Both the position numbers and the translations under genes were made by a program. Shown in pieces: positions 1 to 64,000 of a DNA stretch of 64,000 nucleotides. Each line of letters begins with the position of its first letter. The first letter of the stretch is position 1. The notes beneath the pieces are model-generated. The model saw nothing but the letters and a program-made list of their open reading frames with translations. It was not told where the DNA came from and ran no database searches. The stretch is from Henriciella marina DSM 19595 (lineage in GTDB: Bacteria; Pseudomonadota; Alphaproteobacteria; Caulobacterales; Hyphomonadaceae), in NCBI RefSeq assembly GCF_000376805.1, contig NZ_AQXT01000002.1:868001-932000 (forward strand), in the 5' to 3' direction.

Positions 1-65
1 TCCTGCATGCGCGGTGTGGCGCAGGCTGAAACGGTAAGCAGGAGAACGAGGATCAGCCATCTCAA
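1..65 (-). CDS. Lipoprotein, N-terminal fragment running off the window
   Basis: Only about the first 21 codons lie in the window. Read on the minus strand from a TTG at 65, the peptide starts RWLILVLLLTVSAC and continues ATPRMQ. This is a charged start, a hydrophobic core and a VSAC lipobox, the pattern of a type II lipoprotein signal. The proposed TTG overlaps the stop of the upstream glycosylase gene as TTGA, which suggests one transcript and coupled translation; a GAGAG lies roughly 8-12 nt upstream. No function can be given because the mature protein is outside the window. The start codon is inferred. Confidence 0.5.
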   Translation of the reverse strand, partial: MRWLILVLLLTVSACATPRMQ

Positions 66-649
66 AGCAGGTCTCTCACTTTCTGGCGCAGCACAGGCAG
101 GACATCTGCCGCAAACCACGGGTTCCTCTTCAGCCAGGCATTGTTGCGCCAGCTTGGATGGGGTGTCGGCAGGATACCGGCCTCCAGATGGGTACGCCAG
201 CTACGAACTGTTTCGGTTAGCGTTCGCGAGGCGTCAGGTCCAAGGTGCCATTTCTGAGCATAGCCGCCGATGGCCAGAACCAGTTTGATATCTGGCAAGC
301 GCTCCAGAAGTCCCGGCCGCCAGGTGGGCGCGCAGACTTTCATGGGCGGCAGGTCGCCGCCATTTTTGTCATAGCCTGGAAAGCAGAAGCCCATGGGCGC
401 AATCACGACCCGGGACTCGTCATAAAATTCTTCTTCGCTGACACCCATCCATTCGCGCAGGCGCACGCCGGACGGGTCTGCAAATGGCCTGGATGAACGG
501 TCGGCGAGGTTTCCCGGCGCCTGGCTCGCAATCAGGATGCGCGCCCCCTTTGCGGCTCTGACAATGGGGTTTGGCGAACGCTGCATCTGGCCTGCGCAGA
601 TCGTGCAGGCGCGTAATTGTTCAAGATAGGTGTTCAGCTCATCGTTCAC
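62..649 (-). CDS. Uracil-DNA glycosylase family protein
   Basis: This belongs to the uracil-DNA glycosylase superfamily, in the COG1573-like group that carries cysteines resembling iron-sulfur ligands. The protein opens with a CTIC motif about 17 residues in, then has a SQAPG active-site loop, further cysteines in GFCFPG and VCAPTW, and a C-terminal PTPHPSWRNNAW block that corresponds to the HPSPRN motif of the superfamily. Its expected role is base-excision repair of uracil in DNA, but glycosylase activity of this subgroup is inferred. The frame is open further upstream to a TTG at 679. I chose the GTG at 649 because relatives begin about 16 residues before the first CxxC; no clear ribosome site separates the options. 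It is divergent from the pirin gene and is followed by a lipoprotein start overlapping its stop. Confidence 0.8.
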   Translation of the reverse strand: MNDELNTYLEQLRACTICAGQMQRSPNPIVRAAKGARILIASQAPGNLADRSSRPFADPSGVRLREWMGVSEEEFYDESRVVIAPMGFCFPGYDKNGGDLPPMKVCAPTWRPGLLERLPDIKLVLAIGGYAQKWHLGPDASRTLTETVRSWRTHLEAGILPTPHPSWRNNAWLKRNPWFAADVLPVLRQKVRDLL

Positions 650-696
650 TTGCGCCAAGATGGATAGGCAATAGCCCAAAGCAAGGACGAACGCGC

Positions 697-1602
697 ATGT
701 CAGACCCTGTAGACCTTGTCATCGATGCGAGGCCCAGAGACCTTGGCGGCGGCTTCAAGGTTCGCCGGGTGCTTCCCTTCCATAAGCGCAAACTGGTCGG
801 GCCGTTTATCTTCTTCGATCATTTCGGACCTGTCGACTATCCGCCCGGCAAGGGCTTCGATGTGCGCGCCCATCCCCATATCGGTCTGGCAACCGTCACC
901 TATCTTTTCGATGGCGCGATCCATCACAAGGACACCGTCGGCTCTGACATCACGATCAGGCCGGGCGCGGTCAACTGGATGGTCGCTGGCAAGGGCATCG
1001 TGCATTCGGAACGAACCCCTGACGCCGAACGCCAAACCGGCATGCGCATGCACGGCATCCAGACCTGGGTCGCTCTGCCAAAGACACATGAGGCCTGCGA
1101 CCCCTACTTTACGCACCACCCGGCAGATACGCTACCGGAGTTTGACCTCGGCGGCGCGCGCGCCCGGCTTCTTGCCGGTAAAGCCTGGGGCCACCGCTCC
1201 CCTGTCGAGTTTCCATGGGGGATCTGGTACCTCGGCATTTCTGCGCCCGACGGCGCCGCTTTCGACGTTCCAGGCGACGCCGCAGATGAGCGCGCCATCT
1301 ATGTCGCCGGAGGAACGGTCGAGATCGCGGGAAAGACCTATGGCGATGGCTGCATGATCATTCTTAAACCCGGCGAACGCGCTGAGATCACTGCCTCAGC
1401 GCACAGCCATCTGATGCTGGCCGGAGGTCAGACCATGGATGGACCACGCCTGATCGACTGGAATTTCGTCGCCAGCCGCCGCGAGCTTATCGATGAGGCA
1501 CGTGCCGACTGGACGCGCTCCATCGAAGAAAACTGGATTGGCACCCGGTTTGGCCTCCCCGATGGTGAAGAAGACTATATCGCTCTGCCCGGTCCTGGCT
1601 GA
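697..1602 (+). CDS. Pirin family bicupin protein
   Basis: This is a 301-residue bicupin of the pirin family. The N-terminal cupin carries the metal-binding set HPHIG (His59, His61) and VHSE (His103, Glu105), matching the iron ligands of characterised pirins. The C-terminal cupin-like domain covers roughly residues 180-285. Pirins are iron-containing cytosolic proteins; some act as quercetinases and others as regulators, so the substrate here is unknown. The ATG at 697 is preceded by AAGGA and gives the canonical N-terminus, although the frame is open further upstream. The gene is divergent from the glycosylase gene with a very short spacer, so promoters probably overlap. Confidence 0.9.
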   Translation: MSDPVDLVIDARPRDLGGGFKVRRVLPFHKRKLVGPFIFFDHFGPVDYPPGKGFDVRAHPHIGLATVTYLFDGAIHHKDTVGSDITIRPGAVNWMVAGKGIVHSERTPDAERQTGMRMHGIQTWVALPKTHEACDPYFTHHPADTLPEFDLGGARARLLAGKAWGHRSPVEFPWGIWYLGISAPDGAAFDVPGDAADERAIYVAGGTVEIAGKTYGDGCMIILKPGERAEITASAHSHLMLAGGQTMDGPRLIDWNFVASRRELIDEARADWTRSIEENWIGTRFGLPDGEEDYIALPGPG

Positions 1603-1692
1603 CGCCGCGCGCATCGGCGCTGCGGGGTTTCTTGTGAGGCTTGCGCCGCTGTGTCACAACATGCAGCAACAGACCGATTCAGGAGACTTTTT

Positions 1693-3492
1693 ATGAAGCG
1701 CACTTTCTGGCCAGCCATTTCGCTGCTCGCCCTGGCTGCCTGCTCTGACCCCGCCGCGACGAATGAAGACACAGTCGACACAGCGCCCGCAGACGAAGCC
1801 GCTGCAACTGAAGACATGGACGCAGATGCTTCATTCGAAAGCGCAGACCTGATCCTGCCGCTTCCGGACAACTCGTCGGCAGAGATCACCGCCGAAGATC
1901 TCGCCGTTCGTATCTCGACCCTTGCAGACGACGCCTATGAGGGCCGCGGCCCGGGCAGCGAAGCAGGCGAGAACGCTGCGCTCTGGATTGCCCGCGAGAT
2001 GGAGCGCATCGGACTTGAGCCGGGCGGCGACAATGGCGGCTGGTTCCAGTCCGTTGGCATGGTCGAACAGACCCTGGACGAGAGCGTATCGGGGATCCGC
2101 GTCAACGGTCTCTCCTCCGGTGAGCCTATGGAGCTTACGCTGAAGGAAGACGCTGTTCTCTGGACCAAGCATCAGGACGAAACAGAACTCGCCTTCGACG
2201 ATTCCGAACTGGTGTTCGTCGGCTATGGCGTCGTTGCCCCCGAATATGACTGGAACGACTATGAGGGCCTCGATGTCGACGGCAAGACGGTCGTCATGCT
2301 GGTCAATGATCCGGGGTTTGCGCGCGGCACAGATGACCTCTTCAATGGCAAGGCCATGACCTATTATGGCCGCTGGACCTACAAGTTCGAAGAAGCCGCC
2401 CGTCAGGGCGCAACCGGCGCGATCATCATTCACGAGACCGAGCCGGCCTCCTATCCGTGGGAAGTCGTGCGCAATTCCTGGTCTGGCGCGCAAGCCGATC
2501 TCGTCCGCGGCGATGGCGGTTCCAGCCGCACCACATTCGAGTCCTGGATCAGCCGCGATGTCGCTGAAACCCTCTTCGCTGATGCTGGCATGGACCTGGA
2601 GGAAATGAAGTCCGCCGCCATGGAGCCAGGCTTCGAGCCGGTCGACATGGGGGACCTCACAGTGTCCGGCAACATCGTTCAGACCGTCGATACCATGGAG
2701 TCGCGCAATGTGATCGGCATGCTTCCGGGCACCGAACGCCCTGAGGAATATGTTCTCTACACCGCACACTGGGATCACCTCGGCAAGAAAACCGAAGAAC
2801 GCACTGGCGCGCCAACCGAAGATTTCTACCAGGACGAAATCTTCAACGGTGCCGTGGACAATGCGACCGGCTCCGCAGCGCTTCTGGATATCGCCGAAGC
2901 CATGGCCGCAGGTGAGCATCCGCGCTCTGGTCTCTTTGTCTCCGTGACACTCGAGGAATCCGGCCTTCTCGGCTCTGCCTATTATGCCGACAATCCAACC
3001 GTGCCGCTCAACCAGATCGTCGCCGGGATCAATATGGACGGTATGCTACCTGTGGGACGCACCAAGGAAATGGTCGTCGTTGGCTATGGGGCTTCTGAAC
3101 TGGAAGACATCCTCGAAGCCAAGCTCGAAGCCCAGGACCGCGTCGTAGAGCCGGATCCGCGTCCGGAAGCCGGTTCTTTCTACCGCTCTGACCACATTTC
3201 CTTCGCCAAGAAGGGCGTGCCGATGCTTTACGCTGATGGCGGCATCGACAAGCGCGATGGCGGCGTGGCTGCAGGCCGTGCAGCTGCCGACACCTACACC
3301 GCGCAGCGCTACCACAAGCCGATGGATGAGTACTCCGAAGACTGGAACCTTGAAGGCATGGTGGAAGATGTCACCGCGCTCTACGAGGTCGGACTTGAAA
3401 TCATCAATTCCGACCAGTGGCCGACCTGGTATGAAGGCAATGAGTTCGAGGCCGCCCGCGAGGCCTCGCTCGCAGAAGCTGACGGCGAGTAG
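1693..3492 (+). CDS. M28 family zinc metallopeptidase lipoprotein with PA domain
   Basis: This is a 599-residue exported peptidase. The N-terminus has a signal ending in the lipobox LAAC (Cys after about residue 13), followed by an acidic linker, so the protein is likely membrane-anchored in the periplasm or outer membrane. A protease-associated insertion covers roughly residues 130-300. The M28 zinc site is complete: His359 in AHWDH, bridging Asp389 in DNATG, the Glu421-Glu422 pair (catalytic base and ligand), Asp449 in NMDG and His501 in SDH. It should be an aminopeptidase or related exopeptidase acting on peptides in the envelope; the substrate is unknown. The ATG at 1693 follows an AGGAG at 1681-1685. 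RlmJ follows only 3 nt after the stop, so the two may be co-transcribed. Confidence 0.93.
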   Translation: MKRTFWPAISLLALAACSDPAATNEDTVDTAPADEAAATEDMDADASFESADLILPLPDNSSAEITAEDLAVRISTLADDAYEGRGPGSEAGENAALWIAREMERIGLEPGGDNGGWFQSVGMVEQTLDESVSGIRVNGLSSGEPMELTLKEDAVLWTKHQDETELAFDDSELVFVGYGVVAPEYDWNDYEGLDVDGKTVVMLVNDPGFARGTDDLFNGKAMTYYGRWTYKFEEAARQGATGAIIIHETEPASYPWEVVRNSWSGAQADLVRGDGGSSRTTFESWISRDVAETLFADAGMDLEEMKSAAMEPGFEPVDMGDLTVSGNIVQTVDTMESRNVIGMLPGTERPEEYVLYTAHWDHLGKKTEERTGAPTEDFYQDEIFNGAVDNATGSAALLDIAEAMAAGEHPRSGLFVSVTLEESGLLGSAYYADNPTVPLNQIVAGINMDGMLPVGRTKEMVVVGYGASELEDILEAKLEAQDRVVEPDPRPEAGSFYRSDHISFAKKGVPMLYADGGIDKRDGGVAAGRAAADTYTAQRYHKPMDEYSEDWNLEGMVEDVTALYEVGLEIINSDQWPTWYEGNEFEAAREASLAEADGE

Positions 3493-3495
3493 ACC

Positions 3496-4278
3496 TTGCT
3501 TTCCTACCAGCATGGCTATCATGCCGGAAACAGGGCTGACGTGTTCAAGCACGCAGTCCTGTTTTCAATTCTCCAGATCGCTGCTCAGGCCCAGCATGAC
3601 TGGCTCTATCTGGAGACCCATTCGGCTGCCGGCACTTATGATCTGAATGACAAGCTTGCCCGCAAGACGGCGGAGGCAGATGAAGGCGTGCTTCGTCTTC
3701 TGAAGTCTCCTCCATCAGGCTCCGACGCGCTCAAGGCCTGGCTGGAGTTTACGGGCGCCGCCGGGCCGCAGGCCTATCCGGGATCGCCGAAGATCGCCCT
3801 GCAATGTCTGCGTGAGCGCGATCGCATGATCTTCTTTGAGAAGCACCCAGCCGAAATCGAGAAGCTGAAGACGGCGATTGGCGGAGATGACCGCGCCCGC
3901 GCCCTCAAGGAAGACGGCTATAATGGCGCGCTGAAGCTTCAGCCCCGCCGCGGCGAACGCCTGCTGGTCTTCCTTGATCCAAGCTACGAAACCGAACGCG
4001 ACATGGACCAGCTCGCAAGCTGGCTGCCACGCGCGATGAAACGCTGGCCAAAGGCGGCCTTTCTGGTCTGGATGCCGCTTTTCCTGGACGAGCGCGAACT
4101 GGAATTCGGCCAGTTCATCTCCAGCCTGGATTATGGCTTCGTTGCCGGCACGCGCTGGCAGGACACGAGCGGCAAGGATTCAGCGCTGGAGGGGTCTGCC
4201 ATCATTGGTCTGCGTACCACGCCGGCCATGGCGCGTCCTGCCTATGAAATCGCTGAAACGCTGGATAGCTACTGGTAG
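3496..4278 (+). CDS. rlmJ: 23S rRNA (adenine(2030)-N6)-methyltransferase RlmJ
   Basis: RlmJ methylates N6 of A2030 in 23S rRNA using S-adenosylmethionine. The N-terminus is diagnostic (LSYQHGYHAGNRADVFKH, as in E. coli RlmJ), and the 260-residue length is close to the 280 of E. coli. The catalytic motif IV, usually DPPY or DPPF, reads DPSY here (Asp161-Tyr164), an unusual replacement of the second proline. The start is a TTG at 3496, fixed by the conserved N-terminus. It lies 3 nt after the M28 peptidase stop and is convergent with the histidine kinase gene downstream. Identity is well supported; full activity with the altered motif is not proven. Confidence 0.9.
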   Translation: MLSYQHGYHAGNRADVFKHAVLFSILQIAAQAQHDWLYLETHSAAGTYDLNDKLARKTAEADEGVLRLLKSPPSGSDALKAWLEFTGAAGPQAYPGSPKIALQCLRERDRMIFFEKHPAEIEKLKTAIGGDDRARALKEDGYNGALKLQPRRGERLLVFLDPSYETERDMDQLASWLPRAMKRWPKAAFLVWMPLFLDERELEFGQFISSLDYGFVAGTRWQDTSGKDSALEGSAIIGLRTTPAMARPAYEIAETLDSYW

Positions 4279-4289
4279 TAGTTGCCGCC

Positions 4290-6014
4290 TCAGGCGACGT
4301 CACGGTCCGCAGGGCCGATCCATTCTTCCTCGTCATCACTGGCCATAGGGCGGTCAGACGGCCGACCGACAGCAGAAGGCGGCAGGCTCAGTATCGCGGT
4401 CGTGCCAACACCCACCCGAGACTTCAGGACGACATCCCCGGACATCAGCCTGGCGAGGTGCCGGCAAAGTGTCAGGCCAAGGCCCGTTCCACCATGTTCC
4501 CGGTCAAAGCTGCCGTCCGCCTGATAGAAAGCTTCGAAAACCTTCTCAAGCTTGCTTTCAGGAATACCGGGCCCGAAATCGCGAACGGCTATAAAAGGCG
4601 CCCCCTGTGCATCGAGACCTGCGCGAATAACCACTTTCTTGCCGGGCTCATTGAACCGGATTGCATTGCTGACCAGATTTATGAGAATCCGCTTCATGGC
4701 TGTTTCATCTGCGTGAAGCGTACGCAGCTTGGCCGAGACGCTGACGTCGAAGTCATCGACCGACGCCTGGTCTTCAAACCCTGCCGCCAGGGTGATCGTT
4801 TCACTCAGCAGAGCGCTCGTATCCAGGTCGACCGCGTGCACCGGCATCCGCTCAAGACCGACTTTCGAATAATCAATAATATCATTGATGAGCTTCAGGA
4901 GATGGGTACCGCTTGCGTGAATATTGTCGGCGTATTCACGCACATCATCAGGCGACAGCGCAATCTTCGACTCGCCCGTCATAAGCTTTGAAAAGCCGAG
5001 AATGATATTCATCGGCGTGCGAAGCTCATGGCTCATCGTTGAGAGGAAACGGCTCTTGGACTCGTCAGCCTCAACCGCTTCGCGCTGTGCTTCAATCAGC
5101 TCTCGCTCACGGGTCTTGAGGGCCGTAATATCAGTGTGCACAACGACGGCGCCGCCCTTGCCCGTGCTCCGGCTAGACCGCATCAGCCAGCGGCCGCTGT
5201 CGAGCAGAACAGGCATGCTGTCTTCACCGGGCGAAAACGTTGGCCGTTCACCGTCGAACCAGTCGCGGTGCCGGGCATTGGCAATCAACAGTTCGTTCCT
5301 GTCATCATAGAACGCAAAAGCGTCGTTGGACGACTCGATCGCATCGGCAAGGCGCTGGCGTGCGCGCTCGCTTTCGATGCTCTGATCGACCATTTCGAAG
5401 ACGTGCTTGTAGTTTCGCAGACCGCCTATTATGAGCGCGGCCGTGAATGACAGCGCCAGCAGGGTGACTTCCAGCGCGAAGGGAGAGCCAAGAACAATAT
5501 TGGCGCACAGCATCACCGGCACGCTGCCGAGCAGGAAGCGGCTGCCGACGCGCGCCACGGGCCCCAGGATGGAGACAGTGCCTGCGCTCATGCCCGCTAT
5601 AACAACGCAGATGAACAGGTTTGCGAGGTCGTTGTCTGAGTAGAAGGCAACCGCAGAAGCCCCCCAGAATACGCCAAGCACAAGAGATGTAGCTTCTGCC
5701 TTGCGAAGCAGTTTTACCGAAACACGATTGAGCCCGCCCCGCTTCTTGATGCTATGAGCGCTAAGCGCCTGCATCGACGAAAAAAGGACCACGGGTGTAA
5801 ACCAGAGGGCGACCCGCCAGGGCTCGACGTATTGCAGGAAGGCGATCGAATAGATCAGGCCATTCACGAAATTGATGACAGCCATTGGGATCAGCAGGCG
5901 GATCATCAGCCGCTGCATCTCCGCATAAACGCGTTCTTCCGACGCCGAGCTGGGCGCAGGCAGTTTCTTGAACAGGGTTTTGGCCCAGCTTGAGGCCTTC
6001 GGCGACTGATCCAT
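4290..6014 (-). CDS. Orphan membrane sensor histidine kinase
   Basis: This is a 574-residue sensor kinase. About six transmembrane helices lie between residues 38 and 200. They are followed by a PAS-like segment (roughly 220-300), a HisKA domain with the phosphoacceptor His329 in TMSHELRTPMN, and a HATPase_c domain with the N box (NLVSNAIRFN), DFGPGIP and GGTGLGL boxes. It should autophosphorylate and pass the phosphate to a response regulator, but none is encoded nearby, so its partner is encoded elsewhere. There is no receiver domain. The membrane-embedded sensor resembles those of integral-membrane sensing kinases; the signal is unknown. A TTAACCAT element lies upstream at 6041-6048. The gene is divergent from the FAD oxidoreductase. 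Confidence 0.9.
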   Translation of the reverse strand: MDQSPKASSWAKTLFKKLPAPSSASEERVYAEMQRLMIRLLIPMAVINFVNGLIYSIAFLQYVEPWRVALWFTPVVLFSSMQALSAHSIKKRGGLNRVSVKLLRKAEATSLVLGVFWGASAVAFYSDNDLANLFICVVIAGMSAGTVSILGPVARVGSRFLLGSVPVMLCANIVLGSPFALEVTLLALSFTAALIIGGLRNYKHVFEMVDQSIESERARQRLADAIESSNDAFAFYDDRNELLIANARHRDWFDGERPTFSPGEDSMPVLLDSGRWLMRSSRSTGKGGAVVVHTDITALKTRERELIEAQREAVEADESKSRFLSTMSHELRTPMNIILGFSKLMTGESKIALSPDDVREYADNIHASGTHLLKLINDIIDYSKVGLERMPVHAVDLDTSALLSETITLAAGFEDQASVDDFDVSVSAKLRTLHADETAMKRILINLVSNAIRFNEPGKKVVIRAGLDAQGAPFIAVRDFGPGIPESKLEKVFEAFYQADGSFDREHGGTGLGLTLCRHLARLMSGDVVLKSRVGVGTTAILSLPPSAVGRPSDRPMASDDEEEWIGPADRDVA

Positions 6015-6181
6015 CAGAACACCGAACTAGCAGAAGTGTCTTAACCATCGGCAAACTTGCTGTGATCAATGAAACACATCGCCCGCCATGTAATTGTGTG
6101 TGGAGAATCGCCGAAATAATTGCAAGATCAACACGAATGGCGCGGCTGTACCGTAGCCAAGCCCAGCCGATGGGAGCCATT

Positions 6182-7438
6182 ATGGCGCAGCGAATAGCGA
6201 TAGTCGGCGGTGGACCGGCCGGATTGAGCCTTGCCCGGCTTCTGCGTGAGCAGACGAATGCAACGATTACAGTATTCGAGGCTGCGCCGCGCCCGGGCGG
6301 CAAGTCCTTCTCATTTCTCCAGGGCGACGCCGTTGTTGAAATGGGAACGTGCTACACGACCCGCGCGCACAGGATCGTATTGGCGTGGATGAAAGAGACA
6401 GGCATTAACCTTAAACCTCTGCGCGAACAGAGCTTCGATGGCGAAGACTTTCTCGACTATGTCAAACGCGGCGATGGCTCGGCCCTGCCTTTCCAGATTC
6501 TCAGCTTTCTTGCCGCCCGGCGCAGTCTCATGGCCCGGCTCAGCCGGACGCCGGTGTCGAAGGCCACCAGACAGGAAGCCGCCCAGACTACCGCAGACTG
6601 GCTGCGCGCGCGCAATCTGCACAAGATCGAGCGCTTCATGTATCGATCCATGACCAATCTCGGCTACGGCTTCGTCGATGAAACACCCATCGTTCAGGCC
6701 ATGCGCTGGAACGATTTCGACCTCATCCTGACGGGCTTGTTGAAACAGCTCAAAATGCCCGTGGAAGGCTGGACGGCATTCTGGGAACGGATCGCGAAGG
6801 CGCTGGATGTGCGCACCAACACACCCATTGCGCACATTGAACGAAATGAAAGCGGGGCCAGGCTGACAACAGCCAGCGGAGACGTCTTCGAAGCCGACCA
6901 GCTTGTCTGTGCGATCGCGATCGATGATTTCGCGAAACTGCTGGATGTGCCCCTCCCCGAAGAGGAATTTGCCGCCAGCGCCATGGACTGGAACGGCTAC
7001 ACCACAACGCTTGTTGCGACGCCTGAAAAGTTCACCGACATGGATGTCACCGCCTGGAGCCGCGCCCTCGTTCCCGGAGCCCGGACAGGCCAGATGATGT
7101 CGGCGCGCTATGATGGGTATGAGCCAGACCTTGGCGGGCATCTCTACCTCACGGGCCAGCTCAGCGGCGCCTATAGCGATGACGAGCTGGAAGAGCTGTT
7201 GCGCGAGGAGATCACCCGCGAGGGCGGCGAGGTCACCAACATCATCCTGCAGCGCACGTGGAAGTATTTTGCGCGCTACAAGTCAGAGGCGGTGCGGGAA
7301 GGGCTGCTGACACGGCTGGAAGAGATGCAGGGACAGCGAGCAACCTGGTACACAGGTTCGGCTTTTTCCCACGAGGCGGTGTCCAATATCGTGAATTTCA
7401 ACGCCGGTCTGGCGCGCAAGATGCAAGCAGCGATGTAA
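6182..7438 (+). CDS. FAD-dependent oxidoreductase (flavin amine oxidase/desaturase-like)
   Basis: This is a 418-residue flavoprotein. The N-terminus carries the Rossmann dinucleotide motif GGGPAGLSLARLL (about residues 9-21), followed by the second FAD contact RPGGKSFSF, as in the flavin-containing amine oxidase and phytoene-desaturase group and in beta-cyclopiazonate-dehydrogenase-like proteins. The substrate cannot be read from the sequence. The ATG at 6182 is preceded by GGGAG with good spacing; the frame is open further upstream but the FAD motif fixes this start. A hotdog thioesterase follows after 22 nt on the same strand, so a joint role in acyl or polyketide-type metabolism is possible but inferred. 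Confidence 0.8.
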   Translation: MAQRIAIVGGGPAGLSLARLLREQTNATITVFEAAPRPGGKSFSFLQGDAVVEMGTCYTTRAHRIVLAWMKETGINLKPLREQSFDGEDFLDYVKRGDGSALPFQILSFLAARRSLMARLSRTPVSKATRQEAAQTTADWLRARNLHKIERFMYRSMTNLGYGFVDETPIVQAMRWNDFDLILTGLLKQLKMPVEGWTAFWERIAKALDVRTNTPIAHIERNESGARLTTASGDVFEADQLVCAIAIDDFAKLLDVPLPEEEFAASAMDWNGYTTTLVATPEKFTDMDVTAWSRALVPGARTGQMMSARYDGYEPDLGGHLYLTGQLSGAYSDDELEELLREEITREGGEVTNIILQRTWKYFARYKSEAVREGLLTRLEEMQGQRATWYTGSAFSHEAVSNIVNFNAGLARKMQAAM

Positions 7439-7460
7439 TCCTGTTTAATCGGCACACCTA

Positions 7461-7997
7461 ATGAACCTTTTCTTCCGGCTATTCATGGTTTTCATCAGGG
7501 CCTCCCTGGCGAAACCGCACCTCAGCCTTTTCGATACGACCCGCATCCAGTCCCGCGTCATGCTCACCGATCAGGACATGTTCGCGCACATGACCAATAG
7601 CCGCTATTTCTCGTTCAGCGATCTTGGCGTCATCAACTATATCGTGCGCACAGGCACGTGGACAAAACTCAGAAAGCGCGGATGGTTTCCGGTCGTCTGC
7701 GCTGAGTCAGTTGCGTTCTCGCGCCCGCTCAGCTGGCGAGAGCGGTTTGAGATAAAGACACATCTGGTCGGCTGGACCGACACCTATATGTGCCTCCAGC
7801 ATGACTTCATTCACAAGGGCAAGCCGACCGCGACGGTGCGGATCATCTCCCGCTTTGCCAGCCGCAAGCGCGAGCGTGTCACGATGCAGGATGTGGTAAC
7901 CTATCTCGGCGTCGAACGAACGTCCCCGCCCCTGCCCGACGCTTTTCAGGCAATGATCGCAGATGTCGAGGCCGTGCGGAGCCTGCGCACCGAATAG
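7461..7997 (+). CDS. Acyl-CoA thioesterase-like hotdog protein (THEM6-like)
   Basis: This is a 178-residue hotdog-fold protein. The motif DQDMFAHMTNSRYFSFSDLG matches the 4HBT/THEM6-type signature (D-x-x-x-H-x-N-N/S-x-x-Y/F), and the C-terminal strand pattern fits the family. It may hydrolyse an acyl-CoA thioester in the cytosol. The N-terminal hydrophobic stretch (FFRLFMVFIRASL) may be a membrane-associating helix, as in THEM6 relatives. It starts 22 nt after the FAD oxidoreductase, which suggests an operon. Substrate and activity are not shown by the sequence. Confidence 0.75.
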   Translation: MNLFFRLFMVFIRASLAKPHLSLFDTTRIQSRVMLTDQDMFAHMTNSRYFSFSDLGVINYIVRTGTWTKLRKRGWFPVVCAESVAFSRPLSWRERFEIKTHLVGWTDTYMCLQHDFIHKGKPTATVRIISRFASRKRERVTMQDVVTYLGVERTSPPLPDAFQAMIADVEAVRSLRTE

Positions 7998-8097
7998 GGT
8001 CTGCGTGACCAGTCCGCGCAGACTATGATCAGCGTTGGTGGCAGGTCGCGCTCAGCTATATGGGTGAGACCAGATCTGGACTTGTAAGGAGAAGACC

Positions 8098-8181
8098 ATG
8101 CACATACTGGCCCTCGCCGCACTCGGTCTCGCCATTGGCTGCATGATCGCAGCCTACCGGGCCTGGCGTCGTCGCCGCTGA
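8098..8181 (+). CDS. Predicted 27-residue single-pass membrane miniprotein
   Basis: A short ORF encodes MHILALAALGLAIGCMIAAY followed by RAWRRRR and TGA. It is one hydrophobic helix of about 20 residues with a strongly basic C-terminal tail, the topology of known bacterial small membrane proteins. A strong ribosome site, AAGGAGA, lies 6 nt before the ATG. It stands alone between the thioesterase gene and the tRNA-Val gene. I recognise no family. The combination of Shine-Dalgarno, topology and clean stop supports a real gene, but expression is unproven. Confidence 0.55.
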   Translation: MHILALAALGLAIGCMIAAYRAWRRRR

Positions 8182-8189
8182 TGTATGGA

Positions 8190-8265
8190 TGGTGGGCGGT
8201 AACGGGCTCGAACCGCTGACCCTCTCGGTGTAAACGAGATGCTCTACCAACTGAGCTAACCGCCC
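8190..8265 (-). tRNA. tRNA-Val (anticodon TAC)
   Basis: The minus strand gives a complete cloverleaf. The acceptor GGGCGGT pairs with ACCGCCC, the D arm is GCTC...GAGC, the anticodon stem TCTCG/CGAGA holds the loop TTTACAC (anticodon TAC, reading GTA valine codons), and the T arm contains GTTCGAGC. The CCA end is encoded. The length is 76 nt. It sits between the miniprotein gene and the lon terminator. Confidence 0.97.
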
Positions 8266-8302
8266 CCGCCAGACATTTGCTTCAGCCTGCCCCGAAATGC
8301 AA

Positions 8303-8334
8303 GACGGCCCCTGCGCCTAAGTACAGGGGCCGTC
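8303..8334 (-). terminator. Intrinsic terminator-like hairpin after lon
   Basis: A perfect 11-bp stem (8303-8313 with 8324-8334) encloses a 10-nt loop, 25 nt past the lon stop on the minus strand. The trailing sequence on that strand, TTGCATTT, is only moderately T-rich, so termination efficiency is uncertain. Confidence 0.6.
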
Positions 8335-8358
8335 TCTCAAAAGGTCGTGTTGGCCGGT

Positions 8359-10767
8359 TTAGTGGCGAACGGCAGCGTCGCCATCACCTTCCGACGACTT
8401 GCCGGCTAGCGTTGCCTGCAGCGCAGCTTCGTCGGCGTCAGACCATTCGATCTCCGACACTGGCCGCACCAGCGCATGAGAGAACACCTCATTGATATCG
8501 GTGACCGGAATGACTTTCAGGCCTTCCTTCACGATATCCGGGATCTCAGCGAGATCCTTCTCGTTCTCCTGCGGGATAAGCACCGTCTTGATGCCGCCAC
8601 GAAGTGCAGCAAGGAGCTTTTCCTTCAGGCCGCCGATCGGCAGCACGCGGCCGCGCAGCGAGATCTCACCTGTCATCGCCACATCGCGGCGCACCGGGTT
8701 ACCGGTCAGCAACGACACGATGGCTGTGGTCATTGCGGCACCCGCTGACGGGCCATCCTTTGGCGTCGCCCCATCCGGCACGTGGACGTGAATGTCGGTC
8801 GTGTTGAACTGGCTCGGCTTGATGCCGACCATGACCGCACGGGACCGGACAAGCGAGCTTGCCGCCTGGATCGATTCCTTCATGACATCGCGGAGGTTAC
8901 CCGTGACCTTCATCATGCCGCGACCCGGCATCTTGACCGCTTCGATGGTCAAAAGGTCGCCGCCTGTTTCCGTCCAGGCAAGTCCTGTGACCGCACCGAT
9001 CTGGTCTTCCTCGTCGGCAAGCCCATAGCGGACTTTCCGCACACCGGAAAACTCAGAGAGGTTCTCGCTGGTCACCGTGATGACTGTCTTGTCGCTCTGC
9101 GAGATCTGGCGCACCGCCTTGCGGGCAAGCTTTGCCAGCTCACGCTCGAGGTTCCGGACACCGGCCTCGCGCGTGTAATAGCGGACCAGATCGCGGATCG
9201 CCTCATCTTCGACCTGCCACTCGCTCTCTGCGAGCCCGTGATCCTTGAGGATCTTCGGGAAGAGGTGACGCTTGGCGATCTCGATCTTCTCTTCCTCGGT
9301 GTAACCCGCAATGCGGATCACTTCCATACGGTCGAGAAGCGGCTGTGGCATGTTGAGCGAGTTCGCCGTGGTGACGAACATCACATCAGACAGGTCATAG
9401 TCGACTTCCAGATAATGGTCGTTGAAGGTCGAGTTCTGCGCCGGGTCGAGCACTTCGAGAAGCGCAGACGCCGGATCGCCGCGATGGTCCATGCCCATCT
9501 TGTCGATCTCGTCCAGCAGGAAGAGCGGATTGCCGGTCTTGGCCTTCTTCATCGACTGGATGATCCGGCCCGGCATGGAGCCGATATAGGTCCGGCGGTG
9601 ACCGCGGATCTCGCTCTCGTCACGCACGCCGCCCAGTGAGACGCGAACAAATTCGCGGCCCGTGGCTTCGGCAATCGAGCGGCCGAGCGATGTCTTGCCG
9701 ACGCCTGGAGGGCCGACGAGGCAGAGGATCGGGCCTTTGAGCTTCTTGGTCCGCTTCTGCACGGCCAGATACTCGATGATCCGTTCCTTGACCTTTTCAA
9801 GGCCGTAATGGTCCTCATCAAGCTGCTCTTCAGCCTTGGTGAGATCGGTCGAAATATCGGTACGCTTGCCCCATGGCAGGGCGACCAGCCAGTCCAGATA
9901 ATTGCGCACGACCGTCGACTCTGCTGACATCGGGCTCATCTGGCGCAGCTTCTTCATCTCCTGGTCGGCCTTGGTGCGGGCCTCTTCGGAAAGCGGTGTT
10001 TCGCGCAGCTTGTCTTCAAGCTCGGAGACCTCGTCGCGCTCGCCTTCGGGGGAATCGCCAAGTTCGCGCTGAATGGCTTTCATCTGCTCATTCAGATAAT
10101 ACTCACGCTGGGTCTTCTCCATCTGACGCTTGACGCGGTTTTTGATCTTCCGCTCCATCTGCATCATGCCCATCTCGCCCTCCATGAGAGCGAAGACCTT
10201 TTCGAGACGCTCGCGAGCGTTCGTCAGTTCGAGCAGTTCCTGCTTGTCGGAGAGTTTGACCTGCAGCTGCGAGGCGACCGCATCGGCCAGCTTTCCGGAC
10301 TCCGTGATCTGCGACACCGTCGCCACCGATTCCGGCGGGATCTTGCGGTTGAGTTTGGCATAGTTCTCGAACTGGTCGATCACAGCGCGGGCCAGAGCCT
10401 GCACCTCACCCGTGTCGCCCTCTTCCGGCTCGACGAGTTCGACCTCGGCATCGAAATAGGAGTCACGGTCGTTGAAGGCCGTGATGCGGGCGCGCGAAGA
10501 GCCTTCGACAAGCACTTTCACCGTGCCGTCTGGCAGCTTCAGGAGCTGAAGGATCGTCGCAACGGTCCCGAGCGCATGTACATCATCGCCCGTAGGCTCG
10601 TCGGTCGACGGGTCCTTCTGGGCAACGAGCATGATCTCGTTCTCGCCTTCATCCACCATTTCGAGGGCAGCAACGGACTTGTCACGGCCAACGAAAAGCG
10701 GCGCCACCATATCGGGAAAAACCACGATATCGCGGAGCGGCAGTACTGGGAGGGTTTTTTTGGGCAT
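8359..10767 (-). CDS. lon: ATP-dependent endopeptidase La (Lon)
   Basis: Lon degrades misfolded and regulatory proteins in the cytosol; in Caulobacter relatives it turns over cell-cycle regulators. The 802 residues show the full LonA layout: an N-terminal substrate-binding domain (from LPVLPLRDIVVFP), a central coiled-coil region, an AAA+ module with Walker A GPPGVGKT (352-359), and a C-terminal protease with catalytic Ser674 in DGPSAG and Lys717 in GGLKEK. The ATG at 10767 has a strong AGAGGAGG ribosome site. It lies downstream of clpX on the same strand but is separated by a clpX terminator, so it probably has its own promoter in the roughly 100 bp upstream. Confidence 0.98.
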   Translation of the reverse strand: MPKKTLPVLPLRDIVVFPDMVAPLFVGRDKSVAALEMVDEGENEIMLVAQKDPSTDEPTGDDVHALGTVATILQLLKLPDGTVKVLVEGSSRARITAFNDRDSYFDAEVELVEPEEGDTGEVQALARAVIDQFENYAKLNRKIPPESVATVSQITESGKLADAVASQLQVKLSDKQELLELTNARERLEKVFALMEGEMGMMQMERKIKNRVKRQMEKTQREYYLNEQMKAIQRELGDSPEGERDEVSELEDKLRETPLSEEARTKADQEMKKLRQMSPMSAESTVVRNYLDWLVALPWGKRTDISTDLTKAEEQLDEDHYGLEKVKERIIEYLAVQKRTKKLKGPILCLVGPPGVGKTSLGRSIAEATGREFVRVSLGGVRDESEIRGHRRTYIGSMPGRIIQSMKKAKTGNPLFLLDEIDKMGMDHRGDPASALLEVLDPAQNSTFNDHYLEVDYDLSDVMFVTTANSLNMPQPLLDRMEVIRIAGYTEEEKIEIAKRHLFPKILKDHGLAESEWQVEDEAIRDLVRYYTREAGVRNLERELAKLARKAVRQISQSDKTVITVTSENLSEFSGVRKVRYGLADEEDQIGAVTGLAWTETGGDLLTIEAVKMPGRGMMKVTGNLRDVMKESIQAASSLVRSRAVMVGIKPSQFNTTDIHVHVPDGATPKDGPSAGAAMTTAIVSLLTGNPVRRDVAMTGEISLRGRVLPIGGLKEKLLAALRGGIKTVLIPQENEKDLAEIPDIVKEGLKVIPVTDINEVFSHALVRPVSEIEWSDADEAALQATLAGKSSEGDGDAAVRH

Positions 10768-10872
10768 TCAAGCCTCCTCTAGATTATCTGGATCCTGCTC
10801 AGCAGCAATCCGGCCGGACCTCGTTTACTGTTCGACGATTCCGGCTTCCTGAGGAAGATGTGGAGACAAAAG

Positions 10873-10902
10873 CGGCCTGTTCAAGCTGTCTCGAACAGGC
10901 CG
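10873..10902 (-). terminator. Intrinsic terminator after clpX
   Basis: A perfect 10-bp stem (10873-10882 with 10893-10902) has a 10-nt loop and is followed on the minus strand by CTTTTGTC. It lies 26 nt past the clpX stop and separates clpX from lon. Confidence 0.75.
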
Positions 10903-10928
10903 ATCTGACGCATTTCCTGTGGGTAGCC

Positions 10929-12194
10929 TTACGAGGCTTCGTTTGGCTTGGCCTGTTTGGCGTGAACATAGAGCGGCGCGGCATGGCCTTCGACCACTTC
11001 ACCGTTCACAACGACCTCTTCGACGCCGCGAAGCGTGGGCAGCTCGAACATCGTGTCGAGCAGGATCCCTTCCATAATGGAGCGCAGGCCACGTGCACCC
11101 GTCTTGCGGGCAATTGCCTTGCGGGCCACCGCTGTCAGGGCTTCCTCGGTAAAGGTCAGCTCGACATCTTCCATGTCGAAGAGACGCTGATACTGCTTCA
11201 GCAGCGCGTTCTTCGGCTGGGTCAGGATCTCAATCAGGGCTGGCTCATCGAGGTCTTCCAGCGTCGCAATGACAGGAAGACGGCCGATGAATTCCGGGAT
11301 CAGGCCATAACGCTGAAGGTCTTCTGGCTCTGTGTCGCGAAGCACTTCGCCAACACCGCGCGCGTCAGGATCCTTCACATCGGCGCCGAAGCCCATGCGG
11401 GTACCGTCGCCGCGCGAGGTAATGATCTTGTCGAGGCCGGCAAACGCGCCGCCAACGATGAACAGGATGTTCGTCGTGTCGACCTGCAGGAATTCCTGCT
11501 GCGGATGCTTGCGCCCGCCTTGCGGTGGCACAGCCGCGACCGTGCCTTCCATGATCTTCAGAAGCGCTTGCTGGACACCCTCACCCGACACATCGCGGGT
11601 TATGGACGGATTGTCCGACTTGCGCGAAATCTTGTCGATCTCATCAATATAGACAATGCCGCGCTGCGCCCGCTCGACGTTATAGTCGGCAGACTGCAAC
11701 AGCTTAAGCACGATATTCTCGACATCTTCGCCGACATAACCGGCTTCGGTCAGTGTCGTGGCGTCTGCCATGGTAAATGGCACGTCCAGGATACGCGCAA
11801 GCGTCTGCGCTAGCAGCGTCTTGCCGCAACCGGTCGGGCCAACCAGCAGGATGTTCGATTTCGACAGCTCGACGCCGTCAGAAGACGAGGCATGCGAGAG
11901 GCGTTTGTAATGATTGTGAACCGCGACCGACAGGATGCGCTTGGCGTATTTCTGGCCAATCACATAATCGTCGAGCACATCGCAGATATCCCGCGGGCTC
12001 GGCACGCCTTCCTTCGACTTGAAGCCTGCCGCCTTGCTCTCCTCACGGATGATATCCATGCAGAGCTCGACGCATTCGTCGCAAATGAAGACGGTCGGGC
12101 CGGCAATCAGTTTTTTAACTTCATGCTGGCTCTTTCCGCAGAAGGAGCAATAGAGCGTATTCTTGGAATCGCCGGAGCCGGTTTGCTTGGTCAT
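10929..12194 (-). CDS. clpX: ATP-dependent Clp protease ATP-binding subunit ClpX
   Basis: ClpX is the AAA+ unfoldase that feeds substrates to ClpP. The 421 residues begin with the zinc-binding domain (Cys16, Cys19, Cys38, Cys41), which recruits adaptors. Next come Walker A GPTGCGKT (119-126), Walker B and sensor motifs, and an IGF-like ClpP-docking loop region ([14 protein letters not shown] is the conserved pore-distal segment). It is encoded directly downstream of clpP on the same strand, the usual order. Length and motifs are canonical. Confidence 0.98.
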
Positions 12195-12312
12195 GGCTTC
12201 CTCTTAGCTTGGGAGCCTTTAACGCACGATTTATTCCGCGCGAAAATCCCTCTAGACAATGATCTTATTTCGTGGGCCGTGCAGCGCAAGCCTCAAGCAC
12301 ATGAGGTGCCTA

Positions 12313-12939
12313 CTACTTTTTGTCTTCGTCCTTGCGGCGCTCATAGACCTGATCGACAAGGCCAAATTCGCACGCCTCTTCAGCCGTCATGAACGTATCG
12401 CGATCCAGCTTGCGCTCGATCGTCTCATAGTCCTGGCCGGTGTGGCGAACATAGATGTTGTTGAGGCGGCGCTTCAGCTCGAGGATTTCCTCGGCATGGC
12501 GCTCAATGTCGGTTGCCACGCCGCGATAGCCGCCGGATGGCTGGTGCACCATGACGCGCGCATTCGGCAGCGCGAAACGCATGCCCTTTTCACCTGCAGC
12601 AAGCAGGAGCGAGCCCATGCTCGCGGCCTGACCAATACACATGGTCGAGATCGGGCAGCGGACGTATTGCATCGTGTCATAGATCGCAAGACCGGAGGAG
12701 ACGTATCCTCCGGGGCTGTTGATATACATCGAGATGTCTTTTTTCGGGCTCTCGGACTCAAGGAAGAGAAGCTGCGAGGTGATCAGCGCGGCCATGCCAT
12801 CGTCGATCCCGCCCGTCACGAAGATGATCCGCTCCTTCAGAAGCCTCGAGAAGATATCGAAGGCCCGTTCGCCGCGGCTTGTCTGTTCGACAACCATGGG
12901 GACGAGATTGAGAGCGGTGTTGAATGGGTCGGTGTTCAT
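12313..12939 (-). CDS. clpP: ATP-dependent Clp protease proteolytic subunit ClpP
   Basis: ClpP is the tetradecameric serine peptidase partner of ClpX and ClpA. With the chosen start it is 208 residues, with the catalytic triad Ser107 (GQAASMGS), His132 (MVHQPSGG) and Asp181 (DRDTF). The frame is open further upstream to 13032, but ATG 12939 gives the family N-terminus ([19 protein letters not shown]). No strong ribosome site is visible there, so the start is moderately certain. clpX follows 118 nt downstream on the same strand. Confidence 0.96.
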
Positions 12940-13075
12940 ATAACGCGGTCCAGCCTGCCTGTAGTCGTTCGTGAAATCTGGACCTTGTGGTCGCAGACAC
13001 TTCCATATTTGTCTACTGCACTCTGCACGCAAGCCCCCTGCGAAACTGTAAACAGTGGTGAGGTTTGAAAAAGAA

Positions 13076-13103
13076 GATGCCGGGACATCGCTGCCCCGGC
13101 ATC
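13076..13103 (-). terminator. Intrinsic terminator after glnA
   Basis: A perfect 9-bp GC-rich stem (13076-13084 with 13095-13103) is followed on the minus strand by TTCTTTTTCAAACC. It lies 22 nt beyond the glnA stop, which is a classic Rho-independent arrangement. It isolates glnA from clpP. Confidence 0.85.
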
Positions 13104-13125
13104 ATGAATGCGCTACGCGGCCAGC

Positions 13126-14529
13126 TTAGACCTTGTAATACATGTCGAATTCGACCGGATGCGGATGAAGCTGAAGACGCTCCACCTCTTCCATCTTGAG
13201 GCCGATATAGGCGTCAATCTGGTCATCATCGAACACATTGCCTTTCTTGAGGAAGTCACGATCAGCATCGAGGTTCTCAAGCGCTTCACGCAGCGAGCCG
13301 CAAACCTGCGGGATCGATTTGGCTTCTTCTGGCGGCAGGTCGTAGAGATCCTTGTCCATGGCTTCGCCCGGATGGATCTTGTTTTCGATCCCGTCGAGGC
13401 CAGCCATAAGCAGCGCCGAGAAGGCAAGGTATGGGTTGGCGGTCGGATCCGGGAAACGGGTCTCGATACGCTTTGCCTTCGGGCTGGAGCCGAACGGGAT
13501 CCGGATGGAGGCAGAGCGGTTGCGGGCCGAATAGGCCAGCATGACTGGGGCTTCAAAGCCTGGCACCAGACGCTTGTAGGAATTGGTCGACGCGTTGGTA
13601 AGCGCGTTCAGCGCCTTGGCGTGCTTGATGATGCCGCCGATGTAGAACAGGCAGTTCTCGGAAAGACCGGCATATTCGTCGCCTGCAAAGGTCGGCTTGT
13701 CGCCGTCCCAGATGGACTGGTGAACGTGCATGCCAGAGCCATTGTCGTTGAAGTATGGCTTCGGCATGAAAGTCGCCGTCTTGCCATACTGCGCCGCCAC
13801 ATTGTGGATCACATATTTGTAGAGCTGTAGCCGGTCAGCCATCACGGTGAGCGTGGAGAATTTCAGACCAAGCTCATGCTGGGCTGGCGCAACCTCGTGG
13901 TGGTGCTTTTCAGGCTCCATGCCAAGCTCGCCCATGACAGCGAGCATTTCGGACCGCATGTCCTGCTCGGAGTCGATTGGCGGGACGGGGAAATAGCCGC
14001 CTTTGGTATGTGGGCGGTGCCCCATATTGCCGGTGGCGTATTCCTTGCCCGTATTGAACGGAAGTTCAGTGGAGTCGAACGAATACCCTGTATTGTGCGG
14101 GTCGGTGCTCCAGCGAACGTCATCAAAGACGAAGAATTCAGCTTCCGGACCAAAATACACAGTGGTGCCAACGCCAGCCTGCTTCACATAGGCTTCCGCT
14201 TTCTTCGCCGTGGTGCGCGGGTCGCGGCTGTATGGCTGCATCGTCGTCGGGTCGAGAACATCGCAGAAGACTGCCATTGTGGTCTGCTGAAAGAACGGGT
14301 CGATGATCGCTGCGCCCTGGTCCGGCATAAGCAGCATGTCGGACTCGTTGATCGTCTTCCAGCCTGCGACGGACGAGCCATCAAACATCTGGCCTTCTTC
14401 AAAGAAATCTTCACCGACCATACCCTTGTCGAAGGTCACGTGCTGCATCTTGCCACGTGGATCGGTAAAGCGGAGATCGACGAACTCGACGTCTTTCTCC
14501 TTCATCATTTTTACGAGATTTTCGGCCAT
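13126..14529 (-). CDS. glnA: Type I glutamine synthetase
   Basis: GlnA makes glutamine from glutamate, ammonia and ATP as a dodecamer. The 467 residues carry the GSI signatures: FDGSSVAGW near residue 49, the ATP-binding block [16 protein letters not shown] (257-272) and the adenylylation loop DLYDLPPEE with Tyr396. The activity is therefore expected to be controlled by AMP addition through GlnE under PII control. glnB lies just upstream on the same strand (57-nt gap), the usual alphaproteobacterial glnBA pair. A strong terminator follows. Confidence 0.98.
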
Positions 14530-14586
14530 TAAGCCCTCCTGTTAGATTTGTACTTGCGTGCCCGTTATATCTGGACGGGCAATTGT

Positions 14587-15009
<423 letters not shown>

Positions 15010-15086
15010 TCAGTGAAGCCAATTCACCCTGCCTATATTTTCAGCGCCACTGCCCAGAAATCGTTCGAAAGTCAGCAAAAAAAAGG

Positions 15087-15100
15087 TGACGCATGCGTCA
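15087..15100. promoter_or_regulatory. Perfect 14-bp palindrome, candidate operator between glnB and coq4
   Basis: TGACGCATGCGTCA is a perfect inverted repeat. It is flanked by an A-tract on the left and a T-rich stretch on the right, in the 236-bp divergent spacer. It directly abuts a plausible -35 box for coq4 (15101-15106). The binding protein is unknown. A dimeric regulator site is the simplest reading. Confidence 0.45.
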
Positions 15101-15128
15101 TTGTTTTTGTCGCTCGAGGTGTTATATT
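15101..15128 (+). promoter_or_regulatory. Candidate sigma-70 promoter for coq4
   Basis: TTGTTT (15101-15106) and TATATT (15123-15128) are separated by 16 bp, ending about 34 bp before the coq4 ATG. The -10 matches 5 of 6 bases; the -35 is weaker. The palindrome lies immediately upstream. Confidence 0.35.
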
Positions 15129-15161
15129 CGTGACAGTTACAATTGGCACCTATGGCATCCC

Positions 15162-15932
15162 ATGAGTACGACCACATTCTACCTTGATCCTGCCCGACAA
15201 GCACCAAAGCTCCAGCCTTTGAAGGCCTGGCGGCACATGAAAAAGCTCATCGCCGACAAGGAAGACACCGAACAGGTCTTCGAGATCATCGAGGCGCTGA
15301 ACGGAAAGTCCGCGCTTAAGGATTTTGAGCGGTTCATGGCAACGCCCGCAGGACAGGCGCAATTTCGCAAGCGGACTTTCCTCCCCCCGATCCTCGACAA
15401 TCACGACCCGCTGCACGACCTGCCCGAGGGTAGCGTTGGCCGGACCTATGTTGAGTTCATGGAGCGTGAAGGGCTTTCAGCTGCGGGCCTCGTCGCCGAA
15501 AGCGAAAAGCGGCCCGGCAAATTGCGCGCACACGAAGACGACCTGCTCTGGTACGGCAATCGCCTGCGCGACACCCACGACATGTATCATATCCTGACTG
15601 GCTATGGTCGCGATGCGCTCGGCGAAGCGACCCTGCTCGGCTTTACACACAGCCAGCATGGCGGCGCCGGTGTCAGCTTCATCAGTTACATGGGCGGTCG
15701 CCAGGTCGCCAAGCGCGTGCCGCGCGAAGCGAACATCAAGGCTGTCATGAAGGAAGGCCGGCGCAACGGCAAACTCGCCAAACGCCTAATCGAGCAGGAC
15801 ATCGAAACCCTGCTTCCGCGCCCCCTCGATGAGGTTCGCGAAGAGCTGAACATCAATCTGCCGGTCGCCTATTATCATGCCCACGAGGTCATGCGCGCCC
15901 AGGGCATCGACCCCTATGCGGGCGAGCTCTAG
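15162..15932 (+). CDS. Ubiquinone biosynthesis protein Coq4 family
   Basis: This 256-residue protein belongs to the Coq4 family. In yeast and humans Coq4 is a ubiquinone-synthesis protein recently tied to C1 decarboxylation/hydroxylation of the ring. The metal-binding signature HDxxH-x11-E is intact: His139, Asp140, His143 and Glu155. A second conserved segment, LGFTHSQHGGAG, is present. The ATG at 15162 gives the family N-terminus; the frame is open a little further upstream. It is divergent from glnB. The bacterial role in ubiquinone synthesis is inferred from homology. Confidence 0.85.
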   Translation: MSTTTFYLDPARQAPKLQPLKAWRHMKKLIADKEDTEQVFEIIEALNGKSALKDFERFMATPAGQAQFRKRTFLPPILDNHDPLHDLPEGSVGRTYVEFMEREGLSAAGLVAESEKRPGKLRAHEDDLLWYGNRLRDTHDMYHILTGYGRDALGEATLLGFTHSQHGGAGVSFISYMGGRQVAKRVPREANIKAVMKEGRRNGKLAKRLIEQDIETLLPRPLDEVREELNINLPVAYYHAHEVMRAQGIDPYAGEL

Positions 15933-16031
15933 CGACAAGCGACACCTTAGCCGGTTGTCCCGACATGAAATTCGATGGATGCTGACCTCTTTCGTGGCCA
16001 GCCACATCAATCGAACGATCCGGGACATCCA

Positions 16032-16571
16032 ATGATCTATTTTGTCAGACACGGCGAAGCTGAAGCTGGCTGGGGCACCGCACCGGACCCCGGCCTTTCC
16101 GCGCTTGGCCTCCGGCAGGCTGAGGCCGTTGCTCAGCAGCTAGGCCAGCAACCTGTAAACCAGATCCTCGTCAGCCCCATGCGCCGGTGCCAGGAGACCT
16201 CAAGGCCGTTTGCCACTGAGTCGGGCCTCAAGGTCGCAACCGAACCTGCCGTGAGCGAAATCCCGACGCCGGAAGGTCTTGATGACCGCGTCGTCTGGCT
16301 GCGCGGCTTCATGGCAGGCACCTGGGACGCTGCCCCAGCCGTGGTCGCCGACTGGCGGGACACGCTGATCGGCAAGCTGGCTTCAATTGAAGACCAAACG
16401 GTGGTGTTCAGCCACTTCATCGCCATCAACACGATCGTTGGTCACCTGACCGGCAGCGATCTGGTCACCAGCTTCACACCGGGCCATTGCTCGGTCACGA
16501 AACTGGAGCGTGAGAACGACGTTCTTCGCGTGGTCGAAACCGGCAGCGAGGCGGCAACCAAAGTGCTGTGA
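16032..16571 (+). CDS. Histidine phosphatase family protein (SixA/PGAM-like)
   Basis: This is a 179-residue member of the histidine phosphatase superfamily. The N-terminal catalytic RHGE motif (FVRHGEAE) supplies the phosphorylated histidine. SPMRRCQETS provides the conserved Arg, and FSHFIAIN supplies the second histidine. The size is close to SixA-type phosphohistidine phosphatases and small PGAM-like phosphatases; the substrate is not predictable. The ATG at 16032 puts the RHG motif at its usual position. It lies between coq4 and the NAD(P)HX dehydratase gene. Confidence 0.85.
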   Translation: MIYFVRHGEAEAGWGTAPDPGLSALGLRQAEAVAQQLGQQPVNQILVSPMRRCQETSRPFATESGLKVATEPAVSEIPTPEGLDDRVVWLRGFMAGTWDAAPAVVADWRDTLIGKLASIEDQTVVFSHFIAINTIVGHLTGSDLVTSFTPGHCSVTKLERENDVLRVVETGSEAATKVL

Positions 16572-16590
16572 CACCAGCGGCTATTTTGAG

Positions 16591-16634
16591 ACACCGCCGA
16601 AACACCGCCCAGACACCGTGACGACACCGTCCCG
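16591..16634 (+). repeat. Phased array: four ACACCG repeats at exact 11-bp period
   Basis: ACACCG begins at 16591, 16602, 16613 and 16624, so four tandem 11-mers share the core ACACCG and vary in the remaining five bases. A further ACACC occurs at 16571. The array lies in the 109-bp spacer between the histidine phosphatase and the NAD(P)HX dehydratase, ending 46 nt before its ATG. The same pentamer core in the same relative orientation and spacing recurs upstream of ilvD (62384-62422). The 11-bp spacing places each copy on the same face of the helix. Confidence 0.7.
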
Positions 16635-16680
16635 ACGGCCAGTAAAGACCGAACTTTCCCACGGAAACTCCGCAAGCCCG

Positions 16681-17526
16681 ATGACCTCCTCAGCGCCCGA
16701 AATCAATCATCCTGATCACTGGCTCAATGACTGGCCCTGGCCGTCTGATGACAGTCACAAGCACAAGCGCGGCGCGCTGGGCGTTGTCACCGGACCGGCC
16801 GCCTCGACAGGCGCTGCAAGGCTGGCTGCCCGCGCCGGGCTTCGCATTGGTGCCGGCCTCGTCACGCTCTTCTCACCGCCATCGGCAACACTGGTCAACG
16901 CCGCCCATGAGACCTCCGTCATGGTCAAGGCCTTCAACTCGGGCGACGCCCTCTCAACGCTTGCAACAAGTGCCGCCTGCGCACTGATCGGGCCGGCCGC
17001 TGGGGTCACCGATGCAACGCGCGAGAACACGCTGACCATATTGGCAAGAGCAGGCTCTGCCGTTCTGGATGCAGACGCCCTGACCGTCTTCAAGGACGCG
17101 CCCGAGGCTCTCTTTGATGCGATCGAACATCCTACAGTCATGACCCCGCATGACGGGGAGTTTGGGCGCATCTTTCCCGGCCTTCTGGACGATTACTCAC
17201 GGCCCGAAGCCACCGCGATCGCTGCTGCCCGGTCCGGATCTATCGTGCTGCTTAAAGGCAATGAGACACTCATCGCCGCCCCCGATGGCCAGCTGATCGC
17301 CAATCGCCACGCCTCTCCATTTCTGGCAACGGCAGGCAGCGGAGATGTCCTGGCCGGCATGATTGGCGGCCTGATGGCGCAGGGGATGCCTGCCTTCAAA
17401 GCCGCCTGCGCTGCCGCATGGTGCCATGGCGAGGTCGCCCGGCGTCTCGGTCCTGGCCTCATTTCAGAAGACCTCCCAGATGCCCTGCCCGGCCTCCTCA
17501 AAGAGTTTTATGCAAGACGCGCTTGA
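16681..17526 (+). CDS. nnrD: ADP/ATP-dependent NAD(P)H-hydrate dehydratase, stand-alone domain
   Basis: This enzyme repairs hydrated NADH and NADPH using a nucleotide cofactor. The 281-residue protein matches the YjeF C-terminal, ribokinase-like domain: KRGALGVVTG near the start, MTPHDGEFGRIF, LLKGNETLIAAPDG and the ATP/Mg motif TAGSGDVLAGMIGGL. Many alphaproteobacteria carry a fused epimerase-dehydratase near glnB; here the N-terminal epimerase domain is absent and no separate epimerase gene is seen in the window. The ATG at 16681 has only a weak ribosome site, and an in-frame GTG exists at 16618, so the start is uncertain. The phased repeat array lies just upstream. Confidence 0.9.
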   Translation: MTSSAPEINHPDHWLNDWPWPSDDSHKHKRGALGVVTGPAASTGAARLAARAGLRIGAGLVTLFSPPSATLVNAAHETSVMVKAFNSGDALSTLATSAACALIGPAAGVTDATRENTLTILARAGSAVLDADALTVFKDAPEALFDAIEHPTVMTPHDGEFGRIFPGLLDDYSRPEATAIAAARSGSIVLLKGNETLIAAPDGQLIANRHASPFLATAGSGDVLAGMIGGLMAQGMPAFKAACAAAWCHGEVARRLGPGLISEDLPDALPGLLKEFYARRA

Positions 17527-17575
17527 TAGGTCCGGGCCACGCAAGTAGGAGACCAGCTCTGGCGTTGGCCCACAA

Positions 17576-17660
17576 GCGGATGTGGCGGAATTGGTAGACG
17601 CACCAGATTTAGGTTCTGGCGCCGCGAGGCGTGGGGGTTCAAGTCCCTCCATCCGCACCA
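17576..17660 (+). tRNA. tRNA-Leu (anticodon TAG)
   Basis: The acceptor stem GCGGATG (17576-17582) pairs with CATCCGC (17650-17656). The anticodon stem CCAGA/TCTGG holds the loop TTTAGGT, giving anticodon TAG (CUA leucine codons). A long class II variable arm and an encoded CCA are present. The 85-nt length is typical for leucine tRNA. It lies upstream of the trigger factor gene. Confidence 0.97.
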
Positions 17661-17820
17661 GCGTTAAAGGCCCCTTCTACGGGGTCCCAGCGCCATATGA
17701 GATTGCATCAGCGGCACGCATGGACAGTGCAGACACGCTGTGACATACACCGCCGCTTCTAGGAAAAATCAACGCCAAAGCCAGATGCCTCGGGGCTTAG
17801 ACGGCACAAGGAATGACAAG

Positions 17821-19155
17821 ATGGAATGCACCGAAACGACTGATGGCCTGAGCCGCACTTACAAGGTCAAGGTGCCTGCAAGTGACCTCAAGACGCGCCT
17901 TGATGAGCGGATCGAAGAGATCCGCCCGCAAATGCGCCTGAAAGGCTTTCGGCCTGGCAAAGTGCCTGCCTCACACGTGCGCAAGATGTTCGGCAAGTCG
18001 CTCATGGGCGAAGTCATCGAAGCAGCAATGAAGGAAACAAGCGAGAAGGCGATCAAGGACGCAGACGTCCGCCCTGCCTCGCAGCCTGACATGCACATGG
18101 AAAGCGATATGGAGAAGGTCCTCGAAGGCGAGGAAGACCTGTCCTATCACATGCACGTCGACATCATGCCGGACTTCGAACCCGCCGACATGTCTGACAT
18201 CAAGATCAAGAAACCTGTCGCTGAAGTCGACGATGCCCAGCTTGACGAAACGCTGGATCAGGTCGCCGAGAACAACATGAAGTACGAGCCGCGCGGCAAG
18301 ACCGCGAAGGCCAAAGACGGCGACGCTGTCGTGATCGACTTCCTCGGCAAGGTCGATGGCGAACCGTTTGAAGGCGGCGCCGCTGAAGGCCATACGCTGG
18401 TTCTCGGCTCCGGCAGCTTCATTCCCGGCTTCGAAGAGCAGCTTGTTGGTCTCAAAACCGGCGAAGAAAAAGACGTCGAAGTCACCTTCCCCGAGCAGTA
18501 CCAGGCCGAGCATCTTGCCGGTAAGGCCGCTGTCTTTGAAGTGAAGGTCAATGAGGTTCGCGCCCCGAAGAAGCCTGACATCGACGAAGAGTTCGCCCAG
18601 GGCCTGGGCATCGATTCGCTCGAAGAGCTGAAAACGATGCTCAAAACGCAGCTCCAGCAGGAGCTGGACAACGCCTCACGCGCCAAGGCCAAGCGTCACC
18701 TGCTTGATGCCCTCGACGAAAAGCATGACTTCGACCTGCCGCCAAAGATGGTCGACATGGAGTTCGACCAGATCTGGCAGCAGCTGCAGTCTGAAATGGA
18801 TGCCGGCCGCGTCAGTGACGAGGACAAGGACAAGTCCGAGGACGAGCTGAAGGAAGAGTACCGCAAGATTGCTGAGCGCCGCGTGCGCCTTGGTCTGGTC
18901 CTCGCCGAAATCGGCCGCCTTCAAGAGATCAAGATCTCAGAGCAGGAAGTCCAGCAGGCCCTCGTTCGCGAAGCCCAGCGCTATCCAGGCCAGGAGCGTC
19001 AGGTGCTCGAATTCTTCCAGAAGAATGAAGGCGCCATGGCCCAGCTTCGTGCCCCGATCTACGAAGACAAAGTCGTCGACCACCTTCTTGAGACCGTGAC
19101 GGTCGAGGAAGAAAAAGTCTCTCGCGAAGAGCTTATGAGCGAAGACGAAGAATAG
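17821..19155 (+). CDS. tig: Trigger factor (ribosome-associated chaperone and PPIase)
   Basis: Trigger factor binds the ribosomal exit tunnel through L23 and holds nascent chains. The 444 residues show the ribosome-binding N-domain with the signature GFRPGKVP (42-49), an FKBP-type prolyl isomerase domain (about 160-245) and the helical C-terminal chaperone domain. The start at 17821 follows AAGGA; the frame is open further upstream without a better ribosome site. clpP and clpX lie on the other strand a few kilobases away rather than directly downstream, as in many relatives. A strong terminator follows. Confidence 0.97.
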   Translation: MECTETTDGLSRTYKVKVPASDLKTRLDERIEEIRPQMRLKGFRPGKVPASHVRKMFGKSLMGEVIEAAMKETSEKAIKDADVRPASQPDMHMESDMEKVLEGEEDLSYHMHVDIMPDFEPADMSDIKIKKPVAEVDDAQLDETLDQVAENNMKYEPRGKTAKAKDGDAVVIDFLGKVDGEPFEGGAAEGHTLVLGSGSFIPGFEEQLVGLKTGEEKDVEVTFPEQYQAEHLAGKAAVFEVKVNEVRAPKKPDIDEEFAQGLGIDSLEELKTMLKTQLQQELDNASRAKAKRHLLDALDEKHDFDLPPKMVDMEFDQIWQQLQSEMDAGRVSDEDKDKSEDELKEEYRKIAERRVRLGLVLAEIGRLQEIKISEQEVQQALVREAQRYPGQERQVLEFFQKNEGAMAQLRAPIYEDKVVDHLLETVTVEEEKVSREELMSEDEE

Positions 19156-19180
19156 GCCCGACGCCTCTTCGATTTTTCAT

Positions 19181-19210
19181 AAAAGCCCGGCCCCAATTGG
19201 TCGGGCTTTT
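19181..19210 (+). terminator. Intrinsic terminator after tig, possibly bidirectional
   Basis: A 9-bp stem AAAAGCCCG/CGGGCTTTT (19181-19189 with 19202-19210) runs into further T residues on the plus strand and has an A/T-rich flank on the other side. It lies between the convergent tig gene and the secreted protein gene that ends at 19224, so it may serve both. Confidence 0.88.
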
Positions 19211-19223
19211 TCTTTGCCAAATA

Positions 19224-20258
19224 TCAGCTCGTTCGGAGACGTGAAGGCGGTCGCTGTAGACGGGCGTCGTCTACCGACAATAGATCTGGTGGCACAGCGA
19301 TCTCGACAATCTGCATCATATCGTCAGGGTTCAGGAGCGCTGGTACCTCCACCCTGTCCCAGCCGATACTGACAGACAGCGCGTACCTGCCTGACGTCAG
19401 TCCCTCAAAAGCATACTGACCGAACGACGCCGACGGGTGCTCGGCGGCGTCCTCGCCCGTCTCAAGGCTTGTCAGAAGGACTGGATGGCCCTCCAGGCGC
19501 ACATCGCCGCGGCTCGGCACACCGTTGCCGTCATGATCAATGAAGACGCTGCCACGAAGCTGCCCGCTGCGACCAGAAGCCTCCCCTAAGGGTTCACGCC
19601 GGTTCAACGTCTCTAGTGGCGTAAGCTCGGTCGCAGACGCACTGACCCGCAATTCCGGGCGTGGATGGCGGCCGGTATTGATGGGGCTATTACCCCCCAG
19701 CTCGAAGGCTTCGCGCATAATGGCCTTAGCGGCATCGTCAGACGCGGTTGAGGTAGCCTGATGGGACAGGGCCCGCCCTGCCCTGGTTTTTATCTGTTTT
19801 GTGTACGACGCGGACACGTCTTGAAGCGTGATTGTCTCTACGCCGTCTGGGAGTGATTTCGCTGTCACCCGCAGCTGGGCCTCAACGAGAAAGGCACCCC
19901 ATGCCTCTTGACTGCGCCAGTCGGCACTGCGCGGAACCGCTTGGGCGGATCGGCTACCAACGTTGAGCCGCCGGACCGGCTGCGCAGTCGGCGCCAGCTC
20001 TCCGGCGAACAAGTTCGCCATTGCCGCATCAATGGCATTGATATTGACGTTAGTTAGCTTGGCGCGCCGGACGCTTGCGCCCGGTGGCGCTGCAAAGTCT
20101 CTAGAGCCAATCGGCTCTGAGCGGATCTGCGCGCTTATGTCAGTCGACTGCGGTGAGAGTATTCGGTCCCACGTACCTGGCTCAGCAGGTCGTCCCCACG
20201 CCGGGGCGGCGAGAAGCTGAAACGCGAAAATAGCCAGAAGTAGGTGAGATGTCCGCAA
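19224..20258 (-). CDS. Secreted protein with C-terminal SdrD_B/prealbumin-like domain
   Basis: This is a 344-residue exported protein of unknown function. The N-terminus is a signal peptide (LLLAIFAFQLLAAPAWG). The C-terminal third, roughly residues 232-330, has the pattern GSVFIDHDGNGVPSRGD...GQYAFEGLTSGRYALSV, matching SdrD_B or carboxypeptidase-regulatory-like beta-sandwich domains of surface proteins. The middle region is not recognised. The start is TTG at 20258; upstream AGCAGG is a modest ribosome site, so a different start cannot be excluded. It is convergent with tig. Extracytoplasmic location is well supported; the role is not. Confidence 0.7.
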   Translation of the reverse strand: MRTSHLLLAIFAFQLLAAPAWGRPAEPGTWDRILSPQSTDISAQIRSEPIGSRDFAAPPGASVRRAKLTNVNINAIDAAMANLFAGELAPTAQPVRRLNVGSRSAQAVPRSADWRSQEAWGAFLVEAQLRVTAKSLPDGVETITLQDVSASYTKQIKTRAGRALSHQATSTASDDAAKAIMREAFELGGNSPINTGRHPRPELRVSASATELTPLETLNRREPLGEASGRSGQLRGSVFIDHDGNGVPSRGDVRLEGHPVLLTSLETGEDAAEHPSASFGQYAFEGLTSGRYALSVSIGWDRVEVPALLNPDDMMQIVEIAVPPDLLSVDDARLQRPPSRLRTS

Positions 20259-20513
20259 TTGGAACCTGCTCTTTAGTGGAGGCGATGTTCAAACAAACAG
20301 GGATGAAGGCACGCACTGCCTCAATCTGTCTCACTGCAAGAAGGGACCGCTGCCTGCTACGAGTGTGCGTAACTGATCAGGATTAAGCGAGCGCTTCACG
20401 AATCCGGAAAATTGGGCTGATCAAGCAAGTTCGAACCGAGAACCAGCGGTCCTATCGAAGCTCGTGCGTTAATACGGCTCTGATTTAGCGCATAAGGATA
20501 TTCAGATACTCTC

Positions 20514-21071
20514 ATGAACTCTCATGTACTTTTTATAGCTTTTGCCGGCGCCGTATTGATGTCGTGTGATCGCACGACTGATCAGGCGGATGCTCCATCT
20601 CCGCCCAGTGAGATCGAGACTACATCGGAAGTTTCTGCCACCTCAACACGTTCACAAGCGTCGTTTGAGGCTCTGCCTGCCCCCTATTCGCAAGCCGACT
20701 ACAATCTGGGGCGTCGCACGTTCAAGCTATGTCAGTCCTGCCATACCGTTGCCGAGGGGGCACGGGACCTGGTTGGTCCGAACCTTCATGGTGTCTTCGG
20801 CCGCACGGTCGGGTCAGTAGATGGGTTTCAGTACTCGCGTGCCTTGCAGGAGGCGGATTTCGTCTGGTCTCCAGAGAGGCTCGAGGAGTGGCTTGCAAAT
20901 CCGCGTGGCTACCTGCCGGGGAACCGCATGAGTTTTTCGGGCGTCCGCAAGCCCGAAGCCCGGCACGCTGTGATCGCCTATCTTATGGTCGAGAGCGGCT
21001 TCGTACTGGCGACGCCGGACGCAACTGGAACGGATGCGCGTCTAGAAACGCCGCGCGAGGGCGAGGAATAG
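20514..21071 (+). CDS. Class I cytochrome c lipoprotein
   Basis: This 185-residue exported protein has a signal ending in the lipobox LMSC, a low-complexity acidic linker and a single-haem cytochrome c domain (residues about 60-165). Haem attachment is CQSCH and the likely axial methionine is in NRMSFSG; GPNLHGVFGRTVG is typical of mitochondrial/c2-type cytochromes. It should be membrane-anchored by lipid and shuttle electrons in the periplasm, perhaps between the bc1 complex and an oxidase; the partner is inferred. The last 30 nt overlap the 3' end of the convergent beta-barrel gene. Confidence 0.88.
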   Translation: MNSHVLFIAFAGAVLMSCDRTTDQADAPSPPSEIETTSEVSATSTRSQASFEALPAPYSQADYNLGRRTFKLCQSCHTVAEGARDLVGPNLHGVFGRTVGSVDGFQYSRALQEADFVWSPERLEEWLANPRGYLPGNRMSFSGVRKPEARHAVIAYLMVESGFVLATPDATGTDARLETPREGEE

Positions 21072-21752
21072 GCCTGCCTCTTCAAACTCGCCGCCAAGCT
21101 CCAGGAGTGAGCCAGCAGAGATATCGAACACCTCTCTGCGCCAGACATATTCGAACTGATACTTTATCGACCGCGCGTTCTCAGACCCCTGATCGAGCCA
21201 GACCTGGTTCACCAGCCAGATGTTGCGGGTCATTTCGCGGCCATAGCCTGCCTCGAGGCGGTATCTCTGGCATCCATCAGAGTGGGCGCGAATTGCGGCT
21301 TCAGCAAACCAGAAACCGTTTCTTCGCTTCGTGCCCTTGCCCCTTGCGAACGATCGCCCAATGCCACTGCGGCCTTCGGCGCCAATAGACTGGCACCCTG
21401 CCGCACCTCCGATCGCCTCGCCCTCAAGAACGCCCGCCTCGAGTGAGGCCGTCCAGGCGTCGGCCAAACTGATGCTGCGTCTCAGCGTACTCCGCCATCC
21501 GCTGGCTGTGAATTCGGAGAACTCATCGAAGGTGACGCGCTCATACTTGGCGGTCAGCGTCCAATGATCGGAGATGCCGTACTCGCCATAGATATCAGTT
21601 CGCAGGCCAGGAAGGCCTTCGACTTCGGTTCGATTGATTGCAAAACGCCCATAGGCAGCCTCATCCGGCTGCCCCCAGGGCCCCGCCCCTGCGGGGAGAC
21701 CAAAAACTGACAGCAGGATGCCAGCAGGTATGAACTTCAATGACCGAACCAT
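21042..21752 (-). CDS. Predicted outer-membrane beta-barrel protein
   Basis: This is a 236-residue exported protein of unknown function. A signal peptide (FIPAGILLSVFGLPAGAG) is followed by alternating aromatic/hydrophobic strands (for example TDIYGEYGISDHWTLTAKYERV), and the chain ends in Arg-Arg-Phe. A terminal phenylalanine is the Bam-recognition signature of outer-membrane barrels. Its stop region overlaps the convergent cytochrome c gene by 30 nt. No specific family is recognised. Confidence 0.65.
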   Translation of the reverse strand: MVRSLKFIPAGILLSVFGLPAGAGPWGQPDEAAYGRFAINRTEVEGLPGLRTDIYGEYGISDHWTLTAKYERVTFDEFSEFTASGWRSTLRRSISLADAWTASLEAGVLEGEAIGGAAGCQSIGAEGRSGIGRSFARGKGTKRRNGFWFAEAAIRAHSDGCQRYRLEAGYGREMTRNIWLVNQVWLDQGSENARSIKYQFEYVWRREVFDISAGSLLELGGEFEEAGLFLALARRF

Positions 21753-21796
21753 TCACGGAGAGCTATAACGCTCTCCGCCAATGGTTGAAGTCAAAT

Positions 21797-22291
21797 CTAG
21801 AGACGGAAGCGGATCTGGTCGGACCAGAAACGCTCAAGACGCGAGACGGTCTTGTTGAGCTGGGTCAGATCCATCGGACGAACGCTGGCTGTTGGTTCCA
21901 GTGCGTCTGCCTGCTTGGCAAAGAGCCCTTCGACGCGCTGGCGGACCTTGTGACCACGATCGGTCAGGCGAAGGTGCACCGTGCGTTTATCAGCTTCAGA
22001 ACGAGACTGGAGAAGGTAGCCACCTTCCTGAAGCTTCTTGATATTATAGGAGAGGCTCGTGCCAGCAAACGCACCGCGTGCGCGCAGAACAGAAGCCGGG
22101 GTCTCATTCTCGCCGATCTCGTAAAGGAGCAGTGCCTGGACACCCGTCAGGTGACGTTCACCGCCACGTTCGAGATCGTCCTTCACGACATCATGCAGCC
22201 TGCGATGCGCCTGCTCGAGAAGAGAAAGGGATTTCAGGAAAGATTCAGCAACCGTATCTTCCTCGGTCACTGCTTGTGCAGCGTTGTTCAT
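21797..22291 (-). CDS. MarR-family winged-helix regulator, LdtR-like
   Basis: With the chosen start the protein is 164 residues. The winged-helix core includes LTGVQALLLYEIGENETPAS, and then the recognition-helix segment GTSLSYNIKKLQEGGYL. This arrangement is closest to alphaproteobacterial LdtR-type MarR proteins that regulate cell-wall L,D-transpeptidase and stress genes; the assignment is from pattern memory and only moderate. Start options are ATG 22309, 22306 and 22303 or 22291; I prefer 22291 because GGTGA lies about 8 nt upstream. A CAAC-N4-GTTG repeat just upstream could be an autoregulatory site. It is divergent from the PilZ gene. Confidence 0.8.
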   Translation of the reverse strand: MNNAAQAVTEEDTVAESFLKSLSLLEQAHRRLHDVVKDDLERGGERHLTGVQALLLYEIGENETPASVLRARGAFAGTSLSYNIKKLQEGGYLLQSRSEADKRTVHLRLTDRGHKVRQRVEGLFAKQADALEPTASVRPMDLTQLNKTVSRLERFWSDQIRFRL

Positions 22292-22310
22292 TGTAATCAC
22301 CATCATCACT

Positions 22311-22322
22311 CAACTTTTGTTG
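22311..22322. promoter_or_regulatory. CAAC-N4-GTTG inverted repeat, candidate MarR operator
   Basis: The inverted repeat CAAC/GTTG with a TTTT spacer sits directly upstream of the MarR-family gene. MarR proteins often bind short palindromes in their own promoters. Four-base arms are weak evidence. Confidence 0.25.
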
Positions 22323-22516
22323 TAGTTTGAACAGAGTTACGCCCTTCATCCTGATATTTCGTTAATCATGACCTTCTGAGCCGGCCTGTTCGTTAACAAA
22401 TGGCGGCCTACTGGTTAATATTGGCTGCTCGCAGAAACCTGACGTCCAACATAAACGTTTGATAAACTCTTCTCATGCACCCTTTTTGTTTGAAATCACT
22501 GACTAGCCGAAGGTGA

Positions 22517-22870
22517 ATGCTCGAATATCCGAGAGTAAAGAAGACTGTAGAAGACACGATGATGCACTCGAAGATCGAAATGCCCTTGTCTGACAATGTC
22601 GACAAACGCGACTTCCCGCGTTTCGACGTAAACACGTCCGGTACGCTTATCCTGGACACAGGGTTCAAGCTCTCCTTCGTTGTGAAGGATATGTCCCAGC
22701 GCGGCGCAAAGATCCTGCTAAACAAGACGTCCATCCTGCCAGACACCTTCACGGTCGAGATTGTCAGCCCTGACCGTTCAAAGCTGAAACGCTGTTCCGC
22801 GCGCCGCCAATGGCAGCGAGGCCCGCTTGTCGGCATCAGGCTACTAAGCGCGAAAACCATCACCCTCTGA
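22517..22870 (+). CDS. PilZ domain protein, predicted c-di-GMP receptor
   Basis: This 117-residue protein is essentially one PilZ domain. Both cyclic-di-GMP-binding motifs are present: RDFPR (RxxxR) near residue 31 and DMSQRGAKI (D/NxSxxG) near residue 58. It should act as a small cytosolic c-di-GMP receptor; the output target is unknown. The start at 22517 has GAAGG very close by; ATG 22559 is an alternative that keeps the whole domain. It is divergent from the MarR gene. Confidence 0.85.
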   Translation: MLEYPRVKKTVEDTMMHSKIEMPLSDNVDKRDFPRFDVNTSGTLILDTGFKLSFVVKDMSQRGAKILLNKTSILPDTFTVEIVSPDRSKLKRCSARRQWQRGPLVGIRLLSAKTITL

Positions 22871-22916
22871 TCGTTTCGGCATTGGCACGGCTGTAAACCC
22901 GGCTAACATCGGAAAT

Positions 22917-23444
22917 ATGGAACAGAGCGTCCTGATAAGGCCTGCGTGTCTGCAGGATGTGAGCGCCATTATTGCGGCCGACATAGCTGCGTCTGCTCTG
23001 TTCAAACCGACAGGCCTGCTGTCCGACGACGCTCTCAACGACCATGTCGAGGCTTCAGATGTTGAGACGGCTGTTGATGCAGGCGTCATCGATGTTGCGG
23101 AAGTTGTCGCCAATAATCGCGTGGCCGGCTTCATTCAGTATGGGCTGATCGAAGGCGATCTCTACCTCGAACAGGTCAGCGTCGATCCGGCATATGGCCG
23201 GCAGGGTATTGGGCGACAGCTGATGTCATGGCTCGACCAGCGCGCGATTGACCTCGGCGCTCCTCGGGTCACGCTATCCACCTTTCGCGACCTTGCCTGG
23301 AACGGTCCATTCTATGCCTCGCTCGGGTTTGAAGAAATCCCGCGCGGCGACATGCTGGACTACATGTTTCGGATAGAGGCAGCACAGGCACCGCTTATGG
23401 ATGTTTCCAAACGTTTTTTCATGATAAAAACCGTTCGCAATTAA
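22917..23444 (+). CDS. GNAT family N-acetyltransferase
   Basis: This is a 175-residue acetyltransferase-like protein. The acetyl-CoA-binding motif A is clear: LYLEQVSVDPAYGRQGIGRQLMSWL contains the R/QxxGxG/A signature, and the C-terminal NGPFYASLGFEEI is the usual motif B. The substrate is unknown. It lies upstream of hemB, separated by 24 nt, and may be transcribed with it. Confidence 0.85.
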   Translation: MEQSVLIRPACLQDVSAIIAADIAASALFKPTGLLSDDALNDHVEASDVETAVDAGVIDVAEVVANNRVAGFIQYGLIEGDLYLEQVSVDPAYGRQGIGRQLMSWLDQRAIDLGAPRVTLSTFRDLAWNGPFYASLGFEEIPRGDMLDYMFRIEAAQAPLMDVSKRFFMIKTVRN

Positions 23445-23468
23445 TCAAAGCACGCTAAGTAGCGCCTC

Positions 23469-24473
23469 ATGACATCGCCATTTCCGCAAAGCTATCCGTC
23501 CACCCGGCTCCGCAGGCTTCGTCAGGCAGGCTGGGTTCGAAACCTCTCCGCAGAGAACAGCGTTTCTCCAAGCGACCTCATCTGGTCCATGGTCGTCCAT
23601 GACGGCGAGGAGCCGAGCATTCCAGTTGGCTCGATGCCGGGGCTCTATCGGCTGAACGTCGAAGAAGCTGCGAATGCGGCCAGGCGCGCCAGCGATCTGG
23701 GTATCCCGGCAATTGCCATTTTCCCGCATATCAATCCTGCCCGGAAGGATGAAACCGGGTCCGAAGCGCTGAACCCTGATGGTCTGATCCCCGAGGCCAT
23801 CAAGGCAATGAAGGCCGCCGCGCCTGATGTAGGCATCATCTGCGATGTCGCGCTCGATCCATTCACGGTTCACGGCCATGACGGGCTCATCGACGGTGAC
23901 GGCTATGTGCTGAACGATGCGACGGTGGATCTGTTGAGACAACAGGCGGTCCTTCAGGCCGAAGCCGGCGCAGATATCGTCGCTCCCTCTGACATGATGG
24001 ACGGGCGCGTCGGCGCAATCCGGGCGGCGCTCGAAGAGGCCGGTCACGTCAACACGATGATCATGTCTTACGCCGCCAAATATGCGAGCGGCTTCTATGG
24101 TCCCTACCGGGATGCGATCGGGTCCGCCTCTGCGCTGAAGGGCGACAAGAAAACCTATCAGCAGAACCCGGCCAATAGCGACGAAGCCCTGCGCGAGGTC
24201 GCCATGGACATTCAGGAAGGCGCCGACCTCGTCATGGTGAAGCCGGGTCTGCCTTATCTCGACATCATTCGACGGGTGTCGGAGACGTTCGCCGTGCCGA
24301 CCATCGCCTTCCAGGTGTCGGGCGAATATGCGCAGATCAAGGCCGCTGGCCAGCAGGGCTGGATCGACGAGGAACGCGTCATGATGGAGACGCTGCTCTG
24401 TTTCAAGCGGGCTGGAGCCTCCGGCATCATCACCTATTTCGCCGAAGCGGCTGCGAAGCTGATGCATGATTAA
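23469..24473 (+). CDS. hemB: Delta-aminolevulinic acid dehydratase (porphobilinogen synthase)
   Basis: HemB condenses two molecules of 5-aminolevulinate to porphobilinogen, the second common step of haem synthesis. The 334 residues are of usual length. The two active-site lysines are Lys204 (SYAAKYASGFYGP) and Lys258 (MVKPGLPYLD). The region DVALDPFTVHGHDG lacks the cysteine triad of the zinc enzymes, which points to the magnesium/potassium-dependent class typical of alphaproteobacteria. The last 8 nt overlap dacB. Confidence 0.97.
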   Translation: MTSPFPQSYPSTRLRRLRQAGWVRNLSAENSVSPSDLIWSMVVHDGEEPSIPVGSMPGLYRLNVEEAANAARRASDLGIPAIAIFPHINPARKDETGSEALNPDGLIPEAIKAMKAAAPDVGIICDVALDPFTVHGHDGLIDGDGYVLNDATVDLLRQQAVLQAEAGADIVAPSDMMDGRVGAIRAALEEAGHVNTMIMSYAAKYASGFYGPYRDAIGSASALKGDKKTYQQNPANSDEALREVAMDIQEGADLVMVKPGLPYLDIIRRVSETFAVPTIAFQVSGEYAQIKAAGQQGWIDEERVMMETLLCFKRAGASGIITYFAEAAAKLMHD

Positions 24474-25941
24474 AACCTCCCGATTGCCAAACATCTTCAA
24501 CACAACCCGTCATCTGCCCGCTCTGTTTGCGTGCCTTGCTGTTTTCACGCTCGGCGCTCAGGCGCAGACTTCAGAAGAAACCGTGCCGCTGCCAGACCTT
24601 GAAGGCGGCCGCTGGGGCATTTCCGTCGTGTCGCTAGACGGTGAGCAGGTCTTTGCTGTCTCCGAGAGCCAGAGGTTTGCGCCTGCGTCCACGCTCAAGC
24701 TTGTGACCACGGCGGCGGCCTTTCGCATGCTGGGAGACTATGATTCCGGCCGCTGGCCTGCGGGCACCAGTATTCGGTTTGAGACAACCGAGATTTCAGA
24801 CTATCCGGACCTCGTCCTGACGGGGTCTGGCGATCCCAGCCTTTCTGCGACAGGTAACTGCCAGACCAATTGCCTCCAGCAGATCGCCGATGCTGTCTCC
24901 GCCAGCGGCGTGACCGACATCGCCTCGATCGATGTCGATGACAGCCTGTTTCAGCCACCGCACTGGCCTTCCGGCTGGACGCACGAGGATTTCCGCTTTG
25001 GCTATGCCACGGCGATTTCCTCTCTCAGCATCGATAGCGGGGTTGCCCGGGCGAGGCTGACGCCCGGCAGCCGCCGAGGGCAGCCGCCTGAAGTCTCTTG
25101 GGAATGGACGCCGTTCTTCACGATCAATACCGCCGAAGCCGAAACCGTTACCACGCGGCAGTTCAATGTGGACCTGATCAGACGCCCAGGCGCCAGGCAG
25201 GCCTTTCTGCTGGGCAGGCTTCCGCTGGCCTCTCCGCCCGTGCACCTTCAGTTTGGTCTCGATGACCCGGCGCTCTATGCGGGCGAAGTGCTGAAGGCCA
25301 TGCTGGAGGCGCGCGGCGTCACCGTTCACGGCCCCGTCTACCGCGCAGAGCTGACCCATGAGCCGGAAGTCGATCCAGACGCGCTCCCGCCTGTGGCAGA
25401 CTTTTCATTGCCTGACCCGGATCCGGACGACCTGCTCGAAGAAATTCTTCATGAGAGCAATAATTTTTATACCGAAGTGCTGCTGCACCACATCTCGCTG
25501 ACCGCGCGGGACAGGTCCCAGGAATCTGGCCTCAAACTGATGGGCGACATGATGGTCGCCGCGGGTGCCGACCCAAGCGAATACAATTTCTCTGACGGGT
25601 CCGGCCTATCGGTCTACAACCGTCTTACCCCCTCGGCGATGACAGATCTTCTGGTCTGGGCGAGCCGCCAGAGCTGGTTCAATACGTGGTCGGCGAACAT
25701 CTCCAAGGCGGGGGAGACAGGCACGCTCCGTTACAGGTTCACGGACCTCGGCGCACCTAACAAGGTACGCGCGAAGACCGGAAGCCTGACCGGCACCGGT
25801 GCGCTTGCAGGCTATTTCGAGACGCGAGACGGGACGAAGTACGCGTTCGCCATCTTCGCCAATGACTCCTCGTTGAGATCATCGGCGACGCGCCGGCGTA
25901 TAGATGAAATCCTCTATGACGTCGTAGAGCTTCTGGAGTAG
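24466..25941 (+). CDS. dacB: D-alanyl-D-alanine carboxypeptidase/endopeptidase, PBP4 family (S13)
   Basis: This is a 491-residue periplasmic penicillin-binding protein that trims or cleaves peptidoglycan cross-links. A signal peptide (ALFACLAVFTLGAQAQ) is followed by the active-site SxxK at Ser75-Lys78 (ASTLK), the SxN motif in HESNNF and the KTG motif at 437-439. The large insertion between SxxK and SxN is typical of S13 enzymes. The gene begins inside the end of hemB (8-nt overlap), so the two are translationally linked. Confidence 0.93.
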   Translation: MIKTSRLPNIFNTTRHLPALFACLAVFTLGAQAQTSEETVPLPDLEGGRWGISVVSLDGEQVFAVSESQRFAPASTLKLVTTAAAFRMLGDYDSGRWPAGTSIRFETTEISDYPDLVLTGSGDPSLSATGNCQTNCLQQIADAVSASGVTDIASIDVDDSLFQPPHWPSGWTHEDFRFGYATAISSLSIDSGVARARLTPGSRRGQPPEVSWEWTPFFTINTAEAETVTTRQFNVDLIRRPGARQAFLLGRLPLASPPVHLQFGLDDPALYAGEVLKAMLEARGVTVHGPVYRAELTHEPEVDPDALPPVADFSLPDPDPDDLLEEILHESNNFYTEVLLHHISLTARDRSQESGLKLMGDMMVAAGADPSEYNFSDGSGLSVYNRLTPSAMTDLLVWASRQSWFNTWSANISKAGETGTLRYRFTDLGAPNKVRAKTGSLTGTGALAGYFETRDGTKYAFAIFANDSSLRSSATRRRIDEILYDVVELLE

Positions 25942-25953
25942 GCCGACCGCGCC

Positions 25954-26388
25954 CTACTCTTCCCACGTCTCATAGCGCGCCCGCATATACTGGACGCCAT
26001 GATCAATGATTTCGGCGAGCACATCCTCGTCAATATCCGCCAGCTTGTTGATGTAGAGACACGACTTTCCGACCTTGTGCTTGCCTAGCCGGGCGAGCTT
26101 GTCTTCGAGATCGAGATAGCCCGGCAGGATATAGATTGAGAGGTTCGCCTTGCGCGGCGAAAACCCAGTCATCAGGAAGTCACCTTCCCGGCCGCTTTCA
26201 TACTTATAGGCATAGCGCCCATAGCCGATAATGGCCGGCCCCCACATGCGCGGGGCGAGACTTGTTGTCTCCCCAAAGATTTCCAGCAAGCGTTTTGCGT
26301 CCGCCTTACGGACGGGATGATCAATCTGATCAATGAACTCCGCTGGCGTTTGCGCGGTCGGTTGCGTCTTGTTCTCTGCTTTTGCCAT
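25954..26388 (-). CDS. DUF1801 domain-containing protein
   Basis: This 144-residue cytosolic protein matches the DUF1801 (YdhG-like) family: an N-terminal segment around FIDQIDHPVRKADAKRL, the central RMWGPAIIGYGRY block and the C-terminal GKHKVGKSCLYINKLADID. The function of the family is unknown. It is convergent with dacB, 12 nt apart, and separated by about 66 bp from the DUF389 gene upstream. Confidence 0.88.
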   Translation of the reverse strand: MAKAENKTQPTAQTPAEFIDQIDHPVRKADAKRLLEIFGETTSLAPRMWGPAIIGYGRYAYKYESGREGDFLMTGFSPRKANLSIYILPGYLDLEDKLARLGKHKVGKSCLYINKLADIDEDVLAEIIDHGVQYMRARYETWEE

Positions 26389-26454
26389 CTTCTTTCCCCT
26401 TCAGGAGCGCAAACCTAGCGTGTCGAGGCGTGAGGCTGCAAACGCACCTCGAGA

Positions 26455-27456
26455 TCAGTCGCCGATGGCAACCTCATCGCCGAGATCGAGTACGATAATA
26501 AGCACCACGAGCCCAATCAGAAGGATGGCCGAAAGCGAAATGTTCACCCAGAAAGCGCGCGTTGCATTCTGCTGATCTATCCAGCCGCGCGGCTTGATGT
26601 TCTTGAGACGGAAAACAGCCAACGCTGAAACGAGGAGGCAGATAATGTTCAGGAGAAGCAGCAGGCCGGAGCGACCAGCATATGACCATTCCTGCGATCC
26701 AACGAACAGGCCGAATGCCGCGCCGGGCGGCAGGAGCGCTGCCGCCACCATGACGCCGACCAGCACAGCTGACTTACCCTGCGCCATTGAGAGCGCCGCC
26801 GCACCACCTGCGGCGAGAGCCAGCGCAATACTATCCAGCCGGACCTGCGTGCGCGACATGAGCTCATAGCTGTCGGTGTTGAGCGGCAACACGAAAGAGA
26901 TCAGGAACGCGACAAAAAGCGAGATCCCAAGACCACCGGCCAGTGTGACGCCAGACTGGCGAAGAAGGGCCATATTTCCCAGACCAGCGCCAAGAGCGAA
27001 ACCGAGAATGGGCCCCAGCAGCGGCGCAATCACCATGGCACCGATAACTGCGGCCACACCATTGGAGTTCAAACCGATGGCGGCGACGACTGTTGAAAGC
27101 GCGGACAGAATAAGAAAGTCGCGCGTCAGGGTCGCGTCCTTGACGACGTCGTCCAGCAACTCTTCCCGCAGGACGCGAAGTTCGCTGGCAGCTTCATCCT
27201 GCTCAAGTTCTCGCGGTTCTGGCAGGCTCGCTTCGACCGGGATCATTGTAACCCGCCAGTCCTGGCAATTTTCCAGCGCTTCGGACACTGCGTCGATAAG
27301 AACCTGGCAGCGCCCGTCATGCATCAGAACGCGGATCATCTTGCGATCCTGCTGCTCGATATCGAATTGGATCCAGTCGACCGGCTCAAACGCCTTGATC
27401 GCGCGGACGATCGTGTCGCTGTCGCGCTTCTTCAGATGGATTTCAACCTGTTTCAA
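26455..27456 (-). CDS. DUF389 family membrane protein (TIGR00341-like)
   Basis: This 333-residue protein has a soluble N-terminal domain of about 110 residues followed by a DUF389 membrane domain with roughly seven helices. The segment GVAAVIGAMVIAPLLGPILGF is the family signature. The function of DUF389 proteins is unknown. It begins one nucleotide after the stop of the beta-hydroxyacid dehydrogenase gene, so the two form an operon. Confidence 0.88.
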   Translation of the reverse strand: MKQVEIHLKKRDSDTIVRAIKAFEPVDWIQFDIEQQDRKMIRVLMHDGRCQVLIDAVSEALENCQDWRVTMIPVEASLPEPRELEQDEAASELRVLREELLDDVVKDATLTRDFLILSALSTVVAAIGLNSNGVAAVIGAMVIAPLLGPILGFALGAGLGNMALLRQSGVTLAGGLGISLFVAFLISFVLPLNTDSYELMSRTQVRLDSIALALAAGGAAALSMAQGKSAVLVGVMVAAALLPPGAAFGLFVGSQEWSYAGRSGLLLLLNIICLLVSALAVFRLKNIKPRGWIDQQNATRAFWVNISLSAILLIGLVVLIIVLDLGDEVAIGD

Positions 27457-27457
27457 A

Positions 27458-28327
27458 TCACTGCTTTCGCGACTTGCCGAAACGCGTGATCAGGCTGGAC
27501 GTGTCCCAGCGCTCACCACCATCGGCCTGAACGTCGCCATAGAACTGATCGACCAGCGATGTCACTGGCAAGCGCGCACCGCTCTCGCGGGCCGCCCTAA
27601 GCGCGATACGCAGATCCTTACGCATCCAGTCGACCGCGAAGCCGTGTTCGAACTCTCTTGCGGCCATGGTTTTCCAGCGGTTCTCCATCTGCCAGCTTTG
27701 TGCGGCCCCGCCAGAGATCGCCTCCATGACCTTTGAGACGTCGAGCCCGTTCGCCTCTGCGAAATGGATGCCTTCTGAAAGCCCCTGTACGATCCCCGCA
27801 ATGCAGATCTGGTTCACTGATTTGGCCAGCTGGCCCGCGCCGCTCTCACCGATATGGGTAATGCGGGCGCCGTAAGCCTCCATCACCGGGCGCGCTTTAT
27901 CCATTGCGCTGTCATCGCCGCCGCACATAATTGTCAGCTTGCCAGCTTCAGCCCCGGCCTGACCACCAGAGATGGGGGCGTCGATGAAACTGGCCCCGCG
28001 AGACGCGCACCGCTCATGTAGAGCGCGCGCGAGGTCAGCGCTCGCTGTCGTATGATCGATGACGATCGTGCCTTCGGCCAGCGCGTCTTCGATTTGATCG
28101 AAGACGGCTTCGACATCAGGATCATCGCCAAGGCAAAGACAGACGATCTCAGCGCCCCTTACCGCATCGGCGGGCGAGCTCGCGGCGGTGCCGTCATATT
28201 TTGCGGCCCAGTCGTCTGCCTTGGACGATGTCCGGTTCCAGACCGAGACCTCATAACCTTTGGCCACAAGATGTCCGGCCATTGGGAACCCCATGACGCC
28301 AAGTCCAAGAAATGCGCACTTACTCAT
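27458..28327 (-). CDS. NAD(P)-dependent beta-hydroxyacid dehydrogenase (HIBADH/6PGDH-like)
   Basis: This 289-residue dehydrogenase has the N-terminal Rossmann motif FLGLGVMGFPMAGHL, the substrate-binding DAPISGGQAGAEAG loop and the catalytic lysine in GAGQLAKSVNQI. This is the beta-hydroxyacid dehydrogenase family, which includes 3-hydroxyisobutyrate and tartronate semialdehyde reductases; the exact substrate is not determined. It is followed at once by the DUF389 gene. Confidence 0.92.
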   Translation of the reverse strand: MSKCAFLGLGVMGFPMAGHLVAKGYEVSVWNRTSSKADDWAAKYDGTAASSPADAVRGAEIVCLCLGDDPDVEAVFDQIEDALAEGTIVIDHTTASADLARALHERCASRGASFIDAPISGGQAGAEAGKLTIMCGGDDSAMDKARPVMEAYGARITHIGESGAGQLAKSVNQICIAGIVQGLSEGIHFAEANGLDVSKVMEAISGGAAQSWQMENRWKTMAAREFEHGFAVDWMRKDLRIALRAARESGARLPVTSLVDQFYGDVQADGGERWDTSSLITRFGKSRKQ

Positions 28328-28491
28328 CTAGACCTCTCATTTCTGATCATATGCCTGCCGATTGCCTCGTGCCGACTTAGGGCTTCAGGCGCAACACGAC
28401 CAGATTTGTTTAAAATTCAACGATCCAGCCAAACCTCACCTAAAACACCTTCGTTTAGACCCGTCCATGAAGATCAGAAAGATCGGACGTT

Positions 28492-29184
28492 ATGGCTGAT
28501 GTACACGCCTTGTCGCGTGCCCGGGGCAGAATGCCCCTGGCGCCGATCCGCCAGACTGGTGGATGGAAACTTGCTTATGCAGACTTCCTGACTGCGCTTT
28601 GCGCGCTGTTCCTTGTGCTATGGCTGGTTCATGGTGCAACACCGGAGCAGAAGGAAAGCGTCGCTGAACAGTTTAGCGCAGCCTCTTTGCTCACCACACA
28701 ATCACTGCAGCCTGTTTCGTTTTACCCGGCTCAGAGTGAAGCCGATGCGCTGGCCACAACGCTTGGTTCGTCGCCCCTTTTCAATGATTACGGAAGTTTC
28801 GTTTCCCTGGAGACCCTCGAAAATGGTGTGCGTATCGAACTTCTCGACCCTGACCGCGCGCCCCTGTTCGAAAAAGGCGCCGCAACGCTGAACACTCGCG
28901 GCGAAGCGCTTATAGATCTGACCGCAGCTGCGCTCTCGCTTGTTGATTATTCGGTATCGGTCGAAGGCCATACAGATAGCGACCCGGTCCACCGCGCCAA
29001 CTATTCCAACTGGGACCTCTCGGCAGACCGGGCCAACGCTGCCCGCCGCGCGCTCCTCGCCCATGGACTTACGCCGAACCGCATCCGCAGCGTTGCAGGC
29101 CTTGCCGACACCCGGCCCCTCGATGCCACTTCAACCAGCTTGCCTCAGAACCGCCGCTTGAGCATAGTCGTCCATATCGATTGA
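28492..29184 (+). CDS. MotB-like OmpA-domain protein without adjacent motA
   Basis: This 230-residue protein has the MotB layout: an N-terminal basic segment, one transmembrane helix beginning WKLAYADFLTALCALFLVLWL with the proton-pathway-type Asp31, and a C-terminal OmpA-like peptidoglycan-binding domain (EGHTDSDPV...DLSADRANAARRALL). Stator units need a MotA partner, and none is encoded here. The protein is shorter than typical MotB (about 260-300). It could be a flagellar stator subunit or a related peptidoglycan-anchored channel component. Confidence 0.8.
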   Translation: MADVHALSRARGRMPLAPIRQTGGWKLAYADFLTALCALFLVLWLVHGATPEQKESVAEQFSAASLLTTQSLQPVSFYPAQSEADALATTLGSSPLFNDYGSFVSLETLENGVRIELLDPDRAPLFEKGAATLNTRGEALIDLTAAALSLVDYSVSVEGHTDSDPVHRANYSNWDLSADRANAARRALLAHGLTPNRIRSVAGLADTRPLDATSTSLPQNRRLSIVVHID

Positions 29185-29200
29185 TTTCTCGCCCTGGCAA

Positions 29201-29224
29201 AGTCCCGGGCGCGGCCGGGAGACT
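29201..29224 (+). promoter_or_regulatory. Leader hairpin overlapping the ribosome site of the SLC13 gene
   Basis: AGTCCCGG (29201-29208) can pair with CCGGGAGACT (29215-29224), with a small bulge and a 6-nt loop. The right arm contains GGGAGA, the probable Shine-Dalgarno just before the ATG at 29227. The hairpin could mask ribosome binding or could be the chance product of GC-rich sequence. Confidence 0.35.
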
Positions 29225-29226
29225 GG

Positions 29227-31062
29227 ATGGCATCTGAGCTGATTGAAAACTGGCCCATGTGGGTCAGCCTGGGCGTCATTGTCTGCGCGATAGTCTTCTA
29301 TGTGCTGGACCGCTGGTCGATGGAGCTTGTCTCTATTGGCGTCGTGACAGCCCTGTTGGTCGTCTTTGCCCTGCCGGGAGCAACCGGGGTTGGCGGCACA
29401 CCAATCGGATCCGCAGACCTACTCGCTGGTTTCGGAAACCCTGCCCTCATCACGATCATGGCCCTGCTTGTTGTCGGCCAGGGCCTTTTTCAAACGGGCG
29501 CAATTGATGGGCCGACCAAATCACTGGTCCGCTCATATGGCAAACGGCCCATCTATACGCTGTTCGTGACCTTCCTCGCCGTCTTCGCGATCAGCGCCTT
29601 CACGAACAATACACCCGTCGTCATCATGTTTCTGCCGATCATGAGCGCGATTGCCATGCGGATGAACGCATCGCCCTCGCGTCTCATGATGCCGCTTAGT
29701 TTCGTGTCCATCCTGGCCGGCATGACAACGCTGATCGGCACGTCGACCAACCTTCTGGCCGCCGATGCCTATCGGCGGACCGAAGGTATCTCGCTCGGAT
29801 TCTTCGAGCAGTCGCCCATGGGGCTCATGCTGGCGGCGGTAGGACTGGTCTATATCGCGATCTTCTCGCGCTTCCTGCTGCCCGACCGCGATACGTTTGC
29901 GCAGGAAATCGTGCCGAGCGGCAAGCAGTTCGTGGCGCAGATCGAAGTGACGCATGACCATTTCCTGATCGGCCAGGCGCCTGTGGCAGGCATGTTCCCG
30001 GACCTGAAAGACATGACCGTGCGCCTCATTCAGCGGGGGGAGCGCGCGCTGCTTCCACCTTTTGAAGACATTGAGCTTCGCGCGGGCGATCTTGTTATCG
30101 TCGCCGCCACGCGCAAGGCCATCAGCGATCTTCTCGCCTCCAAGCCAGGACTACTCCAGCAGATCTGGCAGGGCGACGATGCGCAAAAGGTCGAGACATC
30201 TGTTCCTCAGCTCAGCCTGATCGAAGCGGTGATCGCGCCGGGCTCCAGAATGGCCGGGCGTACGGTTGAAATGCTGGGGTTCCGTCGGCTGACATCTGCC
30301 GTGGTTCTGGGCATTCAGCGACGCTCTCGCATGATCCGCTCAAAGCTCGGGCAGATACGGCTGGAATCTGGCGACACGCTCCTTCTCTGCGCGCCCCAGG
30401 ATGTCTTTCAGGAGCTGCGCACAAGCCGCGACATCATTCTGCTTGAATGGTCGCAGAAGGAAATCCCGATCACGGCGCACAGCCTTGCGGCGCGGCTGAT
30501 TGCGCTCGGTATGGTGGTGCTGGCGGCAACAGGCCTCACAAGCATCCTGATCGCGTCTGTCGCTGCCGCCTTCGCCATGATCATCACCCAGTGCCTCAAC
30601 ACGCGTCAGGCGAGCCGGGCGCTCGACCTGCGTATTTTCCTGGTCATTGCCGCTGCGCTGGCGATGGGGACGGCCCTCGAGAAGACAGGGGCCGCCACGC
30701 TGATCGCCAATGGGGTCGTCGGCTTCGCCGCGCCCCATGGCCCGGTGGTTATCCTGTCGACCATCTTCATCTGCGTGGCGATCCTGACCAATATCCTCAG
30801 CAATGCTGCAACCGCCGTCCTCTTCGCGCCGGTCGCGCTGGAGGCGGCGCAAACAACCGGAAGTGATCCGCTCCCCTATATACTTGCAGTCATCTATGCG
30901 TCGAACTGCAGTTTCGCCTCGCCTATCGCCTATCAGACAAACATGTTGATAATGGCGCCAGGCCACTACCGATTTTCAGACTTCCTAAAGTTCGGTGGGC
31001 CACTGTTGGTTGTGATGTGGGTCGCTTTTACCATAATGGCCCCTTGGCGTTTTGATCTATGA
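29227..31062 (+). CDS. SLC13-family permease with two TrkA-C domains
   Basis: This 611-residue transporter has two membrane halves (about 10 to 12 helices) of the citrate/SLC13-ArsB type, with the conserved NNTPVVIMFLPI and GTSTNLLA blocks. Between the halves lie two TrkA-C (RCK-C) domains, around residues 239-300 and 330-400, which in relatives bind a regulatory ligand. The likely substrate is an anion such as a dicarboxylate, sulfate or phosphate, but it cannot be chosen from sequence. A hairpin overlaps its ribosome site. bpt follows 12 nt downstream. Confidence 0.9.
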   Translation: MASELIENWPMWVSLGVIVCAIVFYVLDRWSMELVSIGVVTALLVVFALPGATGVGGTPIGSADLLAGFGNPALITIMALLVVGQGLFQTGAIDGPTKSLVRSYGKRPIYTLFVTFLAVFAISAFTNNTPVVIMFLPIMSAIAMRMNASPSRLMMPLSFVSILAGMTTLIGTSTNLLAADAYRRTEGISLGFFEQSPMGLMLAAVGLVYIAIFSRFLLPDRDTFAQEIVPSGKQFVAQIEVTHDHFLIGQAPVAGMFPDLKDMTVRLIQRGERALLPPFEDIELRAGDLVIVAATRKAISDLLASKPGLLQQIWQGDDAQKVETSVPQLSLIEAVIAPGSRMAGRTVEMLGFRRLTSAVVLGIQRRSRMIRSKLGQIRLESGDTLLLCAPQDVFQELRTSRDIILLEWSQKEIPITAHSLAARLIALGMVVLAATGLTSILIASVAAAFAMIITQCLNTRQASRALDLRIFLVIAAALAMGTALEKTGAATLIANGVVGFAAPHGPVVILSTIFICVAILTNILSNAATAVLFAPVALEAAQTTGSDPLPYILAVIYASNCSFASPIAYQTNMLIMAPGHYRFSDFLKFGGPLLVVMWVAFTIMAPWRFDL

Positions 31063-31074
31063 GTGCGTTAATCG

Positions 31075-31839
31075 ATGACGATGAAACTTGATGAGTCGCT
31101 ATTTACCGTACCGGGCGTCGGACGCGGACTTCGTTTCTATGTCACGGGCGCCACACCCTGCCCCTATCTGGATGGCCAGATGGAGCGGAAGGCTTTCACA
31201 CATCTCAATCAGGCGTCCCCAGACGCGCTTCACAACCAGCTGAGCGAGTCCGGCTTCCGGCGCAGCCAGTCTGTCGCCTATCGTCCGGCCTGCCCGTCCT
31301 GCAATGCCTGCCGGAGTGTGCGCGTCGACGCGTCGAAATTCTTACCCAGCCGCAACCAGTCGCGTATCCTGCGCAAGAATAGTGATCTTGTGCGCCGTCC
31401 CGTCGCGCCGAAAGCCACGCGGGAGCAATACCGGCTTCTCAAACGCTATCTGGTGACCCGCCATGAAGGCGGCGGCATGTCCGATATGGGCTTCCGTGAA
31501 TTTGCCGGCATGGTGAACGAGACCCCCGTCCAGACGCTGATGTTCGAATATCGCGAAGGACCCGAGGAAGACGCGCCGCTGATTGCTGTGTCTCTGACCG
31601 ATGTACTGCGCGATGGCTTCTCGATGGTCTACACCTTCTTTGATACCCGCCAGCCAAAACGCAGCCTCGGAACCTATCTGATCCTCGATCATATCCGGAG
31701 CGCGGAAGACTATGGCCTGCCGCATGTCTATCTTGGCTACTGGATCAAGCAGAGCCCGAAGATGGACTACAAACGCCGCTTCCAGCCGCTGGAAGTGCTT
31801 GACGGCCCGGTCTGGCGTCCGCTTCAAGAGACTGAATAG
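31075..31839 (+). CDS. bpt: Aspartate/glutamate leucyltransferase Bpt
   Basis: Bpt adds leucine from Leu-tRNA to proteins with N-terminal Asp or Glu, making them ClpS/ClpAP N-degron substrates. The 254 residues contain the ATE N-terminal domain with the cysteine cluster CPSCNACRSVRV and the C-terminal acetyltransferase-like domain ending KMDYKRRFQPLEVLDG. The start can be ATG 31075 or 31081. It fits the window's theme of proteolysis (clpP, clpX, lon, tig). It is closely spaced with the SLC13 gene. Confidence 0.93.
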   Translation: MTMKLDESLFTVPGVGRGLRFYVTGATPCPYLDGQMERKAFTHLNQASPDALHNQLSESGFRRSQSVAYRPACPSCNACRSVRVDASKFLPSRNQSRILRKNSDLVRRPVAPKATREQYRLLKRYLVTRHEGGGMSDMGFREFAGMVNETPVQTLMFEYREGPEEDAPLIAVSLTDVLRDGFSMVYTFFDTRQPKRSLGTYLILDHIRSAEDYGLPHVYLGYWIKQSPKMDYKRRFQPLEVLDGPVWRPLQETE

Positions 31840-31841
31840 AA

Positions 31842-31883
31842 CCCGGCCCTTCTGAGGGGGAGGCCGGGCGATCCGCGGGATCC
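31842..31883 (+). promoter_or_regulatory. Tandem hairpins in the bpt-dctP leader
   Basis: A 7-bp stem CCCGGCC/GGCCGGG (31842-31848 with 31862-31868) and then a 5-bp stem GATCC/GGATC (31871-31883) precede the strong GGGGGAGG ribosome site of the TRAP binding-protein gene. No T-run follows, so this is not a standard terminator; it could be processing or attenuation structure. Confidence 0.35.
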
Positions 31884-31893
31884 GGGGGAGGAT

Positions 31894-33015
31894 ATGATAC
31901 GCAGACGCAACCTGCTTGGCGCAGGTCTTCTTGGCATAGGCGGCGCTGCCGCTTCGTTCGGCAATCCGGAAGGTGCGGCAAATCTCGCCGCGCCATCAAT
32001 CAGCCGTAACCGCCGGCGCCTCAACATGGTGACGACATGGCCCAAGGGCCTGCCCGGTCTCGGGCGTGCTGCAGAGCGTGTGGCGGAACGTATTTTCTCT
32101 ATGTCCGAAGGCTTGATCGAAGTTAAAGTTTACGCCGCCGGAGAGCTTGTTCCACCCTTCGAGAGCTTCGACGCTGTCGCGAACGGCTCTGCCGACATGT
32201 ATCACGGCGCAGAATATTACTGGACCGCCAAGTCGACCGCCTATCCGTTCTTTACCGCCGTGCCATTCGGCATGACGGCACAGGAGATCATGGGCTGGAT
32301 TGATTTCGGCGGCGGTCAGGCCCTCTGGGATGAGCTGTCGGCTGGCTTCGGCATCAAACCGCTTCAGGGGGCCAATACGGGCCACCAGATGGGCGGCTGG
32401 TTCCGGCGTGAGATCACCAGCCTCGATGACCTTGTCGGGCTTCAGATGCGTATCCCTGGCCAGGGCGGCGACGTGCTGCGCGCGCTTGGCGGGTCGGCCA
32501 AATCACTGCCCGGCGGCGAGATCTATCAGGCGCTCCAGACGGGCAATATCGATGCGACCGAATGGGTCGGGCCCTGGAATGACTATTCGCTCGGCTTCTA
32601 TCGCGAGGCCCCTTATTACTACGGGCCTGGCTTCCATGAGCCTGGGGCGAGCCTTGCCGTCGGCATCAATCTGAAGCTCTGGGAAGGCATGAGCGAAGGT
32701 GAGCAGGCGCTGATCAAGGCGGCGTGCGAGTCCGTCAATCACACATCGCTCGGTGAGTTCACCTATCAGAACTCTGTCTATCTCGACCTGCTCGTCCGGG
32801 AGCATGGCGTCCAGCTTCGGTCATTCCCGGATGAGGTCGTCACCGCCATGTCAGAGGCCGCGCGCGACGTACGTTACGCCTCAGGCCGCGATGGCATCGA
32901 GAAACGCATCTATGAGAGCTTTGAGGCGGGCCTAAAAACAATGGCAGGCTGGGCCGCCGTGTCCGACGGGCCTTATTATGCTGCCCGGGCCCTTGGCCGT
33001 AAGAGCCGAGACTAG
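31894..33015 (+). CDS. TRAP transporter substrate-binding protein, TakP-type
   Basis: This 373-residue periplasmic binding protein begins with a twin-arginine-type signal (IRRRNLLGAGLLGIGGAAAS). The mature part matches TakP-like TRAP receptors: WPKGLPGLGRAAERVAERI, then NTGHQMGGWFRREI, the arginine-containing MRIPGQGGDVL, and DATEWVGPWND. TakP binds 2-oxoacids as dimers with a cation; a 2-oxoacid or related organic anion is the inferred substrate. The operon continues with small and large permeases. Confidence 0.9.
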   Translation: MIRRRNLLGAGLLGIGGAAASFGNPEGAANLAAPSISRNRRRLNMVTTWPKGLPGLGRAAERVAERIFSMSEGLIEVKVYAAGELVPPFESFDAVANGSADMYHGAEYYWTAKSTAYPFFTAVPFGMTAQEIMGWIDFGGGQALWDELSAGFGIKPLQGANTGHQMGGWFRREITSLDDLVGLQMRIPGQGGDVLRALGGSAKSLPGGEIYQALQTGNIDATEWVGPWNDYSLGFYREAPYYYGPGFHEPGASLAVGINLKLWEGMSEGEQALIKAACESVNHTSLGEFTYQNSVYLDLLVREHGVQLRSFPDEVVTAMSEAARDVRYASGRDGIEKRIYESFEAGLKTMAGWAAVSDGPYYAARALGRKSRD

Positions 33016-33024
33016 GCCCCCATC

Positions 33025-33690
33025 ATGGACCCGCAAGTCTTCCTGACGATCGGTAGCTTCCTGAAGTGGATCGGTCTGGTGGCCTCGCCGCTTCTACTGT
33101 TGCCACTTCTGATCCTGATCATTCCCCGCCCTCTACACGGGGCGGGCCAGACGCTGGCGAATGGGCTCGACAGGTCACTGGACTGGTCGCTGCGCGCCGC
33201 CATGCTGGCCGCAATTCTGCTTTTCATGCTGCAGCTCATCGTGGTGATCGGCAGTTATGCGCTCGCTCTAACCGCAACATGGCTGTCTGAGACGGTCATC
33301 TATGCCTTTGCGGCCATGTTCATGCTCGGCGCGGCCAGCGCTTTGCGCGATGACACCCACGTCCGCGTCGACATTCTGCGCCCACGGTTTGGCGAAGCGG
33401 GCCGCCACTGGGTCGAGCTTGCCGGGACATATCTCTTCCTCTTCCCGATCTGTATTCGTCTGCTTACCACAGGCGAGCAGGGTCTAACGCGTACCTGGTC
33501 ATTGCTCGAGGGCTCACGCGAAAGCGACGGACTGCCACTTCTATTCCTGTTCAAGACGCTGGTGCCGATTTTCGCGGTTTTGATGATCGTCGCTGGCCTC
33601 TCGGTCGCGCTGAAAGCAGCGCTTGGCCTTACCGGCTTCGGCAGCGCGAAAGACGAGATGACACCTCAGGAGCGCCATTATGGAGCTTGA
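33025..33690 (+). CDS. TRAP transporter small permease (DctQ/FcbT2-like)
   Basis: This 221-residue membrane protein has four predicted helices, the DctQ pattern. The segment DDTHVRVDILRPRFG is the conserved loop of small TRAP permeases. No ribosome site is evident before ATG 33025, 9 nt after the binding-protein stop, so translation is probably coupled. The end overlaps the large permease by 11 nt. Confidence 0.88.
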   Translation: MDPQVFLTIGSFLKWIGLVASPLLLLPLLILIIPRPLHGAGQTLANGLDRSLDWSLRAAMLAAILLFMLQLIVVIGSYALALTATWLSETVIYAFAAMFMLGAASALRDDTHVRVDILRPRFGEAGRHWVELAGTYLFLFPICIRLLTTGEQGLTRTWSLLEGSRESDGLPLLFLFKTLVPIFAVLMIVAGLSVALKAALGLTGFGSAKDEMTPQERHYGA

Positions 33691-35260
33691 ACTCCTGCTT
33701 GCGCTTGCGATGTTCCTGACGGCGATTGGCGCGCTGCTTGCCGGCTATCCAGTTGCGCTCACCCTTGGCGGCGTCGCACTTCTCTTTGCCCTCATCGGGA
33801 TCGCCTTCGGGGTATTCCCAGAGCCGCTGCTGCTTTCCCTGCCAAGCCGTATCCAGGGCGGCTCCATCATGCAGAACGAAACGCTGGTCGCCGTTCCGCT
33901 CTTTGTACTTATGGGCGTCATCCTGGAGCGCTCGCGCGTGGCTGAGGATCTGCTTCATATTGCCGGCCGCCTGCTCGGACGCGTTCGCGGCGGGCTTGGC
34001 TATGCCGTCGTGCTTGTCGGCGCCTTGCTGGCGGCCTCAACCGGCATTGTCGGGGCGACGGTCATCACGATGACGCTGATCGCACTGCCGACCATGCTGG
34101 CGCAGAAATACGACCCGAAACTCGCCACGGGCACAATCGCCGCGTCAGGCACGCTCGGCCAGATCATTCCGCCGAGCATTGTCCTTATCCTGCTCGCAGA
34201 TGCGGTCTCGAACGCTGCCAGCCAGGCCGCCAACGAGATGGGCGTCGGCAGCTTTGTGGTCTCCGTCGGCGACCTCTTCGCCGGTGCGTTGATACCGGGC
34301 CTGATACTGGTTGGGCTCTATCTCGGCTGGATCACGATCATGGCCATGTTCAAACCCGATAGCTGCCCGCCTGTTGTCGACGATACCAGCCCGCCATTGA
34401 CCGCGAAGGAAATCGCGTTCGGGCTTGGGGCACCGCTCTTCCTGATCATCGCCGTGCTTGGTGCCATCCTGTCCGGTATCGCAACTCCGACAGAAGCTGC
34501 CTCCATTGGCGTTGGCGGCGCCCTGTTGCTGGCGGGCCTGCGCCTCGCCGAACCTTCCGACCGGATGCTTGTGCGGATCATTGCTGCCGCCTTTGCGGCC
34601 CTTCTGGTCATACTCTTTATCCGAAACATCATGGACCTCCGCCTTGGGGTCGCATCGACAGACGGGATCACCCTTGTCGGCATCGGTCTTATCGTGGCGG
34701 CGGCAGCTGTGTTTCTTGCCGGTATCGCCGCAGGCATGGTCATTCTTCATCGGCGGGGATTTCTGTCACTTGCCCTGAAAAGCGGCGTCCACATCACGGC
34801 GATGGTCTTTCTGATCCTTATTGGGGCATCGCTTTTCTCGCTCGTCTTCCGGGGATTCGGCGGCGACGACATGGTTGCCGACCTGCTTCAGGCCATACCC
34901 GGCGGTCGTTGGGGCGCGCTGATCGGCGCCATGCTGGTCATGTTCGTGCTCGGCTTCTTCCTCGACTTCATCGAGATCGTCTTCGTGGTCGTGCCGCTGG
35001 TGACGCCGCCGCTGATTATTATGGGGTTTGACCCTGTCTGGCTCGCCATTCTGATGGCGCTGAACCTGCAGACCAGTTTCCTGACGCCGCCCTTCGGCTT
35101 TGCGCTCTTCTATCTTCGAGGCGCGGCACCGGACAACGTCAAGACGATCGAAATCTGGCAAGGCGCCCTGCCCTTTATCGGGCTTCAGATCATGATGATC
35201 CTGGCTGTCGCCTTCCTGCCGGAGCTTGCGACCTGGCTCCCGTCGCTTCAGTCTGACTAA
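33680..35260 (+). CDS. TRAP transporter large permease (DctM/FcbT3-like), extended
   Basis: This is the 526-residue sodium-coupled large permease subunit. It carries the DctM signatures: NETLVAVPLFVLMGVILERS, the ASGTLGQIIPPSI re-entrant motif, and PTEAASIGVGGALLL. It is longer than the typical 430 residues because of extra hydrophobic helices around residues 290-360 between the two halves, as seen in the mannitol/chloroaromatic (COG4664) type that partners TakP-like receptors. It overlaps the small permease gene by 11 nt. Confidence 0.92.
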   Translation: MELELLLALAMFLTAIGALLAGYPVALTLGGVALLFALIGIAFGVFPEPLLLSLPSRIQGGSIMQNETLVAVPLFVLMGVILERSRVAEDLLHIAGRLLGRVRGGLGYAVVLVGALLAASTGIVGATVITMTLIALPTMLAQKYDPKLATGTIAASGTLGQIIPPSIVLILLADAVSNAASQAANEMGVGSFVVSVGDLFAGALIPGLILVGLYLGWITIMAMFKPDSCPPVVDDTSPPLTAKEIAFGLGAPLFLIIAVLGAILSGIATPTEAASIGVGGALLLAGLRLAEPSDRMLVRIIAAAFAALLVILFIRNIMDLRLGVASTDGITLVGIGLIVAAAAVFLAGIAAGMVILHRRGFLSLALKSGVHITAMVFLILIGASLFSLVFRGFGGDDMVADLLQAIPGGRWGALIGAMLVMFVLGFFLDFIEIVFVVVPLVTPPLIIMGFDPVWLAILMALNLQTSFLTPPFGFALFYLRGAAPDNVKTIEIWQGALPFIGLQIMMILAVAFLPELATWLPSLQSD

Positions 35261-35279
35261 AACTGATCCGAAACGAAAA

Positions 35280-35313
35280 AGTCCCGATCTTTCAGTGACG
35301 AAAGACCGGGACT
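35280..35313 (-). terminator. Intrinsic terminator after lemA, possibly bidirectional
   Basis: A 14-position stem with one mismatch (35280-35293 with 35300-35313) and a 6-nt loop is followed on the minus strand by TTTTTCGTTTC. This is a typical Rho-independent terminator for lemA; it may also stop the convergent TRAP transcripts. Confidence 0.88.
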
Positions 35314-35340
35314 TAGATTCAGATCTGAAGCGCTAAAACG

Positions 35341-35901
35341 CTAGAATTTAACTTCCGGAACGTTTGAAAGCGCCGTGCGGTCGCCGCCCAGGTCGAAGAA
35401 TTCGCGTTCCTCGAAGTTGAACATACCGGCCACGATGGAGTTCGGAAACTGTTCGCGCGACGTGTTATAGTCCTGCACGGCAGCGTTGTAGAAACGGCGA
35501 GCGGCAGCAAGCTTGTCTTCGATGACCGAAAGCTCGTCCTGCAGGTCCTTGAAATTCTCATTCGCCTTCAGATCGGGATAGGCTTCGGACAGGGCGAAGA
35601 GCCGTCCGAGGGCACCGGTAAGCATGCCTTCGGCCTGCGCCATTTCACCCGGCGACTGGGCGGCAACGGCTGAATTTCTTGCCTGCACAACGGCATCGAG
35701 CGTTTCCCGCTCATGGCTGGCATAGCCTTTGACCGTCTCCACCAGATTGGGGATCAGGTTCTGGCGCTGCTTCAGCTGCACATCGATGTCAGCGAAGGCC
35801 TGATTGCAGCGCTGCCGCTTGGCGACGAGCGAGTTGTAGATGCCGATCAGGAAGACGACCAGGATCGCCATCGCGCCTATGAGAATATATAGAAATGTCA
35901 T
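35341..35901 (-). CDS. LemA family protein
   Basis: This 186-residue protein has an N-terminal transmembrane helix (FLYILIGAMAILVVFLIGIYN) and a helical cytosolic/periplasmic domain with the LemA signature RQNLIPNLVETVKGYASHE and a C-terminal FPNSIVAGMFNFEEREFF. The role of LemA proteins is not well defined; some are linked to envelope-protein quality control. It is often next to a membrane metalloprotease or TPM domain gene, which is absent here. Confidence 0.93.
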   Translation of the reverse strand: MTFLYILIGAMAILVVFLIGIYNSLVAKRQRCNQAFADIDVQLKQRQNLIPNLVETVKGYASHERETLDAVVQARNSAVAAQSPGEMAQAEGMLTGALGRLFALSEAYPDLKANENFKDLQDELSVIEDKLAAARRFYNAAVQDYNTSREQFPNSIVAGMFNFEEREFFDLGGDRTALSNVPEVKF

Positions 35902-35966
35902 GGCGGTCCCTCACCTCCAATTAAGTTCCGAACAGATCAGTAGTCCTGCCTGTTCAGCATGACAAG

Positions 35967-38201
35967 CTAACCCGTAAACGTGCCTGACTTCGGAAAGCCG
36001 CGCGGCGCCGCCTTGCCGGCCTGTGCCCGTTTGCCGATCCATTCTTCCCATTCCGGGAAGGTGCGCGAACGGCCGGCTGCATCTTTGACCGCAAACCCCT
36101 CCTCGGCCTTGAACGTCATGGCATCCGCCAGTTTGTCCTTGCCGCGATAGGCCTGCAGCTTCACGCCCTTGCCGCGCGGCATTTCCGGCAGCTCTTCAAT
36201 CGGGAAGATGAGAAGCTTCTTGTTGCTACCGATGACAGCGATCTGGTCGCCATCAACCACATGACTGATCAGGAGGTTGCCGCCGCCCGTGTTCACGACC
36301 GATTTGCCGGCCTTGCGGTTCGACTCCAGCTCGCTCTCAGGCACGATGAAGCCATAGCCGATATCGGACGCCATCAGGCGTTTTCGGTTACCGTCCAGCC
36401 GGAACATGGAGATGATCTCGATATTGTCTTCCAGATCGATGGACAGGCGAATTGGCTCTCCATGGCCGCGTCCACCCGGGAGCTTGTCGCAGGTGAGCGT
36501 GAACGCCCGGCCATCGCTCGCCAGTAGCACGATCTTGTCCGTCGTCTGGACCTCTTCGCTGAGATAGAGGCTGTCGCCTTCCTTGAACTTGGTCGTTTCA
36601 AGGTCGAGGCCATGCCCCTTCATGCCGCGGATCCAGCCCATCGATGAAAGGACGACCGTCACCGGCTCCTTCGGCGTCGAAGCTTCGAGCGCGGCGGAGA
36701 GATCGATCTCCGGCGCATCTTCAAAGGTTGAGCGGCGGCGACCGATTTCTGTTTCGGGCCCGAAGATCTTGCGCGCGTCTTTCAGCTCCTTGCCGACCTT
36801 GGTCCACTGGCGGCGGGGCGAGCCTATCAGCGATTCGATATCGGCTTGCTCTGCCAGGAGTTCATCATGCTCGGTCTTGATCTGCATCTCTTCGAGCTTG
36901 CGGAGGGCCCGCAGGCGAAGGTTCAGAACCGCTTCTGCCTGCGTATCCGTAAGCTTGAAGCGCTGCATCAGCTCCTTCTTGGGCTCATCCTCCTCGCGGA
37001 TGATGCGGATCACCTCATCGATATTGAGGTAGGCAATCAGATAGCCTTCAAGCAGGTGCAGACGCTTCTCGATCTTGTCGAGACGGAACTTTGCCCGGCG
37101 AACCACGACTTCGCGGCGGTGGTCGAGATAGGCAATGATGACCTCGCGAAGGCTCATCACCTTCGGCGCGCCCCGGTCGAGCACGTTCATGTTCATGGAG
37201 AAGCGCGACTCCAGATCGCAGAGCTTGAACAGGCTCTCCATCAGAACGTCCGGGTCGACCGTCTTGGCGCGTGGTTCGAGAACGACGCGGATGTCCTCGG
37301 CGCTTTCGTCGCGAACATCGCTGAGAAGCGGCACCTTCTTGGTGTCGAGCAACTCAGCGAGCTTTTCGATCAGACGTGATTTCTGGACCTGATAGGGTAT
37401 TTCGGTGACGACGATCTGCCAGGTGCCCCGACCAAGATCCTCGACCGACCAGCGCGCGCGCATGCGGAAACCGCCCCGGCCCGTCTCATAGGCTTCGCGA
37501 ATGGCACTGCGCGGTTCGACGATGACGCCGCCCGTCGGAAAGTCCGGCCCCGGCATGACATTCATCAGTTCAGTGAGCGGCGTGTCGCGGTCGTCGATGA
37601 GCAGGAGCGCGGCGTCGATGACTTCGGCGACGTTGTGCGGTGGGATGGACGTCGCCATGCCGACAGCGATGCCTGTTGCGCCATTGGCCAGCAGGTTCGG
37701 ATAGCCGGCCGGGAGCACAACTGGCTCGCGCTCGGTTTCCGAATAGTTGTCCTTGAAGTCGACTGCGTCCTCATTCAGCCCCTCCAGGAGGAGCTTGGCC
37801 GCTTCGGTCATCCGGGCTTCGGTGTAACGGTAGGCGGCCGCATTATCGCCGTCGATGTTGCCGAAATTGCCCTGACCATCGACAAGCGGATAGCGAACAG
37901 AGAAATTCTGGGCGAGCCTGACAAGCGTATCGTAAATCGCGCTGTCGCCGTGCGGGTGGAAGTTACCCATCACGTCACCGACGATTTTCGCACATTTGCG
38001 GTAGCCGGAGTCTGGATCGAGCTTAAGTTCGCGCATGCCGTAAAGGATGCGGCGCTGGACAGGTTTCAGGCCATCGCGCACATCAGGAAGCGCGCGCGAG
38101 GTAATGGTCGACAAAGCATAGGCAAGGTAGCGCTTGGTGAGGGCTTCACTCAGCGGCTCATTGATGATCTTGCCATCTTCGGGGTCCAGAAGGTCGGACA
38201 T
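35967..38201 (-). CDS. parC: DNA topoisomerase IV subunit A
   Basis: ParC with ParE decatenates daughter chromosomes. The 744 residues carry the breakage-reunion domain with the catalytic Tyr126 (AAYRYTEAR) and a QRDR with Ser87 and Asp91 in [10 protein letters not shown], and a C-terminal beta-pinwheel. Length, the [21 protein letters not shown]-terminus and the shorter C-terminal domain favour ParC over GyrA. ATG 38201 is preceded by GAAGGAGC; the frame is open 42 nt further upstream without a comparable site. The partner parE lies 8 kb away on the other strand. Confidence 0.96.
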
Positions 38202-38280
38202 ATTTGCTCCTTCGGGCTCAGCCTGTGGAGGAATCAGGCTCAAGCCACGAGTCTATCAGAATGACGGACGATTATAAGAA

Positions 38281-38979
38281 ATGATCAGCACGCTTGAGCG
38301 GGGTATTAAACAGGTTGGTGTCGTTGCGGCACTGCTTCTGGCTGCGATTGCCTTCAATGCATACGTGCCTGTGCAGCACAACCCGCTTCGCCCGCTAAGT
38401 CTGACGGACCCGATCGGCTTGGCGACCCCGCTGAAACTCTCCCGGCTGAAGAGCGATTTCGATCAGTGCTACAGCCTGCTCGACCGGGCCTCGGTGGAAT
38501 ATACTGCCCTGTCCGATGACAGCGGCACGGAGCGCTGTCCGCTTGAACGCCCGCTCACCCTCGACCAGTCGAACTACCCCTATTCCGTGGCACCGCTGAA
38601 AATGACATGCGCAACGACGGCCTCTCTCTTCGTGTGGGAGCAGGAAGTGGTCGCGCCAGCCGCAGAGGCTATTCTCGGCGAAGAGGTCGACCGCATCCTC
38701 TCCTATGGTTCATTTTCGTGCCGCAATATCGCCGGCTCCAGCAATCTCAGCGAACACGGGAAAGCCAATGCCATCGATATCCAAGGCTTTCGTCTGGCGG
38801 ACGGCCGCGTCATCGATGTACGCCAGCATTGGCGTGAGGACGGAGAATTCGGTGAGTTTCTGGATGAGGTCCATGGCGGCGCCTGCCAGCTTTTCTCGGT
38901 CGTCCTGGGGCCGGACTATAACGCCGCGCACGCCGATCACTTTCACTTCGACATGGGCGGGTCGAGCATCTGTCGCTAG
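38281..38979 (+). CDS. Extensin-like C-terminal domain protein
   Basis: This 232-residue protein has one N-terminal membrane helix (VGVVAALLLAAIAFNAYV) and an extensin-like C-terminal domain. The motifs SEHGKANAIDIQGF and HADHFHFDMG resemble the zinc site of M15-type DD-peptidases, so it may bind or cut peptidoglycan; the activity is inferred. It is divergent from parC and ends convergently with recO, sharing four bases (a CTAG in which each strand reads TAG). Confidence 0.88.
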   Translation: MISTLERGIKQVGVVAALLLAAIAFNAYVPVQHNPLRPLSLTDPIGLATPLKLSRLKSDFDQCYSLLDRASVEYTALSDDSGTERCPLERPLTLDQSNYPYSVAPLKMTCATTASLFVWEQEVVAPAAEAILGEEVDRILSYGSFSCRNIAGSSNLSEHGKANAIDIQGFRLADGRVIDVRQHWREDGEFGEFLDEVHGGACQLFSVVLGPDYNAAHADHFHFDMGGSSICR

Positions 38980-39713
38980 GCGGGGCCGCGCGGGGCAAGC
39001 TTGGCGGCCAGGCGTCGCCGCGCTTCAGGCAGGTCGCGGTTCATGGCGTAAAACAGGCGCCGCTCAATGAAATGTCCCGTCAACTCAAGACCTTGTGAGA
39101 TATCGACTGGGCCGGCCGGCGCTTGCGTATCGGTGAGGAAGTTGGGCAGGACGAATAGCCTGTCGACATAGTCTTCGGCTTCAGAGCCCTTCACCGCGCG
39201 GCCTGTCCTTGGAGATACATGGGTGAGGCCATCATTGGCCCCGCTTACCGCGCAGGCATCGAGGTCGAGGCCGAAGCCGAGCGCCGCCAGCAATCCCAGC
39301 TCCCACCGCACATAGAGCGCGGGCCAGACATCGGGCTGATCCAGCTGGTCGAGCAGAAGTTCACTCGCATCAAAGAGCGCCGAGCCTGCATGATCGCCCT
39401 CATTGAGCGCGCCGCGAAGCAATGCGCAGACAGAGGCAACAGCATTGAGGGCGAGCGGCAGATCTATGAGGCGCGAGGCGCGCTGGCGCGTACTTTCAGC
39501 GACATCGAACCGGCCAAGTTGTTCTTCGAGACGGCCAGACCAGGAAAGATCGACCGTATTGCCGGGCTCATACTGGGCCCGCTTCTTTCTGGACGCGCCG
39601 CCATACACAAGGCCAGAGCGGCGTCCACGTTCGCGCGTCAGGACATCAAGGATCAAGCCGCTTTCGCCGAATTTACGGCCGCCGAGGACAAGGCCCTCAT
39701 CGCGCCATTGCAT
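38976..39713 (-). CDS. recO: DNA repair protein RecO
   Basis: RecO loads RecA onto SSB-coated single-stranded DNA with RecR. The 245 residues include the OB-fold N-terminus (GLVLGGRKFGESGLILDVLTRERG) and the helical C-terminal domain; the zinc-finger cysteines of some RecO proteins are absent. Its start shares one base with the era stop (TGATG), so it is translationally coupled. It is the last gene of the rpoZ-recO run. Confidence 0.93.
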   Translation of the reverse strand: MQWRDEGLVLGGRKFGESGLILDVLTRERGRRSGLVYGGASRKKRAQYEPGNTVDLSWSGRLEEQLGRFDVAESTRQRASRLIDLPLALNAVASVCALLRGALNEGDHAGSALFDASELLLDQLDQPDVWPALYVRWELGLLAALGFGLDLDACAVSGANDGLTHVSPRTGRAVKGSEAEDYVDRLFVLPNFLTDTQAPAGPVDISQGLELTGHFIERRLFYAMNRDLPEARRRLAAKLAPRGPA

Positions 39714-40660
39714 CAGCTATCGAACTCCAGTCCGAGATGCGCGTAGCTTTCGCGCCGTTCCTGCCACTTCTCGTCGACCTTCACGAAAAGGAAGAGATGC
39801 ACGCGTGTGCCCAGCAGCGCACCCAGCTCTTCGCGTGCGGCCCTGCTGACCCATTTGATGGTCTGGCCATTCTTGCCGAGCACCATGGATTTGTGATTGT
39901 CGCGGCCAACGATCACTTTCTGCTCGATCCGGATGTCGCCGTTCTGGAAATCTTCCCAGGTCTCGGTCTCCACGGTGAGCTGATAGGGCAGCTCTTCGTG
40001 CAGGCGCAGCATCAGCTTCTCGCGCGTGATCTCGGCGGCAAGCAGGCGCATCGGAATATCGGCAGACTGTTCTGGCGGGAACATGGCCGGGCCTTCCGGC
40101 ATCTTCGAGGCGAGATGCGCCATCAGCGTGTCGAGACCATCGCCGTTTTCTGCGGAGATCATGAAGACGTCGTTATAGGCGCCCTCTTCGTTGAATGTAG
40201 AGATCAGCGGAAGGACCTCATCGTGAGGGAAGAGATCGATCTTGTTGAGCGCGAGGATGACCTTGCGCTCATTGCGCTTCAGCGTGCGGATGACATCGCG
40301 GTCGTCTTCGACAGATTTGATCTGAGCTGGCGCCGCCTTGCCTTTTCGTTCTGCGATCCATGCAGCCGCATCAATCAGGTGCACGACGGCATCGGCATCC
40401 TCGGCGCCTGTCCAGGCAGACTTTACCATGGCGCGGTCAAGCCGTTTCTTTGCTCCGAAGATACCGGGCGTATCGACGATCACGATCTGGGCGTCATCCT
40501 GATGGGCTACGCCGCGCACCGGAAACCGGGTCGTCTGAACCTTGTGGGTCACGATCGCGACCTTGGTGCCGACCATGGCATTGGTCAACGTGGACTTGCC
40601 CGCATTCGGTGCGCCAATGATGGCAACAAAGCCAGCGCGCTTGATATCCTCAGCCTGCAT
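39713..40660 (-). CDS. era: GTPase Era
   Basis: Era is a GTPase that binds 16S rRNA and supports 30S maturation. The 315 residues show the G1 motif GAPNAGKST, G3 DTPGIFG, G4 NKID, and a C-terminal KH domain (VKVDEKWQERRESYAHLGL). The start overlaps the rnc stop by 11 nt and the end overlaps recO, giving a tight rnc-era-recO unit that is classical in bacteria. Confidence 0.97.
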   Translation of the reverse strand: MQAEDIKRAGFVAIIGAPNAGKSTLTNAMVGTKVAIVTHKVQTTRFPVRGVAHQDDAQIVIVDTPGIFGAKKRLDRAMVKSAWTGAEDADAVVHLIDAAAWIAERKGKAAPAQIKSVEDDRDVIRTLKRNERKVILALNKIDLFPHDEVLPLISTFNEEGAYNDVFMISAENGDGLDTLMAHLASKMPEGPAMFPPEQSADIPMRLLAAEITREKLMLRLHEELPYQLTVETETWEDFQNGDIRIEQKVIVGRDNHKSMVLGKNGQTIKWVSRAAREELGALLGTRVHLFLFVKVDEKWQERRESYAHLGLEFDS

Positions 40661-41420
40661 TGCGGATAAGATCCTTCAATAAACGGTCGGCCGCAGCCAT
40701 TTCAGCTTCCTGCCTCGATCGGCCCTTGTCGGTGGCCTGCCCATGACCTTCGACCTTCGCCTGGACCAGAAACACCGGCTCGTGGTCCGGGCCAGATCGC
40801 TCTATGATATCATAAGTCGCATAAGGTGCGCGGTTTGCGCCACACCAGTCACTCAGTCTTGTTTTCGGGTTCTGCTGCGAGAGCTCACGGTCCACAAGCT
40901 CCATCATCCAGTGACGGCTGATAAAGGTTCGCGCCGCTTCCAGTCCGCCGTCGCGGTAGATGGCCGCGACGATCGCCTCAATCGCGTCGGCAACACTCTT
41001 GTCGTAACTGCCACGCTTATTGTTCTCCATCGACGCATCGAGAAAGATGAAGGGACGGAGGCCAATCGCTTCACCGACTTCGGCGCAGGCTTCACCGCTG
41101 ACGAGCTGGTGGAAAAGACGGGTGAGATAGCCCTCGCGCTCGGACGGGAATTTTGCGATCAGCATCTCGGCCATGATCAGGCCAAGAACGCGGTCACCAA
41201 GGAATTCCAGGCGCTGGTTCGAGAACTGCGCATCGCCGTCGTAATTGTCGATGAGGCTTGGATGCGTCAGCGCGCGGTGCAGCCATTCAACCGTCTTGAA
41301 CGTATAGCCGAGCCGGCCTTCGAGCGCTGTTCGATCTTCCGGCGATAGCTCTGGACGCTTGCGTTTCAGCGTCTTGCCGGATGCGCGGAGGCGCGTACGT
41401 TTCGGGCGGGCCGGTTTCAT
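40650..41420 (-). CDS. rnc: Ribonuclease III
   Basis: RNase III cuts double-stranded RNA, including rRNA precursors. The 256 residues contain the signature [19 protein letters not shown] with the catalytic acidic residues, a second acidic site ([15 protein letters not shown]), and a C-terminal dsRNA-binding domain ([16 protein letters not shown]). A basic N-terminal extension of about 25 residues is present. Its start overlaps the acpS stop (ATGA). Confidence 0.97.
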
Positions 41421-41830
41421 GAGCGCGCTTGTACAGGCAGCGCCTCAATAATGACAACAGCCGACGCCCATGGATGATCATCTGTAATGGTCAGATGAAT
41501 GAGCGCCTCGTGTCCGTCCGGCATCATTTCAGCAAGCCGCACGGCGGCCCCGCCCGTAAGGGCCATGGTCGGCTTGCCCGTCCTCAGGTTCACCACGCCC
41601 ATATGTTTCCAGTGGACGCCGCGACGGGGCACGCCGGTGCCAAGTGCCTTCGCGCAGGCTTCCTTTGCGGCGAAACGCTTTGCATAGGTTTCGGCCGAGC
41701 GGCGTCGGCGCTCAGCGAGGGCGATCTCGGTCTCGGTAAAGCAGCGTTGCTTGAACCGGTCCCCGAACCGGGCGATCGACTTCTCGATCCGCTCGATATT
41801 GCAGAGATCATTGCCCATTCCGATGATCAT
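41417..41830 (-). CDS. acpS: Holo-[acyl-carrier-protein] synthase
   Basis: AcpS transfers phosphopantetheine from CoA to acyl carrier protein. The 137 residues have the N-terminal [18 protein letters not shown] with the catalytic Asp, and [14 protein letters not shown] with the Mg-binding Glu. It overlaps rnc by 4 nt (ATGA) and starts 14 nt after pyrE. The pdxJ and lepB genes that usually flank acpS in alphaproteobacteria are missing here. Confidence 0.96.
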
Positions 41831-41844
41831 GACCGAGCGCTCCT

Positions 41845-42426
41845 TCAGACGAGGCCGCGGCTGCCGGGCTTCACGGCAGGGATAGCCTTGAGGTCGTCAG
41901 GCAGGTCTTCCGGATCGTAGTCTGGAAAATCAACACGGGCGAGTGAGACAAGCTCGCAGCCGACATCGGCGCGGCCATTGGAGCGGTCGATGACGCAGGA
42001 GCCGCCGACAATCTCTCCCGGAAGTTTGCCGAGCGCGACAACGGTCTCACGGAAAGAGAGGCCCGTTGTGACAATATCTTCGGCAATCAGGATACGCTCG
42101 CCCTCAGCAATGGAAAAACCCCGCCGGAACTGCAGCTCCCCATCGACGCGCTCTGCAAAGATGGAGCGGCAGCCAAGTTGGCGGGCAAGCTCGTACCCGG
42201 GAATGATCCCGCCAACGGCAGGTCCGGCCACTACGTCTATCCTGCCGAACTTTTCGGTGACCTTGTCTGCCAGCGCGTTGCACAGTCGCTCGGCGAGCTC
42301 TGGCTGTGAGAAGACAAGCGCCTTCTGGAGAAAAACGGGACTGCGGCGCCCCGATGAGAGAATGAAATGACCTTCGAGCAATGCGCCAGCTTCGCGGAAA
42401 CAGTCGAGCACATCATCATTGGTCAA
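41845..42426 (-). CDS. pyrE: Orotate phosphoribosyltransferase
   Basis: PyrE joins orotate to PRPP to form OMP in pyrimidine synthesis. The 193 residues contain the PRPP-binding motif [13 protein letters not shown], the hood [16 protein letters not shown] and the N-terminal [19 protein letters not shown]. The start overlaps the rsh stop by 4 nt (ATGA-type), so it is coupled to rsh. Confidence 0.95.
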
Positions 42427-44666
42427 TTGGTCGTCTCCTCAATCCGCTCGACGCTCTCCACGACGGCGAGCGCGCGCAATGCGGCCCTTATGTGCTCGAG
42501 ATGACGCAAGTCCTCAACCTCGATATCGAAGATCAGCTGAAGAAAATCAGCGGCCCGTTCACCTGTCTCGACGCGTGTGATATTGCCCCCTGCCTGCGCG
42601 ACCGCCGAACACTGCAGCGCCATGACGCCCGGCTTGTTCACCGCAAGCACACCGATCCGGCCCACAGCCACCACGCCCTGCTTGGCAACTTCATTCCAGC
42701 GAAGGTCGACCCAGAGATCGGGCCGGTCTTCATAGGCGGCGACCTGACGGCAGAAGATCGTGTGGATGACGAGACCTTTTTCGGGCTCTCTCAGACCAAT
42801 GATGCGGTCACCCGGAATGGGGTGGCAGCATTCACCAAGATGAAGGGTCACGCCTGGTGTCAGGTCCTCGCCCGCAATCATCTGGCTGGCATGCATGTCA
42901 TCTATGAGCGTGCGATCTGTCAGCACCGCCTGCGACGGCTCGTGGCCTGGAAAAGCGGTTCGGATGAACTCGGCCGTCTCATAACGTCCACGGCCGATCG
43001 CCTCTGCGAGGTCTTCTGCGGTCTCATACGATGCGCGGCGCGCAATGCGGGGCATGTCGATCTCGATCGGGTCGATCCCTGCCCGCCTCAAATCACGGTC
43101 CATCAGCGCGCGGCCAAGCTTAACAAACTCGATCTGTTCTCGTCCGCGGATGAGGCGGCGGATCGCAGACCGTGCCCTACCCGTCACCGTCAGTGCTTCC
43201 CAGCCGACGACGGGGCGCGATTCAGGTCGCCTCAGGATTTCCACGACATCACCATTCTTGAGTGGTGTACGAAGCGTACGATCAACACCATTGACCTTCA
43301 CACCGTCACATGTGTCACCCACAGCCGTGTGAACGGCATAAGCGAAATCGAGCGGCATTGCCCCGCTCGGCAAAATGATGAGACGTCCTTTCGGCGTGAA
43401 CACGAAAACATGCTCGCGGTACATTTCGAGCTTGGCGTGCTCGAGGAATTCATCGGGCTCTGCGCCGTCGGCGAGCAATTCACCGAAGGCGCGAAGGTTC
43501 ATGCTCGGGTCTAGACCTGCAGCCTTCGAGGACTCAAGGTCGAACCCGTATTCGCTGTTCTTGTAAGTCCAGTGTGCCGCAACCCCGTGCTCGGCGGTGC
43601 GGTCCATTTCTTCGGTGCGGATCTGCAACTCGACGAGGCGGTTACCCGATGCGCGAACCGTTGTGTGGAGCGACGCATAGCCGTTTGGCTTGGGCACGGA
43701 AATAAAGTCCCTGAACCTGTCGGGAAGGCAGGCCCAGACCGTATGGAACGCCCCGAGCAAGCGGTAACACTCGCTGACGTCGCTCACGATCACGCGGAAG
43801 CCAAAGATATCGGCGACGCCCCTGAAGGAAATCGATTTGCGCTCGAGCTTACGCCAGATTGAGTAAGGCTGCTTGCGGCGCCCTTTTATGCGAGCGGTAA
43901 TGCCATGTTCGGCAACGATCTGCTTGATTGCAAAACGGATGCGCTCAAGATCATCAGCATTTACGGACATAAGCTCTTCGAGCTTGTCGACGATGCTATC
44001 GCGCGCGGCCGGATTGATATGATGGAAGCCAAGATCTTCGAGTTCGGAAGCCACGTGGTAAAGCCCCACACGACGCGCGAGCGGCGCATAGATCTCTAGC
44101 GTTTCCCCAGCGATCCTGCGGCGGGACTCTTCCTTCGGCACAAAGTGCAAGGTGCGCATATTGTGCAGCCGGTCGGCGAGTTTTACGAGCAGGACCCGGA
44201 TATCTTGAACGGTCGCCAGTATGAACTTCTGGAAGTTCTCGGCCTGTTTGGATTTCTCCGACTTGTAATCAAGCTTGCCGAGCTTCGTGACGCCATCGAC
44301 CAGCTCGGCGACGTCATCGCCAAACCTCGCTTCGATCTCATCCAGGGAAACTTCGCAATCCTCGACCGTGTCGTGCAGCAGACCCGCCATGATCGTGCAC
44401 TGGTCGAGCTGCAGATAAGCCAGAAGCATCGCAACCTGAACCGGGTGCGAATAGTAGGGGTCGCCGGATTTTCGAAGTTGTTCGCCGTGCTTTTCCTTAG
44501 CAAAATCATAGGCTTGCCCAAGCCTTGCAGAATCCACTTCAGGATAATAGGCGCGAACCGCCTCAATCAGGTCTTCGCGTGCTGGAATGGAGACGCGGGC
44601 TCCCGCCTCGCGCCGCTCCATATTCGCGGGCGACCGGTCAGTTTGAGGTACGGTCGCACTCTCCAT
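42423..44666 (-). CDS. rsh: Bifunctional (p)ppGpp synthetase/hydrolase, RelA/SpoT (Rsh)
   Basis: This is the single long RSH of alphaproteobacteria, making and degrading (p)ppGpp. The 747 residues have an HD hydrolase domain ([14 protein letters not shown]...[10 protein letters not shown]), a synthetase domain ([29 protein letters not shown]), a TGS domain ([23 protein letters not shown]) and a C-terminal ACT domain. The complete HD motif supports hydrolase activity. It starts 7 nt after the rpoZ stop. Gene naming varies (relA, spoT, rsh). Confidence 0.95.
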
Positions 44667-44673
44667 CGGCAGA

Positions 44674-45024
44674 CTAGAACCGGTCGTCGCGGCCCGACTC
44701 CAGTTCGGCCTGGTAGGCGCGCATCACGTCTTCTTCGGTCGCAGCAGGTGCCGTTTCCAGAGCGGCGCGATCGGCTTCGCGCTCTTCTTCTTCGCCCGGA
44801 CGAACTTCCTGGAGGCCAGCAATCAGACCTTCGCGAACCACATCGAGACTGACGGAGCGATCAGCAATCTCGCGCAGGGAGATCACAGGATCCTTGTCAT
44901 TGTCGCGGTCAACCGTGATAGGTGAGCCTTCGCGGATCATGCGCGCGCGCTGCGCCGCCAGAAGGATCAGGTCAAAACGGTTCGGGACCTGCTCAATGCA
45001 GTCTTCGACTGTTACTCGTGCCAT
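44674..45024 (-). CDS. rpoZ: DNA-directed RNA polymerase subunit omega
   Basis: Omega helps RNA polymerase assembly. The 116 residues match the family: [28 protein letters not shown] and the [21 protein letters not shown] core. A GGAGA precedes the ATG at 45024, and a good promoter lies just upstream (45050-45078). It heads a seven-gene minus-strand run: rpoZ-rsh-pyrE-acpS-rnc-era-recO. Confidence 0.96.
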
Positions 45025-45049
45025 ATGGGAAATCTCCTGATAGCCGGTC

Positions 45050-45078
45050 TTTATATGCGCTGCAGCAGGTCGTTACAA
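45050..45078 (-). promoter_or_regulatory. Candidate sigma-70 promoter for the rpoZ-rsh operon
   Basis: Reading the minus strand, TTGTAA (45073-45078), a 17-bp spacer and TATAAA (45050-45055) lie 26 bp before the rpoZ ATG. The -10 matches 5 of 6 and the -35 matches 4 of 6, with ideal spacing. Confidence 0.55.
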
Positions 45079-45153
45079 CCCGTCCCTTGCGCAGAGTGCA
45101 GTGGCCAGCTAGCCTGTCGGCATTTAATTAAGATCCTGAATACTGGCAGATAA

Positions 45154-45732
45154 ATGGCCTTTTATAAAGACGAACGGCTGATGCTGTTCATTGACGGAGC
45201 AAGCCTCTATTCCACAACGCGCGCTCTTGATGTCGAAATCGACTTCCGAAAACTGTTGATCGAGTTCCGCAATCGCGGGCGTCTCCTGCGGGCGAACTAT
45301 TACACGACGATCCTTGAGGGCGACGAATACAGCCCTGTTCGCCCGCTCGTCGACTGGCTGAGCTACAATGGCTACAATGTCATCCACAAGCCTGCGCGCG
45401 AATTCACCGACCGTGAAGGCCGGCGCCGCGCACGCGGGAACATGAACGTTGAAATTGCAGTCGACATGATGGAGGCCGCCGGCACCGTCGAACACGTCGT
45501 TTTCTTTGCAGGCGATGCCGACTTCCGGCGCCTGGTTGAGACCGTGAAAGCCAAAGGCTGCCGGGTCACGCTTGTGTCCTCAGTAAAGTCCCAGCCCCAG
45601 ACGGTCGGCGACGAGCTGCGCCGCGAGGCCGACGTCTTTATCGACCTGGAAGAACTGTCGGACCTGATCGCGCGTCCGCGCAGTGGCAATTCCGAGAAGA
45701 CCAGCGCCTATGCGACGCATGACGATGACTGA
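45154..45732 (+). CDS. NYN domain protein (LabA/DUF88)
   Basis: This 192-residue protein has the PIN-like NYN ribonuclease fold: LFIDGASLY with the first acidic residue, and VVFFAGDADFRRLVETVKAKG with another acidic residue of the metal site. The family (LabA/DUF88) includes putative RNases; activity here is inferred. The gene is divergent from rpoZ and overlaps the downstream UDG start by 14 nt, so the two may be translated together. Confidence 0.88.
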   Translation: MAFYKDERLMLFIDGASLYSTTRALDVEIDFRKLLIEFRNRGRLLRANYYTTILEGDEYSPVRPLVDWLSYNGYNVIHKPAREFTDREGRRRARGNMNVEIAVDMMEAAGTVEHVVFFAGDADFRRLVETVKAKGCRVTLVSSVKSQPQTVGDELRREADVFIDLEELSDLIARPRSGNSEKTSAYATHDDD

Positions 45733-46381
45733 GCATCAGACCATCTATCCGCCCGAGGCCCCGACCAATTGCGACCTTTGCCCCCGGCTGGTCGCCTATC
45801 GCTCAAAAAATCGTCTGGAGCATCCTGGCTGGTTCAATGCACCGGTCCCTTCCTTTGGCGACAAATCCGCAAAACTGCTGGTCATCGGACTGGCGCCTGG
45901 CGTGACCGGAGCGAACAAGACTGGCAGGCCGTTCACGGGCGACTGGGCTGGCGACCTGCTCTACGCGACGCTCGGCAAGTTCGGATATACTGAGGGCGAA
46001 TATCAGGCGCGCGCTGATGATGGGCTTGAGCTGAAAGAGGCGATGATCACCAATGCGGTGCGCTGCGTGCCCCCCAAGAACAAGCCTGTCGGCACCGAAG
46101 TGAACACCTGCCGCAATTACCTCATGGCCCGTATCGACGCCCTGCCAGACGCACGCGTCCTACTCTGCCTGGGCAAGATTGCGCACGATTCAACGCTGCG
46201 CGCCTTTGACCTCAAGGTGAAGGACCATCCTTTTGGTCACGGTACCGAATATGCCCTGCCGGGCGACCGGATCCTTCTCTCAAGCTATCATTGCTCCCGT
46301 TATAATACGAATACGGGGCGCCTGACGGCGGCGATGTTCGAGGATGTCTTCAGCCGCGCCAATGAGCTCCTCGGCCGCTAA
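45719..46381 (+). CDS. Uracil-DNA glycosylase, family 5 (UdgB-like)
   Basis: This is a family 5 uracil-DNA glycosylase of 220 residues with the choice of ATG 45719 (45725 is also possible). The active-site loop GLAPGVTGANKTGRPFTGDWAG is diagnostic of UDGb. Cysteines in NCDLC and in NAVRC/NTCRN fit the 4Fe-4S cluster. The C-terminal loop SYHCSRYNTNTGRLT carries Cys where relatives usually have Pro in the HPS motif. It should remove uracil and possibly other deaminated bases. The start lies inside the end of the NYN gene. Confidence 0.9.
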   Translation: MTMTEHQTIYPPEAPTNCDLCPRLVAYRSKNRLEHPGWFNAPVPSFGDKSAKLLVIGLAPGVTGANKTGRPFTGDWAGDLLYATLGKFGYTEGEYQARADDGLELKEAMITNAVRCVPPKNKPVGTEVNTCRNYLMARIDALPDARVLLCLGKIAHDSTLRAFDLKVKDHPFGHGTEYALPGDRILLSSYHCSRYNTNTGRLTAAMFEDVFSRANELLGR

Positions 46382-46500
46382 ACTCATCTGACGCCGCGGC
46401 AGCAGATTGCGATCCTTCAACAGCTAATCATGCATGAGGGCTAGGAGAGCTGAGGTTCGCCCTCGTATGATCGGTCTGATTCGTTCTAGACGAGGTGGTC

Positions 46501-48498
46501 ATGGCAGCTTCAAATCAGGCGCAACTGTTCGACGACATGACTCCAGATACATCCGGCTATTCGGCAAAGGACATCGAGGTTCTCGAAGGTCTGGAGCCCG
46601 TTCGCAAACGGCCCGGCATGTATATTGGTGGCACCGATGAACGGTCTTACCACCACCTCTTCGCCGAGGTGCTCGATAACGCCATGGATGAAGCCGTGGC
46701 CGGCCATGCCAGCCGTATCGAAGTTTCGCTCGCGGCCGATGGCTTTCTGACTGTTACAGATAATGGCCGCGGTATCCCGGTCGATCCCCACCCTAAGTTC
46801 CCTGACAAGTCCGCCCTCGAAGTGATCATGTGCACGCTCCATGCGGGCGGCAAGTTCTCCGACAAGGCGTATGCGACCGCGGGCGGTCTGCACGGCGTTG
46901 GTATCTCGGTGGTCAATGCGCTTTCCGAGCGCGTCGAAGTGGAAGTTGCCCGTGACCGCAAACTTTATGTCCAGGTCTTCGAACGCGGTCAGGTCGTTTC
47001 ACCCGTTGAGCTGAAAGGCGCGGCGCCCAACAGACGCGGCACCAGCGTGCGCTTTCGCCCGGATACCCAAATCTTCGGCGACAAGCTTCAGTTCCGGCCC
47101 TCGCGCCTGTTCCAGATGGCGCGCTCGAAAGCCTATCTCTATCGCGGCGTTGAATTGCGCTGGAGCTGCGACCCGTCGCTGCTGCCAGAGGACTCCAAGA
47201 TTCCCGCAGAAGCCACCCTCTCCTATCCCAATGGTCTCGCCGACCAGCTGGAAGAGGTCTTCAAGGGCAAGGCGACGATCACCAATGAAGCTTTTTCCGG
47301 TCTCGTCGAGAACGACGAAGGGAAAGTCGAATGGGCGATCGCCTGGACAGCGGCAGGGTTTGGCGAGGCCGATGGCTTTTCGCGGTCCTACTGCAACACC
47401 ATCCCGACACCGGATGGCGGCACCCATGAAGCTGGCCTTCGTTCTGCGATCACCAAGGGTCTTCGCAATTATGGCGAGCTGACCGGCCAGAAAAAGGCGA
47501 CCGCGATCACCGCCGATGATGTCATGTCCTATGCTGGCATCCTTCTGTCTGTGTTCATCCGCGGACCAGAATTCGTCGGCCAGACCAAGGACAAGCTCTC
47601 GACCGCGGCAGCGTTTCGCCTGGTCGAGAATGCGGTGCGCGACCGGTTCGATCACTGGCTGGCCGGTAGCCCGAAAGAGGCCGACAAGCTTCTCAACTGG
47701 GCCATGGAACGCGCCGATGAGCGGGCCAAGCGGCGCAAGGACAAGGAAGTTGCGCGCAAATCTGCGACCCGCCGCCTGCGCCTGCCGGGCAAGCTGGCCG
47801 ATTGCTCGGCCAATACCGGCGACACAGAACTCTTCATCGTCGAAGGCGACTCTGCTGGCGGTACCGCAAAGACAGCTCGCAACCGGAAGACGCAGGCCAT
47901 CCTGCCCCTGCGCGGCAAGATCCTGAACGTCGCCTCGGCGTCCATGGACAAGCTGGAGAAAAACCAGGAACTGTCGGACCTGATGCTGGCGCTTGGCACG
48001 GGGCTGAAGTCGCGATTCACCCTCGACGACCTTCGCTATGAGCGCGTGATCATCATGACCGATGCTGACGTCGACGGTGCGCATATCGCGTCGCTTCTCA
48101 TCACCTTCTTCTATCAGATGACGCCGGGCCTTATCGAAGCTGGACGGCTCTATATGGCCATGCCGCCCCTTTACAGGCTGAGCCACAAGGGCAAGTCTGT
48201 CTATGCGATGGATGATGAGCAGAAAGCGCAGCTGATCGCCTCGGAATTCAAGAACAGCGAGAAAGTCGAGATCGGCCGGTTCAAGGGTCTCGGTGAGATG
48301 AACGCACCGCAGCTGAAAGAAACGACGATGGATCCGGCGTCCCGCACGCTGGCCCGTATCACGCTGCCGGATTCGCTCGATGAGCTGACGGAGCTGAAGC
48401 CTGCTGAACTCATCGACACACTCATGGGCCGCAAGGCCGAGCATCGTTTCAAGTTCATCCAGGACAATGCCAAGTTCGCGTCCGATCTGGACGTCTGA
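46501..48498 (+). CDS. parE: DNA topoisomerase IV subunit B
   Basis: ParE is the ATPase partner of ParC. The 665 residues show the GHKL ATPase (EVLDNAMDEAVAG, DNGRGIPV, GGLHGVGISVVNALS), the TOPRIM domain (IVEGDSAGGTAK, IIMTDADVDGAHI) and the C-terminal IGRFKGLGEMNAPQL segment. Length and the lack of the GyrB insertion favour ParE. ATG 46501 follows GAGGTGG; a GTG at 46495 is in frame. parC is encoded 8 kb away on the other strand. Confidence 0.95.
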   Translation: MAASNQAQLFDDMTPDTSGYSAKDIEVLEGLEPVRKRPGMYIGGTDERSYHHLFAEVLDNAMDEAVAGHASRIEVSLAADGFLTVTDNGRGIPVDPHPKFPDKSALEVIMCTLHAGGKFSDKAYATAGGLHGVGISVVNALSERVEVEVARDRKLYVQVFERGQVVSPVELKGAAPNRRGTSVRFRPDTQIFGDKLQFRPSRLFQMARSKAYLYRGVELRWSCDPSLLPEDSKIPAEATLSYPNGLADQLEEVFKGKATITNEAFSGLVENDEGKVEWAIAWTAAGFGEADGFSRSYCNTIPTPDGGTHEAGLRSAITKGLRNYGELTGQKKATAITADDVMSYAGILLSVFIRGPEFVGQTKDKLSTAAAFRLVENAVRDRFDHWLAGSPKEADKLLNWAMERADERAKRRKDKEVARKSATRRLRLPGKLADCSANTGDTELFIVEGDSAGGTAKTARNRKTQAILPLRGKILNVASASMDKLEKNQELSDLMLALGTGLKSRFTLDDLRYERVIIMTDADVDGAHIASLLITFFYQMTPGLIEAGRLYMAMPPLYRLSHKGKSVYAMDDEQKAQLIASEFKNSEKVEIGRFKGLGEMNAPQLKETTMDPASRTLARITLPDSLDELTELKPAELIDTLMGRKAEHRFKFIQDNAKFASDLDV

Positions 48499-48605
48499 CC
48501 TTACCCGCGCCCGTCTGGCGCAAATCTTGCTCGCCCGACAACAGATTCTTCACGCCGTTACAGTATATTACGGCCTGAAGCGCAGACGGGAACGGGTTTC
48601 ATACC

Positions 48606-49511
48606 ATGAGTGTAGACTGGCAGGTATTGGATCAGCACGCTGGCGCAGATCTTCTGCGCGCAGATCACAGCCTGGATCATTCGCCGCTCTTCTGTGACGC
48701 GTCACTGGCCGCCCTCCTTGACGCCTATCCACGCGAGCGGCTTGGCGTCTGGACGTTTGGTGATCATGGCGAAGGCGAAGACAGACCGGTTCGGGGCACA
48801 GCCGACGGCCTGTCTGGGGAAGATATCCTGGCGGCGGTTCGAAATGGCCGCATCTGGCTGAACCTTCGCGCCACAAACGATCTCGTCGCTGACTATTCCG
48901 GCCTGGCGAATTCCATTTACGACAGCTTGCAGGCCCGCATTGGTCAACGCGCGATCAAACGCGATATGAGCGTTCTGATCTCCTCGCCGGGCATTCACGT
49001 TCACTATCACCTCGACATACCGCTTGTGGCTCTGCTGCAGATACGAGGCACCAAGACCTTGCACGTCTATCCGGCGGCCGATCCCTTTGCGCCGACAGAA
49101 CGTCTTGAAGCCATTGCGCTCAGCGAAGGTGACGAAAGCCTGGTCTTTCAGGAGACGTTTGAGGCCAGCGCAACAACGTTCGAGCTCTCCCCGGGCATGG
49201 GCCTTTCATGGCCGCAGAATGCACCACACAGGGTCCAGAATGGCGACATGATGAATGTCTCTCTTTCCTGCGAGTTCATGACCTGGCCTGCCCTTCTTCG
49301 CGCCAATGCGCTCTATGCGAACGGCCGTCTTCGACGATCATTTGGCGCGCGGCCCGGCCGACCAGGCGGAGTGGTCCCTGCAACGTTAGGCAAGGCGGCG
49401 CTCGCCCGTGTCTTCAAGAAACTGCACCGCAGCGAAGACACATCGCCAACCCCGGCGAGCTTCGTTCTCGACCTTTCAAGACCCACCTGCACACGGCCTT
49501 TATCCGCCTGA
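48606..49511 (+). CDS. Cupin/JmjC-like Fe(II) dioxygenase-fold protein
   Basis: This 301-residue protein resembles cupin-like (JmjC) proteins. The segment HVHYHLDIP contains His135-x-Asp137, and WPQNAPHRVQ contains His208, which together form the H-x-D...H iron triad of 2-oxoglutarate oxygenases. The lysine in GTKTLHVYPA could bind 2-oxoglutarate. The substrate, if any, is unknown. The C-terminal part (about residues 235-301) is basic and not recognised. It stands alone between parE and the amidohydrolases. Confidence 0.65.
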   Translation: MSVDWQVLDQHAGADLLRADHSLDHSPLFCDASLAALLDAYPRERLGVWTFGDHGEGEDRPVRGTADGLSGEDILAAVRNGRIWLNLRATNDLVADYSGLANSIYDSLQARIGQRAIKRDMSVLISSPGIHVHYHLDIPLVALLQIRGTKTLHVYPAADPFAPTERLEAIALSEGDESLVFQETFEASATTFELSPGMGLSWPQNAPHRVQNGDMMNVSLSCEFMTWPALLRANALYANGRLRRSFGARPGRPGGVVPATLGKAALARVFKKLHRSEDTSPTPASFVLDLSRPTCTRPLSA

Positions 49512-49636
49512 TACTGACCGGCGCACGATAGCTGCAAGTCAGAGCAGATTTTTTCAAATCCCTGTAGGGTCACCCATTGCAAGACCGATCAAACGGTCCA
49601 CAATGACCTCAACTGAAATCTGGCTGAGGGGCTGAC

Positions 49637-51067
49637 ATGAAGTTTGCCATGCGTCTGGCAGCAACGCTGTCCGTCGCCGCACTGCTTTCCGCTTGCGGCA
49701 ATAGTGATACCGATACTGACGAGGAAAAGGCTGCGGCCGGCGAAGAACAGGAAGCTGCGTTCAATCGCAATCCTTATCCGTCGACATACGCCCCTTACCC
49801 ATCGCGGCCTGTCCTTCTGCAGAATGCCACCGTCTATGACGGTGTTGGCAATATTCACCAGAATTACGACGTCCTGCTTCAGGACGGCGACATCGCCAGC
49901 ATCGGTGAAGATATTGAGGCTGGCGACGATGTCGAAATTATCGATGCAACTGGCAAGTTTGTAACTCCCGGCATTATCGACAACCACTCCCACCTTGGGG
50001 TCTATGCCTCACCGGGTGTCACCGCCCACAGCGACGGTAACGAGATTTCCGGTCCGGTCACGGCGGAGGTCTGGGCTGAGCACGGCATCTGGCCACAGGA
50101 CCCCGGCTTTACGCGCGCCCTGGCAGGCGGTGTCACCTCGATGCAGATCCTTCCAGGGTCTGCGAACCTCTTTGGCGGGCGCGGGGTCACCATCAAAAAC
50201 GTGCTTTCGCGCACGGTGCAGGGCATGAAGTTTCCGGATGCGCCTTACACGCTAAAAATGGCGTGCGGTGAGAACCCAAAACGCGTCTACGGCTATGGCG
50301 GCGGCCGCTTTCCCGGCGGCGCGCCTTATTCACGTATGGGCAATGTCGCGGGCTATCGCGGCTCATGGATCGAAGCGCAGGCCTATCAAAAGAAGTGGCA
50401 GGCCTGGGAAGAAGATGGCGGCGAGATGCCGACCCGCAATCTGGAGCTCGATACGCTGAGCGGCGTGCTCGACGGCGACATCCTCGTCCACATGCACTGC
50501 TACCGCGCCGACGAAATGGCGCAGGTGATCGATATGTCGAAGGAATTTGGCTATAAGGTCACCTCCTTCCACCACGCGGTCGAGAGCTACAAGATTGCCG
50601 ACCGTCTGGCCGAGGAGAATATCTGCTCGTCCATGTGGGCCGACTGGTGGGGCTTCAAGATGGAAGCCTATGACGGCATTCGTGAGAATATTCCGCTGGT
50701 GCATCAGGCAGGTGCCTGCGCCATCGTTCATTCCGACAGCGATATCGGCATCCAGCGGCTCAATCAGGAGGCCGCGAAGGCACTTGCCGATGGCCGCCGC
50801 GCGGGGATCGAGATCTCCGACGCCGATGCCTGGACCTGGCTGTCGGCCAATCCAGCCCGCTCGCTCGGCATTTTCGACGAGACGGGCTCGCTTGAGGTTG
50901 GCAAGGATGCCGACGTGGTTGTGTGGAATGGCGACCCATTCAGCACCTTTACGAATGCCGAAAAGGTCTATGTCGATGGCGCGCTCATGTTTGACCTCGA
51001 CCGTCCCGACTTTACGCCCGTTACTGATTTCGAACTCGGCCAGCCCGGTGAAGGAGACGTGAAATGA
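49637..51067 (+). CDS. Amidohydrolase family lipoprotein (catalytically intact)
   Basis: This 476-residue amidohydrolase has a signal ending LSAC (Cys20), an acidic linker and a TIM-barrel hydrolase. The metal-binding HxH is His117-Ser-His119 in IIDNHSHLG; later ligands are in VHMHCYR and SFHHAV, and the catalytic Asp lies in VHSDSD. It is probably a periplasmic, lipid-anchored zinc enzyme of imidazolonepropionase/peptidase-like type, substrate unknown. Its stop overlaps the next amidohydrolase start as ATGA. Confidence 0.9.
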   Translation: MKFAMRLAATLSVAALLSACGNSDTDTDEEKAAAGEEQEAAFNRNPYPSTYAPYPSRPVLLQNATVYDGVGNIHQNYDVLLQDGDIASIGEDIEAGDDVEIIDATGKFVTPGIIDNHSHLGVYASPGVTAHSDGNEISGPVTAEVWAEHGIWPQDPGFTRALAGGVTSMQILPGSANLFGGRGVTIKNVLSRTVQGMKFPDAPYTLKMACGENPKRVYGYGGGRFPGGAPYSRMGNVAGYRGSWIEAQAYQKKWQAWEEDGGEMPTRNLELDTLSGVLDGDILVHMHCYRADEMAQVIDMSKEFGYKVTSFHHAVESYKIADRLAEENICSSMWADWWGFKMEAYDGIRENIPLVHQAGACAIVHSDSDIGIQRLNQEAAKALADGRRAGIEISDADAWTWLSANPARSLGIFDETGSLEVGKDADVVVWNGDPFSTFTNAEKVYVDGALMFDLDRPDFTPVTDFELGQPGEGDVK

Positions 51068-52329
51068 TCCGCAAGATTGCAGCCATCGCCGCCTCCACGT
51101 CGGTTCTCGCCCTTTCTGCGGCCGCGCAGAACCTCGTCATCCAGAATGCCAACCTCTTTGACGGCGAAACGGTTCGTGAAAATGCCACGCTCGTCATCCG
51201 CGATGGGCTGGTTGTCGCCTGGGCCGATGAGGATAATGTGCCGTCCGGCCTCGATACGGTCGATGCCGATGGCGCCTGGGTGACCCCTGGCATCTTCAGC
51301 TCGTTTACCCGAACGGGTATCGTCGAAGTCGGTGCAGAGGACTCCACAAACGACACGGCGGCGGCGCAGTCTGGGTTCAGCGCATCTCTCGACATGAGCG
51401 ATGCGTTCAATCCGGCATCCACCGTCATCGATGTCACGCGCATTGAAGGGGTGACCCACATGGCCGTGGCGCCCAGCCTCGGTTCCTCCCTTTTCGGCGG
51501 GCAAGGCTTCATCGCGACCACGACAGGTGAGCCAGGCTCCATCGTCAAGGAACGCGCATTCACCTTCGTAAATCTTGGTGAAGGCGGCGCGGGTCTGGCA
51601 GGCGGGTCTCGCCCGGCGGCATGGGCGACCTTCCGCGCAGCGCTCGGCGATGCACGCGCGTTCCCGGCGCGCTATATCGCAAGCCAGGAAGGCGATGTCT
51701 TGAGCCGTCTTGATGCTCAAGCCCTCGCCCGGGCCGCACGGGGCGAGCAGCTGCTGTTGATCTCGGCCAGCCGTGAGAGCGATCTTCGCCAGATCATTGC
51801 GCTGAAGCAGGATAATCCGAACCTTGAGATCGTGATCGTCGGTGCGCAGGAAGGCTGGATGGCCGCCGACGCGCTCGCAGATGCGGACATTCCCGTCATC
51901 ATCGACCCTTATGACAACCTGCCGAGCAGTTTTGCCCAGCTTGGGGCGACACAGCAGAACGCCGCTCGGCTCATCGATGCTGGTGTCACGACGGCTTTTG
52001 CGTACTTCGATGACAACAGCCATCAAACCCGTCTCGTTCTGCAAAGCGCAGGCAATGCCGTTGGCAGCGGTGTCGATCACACGGATGCGCTGCGGGCTGT
52101 CACATCAGTGCCAGCCGATATCTTCGGGATTGAGGGCGCCGGACGCCTGACAACCGGCAGCGCCGGTGACATCGTTATCTGGGACGGCGACCCCCTGGAC
52201 GTCAGAAGCGCACCTGTACGCGTCTACATCGATGGCGAAGAACAATCGATGGAAAGCCGTCAGACCAAGCTCCGCGATCGCTATATCAATCTTGATGAAA
52301 GCGAGCGGCCCCTGGCCTATCGGCGCTGA
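51064..52329 (+). CDS. Degenerate amidohydrolase paralogue, predicted non-catalytic
   Basis: This 421-residue protein has a signal peptide (IAAIAASTSVLALSAAAQ) and an amidohydrolase barrel, clear from NLVIQNANLFDGE and GSAGDIVIWDGDPLDV. The metal-binding HxH is lost: the equivalent segment PGIFSSFTRTG has Phe81 and Arg83 where the partner has two histidines. It is thus likely inactive as a zinc hydrolase. Coupled to the intact lipoprotein gene by a 4-nt overlap, it may be a structural or regulatory partner. It abuts the convergent Nudix gene with no spacer. Confidence 0.88.
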   Translation: MIRKIAAIAASTSVLALSAAAQNLVIQNANLFDGETVRENATLVIRDGLVVAWADEDNVPSGLDTVDADGAWVTPGIFSSFTRTGIVEVGAEDSTNDTAAAQSGFSASLDMSDAFNPASTVIDVTRIEGVTHMAVAPSLGSSLFGGQGFIATTTGEPGSIVKERAFTFVNLGEGGAGLAGGSRPAAWATFRAALGDARAFPARYIASQEGDVLSRLDAQALARAARGEQLLLISASRESDLRQIIALKQDNPNLEIVIVGAQEGWMAADALADADIPVIIDPYDNLPSSFAQLGATQQNAARLIDAGVTTAFAYFDDNSHQTRLVLQSAGNAVGSGVDHTDALRAVTSVPADIFGIEGAGRLTTGSAGDIVIWDGDPLDVRSAPVRVYIDGEEQSMESRQTKLRDRYINLDESERPLAYRR

Positions 52330-53136
52330 TCAGCGCTTGGCGACATTCTCGATTTTTTCGAGCGGCTCTATTGTCTGCACATAACCAGCTTCGGCCGGGA
52401 TGTGCAGGCATGGTTTGCCGTTTTCATCCTTCCCCACGACAGGTAGCACGGTGACAACCCCGCCATCCTGAAAGCGGTTCATCGCTGTTGGCACGCTCTG
52501 TTCTTCGGCGAGCTTGGCGAGGTTCATCTTGGTCGGAAAGATAATGGTCGCTTTGCCTGCCGCTTCCATGTCGAGCGCCAGCTGTGGCGACAGCCAGACT
52601 GCATCGGTCGTCTCGCGCCCATCATGCGTTGCAAGCTGCTGCGGCGGGGTCGGCGCAAGGTAAAAATGCGTGTCGAACCGCTTTGGCATCATGTCCGGCG
52701 TGATCCAGTGGGCGAAATGAACCAGCGTATCGAGCGCCAGGATCAGATCATTTTCCTTGATCAGCTCAACAAAGCTCTTCTCGCGCCGATCAACCGCTTC
52801 CCTGAATGGCGCGATCTTATCGGCCACATCAACGCCGACCAGAGGGGCGTCTTTTCCTCGGGCACTGGCCGGACGGGCAAGGATTATTCCTGATTCTTCA
52901 AAGGCTTCGCGAAGCGCGGCGACGCGGGCCGTCCGGGCTTTGCCATCATAGCTCCCGTCGCTGAGCGCGTCCCATTCATCAGAAGCATCTTCTTCATTCG
53001 TCTTGCCGCCTGGAAAGACGAGCGCGCCAGCGGCAAAATCGATCTGATAGTGGCGCTTTACCATCAGGACCTGGAGATCGGGCGCATCGCGCACGAGAAG
53101 GACAGTTGCAGAAAGTCTCGGCGCGGCCTCAGTCAT
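52330..53136 (-). CDS. NUDIX hydrolase
   Basis: This 268-residue Nudix protein has an extended Nudix box: GALVFPGGK, then after an insertion of about 25 residues REAFEESGI, which supplies the REUxEExGU catalytic core. The arrangement resembles NUDT19-like CoA/nucleoside diphosphate pyrophosphatases; the substrate is inferred only. Its stop lies immediately beside the stop of the convergent amidohydrolase (TGATCA). Confidence 0.88.
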   Translation of the reverse strand: MTEAAPRLSATVLLVRDAPDLQVLMVKRHYQIDFAAGALVFPGGKTNEEDASDEWDALSDGSYDGKARTARVAALREAFEESGIILARPASARGKDAPLVGVDVADKIAPFREAVDRREKSFVELIKENDLILALDTLVHFAHWITPDMMPKRFDTHFYLAPTPPQQLATHDGRETTDAVWLSPQLALDMEAAGKATIIFPTKMNLAKLAEEQSVPTAMNRFQDGGVVTVLPVVGKDENGKPCLHIPAEAGYVQTIEPLEKIENVAKR

Positions 53137-53254
53137 AACAAGTCCTCCCTCAAATCCAGCAAATTTGCTGAAAATCCACTCATCTCGATCCGCGTGATCT
53201 CAACCAGCGTCTGTCATTGTTTCTTTCAGACACAATCACAGACAGGGATGCTGC

Positions 53255-53944
53255 ATGCAACAGGTTCGGACACGCTCAACGGCTCAACCATCGATCGTTC
53301 CAGGTTCAGACGAGCTGAGGCTGTCGCCGGTTGTTCACCTGACCAGCGGTGACATTGTGAACCTCGTGGCCGAAACGCAGTTCTCGTTCGACGACCGGGT
53401 CTCATTCAGCGGCAACAGCCTTTTCGTCAACAGGATCAGCCCGGCCCTCTGGCTTGCGCATCATGTCGAAGCTGTTGCACGACTGGCTAACGAGAATCCG
53501 CAGGCCACCGCCCGCCCGATCATCATCGAAGCGCCAATCGCCGCCCTGATGCACCCTGACACGCCAATCGCCTGCGAAGCGGCCGCCGCGCGCAGCAAGC
53601 TCTGCCCACAGGAAATCTGTATCGAGGTCGAGGACGCAACTCTGTTCCAGTCCAAATCCGACATTCTGAAAAGCATTGAAGCGCTCCGCCGCCGGGGCTT
53701 CCGCGTTGGCGTGAATGCGACCCGCTCATGGTGCACGCCGCTCGACACCCACCTTCGCCTGCTTCTGGATTCCGTCCGCATCGATGCGCTGAAAGTCTGG
53801 AACGAGGCCGATCTTCTCAACCGTATCGAAGCGGCCAGCGCCTGCGGCATGGCTGTGATCGCAGAGAACGCCCGCTACCGCGACGGTGAAAAACTGGCGA
53901 GCGTCGGGATCGAGCTTGCGCGTGCCCCGCGTGTCGACGGCTAG
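53255..53944 (+). CDS. Degenerate EAL-domain protein, predicted non-catalytic
   Basis: This 229-residue protein follows the EAL phosphodiesterase fold almost end to end: SPVVHLTSGDIVNLVAE (about 24-40), IEVEDATLF, IEALRRRGFRVGVNATR, and MAVIAENARYRDGEKLASVGIE. The catalytic signatures are gone: EAL reads VAE, DDFG reads NATR, and AEGVE reads AENAR. It should not hydrolyse c-di-GMP but may act as a binding scaffold, like degenerate EAL proteins (for example TipF in Caulobacter). It ends convergently with the DUF2336 gene, sharing a CTAG stop. Confidence 0.7.
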   Translation: MQQVRTRSTAQPSIVPGSDELRLSPVVHLTSGDIVNLVAETQFSFDDRVSFSGNSLFVNRISPALWLAHHVEAVARLANENPQATARPIIIEAPIAALMHPDTPIACEAAAARSKLCPQEICIEVEDATLFQSKSDILKSIEALRRRGFRVGVNATRSWCTPLDTHLRLLLDSVRIDALKVWNEADLLNRIEAASACGMAVIAENARYRDGEKLASVGIELARAPRVDG

Positions 53945-55113
53945 CTGACCCGGCGGGCCGCTGCCTCGGACGGGGCGGCATCCATTGCCTTGGCCTGGTC
54001 CGAATAGAAATCGAGCTTCTCGAGCAGATAGTCGAGGTCCCCCTTCGGGATGGCCTGGAACTGCGTCAGCACGCGTTCGATCATGCGCATGCGGAATCGC
54101 GCCTTGTCGTTCGGGCCGCCGTCGACCTCTGTCTCGTGAAAGACATTCACCGCAGCCTTGAAGGCTGGCAGCAGCTTGCGGGGCAGACCCGCCCTGTCGA
54201 AAATGGCCGCCAGTCCGCGTGGGCCAGCGTCATGGATCATCAGCCACGCCTTGCCATGCGTCACGCCAGCAAGCTCTGCCATGGCATGCTCGACAAACTT
54301 CATCTGCCCAAGGCAAAGCGCGCGCATGATCAGCGAGTTTGTAAGCCGGCCATTAAGGTCCAGCTGATGTACGAAATAGCCCATATCCTGACTGCGGTCG
54401 GCCTGCTCCACCAAGTCCACAGTCGCGCGTTCACGCGCCCCGGAGGCTAGGTCGATAGCAAGCTGAGCTGGAAGTTCATGCCGGTTGACCAGCATGTCGA
54501 AGGCCTGACCTGAGACCAGCGAGACCAGCTTTTCAGCAATGTGTACCGGAATATGCTCCCGCGCGATAAGGGCCGTCTTCACCCCCTCATCATCGCCAAA
54601 CCGGCCAATGGAGCGATCGAACGCCTTGTTGCTCCAGCTTGCGCCGCGATTGCGGGCGAGCGCCGAGACTGCGTCTGCTATGCCCTCGCCGGCAATCGTC
54701 TCACAGAGCTCTGAATCAACGCGTTCGCGTGAGGCGATGGCAATCTGTTTGGCCCCCTGCACCGCGCGCACGAGCTCAATGAGATCCTGGTCAGTGAGGG
54801 ACGGCGAATACTGAAGGACCGGCAGCGCCACACTCTCGACGTCGCGGGCAAGCTTAAGCGCAACATTGCGCGGCAGCCTCGGCGAATTGCGAAGCGCAAC
54901 CGCAAGCGTCTTGCGGACAAGTTCAGCCGCATCTTCAGCCAGGATCGCGATGATCTCCTCAGCGTGTGTGCGCTCAATATCGGTGAGAGGGTCGGTCGCA
55001 ATCCGGCGGCAGAGCTTGTGCGCAATGCCAGCCCGCTCGTCCGGTGTCTCGCCCTTCATGAGCCGCTCAATGTCCTGTTCGGACAATTGCGGCCGCATGC
55101 TTGCAATACCCAT
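53941..55113 (-). CDS. DUF2336 family protein
   Basis: This 390-residue, all-helical protein matches DUF2336, found mainly in alphaproteobacteria. Repeats of the type LVRKTLAVALRNSPRLPRNVALKLARD suggest HEAT-like helical repeats. The function is unknown. It faces the degenerate EAL gene tail to tail, sharing four bases. A possible link with c-di-GMP signalling is only contextual. Confidence 0.85.
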   Translation of the reverse strand: MGIASMRPQLSEQDIERLMKGETPDERAGIAHKLCRRIATDPLTDIERTHAEEIIAILAEDAAELVRKTLAVALRNSPRLPRNVALKLARDVESVALPVLQYSPSLTDQDLIELVRAVQGAKQIAIASRERVDSELCETIAGEGIADAVSALARNRGASWSNKAFDRSIGRFGDDEGVKTALIAREHIPVHIAEKLVSLVSGQAFDMLVNRHELPAQLAIDLASGARERATVDLVEQADRSQDMGYFVHQLDLNGRLTNSLIMRALCLGQMKFVEHAMAELAGVTHGKAWLMIHDAGPRGLAAIFDRAGLPRKLLPAFKAAVNVFHETEVDGGPNDKARFRMRMIERVLTQFQAIPKGDLDYLLEKLDFYSDQAKAMDAAPSEAAARRVS

Positions 55114-55227
55114 TGATAGCGCCTTCCCTTACCCAAGGAATCAATCTGCTGACAATCCTATCATGCCGGTTAATGTCCGGTTTACCAATGGGTCCGGCAG
55201 CAGACCTGAGAAAATCTGGGAGAAGAC

Positions 55228-56448
55228 ATGCTCGAAGGAATTCGCGTTATCGAATACGCCACCTATATGGCAGCCCCTGGCGCAGGCAGTATCCTCAGCG
55301 ACTGGGGCGCTGATGTAATCAAGGTCGAGCCCCCAGGCGGCGACCCGATCCGCAACTTCTTCCGAACGATTGGTACCGACATTCAGGACAATCCGGTCTT
55401 CGATTTCGACAATCGCGGCAAGAAATCCATCGCGCTGGACACGACAACCGAAGAGGGTCGCAAGATCCTGCGCGAGCTGGCAGAGACTGCAGACGTTTTC
55501 CTGACCAATGTGCGCCCCGGCGGCCTGTCTCGCTCCGGTCTGGATTATGAGGGCCTGAAGGCCGTCAATCCAAAGCTCGTCTATTGCAGCCTGACCGGCT
55601 ATGGCCTCGACGGTCCTGATGCGGACAAGCCGGGCTTTGATGTCGCCAGCTTCTGGGCGCGCTCAGGCGTTGCCCGCTCTACCATTCCAAAGGGCGGGGA
55701 ACCCTTCCCCTGCCGCACCGCTTTCGGCGATCATACGACCAGTATCGCGGCGGCTGCTGGCATCTGCGCGGCGCTCGTCGAAGCGGGCAAGACCGGCAAG
55801 GGCAGGCTCGTTGAAGCGTCTCTCCTGCGCACGGCGCTCTTCACGCTCGGCTCTGATTTTGCGATCCAGCTCTTCTTCGGACGGCTTGGCTCCACCAAAC
55901 AGCGCCATGAGCAGATCGTTCCGATCATGAACTTCTTCCGCACCAGCGACGAACACTGGCTCTGCATTGTGGCGCGTCAGGGTAATTCCGACTGGGCCCC
56001 GATCTGCCGTGTCATCGGCCGCGAAGACCTGATTGAGGATGAGCGCTTTTCAACGGCCAAGGCCAGACGGAAGAACAATGCCGAATGCGTCGGCATTCTG
56101 GATGAAGGCTTTGGCGCGCTGACGCGCGATGAGGCAGCCAAACGCCTTGATGAGCACTCTATTGCCTGGGCGCCGGTGCAGACGCTGGCGGAAGCGGCAA
56201 AAGACCCGCAGGTGCATGCAGCGGGCGGCATTGTCGACCTGCCATCGTCTGCCGGAGACGGCTCGACCTTTCAGTCTCCCGCCTCACCGGTCCGCTTTCC
56301 GGGCGCCGATGATGGGCCTAAGGGGCCGTCGCCAAAGTTCGGGCAGCACAGCCGCGAAATCCTCTCTTCGATCGGACGGACCGAAGCAGAGATCACTCAG
56401 TTGCTGGAAGCCGGGGCGGTCTCCGACGGGGCTAGCCCGGCAAAATAG
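55228..56448 (+). CDS. Class III CoA-transferase (CaiB/BaiF family)
   Basis: This 406-residue enzyme moves CoA between carboxylic acids. Family features are VIEYATYMAAPGAGSILSDWGADVIKVE at the N-terminus, the following ALDTTTEEGRKIL segment and NVRPGGLSRSGLDYEGL. The catalytic Asp is likely in KPGFDVASFWARSG. The acids used cannot be read from the sequence. The last 52 nt overlap the 3' end of the convergent M1 aminopeptidase gene. Confidence 0.92.
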   Translation: MLEGIRVIEYATYMAAPGAGSILSDWGADVIKVEPPGGDPIRNFFRTIGTDIQDNPVFDFDNRGKKSIALDTTTEEGRKILRELAETADVFLTNVRPGGLSRSGLDYEGLKAVNPKLVYCSLTGYGLDGPDADKPGFDVASFWARSGVARSTIPKGGEPFPCRTAFGDHTTSIAAAAGICAALVEAGKTGKGRLVEASLLRTALFTLGSDFAIQLFFGRLGSTKQRHEQIVPIMNFFRTSDEHWLCIVARQGNSDWAPICRVIGREDLIEDERFSTAKARRKNNAECVGILDEGFGALTRDEAAKRLDEHSIAWAPVQTLAEAAKDPQVHAAGGIVDLPSSAGDGSTFQSPASPVRFPGADDGPKGPSPKFGQHSREILSSIGRTEAEITQLLEAGAVSDGASPAK

Positions 56449-59129
56449 CGGCGGACCTCGTCGCCCCGTTCGGCCTCCAGTGCGATGCAGAGCTGAATGC
56501 TCTCTCGCGCCTCGGCCAGCGCGCGCTCATAGCCGGGGGCGAGGTCGCCATATTCCTCGAAGAGGGCATCAAGCTCACTGATCGCGGCTGGCGTGCAGAG
56601 CTCCGCCGCCATGCGGGGTGTTGACCGCGGCCTTTGACCTGGGATGCGGGTGACGAATTCAGGATAGTTCGACTGCAACCATCGCCATGCACCCACCTGC
56701 GTCTCGGTCTGGCGCATCTGTCCATACATAACCGAGTAGGTTTCTCGCGTTCCAAGCTTTCCAGACATGGAGAGATCCAGGATGACCGGTAGAAGCGCCG
56801 GATCATTGTTCTGGCCAATCGCATAGGCGACCGATTGTTCAAAGGTCGGGTCGTCAATCTCCGAAAGCGAGACGATCATCGCCTCAAGGAAGGGTTCTCC
56901 GCCTTCCTGCAGGCCGATTGCGAGCGCTGTGGAAAAGTCATCACTCGTCAGAGGGCGCACCTCGCCGCGAACGGGAAGCCCGACATAGGCATTCGCCGCG
57001 CGGGCGAATTCGGACCTTAGCTCTTCATCATTGCCGCTTCGAGCTAGAAAGGCCTCCAGACGGGAGGCGATAATCTGGTCGCGCTCCAGTTCGGAGTCCC
57101 CAATCGCTGCAAGACGGGGGCGGAAAACGCGAGTAATTTCTGCCGCGATGCCGGTGCGGGCTGCCTCGTCGCCTGATGCCGCCCTGTAGAGATCAGAATA
57201 GGTGCGAACCGCCTCTTCGACGACCTGGCGTTCGGCATGCAGGGCACCCGCATTCGTAATCGCCATCAGTGTCGGCAAGGAAAGACCTCCAGCCTGGAAA
57301 CTTGCCCGCGCACTATCGATGGCAACCATGGCTTCACCGGGCTCAAGCGACGCGAAATTAACCGCCAGCAGTGCCCACTGGGCCTCTGGCAAGGTAAAGC
57401 GCCAATAGCCGGCCCCCGCCGCATTTGGCATGATCCAGTCTGGGCAGGTCTCAAACCCATCAAACGAAAGCGTGGTCTGCTGATCGCTCATCATTGTGCA
57501 GACACGCTCGCGCGTCTCACCACTTGCCGCGATCATGCAGAAAGGCACGGTCCAGCGCCGGCTTTCCTCAATTGGGCTGCCGAGCGGCTGATAGCGGCTC
57601 TGCGACAGGGACACCTCTGGGGTCTGGTCTTCGCGGCATTGCAGACGCGTATCAATGACCGGCAGACCGGACTGTTCGACAAAGCTGCGAAACGCCGTGG
57701 TCAGGTCTGGCTCATTGGTTTCCTGTGCTATGATCTCGAAGAAATCCGGGCTGTCGGCCACGCCATCCTCGAACCGCTCAATATAGCGGCCGAGTGCAGG
57801 CCGGAATGTCTCAGCGCCGAAATAGGAATCGACCATCGCGATAACCGCAAGGCCCTTGTCATATGTGATGGAGTCGTAGGCGTTGCGGATATCTTCATTC
57901 AACGTGATCGGTTCACGAACCGCGCGGGCACTCGCCAAGCTATCGAGGCTCATCGCATCGACGCTGTCGGCCACCGAATCCAGCTCGTATCCACCATCAG
58001 GCTCCAGATCGGACAATACGATACCGGTGGCCCAGCTCGAAAACGCCTCTTTCAGCCAGAGATCATCCCACCAGGGCGGCGTGACGAGATCGCCGAACCA
58101 CATATGAGCGATCTCGTGGCTGTGGATGTTGAGAAGCGCGCGGCGCGCGGCCGGGCCGCTGGACGGACCATAGAGTATCCGGCTTTCACGATAGGTAATC
58201 GCCGCCGCAAGCTCCGTGGCCCCGCTCAGCCATTGCGGCGCGGCAATGATATCGAGCTTCTCATATGGGTATGGTACGCCGAGTTCCCTTTCAAAGAAGG
58301 CGATCATCGGCTCTGTCATCATCAGCGCGTAGGAGATTTCATTCCCCTTGCCGGCCCGCGTATACCCGGTCAGCGGAATTGAGACGTCACGAACGGCATT
58401 GGGTGCAAGCGGCGGTCCATCAACCTCGTCGAATGGACCGACAGCGAACGAAAGAAGATAGGTCGGCAAAGGCCGCGTCTGCTTGAACGTGATCCGTTTA
58501 AGCCCCTCATCTTCCAGTATTTCTTCGCGCTCAACCGGTGTGTTCGCAATGGCGAGGTCATCCACACGAACGGTCAGTGTCGTGTCGAACGGCGCCTTGA
58601 ATTTCGGCTCATCAAATCCGGGCATGAACCGGCGGGCCTGAATGCTCTCTGATTTGGCCAGCGCGTAGGATTCGCCCTGCTCCTCGACTTTGAAAAGGCC
58701 CGCAAGATTGGCGTCGAAAGGCGCGGTGTAGTCGATAGCGACCCGGACGCTGCCCGGGTTTACTCGGCGCGGAAAATTGATCCACGCAACACCCGAATTC
58801 AGGACATCCCGCCATGTCGCCTTTTCGTCGCTCAGCAGGCCACCCGATACGCGAAGGCTTCGTATTTCCAAGCCCTGACCATGCAGCCAGAAGCCGTCAG
58901 CAGGCTGGTCAAATTCCACGTCGATCGTGACCGTCCCGCCAAAGCGCGCTTTCGAAGGGTCGATGGTCAGGTCGATATCATAGCCGGTGGGGCGAACACC
59001 GCCGGGAAGCGGCCCCCGGGGAGCACGTTCATAGAGGTCGGCGAGTTCAGGTTGCTTCTGGCGGGGCGTCGGGCCGCAAGCGGCAACGCCAAGAACGAGT
59101 GCGAAGCAAAGAAAAGAGAGACGCTTCAT
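56397..59129 (-). CDS. M1 family aminopeptidase lipoprotein with atypical GAMEN motif
   Basis: This 910-residue exported peptidase has a signal ending AAC (Cys18) and the M1 fold. The zinc site is intact: HEIAH at 338-342 and Glu361 in KEAFSSW. The exopeptidase motif GxMEN, which binds the substrate N-terminus, reads GATEL (303-307), keeping only Gly and Glu. The chain continues with an ERAP1_C-like helical domain. It should be a periplasmic aminopeptidase; altered specificity is possible. It overlaps the CoA-transferase gene by 52 nt at the 3' end. Confidence 0.92.
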   Translation of the reverse strand: MKRLSFLCFALVLGVAACGPTPRQKQPELADLYERAPRGPLPGGVRPTGYDIDLTIDPSKARFGGTVTIDVEFDQPADGFWLHGQGLEIRSLRVSGGLLSDEKATWRDVLNSGVAWINFPRRVNPGSVRVAIDYTAPFDANLAGLFKVEEQGESYALAKSESIQARRFMPGFDEPKFKAPFDTTLTVRVDDLAIANTPVEREEILEDEGLKRITFKQTRPLPTYLLSFAVGPFDEVDGPPLAPNAVRDVSIPLTGYTRAGKGNEISYALMMTEPMIAFFERELGVPYPYEKLDIIAAPQWLSGATELAAAITYRESRILYGPSSGPAARRALLNIHSHEIAHMWFGDLVTPPWWDDLWLKEAFSSWATGIVLSDLEPDGGYELDSVADSVDAMSLDSLASARAVREPITLNEDIRNAYDSITYDKGLAVIAMVDSYFGAETFRPALGRYIERFEDGVADSPDFFEIIAQETNEPDLTTAFRSFVEQSGLPVIDTRLQCREDQTPEVSLSQSRYQPLGSPIEESRRWTVPFCMIAASGETRERVCTMMSDQQTTLSFDGFETCPDWIMPNAAGAGYWRFTLPEAQWALLAVNFASLEPGEAMVAIDSARASFQAGGLSLPTLMAITNAGALHAERQVVEEAVRTYSDLYRAASGDEAARTGIAAEITRVFRPRLAAIGDSELERDQIIASRLEAFLARSGNDEELRSEFARAANAYVGLPVRGEVRPLTSDDFSTALAIGLQEGGEPFLEAMIVSLSEIDDPTFEQSVAYAIGQNNDPALLPVILDLSMSGKLGTRETYSVMYGQMRQTETQVGAWRWLQSNYPEFVTRIPGQRPRSTPRMAAELCTPAAISELDALFEEYGDLAPGYERALAEARESIQLCIALEAERGDEVRRYFAGLAPSETAPASSN

Positions 59130-59275
59130 GAAGAAACCCTAATGACCTTCTCTAAGCCATAAGAGCGCCGGACCGCTTGCGTCACCCGGAAAAGACCCTC
59201 AGCACTGCGATTACCCACGCCTATTTTGCCTGCCCACGCATGGCGCCCAGCCTGAATCGGTCCTATAAGGCGCGC

Positions 59276-60055
59276 ATGAAAATCGCGACCTGGAACGTCA
59301 ATTCAATCAAGGCCCGCATGGCCACCGTGATCGAGGTCCTGAAGGCTATCGACGCAGATGTCGTGTGCCTGCAGGAAATCAAATGCGAGACCGATAATTT
59401 CCCGTATCTGGAGATCGAGGAGCTTGGCTATAATTGTGCGGTTCATGGCCAGAAGAGCTATAATGGCGTCGCCCTCCTGTCCCGGTATCCGCTTGAGGAT
59501 GTCATCACCGGCCTGCCGGGCAATGAAAATGACGACCAGGCCCGGTATATAGAAGCCCTCATTCTCGCGGACCGGCCCGTTCGCGTGGGCGGTTTGTACC
59601 TGCCCAATGGCAACCCTGCGCCGGGCGACAAATACGACTACAAGCTGAACTGGATGAAGCATCTCAAGGCGCATGCCGAGGCCCAGTTAAAGCTTGAAGA
59701 GTCCTTCGTGCTGGCAGGCGACTATAACGTCATTCCGCGCGATGAAGACTGCTGGGATATCGCGGTTTGGCGCGACGATGCGCTGGCACTCCAAAACACA
59801 CGAGACGCCTTTAGAGAGCTCAAATGGCTGGGCCTGACTGAAGCGTATGAAGCTGCCGACGGACGCGCGCATCAATATAGTTTCTGGGACTATCAGGGGG
59901 GCGCCTGGCAGAAAGACCATGGCATCCGGATCGACCATCTTCTGCTCTCACCGCAGGCGGCTGACCGGCTGCAGGGCGTCGAGATCTACAAGAAAGCCCG
60001 GGAGCTGGAAAAACCGTCAGATCATGTGCCCGTGATCGCAGAGCTCGCAGACTGA
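59276..60055 (+). CDS. xth: Exodeoxyribonuclease III
   Basis: This 259-residue AP endonuclease of the ExoIII family acts at abasic sites. Catalytic features are NVNSIKAR, CLQEIK with the metal-binding Glu, the GDYNVIP segment with Asp and Asn, and the C-terminal RIDHLLLS and SDHVPVIAEL. The ATG at 59276 gives the family N-terminus MKIATWNVNSI; the frame is open upstream. It is divergent from the M1 gene. With the two UDGs it completes a base-excision repair set. Confidence 0.95.
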   Translation: MKIATWNVNSIKARMATVIEVLKAIDADVVCLQEIKCETDNFPYLEIEELGYNCAVHGQKSYNGVALLSRYPLEDVITGLPGNENDDQARYIEALILADRPVRVGGLYLPNGNPAPGDKYDYKLNWMKHLKAHAEAQLKLEESFVLAGDYNVIPRDEDCWDIAVWRDDALALQNTRDAFRELKWLGLTEAYEAADGRAHQYSFWDYQGGAWQKDHGIRIDHLLLSPQAADRLQGVEIYKKARELEKPSDHVPVIAELAD

Positions 60056-60064
60056 CAGTCAGGG

Positions 60065-60445
60065 TCAGTCGCTCGCGCAATGCCTATTATAGACGCTCAC
60101 TCTCTCATTCACGTTCGCAACAGCCTCCTGAAGCTCCGCTTCAATCGACCTCAGCTTTGACTTGGACGCATCATAGGCGACCTTCGCCTGGTCAGCGCGC
60201 ATTGCATGGTCTGCGCTGAAATTGCGAACTGTCTGGGCGTCCTCCCAGGCATCACCCGCCGCTTCGAGCTCTGGAACAACCGCGTTGCGTTCGGCTTTGA
60301 GTTCCAGTGCTGCCTGCCGCGCCGTCTCAATCGAGGCGGCCTGCTTTGAGCAGCTTTCATACGCAAAGGCGTTCGGCGCGGCTGCTGCCGTGGAAACAAC
60401 AGCCAAAGCGGCGACCATGGGCAGTAAGTATTTCAACTTGATCAT
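60065..60445 (-). CDS. Small secreted coiled-coil protein of unknown function
   Basis: This 126-residue protein has a signal peptide (YLLPMVAALAVVSTAAAAPNAFA) and a mature region of about 100 residues that is highly helical and Ala/Glu-rich, with predicted coiled coil. Two cysteines, near the start of the mature part and at the C-terminus, could form a disulfide. I recognise no family. It is convergent with xth, 9 nt apart. It could be a periplasmic chaperone-like or structural protein. Confidence 0.65.
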   Translation of the reverse strand: MIKLKYLLPMVAALAVVSTAAAAPNAFAYESCSKQAASIETARQAALELKAERNAVVPELEAAGDAWEDAQTVRNFSADHAMRADQAKVAYDASKSKLRSIEAELQEAVANVNERVSVYNRHCASD

Positions 60446-60529
60446 CCTCTCAGACTAGCCGGACAAGGCTGAATTCTCGCTGAACGGATTGACCATTTCA
60501 TGGCCGCAATCTGCAGATTCGACGACAGA

Positions 60530-62257
60530 TCAGAGATCTGCGTAGACGTGCCGCTCGCCCTCGAAGCCTTCATGCGTGACGGCGCCTTTATGCGCAGGGC
60601 CTACGAGCTTGGAGAACTTCGCAAGCGCGCCTGAGCCATAGCGGGTAATACGAGGCGCCCAGTCCTTGCGGCGCGTTTCAAGCTCGGCGTCGCTGACCTC
60701 CAGGTCGATCGTACCGGCTTCGGCGTCGATCGAGATCATGTCGCCATCCTTGATAAGCCCGATCGGGCCGCCTTCCTGGGCTTCCGGGCCGACATGGCCG
60801 ATACAGAACCCGCGCGTGGCCCCGGAGAACCGACCATCCGTGATGAGCGCCACCTTGTCGCCCATGCCCTGTCCGTAAATCGCGGCCGTGGTCGACAACA
60901 TCTCGCGCATGCCAGGGCCGCCTTTTGCCCCTTCATAACGGATAATCAGAACGTCGCCCTCGTTGTAATCCCTTGTTTCTACAGCTTTGAAGCAGGCTTC
61001 TTCGCCATCGAACACACGCGCTGGACCGCGGAACTTCAGGGAATGAAGCCCGGCCACCTTAACGATGGCACCATCAGGAGCGAGCGAGCCCCAGAGCCCC
61101 ACCACGCCGCCTGACTTGGTGATGGGCTTGCCGGCCGGGTAGATGACTTTCTGTTCGGGGTTCCAGGTGACCTCTTCAAGGTTTTCGGCCCAGGTCTTGC
61201 CGGTTACGGTCATGCAGTCGCCATGGATAAGCCCTTCTTCGTGAAGGGTTTTCATGAGCATCGGCACGCCGCCTGCTTCGCCGAAATCCTTGGCGACATA
61301 TTCGCCGCCGGGCTTGAGGGACGCGATATAGGGGGTCTTCTCGAAGATGCGGGCGACGTCTTTCAATTCAAAATCGACACCACACTCATTTGCCATGGCT
61401 GGCAGGTGCAGCGCGGCATTCGTCGAGCCGCCCGTCGCGGCGACAACAATGGCTGCATTTTCAAAGGCTTCGCGGGTACAGATGTCGCGCGGACGCAGAT
61501 TGCTCTCGATCAGGCGCATCACGGCTTCACCGGAGGCAACGGCATACTCATCGCGGTTCGCATAAGGCGCCGGCAGAGCCGAGGACAGTGGGAGCGCGAG
61601 ACCGATCGCTTCGGAGACGCAAGCCATTGTATTTGCAGTAAATTGACCGCCGCAGGCCCCGTCGCCCGGACAAGCGATTTTCTCCAGCGCGTGGAGCTTC
61701 TCCTCGGTCATGTCATTATTGCCGGCTGCATGGGCGCCAACAGCTTCGAAAACGTCGAGAACGGTGACGTCTTTTCCTTCAAAACGGCCCGGCAGGATGG
61801 AGCCGCCATAGAGGAAGACCGACGGTACGTTGAGGCGCAGCATCGCCATCATCATGCCCGGCAGCGACTTGTCACACCCTGCAACGCCGACGAGCGCATC
61901 ATAGCCGTGGCCGCGCATGGTGAGCTCGACGGAATCTGCAATGACTTCGCGCGAAACGAGCGATGAGCGCATGCCTTCATGGCCCATGGCGATGCCGTCT
62001 GTAACCGTGATGGTACAGAATTCACGCGGGGTGCCATCACCGGCCTTTACGCCTTCGGACACCGCATGGGCCTGACGCATCAGGGCGGTGTTACAGGGGG
62101 CGGCCTCATTCCAACAGGACGCGACGCCGACGAAGGGCTTCTTGATGTCCTTGGTCGACAGGCCCATCGCGTAATAATAGCTGCGATGCGGGGCGCGGGC
62201 CGGGCCTTCGGTGACGTGGCGCGACGGCAGGCGTGACTTGTCCCAGGTCTTGCTCAT
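60530..62257 (-). CDS. ilvD: Dihydroxy-acid dehydratase
   Basis: IlvD makes 2-oxo acids from dihydroxyacids in branched-chain amino acid synthesis. The 575 residues contain the Fe-S cluster cysteines in APCN (Cys55), AGCDKS (Cys128) and GDGACGG (Cys202), and the DGRFSGATRG motif. The ATG at 62257 follows AGGAG. A phased array of CACCG repeats lies about 125 bp upstream. Confidence 0.96.
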   Translation of the reverse strand: MSKTWDKSRLPSRHVTEGPARAPHRSYYYAMGLSTKDIKKPFVGVASCWNEAAPCNTALMRQAHAVSEGVKAGDGTPREFCTITVTDGIAMGHEGMRSSLVSREVIADSVELTMRGHGYDALVGVAGCDKSLPGMMMAMLRLNVPSVFLYGGSILPGRFEGKDVTVLDVFEAVGAHAAGNNDMTEEKLHALEKIACPGDGACGGQFTANTMACVSEAIGLALPLSSALPAPYANRDEYAVASGEAVMRLIESNLRPRDICTREAFENAAIVVAATGGSTNAALHLPAMANECGVDFELKDVARIFEKTPYIASLKPGGEYVAKDFGEAGGVPMLMKTLHEEGLIHGDCMTVTGKTWAENLEEVTWNPEQKVIYPAGKPITKSGGVVGLWGSLAPDGAIVKVAGLHSLKFRGPARVFDGEEACFKAVETRDYNEGDVLIIRYEGAKGGPGMREMLSTTAAIYGQGMGDKVALITDGRFSGATRGFCIGHVGPEAQEGGPIGLIKDGDMISIDAEAGTIDLEVSDAELETRRKDWAPRITRYGSGALAKFSKLVGPAHKGAVTHEGFEGERHVYADL

Positions 62258-62383
62258 TTCGCGGGCTCCTAAAGCTTGATCTTGGATGATCTGATAGAAG
62301 CCCGTCCCGGTTGAGGCTAGGGGTCGGCAGCGAATTTCCGCCGGAAAGTGTGCGAAAAATTCTGCCCTTTTGTCCTTAAATCA

Positions 62384-62422
62384 CGGTGCAGTGACGGTGT
62401 ACTAGCGGTGTTTTTGCCGGTG
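62384..62422 (-). repeat. Phased array: four CACCG repeats at 11, 11 and 12 bp, upstream of ilvD
   Basis: On the plus strand CGGTG begins at 62384, 62395, 62406 and 62418. On the minus strand, which is the ilvD coding direction, these are [AG]CACCG in each unit. The core and orientation relative to the gene match the array upstream of the NAD(P)HX dehydratase gene (16591-16634). The array sits 127 to 165 bp before the ilvD ATG. Confidence 0.65.
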
Positions 62423-62443
62423 CCGCGCAAACTCCGCGCAAAT

Positions 62444-62980
62444 TTATTCCAATTTCAGCCGCATAAGGAATTCGAGATCGAGGTGTTTTCCGACCGGGAA
62501 GTCAAACTCTCCCACTTTCTCAAAGCCATGTCGCTCATAAAGCCTGCGCGCATCTTCGTTTCCGGAAAATACACTCAGATAGAGTTCTGGCGCTTGAGAG
62601 ATCCTCGCCCACTCCACGGCTTCACCGATGAAATGGGAGCCGAGCCCCCTGCCCTGAAGCGGGGTGTCGACATAGACCCGCATCAGCTCCACTGCGCCGT
62701 CTTCGGCGTCGTCGGCCGGCAGCTCCAGCGGCGAGCAGACGAGATAGGCACCGAGCGCGCCGTCTGGCAGCGCGGCCACCCGGACCAGGTAGTCCGGGCT
62801 GTCGATCATATGAGCGTAGAACGTCTGTGCGTGAGCCTCTTCAAGATAGGCGTCGAGATCGGCCTTGGCATAAAGATGACCGAACTTCTCAAGAAAGGTC
62901 CGCTGGCCGAGTTCTTCGAGCGCAGCCGCGTCGCCGGGAACAGCAGCGCGGATAGTAACACCTGTGAGATCAGCTGACAT
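62444..62980 (-). CDS. GNAT family N-acetyltransferase
   Basis: This is a 178-residue acetyltransferase with the start at ATG 62980; the frame is open to 63013. The acetyl-CoA-binding loop VDTPLQGRGLGSHFIGEAVEW and the C-terminal NEDARRLYERHGFEKVGEF are typical. The substrate is unknown. Its 3' end lies about 20 bp from the CACCG array. Confidence 0.88.
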   Translation of the reverse strand: MSADLTGVTIRAAVPGDAAALEELGQRTFLEKFGHLYAKADLDAYLEEAHAQTFYAHMIDSPDYLVRVAALPDGALGAYLVCSPLELPADDAEDGAVELMRVYVDTPLQGRGLGSHFIGEAVEWARISQAPELYLSVFSGNEDARRLYERHGFEKVGEFDFPVGKHLDLEFLMRLKLE

Positions 62981-63058
62981 ATCAACGGCCTCTTTGTTAC
63001 GGGCTGTGCTCAAAAGATGCGGCGTCTGCCTGATGGACGGCTCATCCCGGCAGCGTGA

Positions 63059-63991
63059 TTACTTGCCAGCCTCAAAGATGGCCGTTTCCAGCGTGCCGTC
63101 CGCGTCCATCATGCCGCGATACATGCCCTTGGAGTTGAAGACATAGGCGAACTCGCCCTCGCCGCCCATGACGATGACGCCGCCGTCGCCGCCGAGGTCT
63201 GCGACCTGGGCCAGCGCGTTCTCAGCGGCCGTTTGGATGCCTTCACCGGCGAGTTCGACGCGTGAACAGATCGTCTTGGCGACGCCAACGCGGATGAAGT
63301 ACTCGCCGTGGCCGGTGGCGGAGACTGCGCAGACACCGTTCTGGGCATAGGTAGCCGCGCCGATGAGCGGTGCGTCGCCAATGCGGCCGTGCATCTTGGC
63401 GGTCATGCCGCCCGTTGTGGTCGCGGCGGCCAGATTACCGTTCTGGTCGATGGCAACGGCGCCAACAGTGCCGTGTCGGTCAGCATCCGTGCGCTCACGC
63501 GTTTCCAGAACGCGGTCGAGCGCCTCTACGCGCCGATCGGTTGTGAAGTAGTCATTCTCGACAAGCTCCAGACCGACAGATCCGGCAAAACTATCGGCGC
63601 CCTCGCCTGCAAACATCACGTGTTCGGACTGGTCCATGACGGCGCGGGCGGCGAGGATGGGGTTCTTGACGCGTGTGACGCCAGCGACGGAGCCCGCATC
63701 GCGCTGGTTGCCTTCCATGATGGAGGCATCAAGCTCATGCATGCGGTCGGCGGTCATGACGGCGCCGTAGCCTGCATTAAAGAGCAGGTCGTCTTCCATT
63801 GTGAGAACGGCGGCCTGCACGGCATCGAGCGATGACCCGCCATTTGAGAGAATGCCAGCACCTGCCTGAAGCGCGGCTTCGAGCGCGGCTGTGTAGGCCG
63901 CTTCCTGCTCATCGGAGAGGTTCTCGCGCAGGATGACACCTGCCCCGCCATGAATGACGATCCGCCAGTCCGGCCGCTGCGCTGTGGCCAT
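63059..63991 (-). CDS. Isoaspartyl peptidase/plant-type L-asparaginase (Ntn hydrolase)
   Basis: This 310-residue threonine-dependent hydrolase is made as one chain that self-cleaves before Thr175 in DRHGTVGAVA. The N-terminal block VIHGGAG and the later GDAPLIGAATYAQNGVCAVSATGHGE fit the family. It removes isoaspartyl residues from peptides and hydrolyses asparagine. The start at 63991 is near the window edge but gives the canonical N-terminus. Confidence 0.94.
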   Translation of the reverse strand: MATAQRPDWRIVIHGGAGVILRENLSDEQEAAYTAALEAALQAGAGILSNGGSSLDAVQAAVLTMEDDLLFNAGYGAVMTADRMHELDASIMEGNQRDAGSVAGVTRVKNPILAARAVMDQSEHVMFAGEGADSFAGSVGLELVENDYFTTDRRVEALDRVLETRERTDADRHGTVGAVAIDQNGNLAAATTTGGMTAKMHGRIGDAPLIGAATYAQNGVCAVSATGHGEYFIRVGVAKTICSRVELAGEGIQTAAENALAQVADLGGDGGVIVMGGEGEFAYVFNSKGMYRGMMDADGTLETAIFEAGK

Positions 63992-64000
63992 GTCGGTCTC

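Follow-up and report, generated by a model that had tools for sequence, protein, structure and literature searches.

Tandem 11-bp CACCG arrays recur along a Henriciella chromosome and are spelled differently in related genomes

About 31 arrays of similar build, among them the CACCG array upstream of ilvD, are distributed over the genome of Henriciella marina DSM 19595 (G000). These arrays repeat a short word every 11 bp, keep apart from one another along the chromosome, and occupy loci that are conserved in related genomes, where the words of a lineage differ jointly in their letters. Taken together, they look less like a gene switch than like a mark that organises the chromosome. The probability that they are spaced chromosome reference sites for a putative oligomerising DNA-binding protein, and not the operators of a regulon, is put at roughly one half.

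Arrays in the window and across the genome

The stretch analyzed, referred to as the window, comprises 64,000 nucleotides and contains two of the arrays (Table 1). The ilvD array has its four words at 62384-62388, 62395-62399, 62406-62410, and 62418-62422 of the minus strand. The earlier note had counted four CACCG copies on the coding strand of ilvD at a distance of 127-165 bp upstream; with the ilvD start at 62257, these values were confirmed. Its steps of 11, 11, and 12 bp belong to the opposite reading direction, as the steps are 12, 11, and 11 bp when read 5' to 3' on the ilvD strand. At the nnrD locus, partner arrays occurred in G017 and, in a different dialect, in G008. CACCG(N5-8)CACCG pairs occurred 8 times in the window against 0.67 expected (100 shuffles, maximum 4), and 6 of the 8 pairs were parts of the two arrays.

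Table 1. Arrays, companion motifs, and adjacent genes in the window
Feature	Position	Strand	Location or basis
11-bp tandem array, four CACCG words	62384..62422	-	intergenic, GNAT-like gene / ilvD
11-bp tandem array, four CACCG words	16592..16629	+	between histidine-phosphatase-like gene and nnrD
Companion motif ACTTTCCGGCGGAAATTCGC (TTTCCG...GGAAA), downstream of ilvD array	62330..62349	-	sequence
Companion-like motif TTTCCCACGGAAAC, downstream of nnrD array	16655..16668	+	sequence and motif class
ilvD, dihydroxy-acid dehydratase	60530..62257	-	Pfam PF00920, PF24877
GNAT-family acetyltransferase-like gene, 3' end toward array	62444..63013	-	PF00583; ORF bounds, start not fixed
nnrD, NAD(P)H-hydrate dehydratase	16681..17526	+	Pfam PF01256; start approximate
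Histidine phosphatase-like gene, end 20 bp before nnrD array	16032..16571	+	Pfam PF00300

Across the 3.28-Mb genome, a first pattern of three CACCG copies with steps of 11 and then 11-12 bp gave 24 matches at 17 places and its reversed control 0, which upholds the claim that such arrays exceed chance. A second pattern with 11-bp steps and one mismatch gave 48 overlapping matches, 27 of them forward and 21 reverse, against a control of 0; merging these by hand left 30 arrays. The 31st array, at 1304257, scored 26.2 against a best control of 14.9 in a weight-matrix scan that covered about 0.8 Mb of larger gaps and the window and whose training set included both window arrays. In total, G000 carries 31 arrays of 3-6 words with an 11-bp period in both orientations (reversed control 0), about 1 per 100 kb. 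As the earlier note had supposed, the ilvD and nnrD arrays belong to one family, and this family is genome-wide. Excluded from the 31 were C2:1190174, one of the 17 places, which has one 12-bp step and lies in an alcohol-dehydrogenase-like ORF, the two-word matrix hits 1309626 (18.2) and 1313817 (19.4), both above the best control, and the matrix hit 1003219 with a score of 14.1. G017 carries 30 arrays, and the number of words per array ranges from 3 to 8 across G000, G017, G018, and G019, with 8 reached in G019.

Occurrence in related genomes

Three exact CACCG words were matched 13-26 times in each of 7 of the 29 genus genomes, and the three-word array was absent from the other 22 in this exact-word search. 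The seven genomes, grouped without a tree, are referred to as the CACCG clade. Over the first 250 residues their IlvD proteins are 98-100% identical, and the next genome follows with 96%. Among 16 genomes of the same order outside the genus, 15 were without a match and G036 matched at a single locus. A scan of named genomes, for 80 of 116 stretches, gave 31 rows from Henriciella (H. marina, H. barbarensis, H. algicola, and two uncultured), while the remaining rows among those 80 were scattered records from many genera.

An alignment of ilvD leaders covered 27 genomes, of which 25 belong to the genus and 2 to the order. In it, the array position was shared by all seven clade genomes, some of the words being changed in G013 and G016. 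GGACTG, GTACTG, and GGACGG-type words in the same 11-bp register were present in the leaders of G018, G019, and G021, and additional word variants in those of G008, G009, and G011, while no array was visible by eye in the other leaders aligned. Within the nearest group (7 of 7), the orthologous ilvD leaders share the array.

Three RNACYG words at 11 bp gave 37 matches in G019 (control 1), 27 in G000 (3), 19 in G013 (2), 12 in G008 (0), 4 in G018 (0), and 3 in G011 (1), while nine further genus members had 0 or 1 matches (controls 0-4). With RKACYG words and one mismatch, G019 had 82 matches (control 7) and G018 27 (control 3), and no excess appeared in G021 (4 vs 4), G043 (0 vs 6), G041 (2 vs 10), and G001 (1 vs 1). 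Word and spacer tables differ from genome to genome. ACACCG words with CCCAG/TCCAG spacers characterize G000, and G017 combines ACACCG and GCACC(G/A) with CCAGT/TCACT. G019 uses AGACTG/GTACTG/ATACCG, of the form (A/G)(G/T)AC(C/T)G, with GAATC/GAATT, and G018 uses GGACTG with TTTTC/TTTCC. Spacers and words were coupled in the G019 arrays (L061, L108-L127, L375-L379), where spacers ending in C mostly preceded words starting with A and those ending in T preceded words starting with G (junction counts ATCA 39, ATTG 19, and ATCG 6).

Conserved loci with different letters

Orthology was assigned by grouping 5-kb loci by common genes with a protein identity of at least 60%. Array-bearing partners of the 31 G000 loci were found for 25 in G017, 12 in G019 (in a different dialect), 5 in G018, and 7 in G008, where the hand addition of the ilvD loci of G018, G019, and G008 and the PUFA-synthase loci of G018 and G008 raised counts by at most 2, the G018 and G019 counts rest on a fetched part of their hits, one G018 locus is present twice, and at least one group merges two distinct G000 loci. 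The G019 one-mismatch hits C27:257176, C33:305969, and C29:26799 were judged chance and excluded from this set, and G019 C23:357376 was used for spacing only.

Two loci were followed through G000, G017, G019, and G008. In 4 of 4 genomes, an array lies between the convergent trcR and methyltransferase genes on the trcR strand, and likewise in 4 of 4 one lies in the same tandem gap and on the same strand between the Na/alanine symporter gene (AGCS) and xerD. These arrays are written in three dialects with their orientation conserved. The conserved array at trcR (L355:2604-3293, PF06242), a cell-cycle regulator gene, is directly downstream of it.

A 2491-codon PUFA-synthase-like ORF, matched in 15 of the 29 genus genomes and with FabA-like domains in the 1231 residues scanned, carries an array in its linker in all seven clade genomes and also in G008, G018, and G019. 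Of the other matching genomes, G043, G021, and G009 showed no clear array and G011 a fragment of two words, with G012 not assessable. Across the clade, the words occupy all three codon phases. Pair comparisons of the seven gave 18 differences in 420 core positions (4.3%, biased downward since the clade is partly defined by its CACCG words) and 76 in 420 spacer positions (18%), while in the upstream flank 430 of 1260 third codon positions (34%) and 184 of 2520 first and second positions (7.3%) differed. Because all three phases are used, yet core letters differ far less than third positions, the linker array seems to be conserved at the level of DNA rather than protein.

Spacing along the chromosome

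The chromosomal distribution of the arrays is non-random, being over-dispersed in G000, G017, and the long contigs of G013, G003, and G016. In a test that was devised after the positions were known and that assumes a circular chromosome, 0 of 31 gaps in G000 were shorter than 41 kb against a random mean of 9.8 (0 of 50000 simulations). The smallest gap was 41.3 kb in G000 (random mean 3.4 kb; 1 of 100000 placements), 43.0 kb in G017 (3.6 kb; 0 of 100000), 47.0 kb in G013 C11 (4.7 kb; 0 of 100000), 46.5 kb in G003 C5 (6.2 kb; 3 of 100000), and 47.4 kb in G016 C38 (5.9 kb; 0 of 100000). Over the tallied contigs, gaps below 41 kb numbered 0 of 23 in G013, 0 of 23 in G003, and 1 of 24 in G016. The clade genomes are not independent evidence for spacing because most of their loci are common by descent. 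In G016, C60:128156 and C60:131138 lie 3 kb apart as the sole such pair in the tallied contigs of these three genomes, and the second is spelled more like the G000 arrays; the smallest gap of C60 is accordingly 3.0 kb (random mean 16.2 kb; 86259 of 100000).

The result for G000 depends in part on the weaker candidates. With 1190174 added, one gap fell below 41 kb (0 of 50000 simulations with as few), and with 1190174, 1309626, and 1313817 added there were 3 against 11.6 expected (6 of 50000), while the smallest gap alone was then unremarkable (11501 of 50000). The exact 41-kb minimum varies with the definition of an array because 1190174 is 13.5 kb from an array and the other two are 4-5 kb from neighbouring hits.

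Even spacing is firm in the CACCG clade only. In G019 C23, the smallest gap was 46.7 kb (random mean 14.7 kb; 2580 of 100000), and close pairs occurred at 20.9 and 27.6 kb in G018, 23 and 37 kb in G019, and 16.6 kb in G004; the G018 and G019 hits judged chance would yield closer pairs still. G018, G008, G004, and G020, whose arrays are few, fragmented, or incompletely catalogued, were left out of the simulation.

Genomic surroundings and companion motif

Automated calls placed 13 of the 31 G000 arrays between genes and 18 in ORFs, with about 10% of the 0.8 Mb scanned being intergenic; some of the in-ORF calls are wrong, such as that of the ilvD array, which resulted from a spurious antisense ORF. 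Both flanking genes run opposite to 7 of the 13 intergenic arrays, while 3 arrays lie along their genes, 2 between divergent, and 1 between convergent genes. The earlier claim that the core is on the strand that encodes the downstream gene is accordingly correct for both window arrays and does not extend to the genome, given the 7 of 13. Many arrays are located 50-210 bp from a gene start, an operator-like distance. Pfam assignments for 40 neighbours, a subset of all, included IlvD, NnrD, OsmC, glyoxalase, ZIP, Na/Ala symporter, XerD, polyprenyl synthase, BioY, MltA, TrcR, and others, and no common functional theme was found among these 40.

Often an array is accompanied, 10-80 bp downstream, by a TTTCCGAC-like motif, which in some cases has an inverted GGAAA partner. 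In a sample of 27 non-coding arrays from G000 and G017, in which orthologous arrays count twice, the next 80 bp downstream contained TTTCCG 6.0 times per kb against 0.44 in the intergenic background of G000, and TCCGAC 4.2 times against 0.19. Upstream of the arrays the letters are A-rich. Some adjacent spacers are reverse-complementary (CAGTG...CACTG) as judged by eye, and an RNA hairpin was considered and dropped because many spacers are not complementary and the orientation to transcription is mixed.

With parB taken as the origin position, no restriction to terminus or origin was found, as 16 and 15 arrays fell in the origin and terminus halves of G000 and 20 and 10 in those of G017. Arrays were co-oriented with the replication fork in 10 of 31 cases in G000 (p 0.07) and 10 of 30 in G017 (p 0.10) and directed against it in 21 of 31 and 20 of 30, which is only a trend.

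Several gene families accompany the arrays. A small-protein family without Pfam match (L349:2598-2993, L356:2236-2607, L153:2141-2674, L154:2097-2486), with the pattern W-P-I/V-hydrophobic...E/L-L/V-Y/A-R-L, repeatedly carries or adjoins an array. In a second paralog family (L149:2287-2946, L157:2065-2712, L347:2287-2916), the array lies in the 3' coding part; the two of its three members that were scanned had no Pfam match, and apparent small GIY-YIG ORFs, recognised by eye, lie near two of the genes. Four G019 arrays (L122, L123, L125, L127) have near-identical flanks. A response-regulator-like gene (L161:459-1151), whose product presumably resembles ChvI, lies some 1.4 kb away from an array, a distance at which autoregulation cannot be claimed.

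Discussion

The arrays occur within genes, between convergent genes, and in both orientations, and they are kept apart, which makes them more like matS or SlmA sites than operators. From the two window arrays, the earlier note had drawn a regulon that would join NAD(P)HX repair with branched-chain amino acid synthesis; this is mostly not supported, since neighbour functions and orientation are mixed and the arrays are over-dispersed. Also against it are the arrays that lie within the 2491-codon ORF or in a convergent gap, as neither site offers a promoter to act on. Mutual avoidance at the 41-kb scale is not predicted by a regulon and counts against it. With one array family upheld and the regulon not, the interpretation given in the note is partly supported.

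As reference sites, the arrays would be bound by a putative sequence-specific protein with one protomer per 11-bp word. With a period of 11 bp, close to a full turn of the helix, the words lie on one side of the DNA, an arrangement on which ParR (11-bp repeats of R1; PMC9426499) and BldC (9-bp repeats; PMC5859096) line up, and protomers could align head to tail along this face and thereby oligomerise. The approximately 31 occupied arrays might serve as loop anchors, as membrane or division tethers, or as segregation sites, and selection may act on their spacing. The joint letter difference at conserved loci suggests that the specificity of the binder shifted between lineages and that the arrays then followed, with biased copying between arrays as the alternative. 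A more far-reaching version is a chromosome-wide centromere-like system, in which a putative oligomeriser acts at about 30 arrays tens of kb apart and protein and arrays were re-lettered together repeatedly within one genus; it is a tentative proposal, and the odds are somewhat against it.

PhoB-type sites have an 11-bp step. In an extended form of the regulon proposed in the earlier note, a global regulator, be it a response regulator of the OmpR/PhoB type or a protein similar to BldC, might read the 11-bp repeats and regulate about 30 units including ilvD and nnrD. Passages of PMC5859096 describe such proteins as binding tandem direct repeats, the arrays at ilvD, nnrD, glyoxalase, OsmC, and other genes lie about 50-210 bp from the gene start, and the position of the ilvD leader array is kept across lineages with differing words. 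This explanation is nevertheless rather unlikely, given the convergent and intra-ORF arrays, their mixed orientation, the mixed functions of their neighbours, and the over-dispersion.

Less probable still is a dispersed repeat family, a present or former small mobile or self-spreading repeat that was homogenised in each genome by copying and so gave rise to dialects. The genome-wide extent of the dialects, the nearly identical flanks of the four G019 arrays, and the two Pfam-less small-protein families would fit such an origin, but the loci are conserved across species despite differing letters, flanks are otherwise unrelated in the loci inspected, no terminal repeats were noticed there, and the arrays are over-dispersed. 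A recognition signal for DNA uptake or packaging, similar to DUS/USS and spread through biased recombination, would share lineage dialects and regular spacing with uptake sequences but is very improbable, as about 30 copies per genome, or about 1 per 100 kb, are far too sparse.

Such arrays were not described in the titles and abstract openings returned by literature searches, which were mostly open-access and the best matches of longer lists. If the reading as reference sites is true, the alphaproteobacteria would gain an additional chromosome-organising site system, and the genus would offer a natural series, with species whose roughly 30 sites differ in specificity while keeping their places. 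The co-evolution of one protein with all of its sites would become directly testable, and the spacing would provide a handle on what determines the size of bacterial chromosome domains.

Comparison with known systems

The alphaproteobacterial LexA SOS box, GTTC-N7-GTTC with two half-sites at recA and lexA, is similar in its 11-bp step and dissimilar in its letters. DUS/USS likewise form species dialects, but they occur as hundreds to thousands of single copies, whereas about 30 tandem arrays are present here. The TAACTGA repeats of marine Beggiatoaceae resemble the arrays as small sets of short direct repeats with many sets per genome and functionally unrelated downstream genes, and they are contiguous heptamers located mostly immediately before start codons, according to excerpts of PMC4679880. 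The arrays differ from them in their spacing rule and dialects, neither of which was met for TAACTGA in those excerpts.

BldC and direct-repeat response regulators share the tandem-repeat arrangement. According to passages of PMC5859096, BldC binds head to tail to 9-bp units at promoters with a variable number of direct repeats, whereas the units here are 11 bp and often without a promoter. The ParR-parC centromere of type II partition plasmids also consists of tandem direct repeats, with units of 10-20 bp, a range that includes the 11-bp units here. ParR of R1 requires at least two 11-bp repeats, and the letters of the repeats vary by family and determine specificity, as given in parts of PMC9426499. 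On plasmids, parC lies upstream of parM, whereas here there are about 31 chromosomal sites, and parM and parR were absent among the 40 Pfam-scanned neighbours, a subset of all array neighbours.

The MatP/matS and SlmA systems resemble the arrays in having tens of specific chromosomal sites, some of them intragenic, that are thought to act through their position rather than by gene control, as stated in sections of PMC3116907. In E. coli, matS is a 13-bp motif with 23 copies within Ter, while the SlmA sites number about 50 and are absent from Ter. The arrays described here differ from both in being 11-bp tandem direct repeats that are distributed chromosome-wide, are over-dispersed, and vary in their letters between species.
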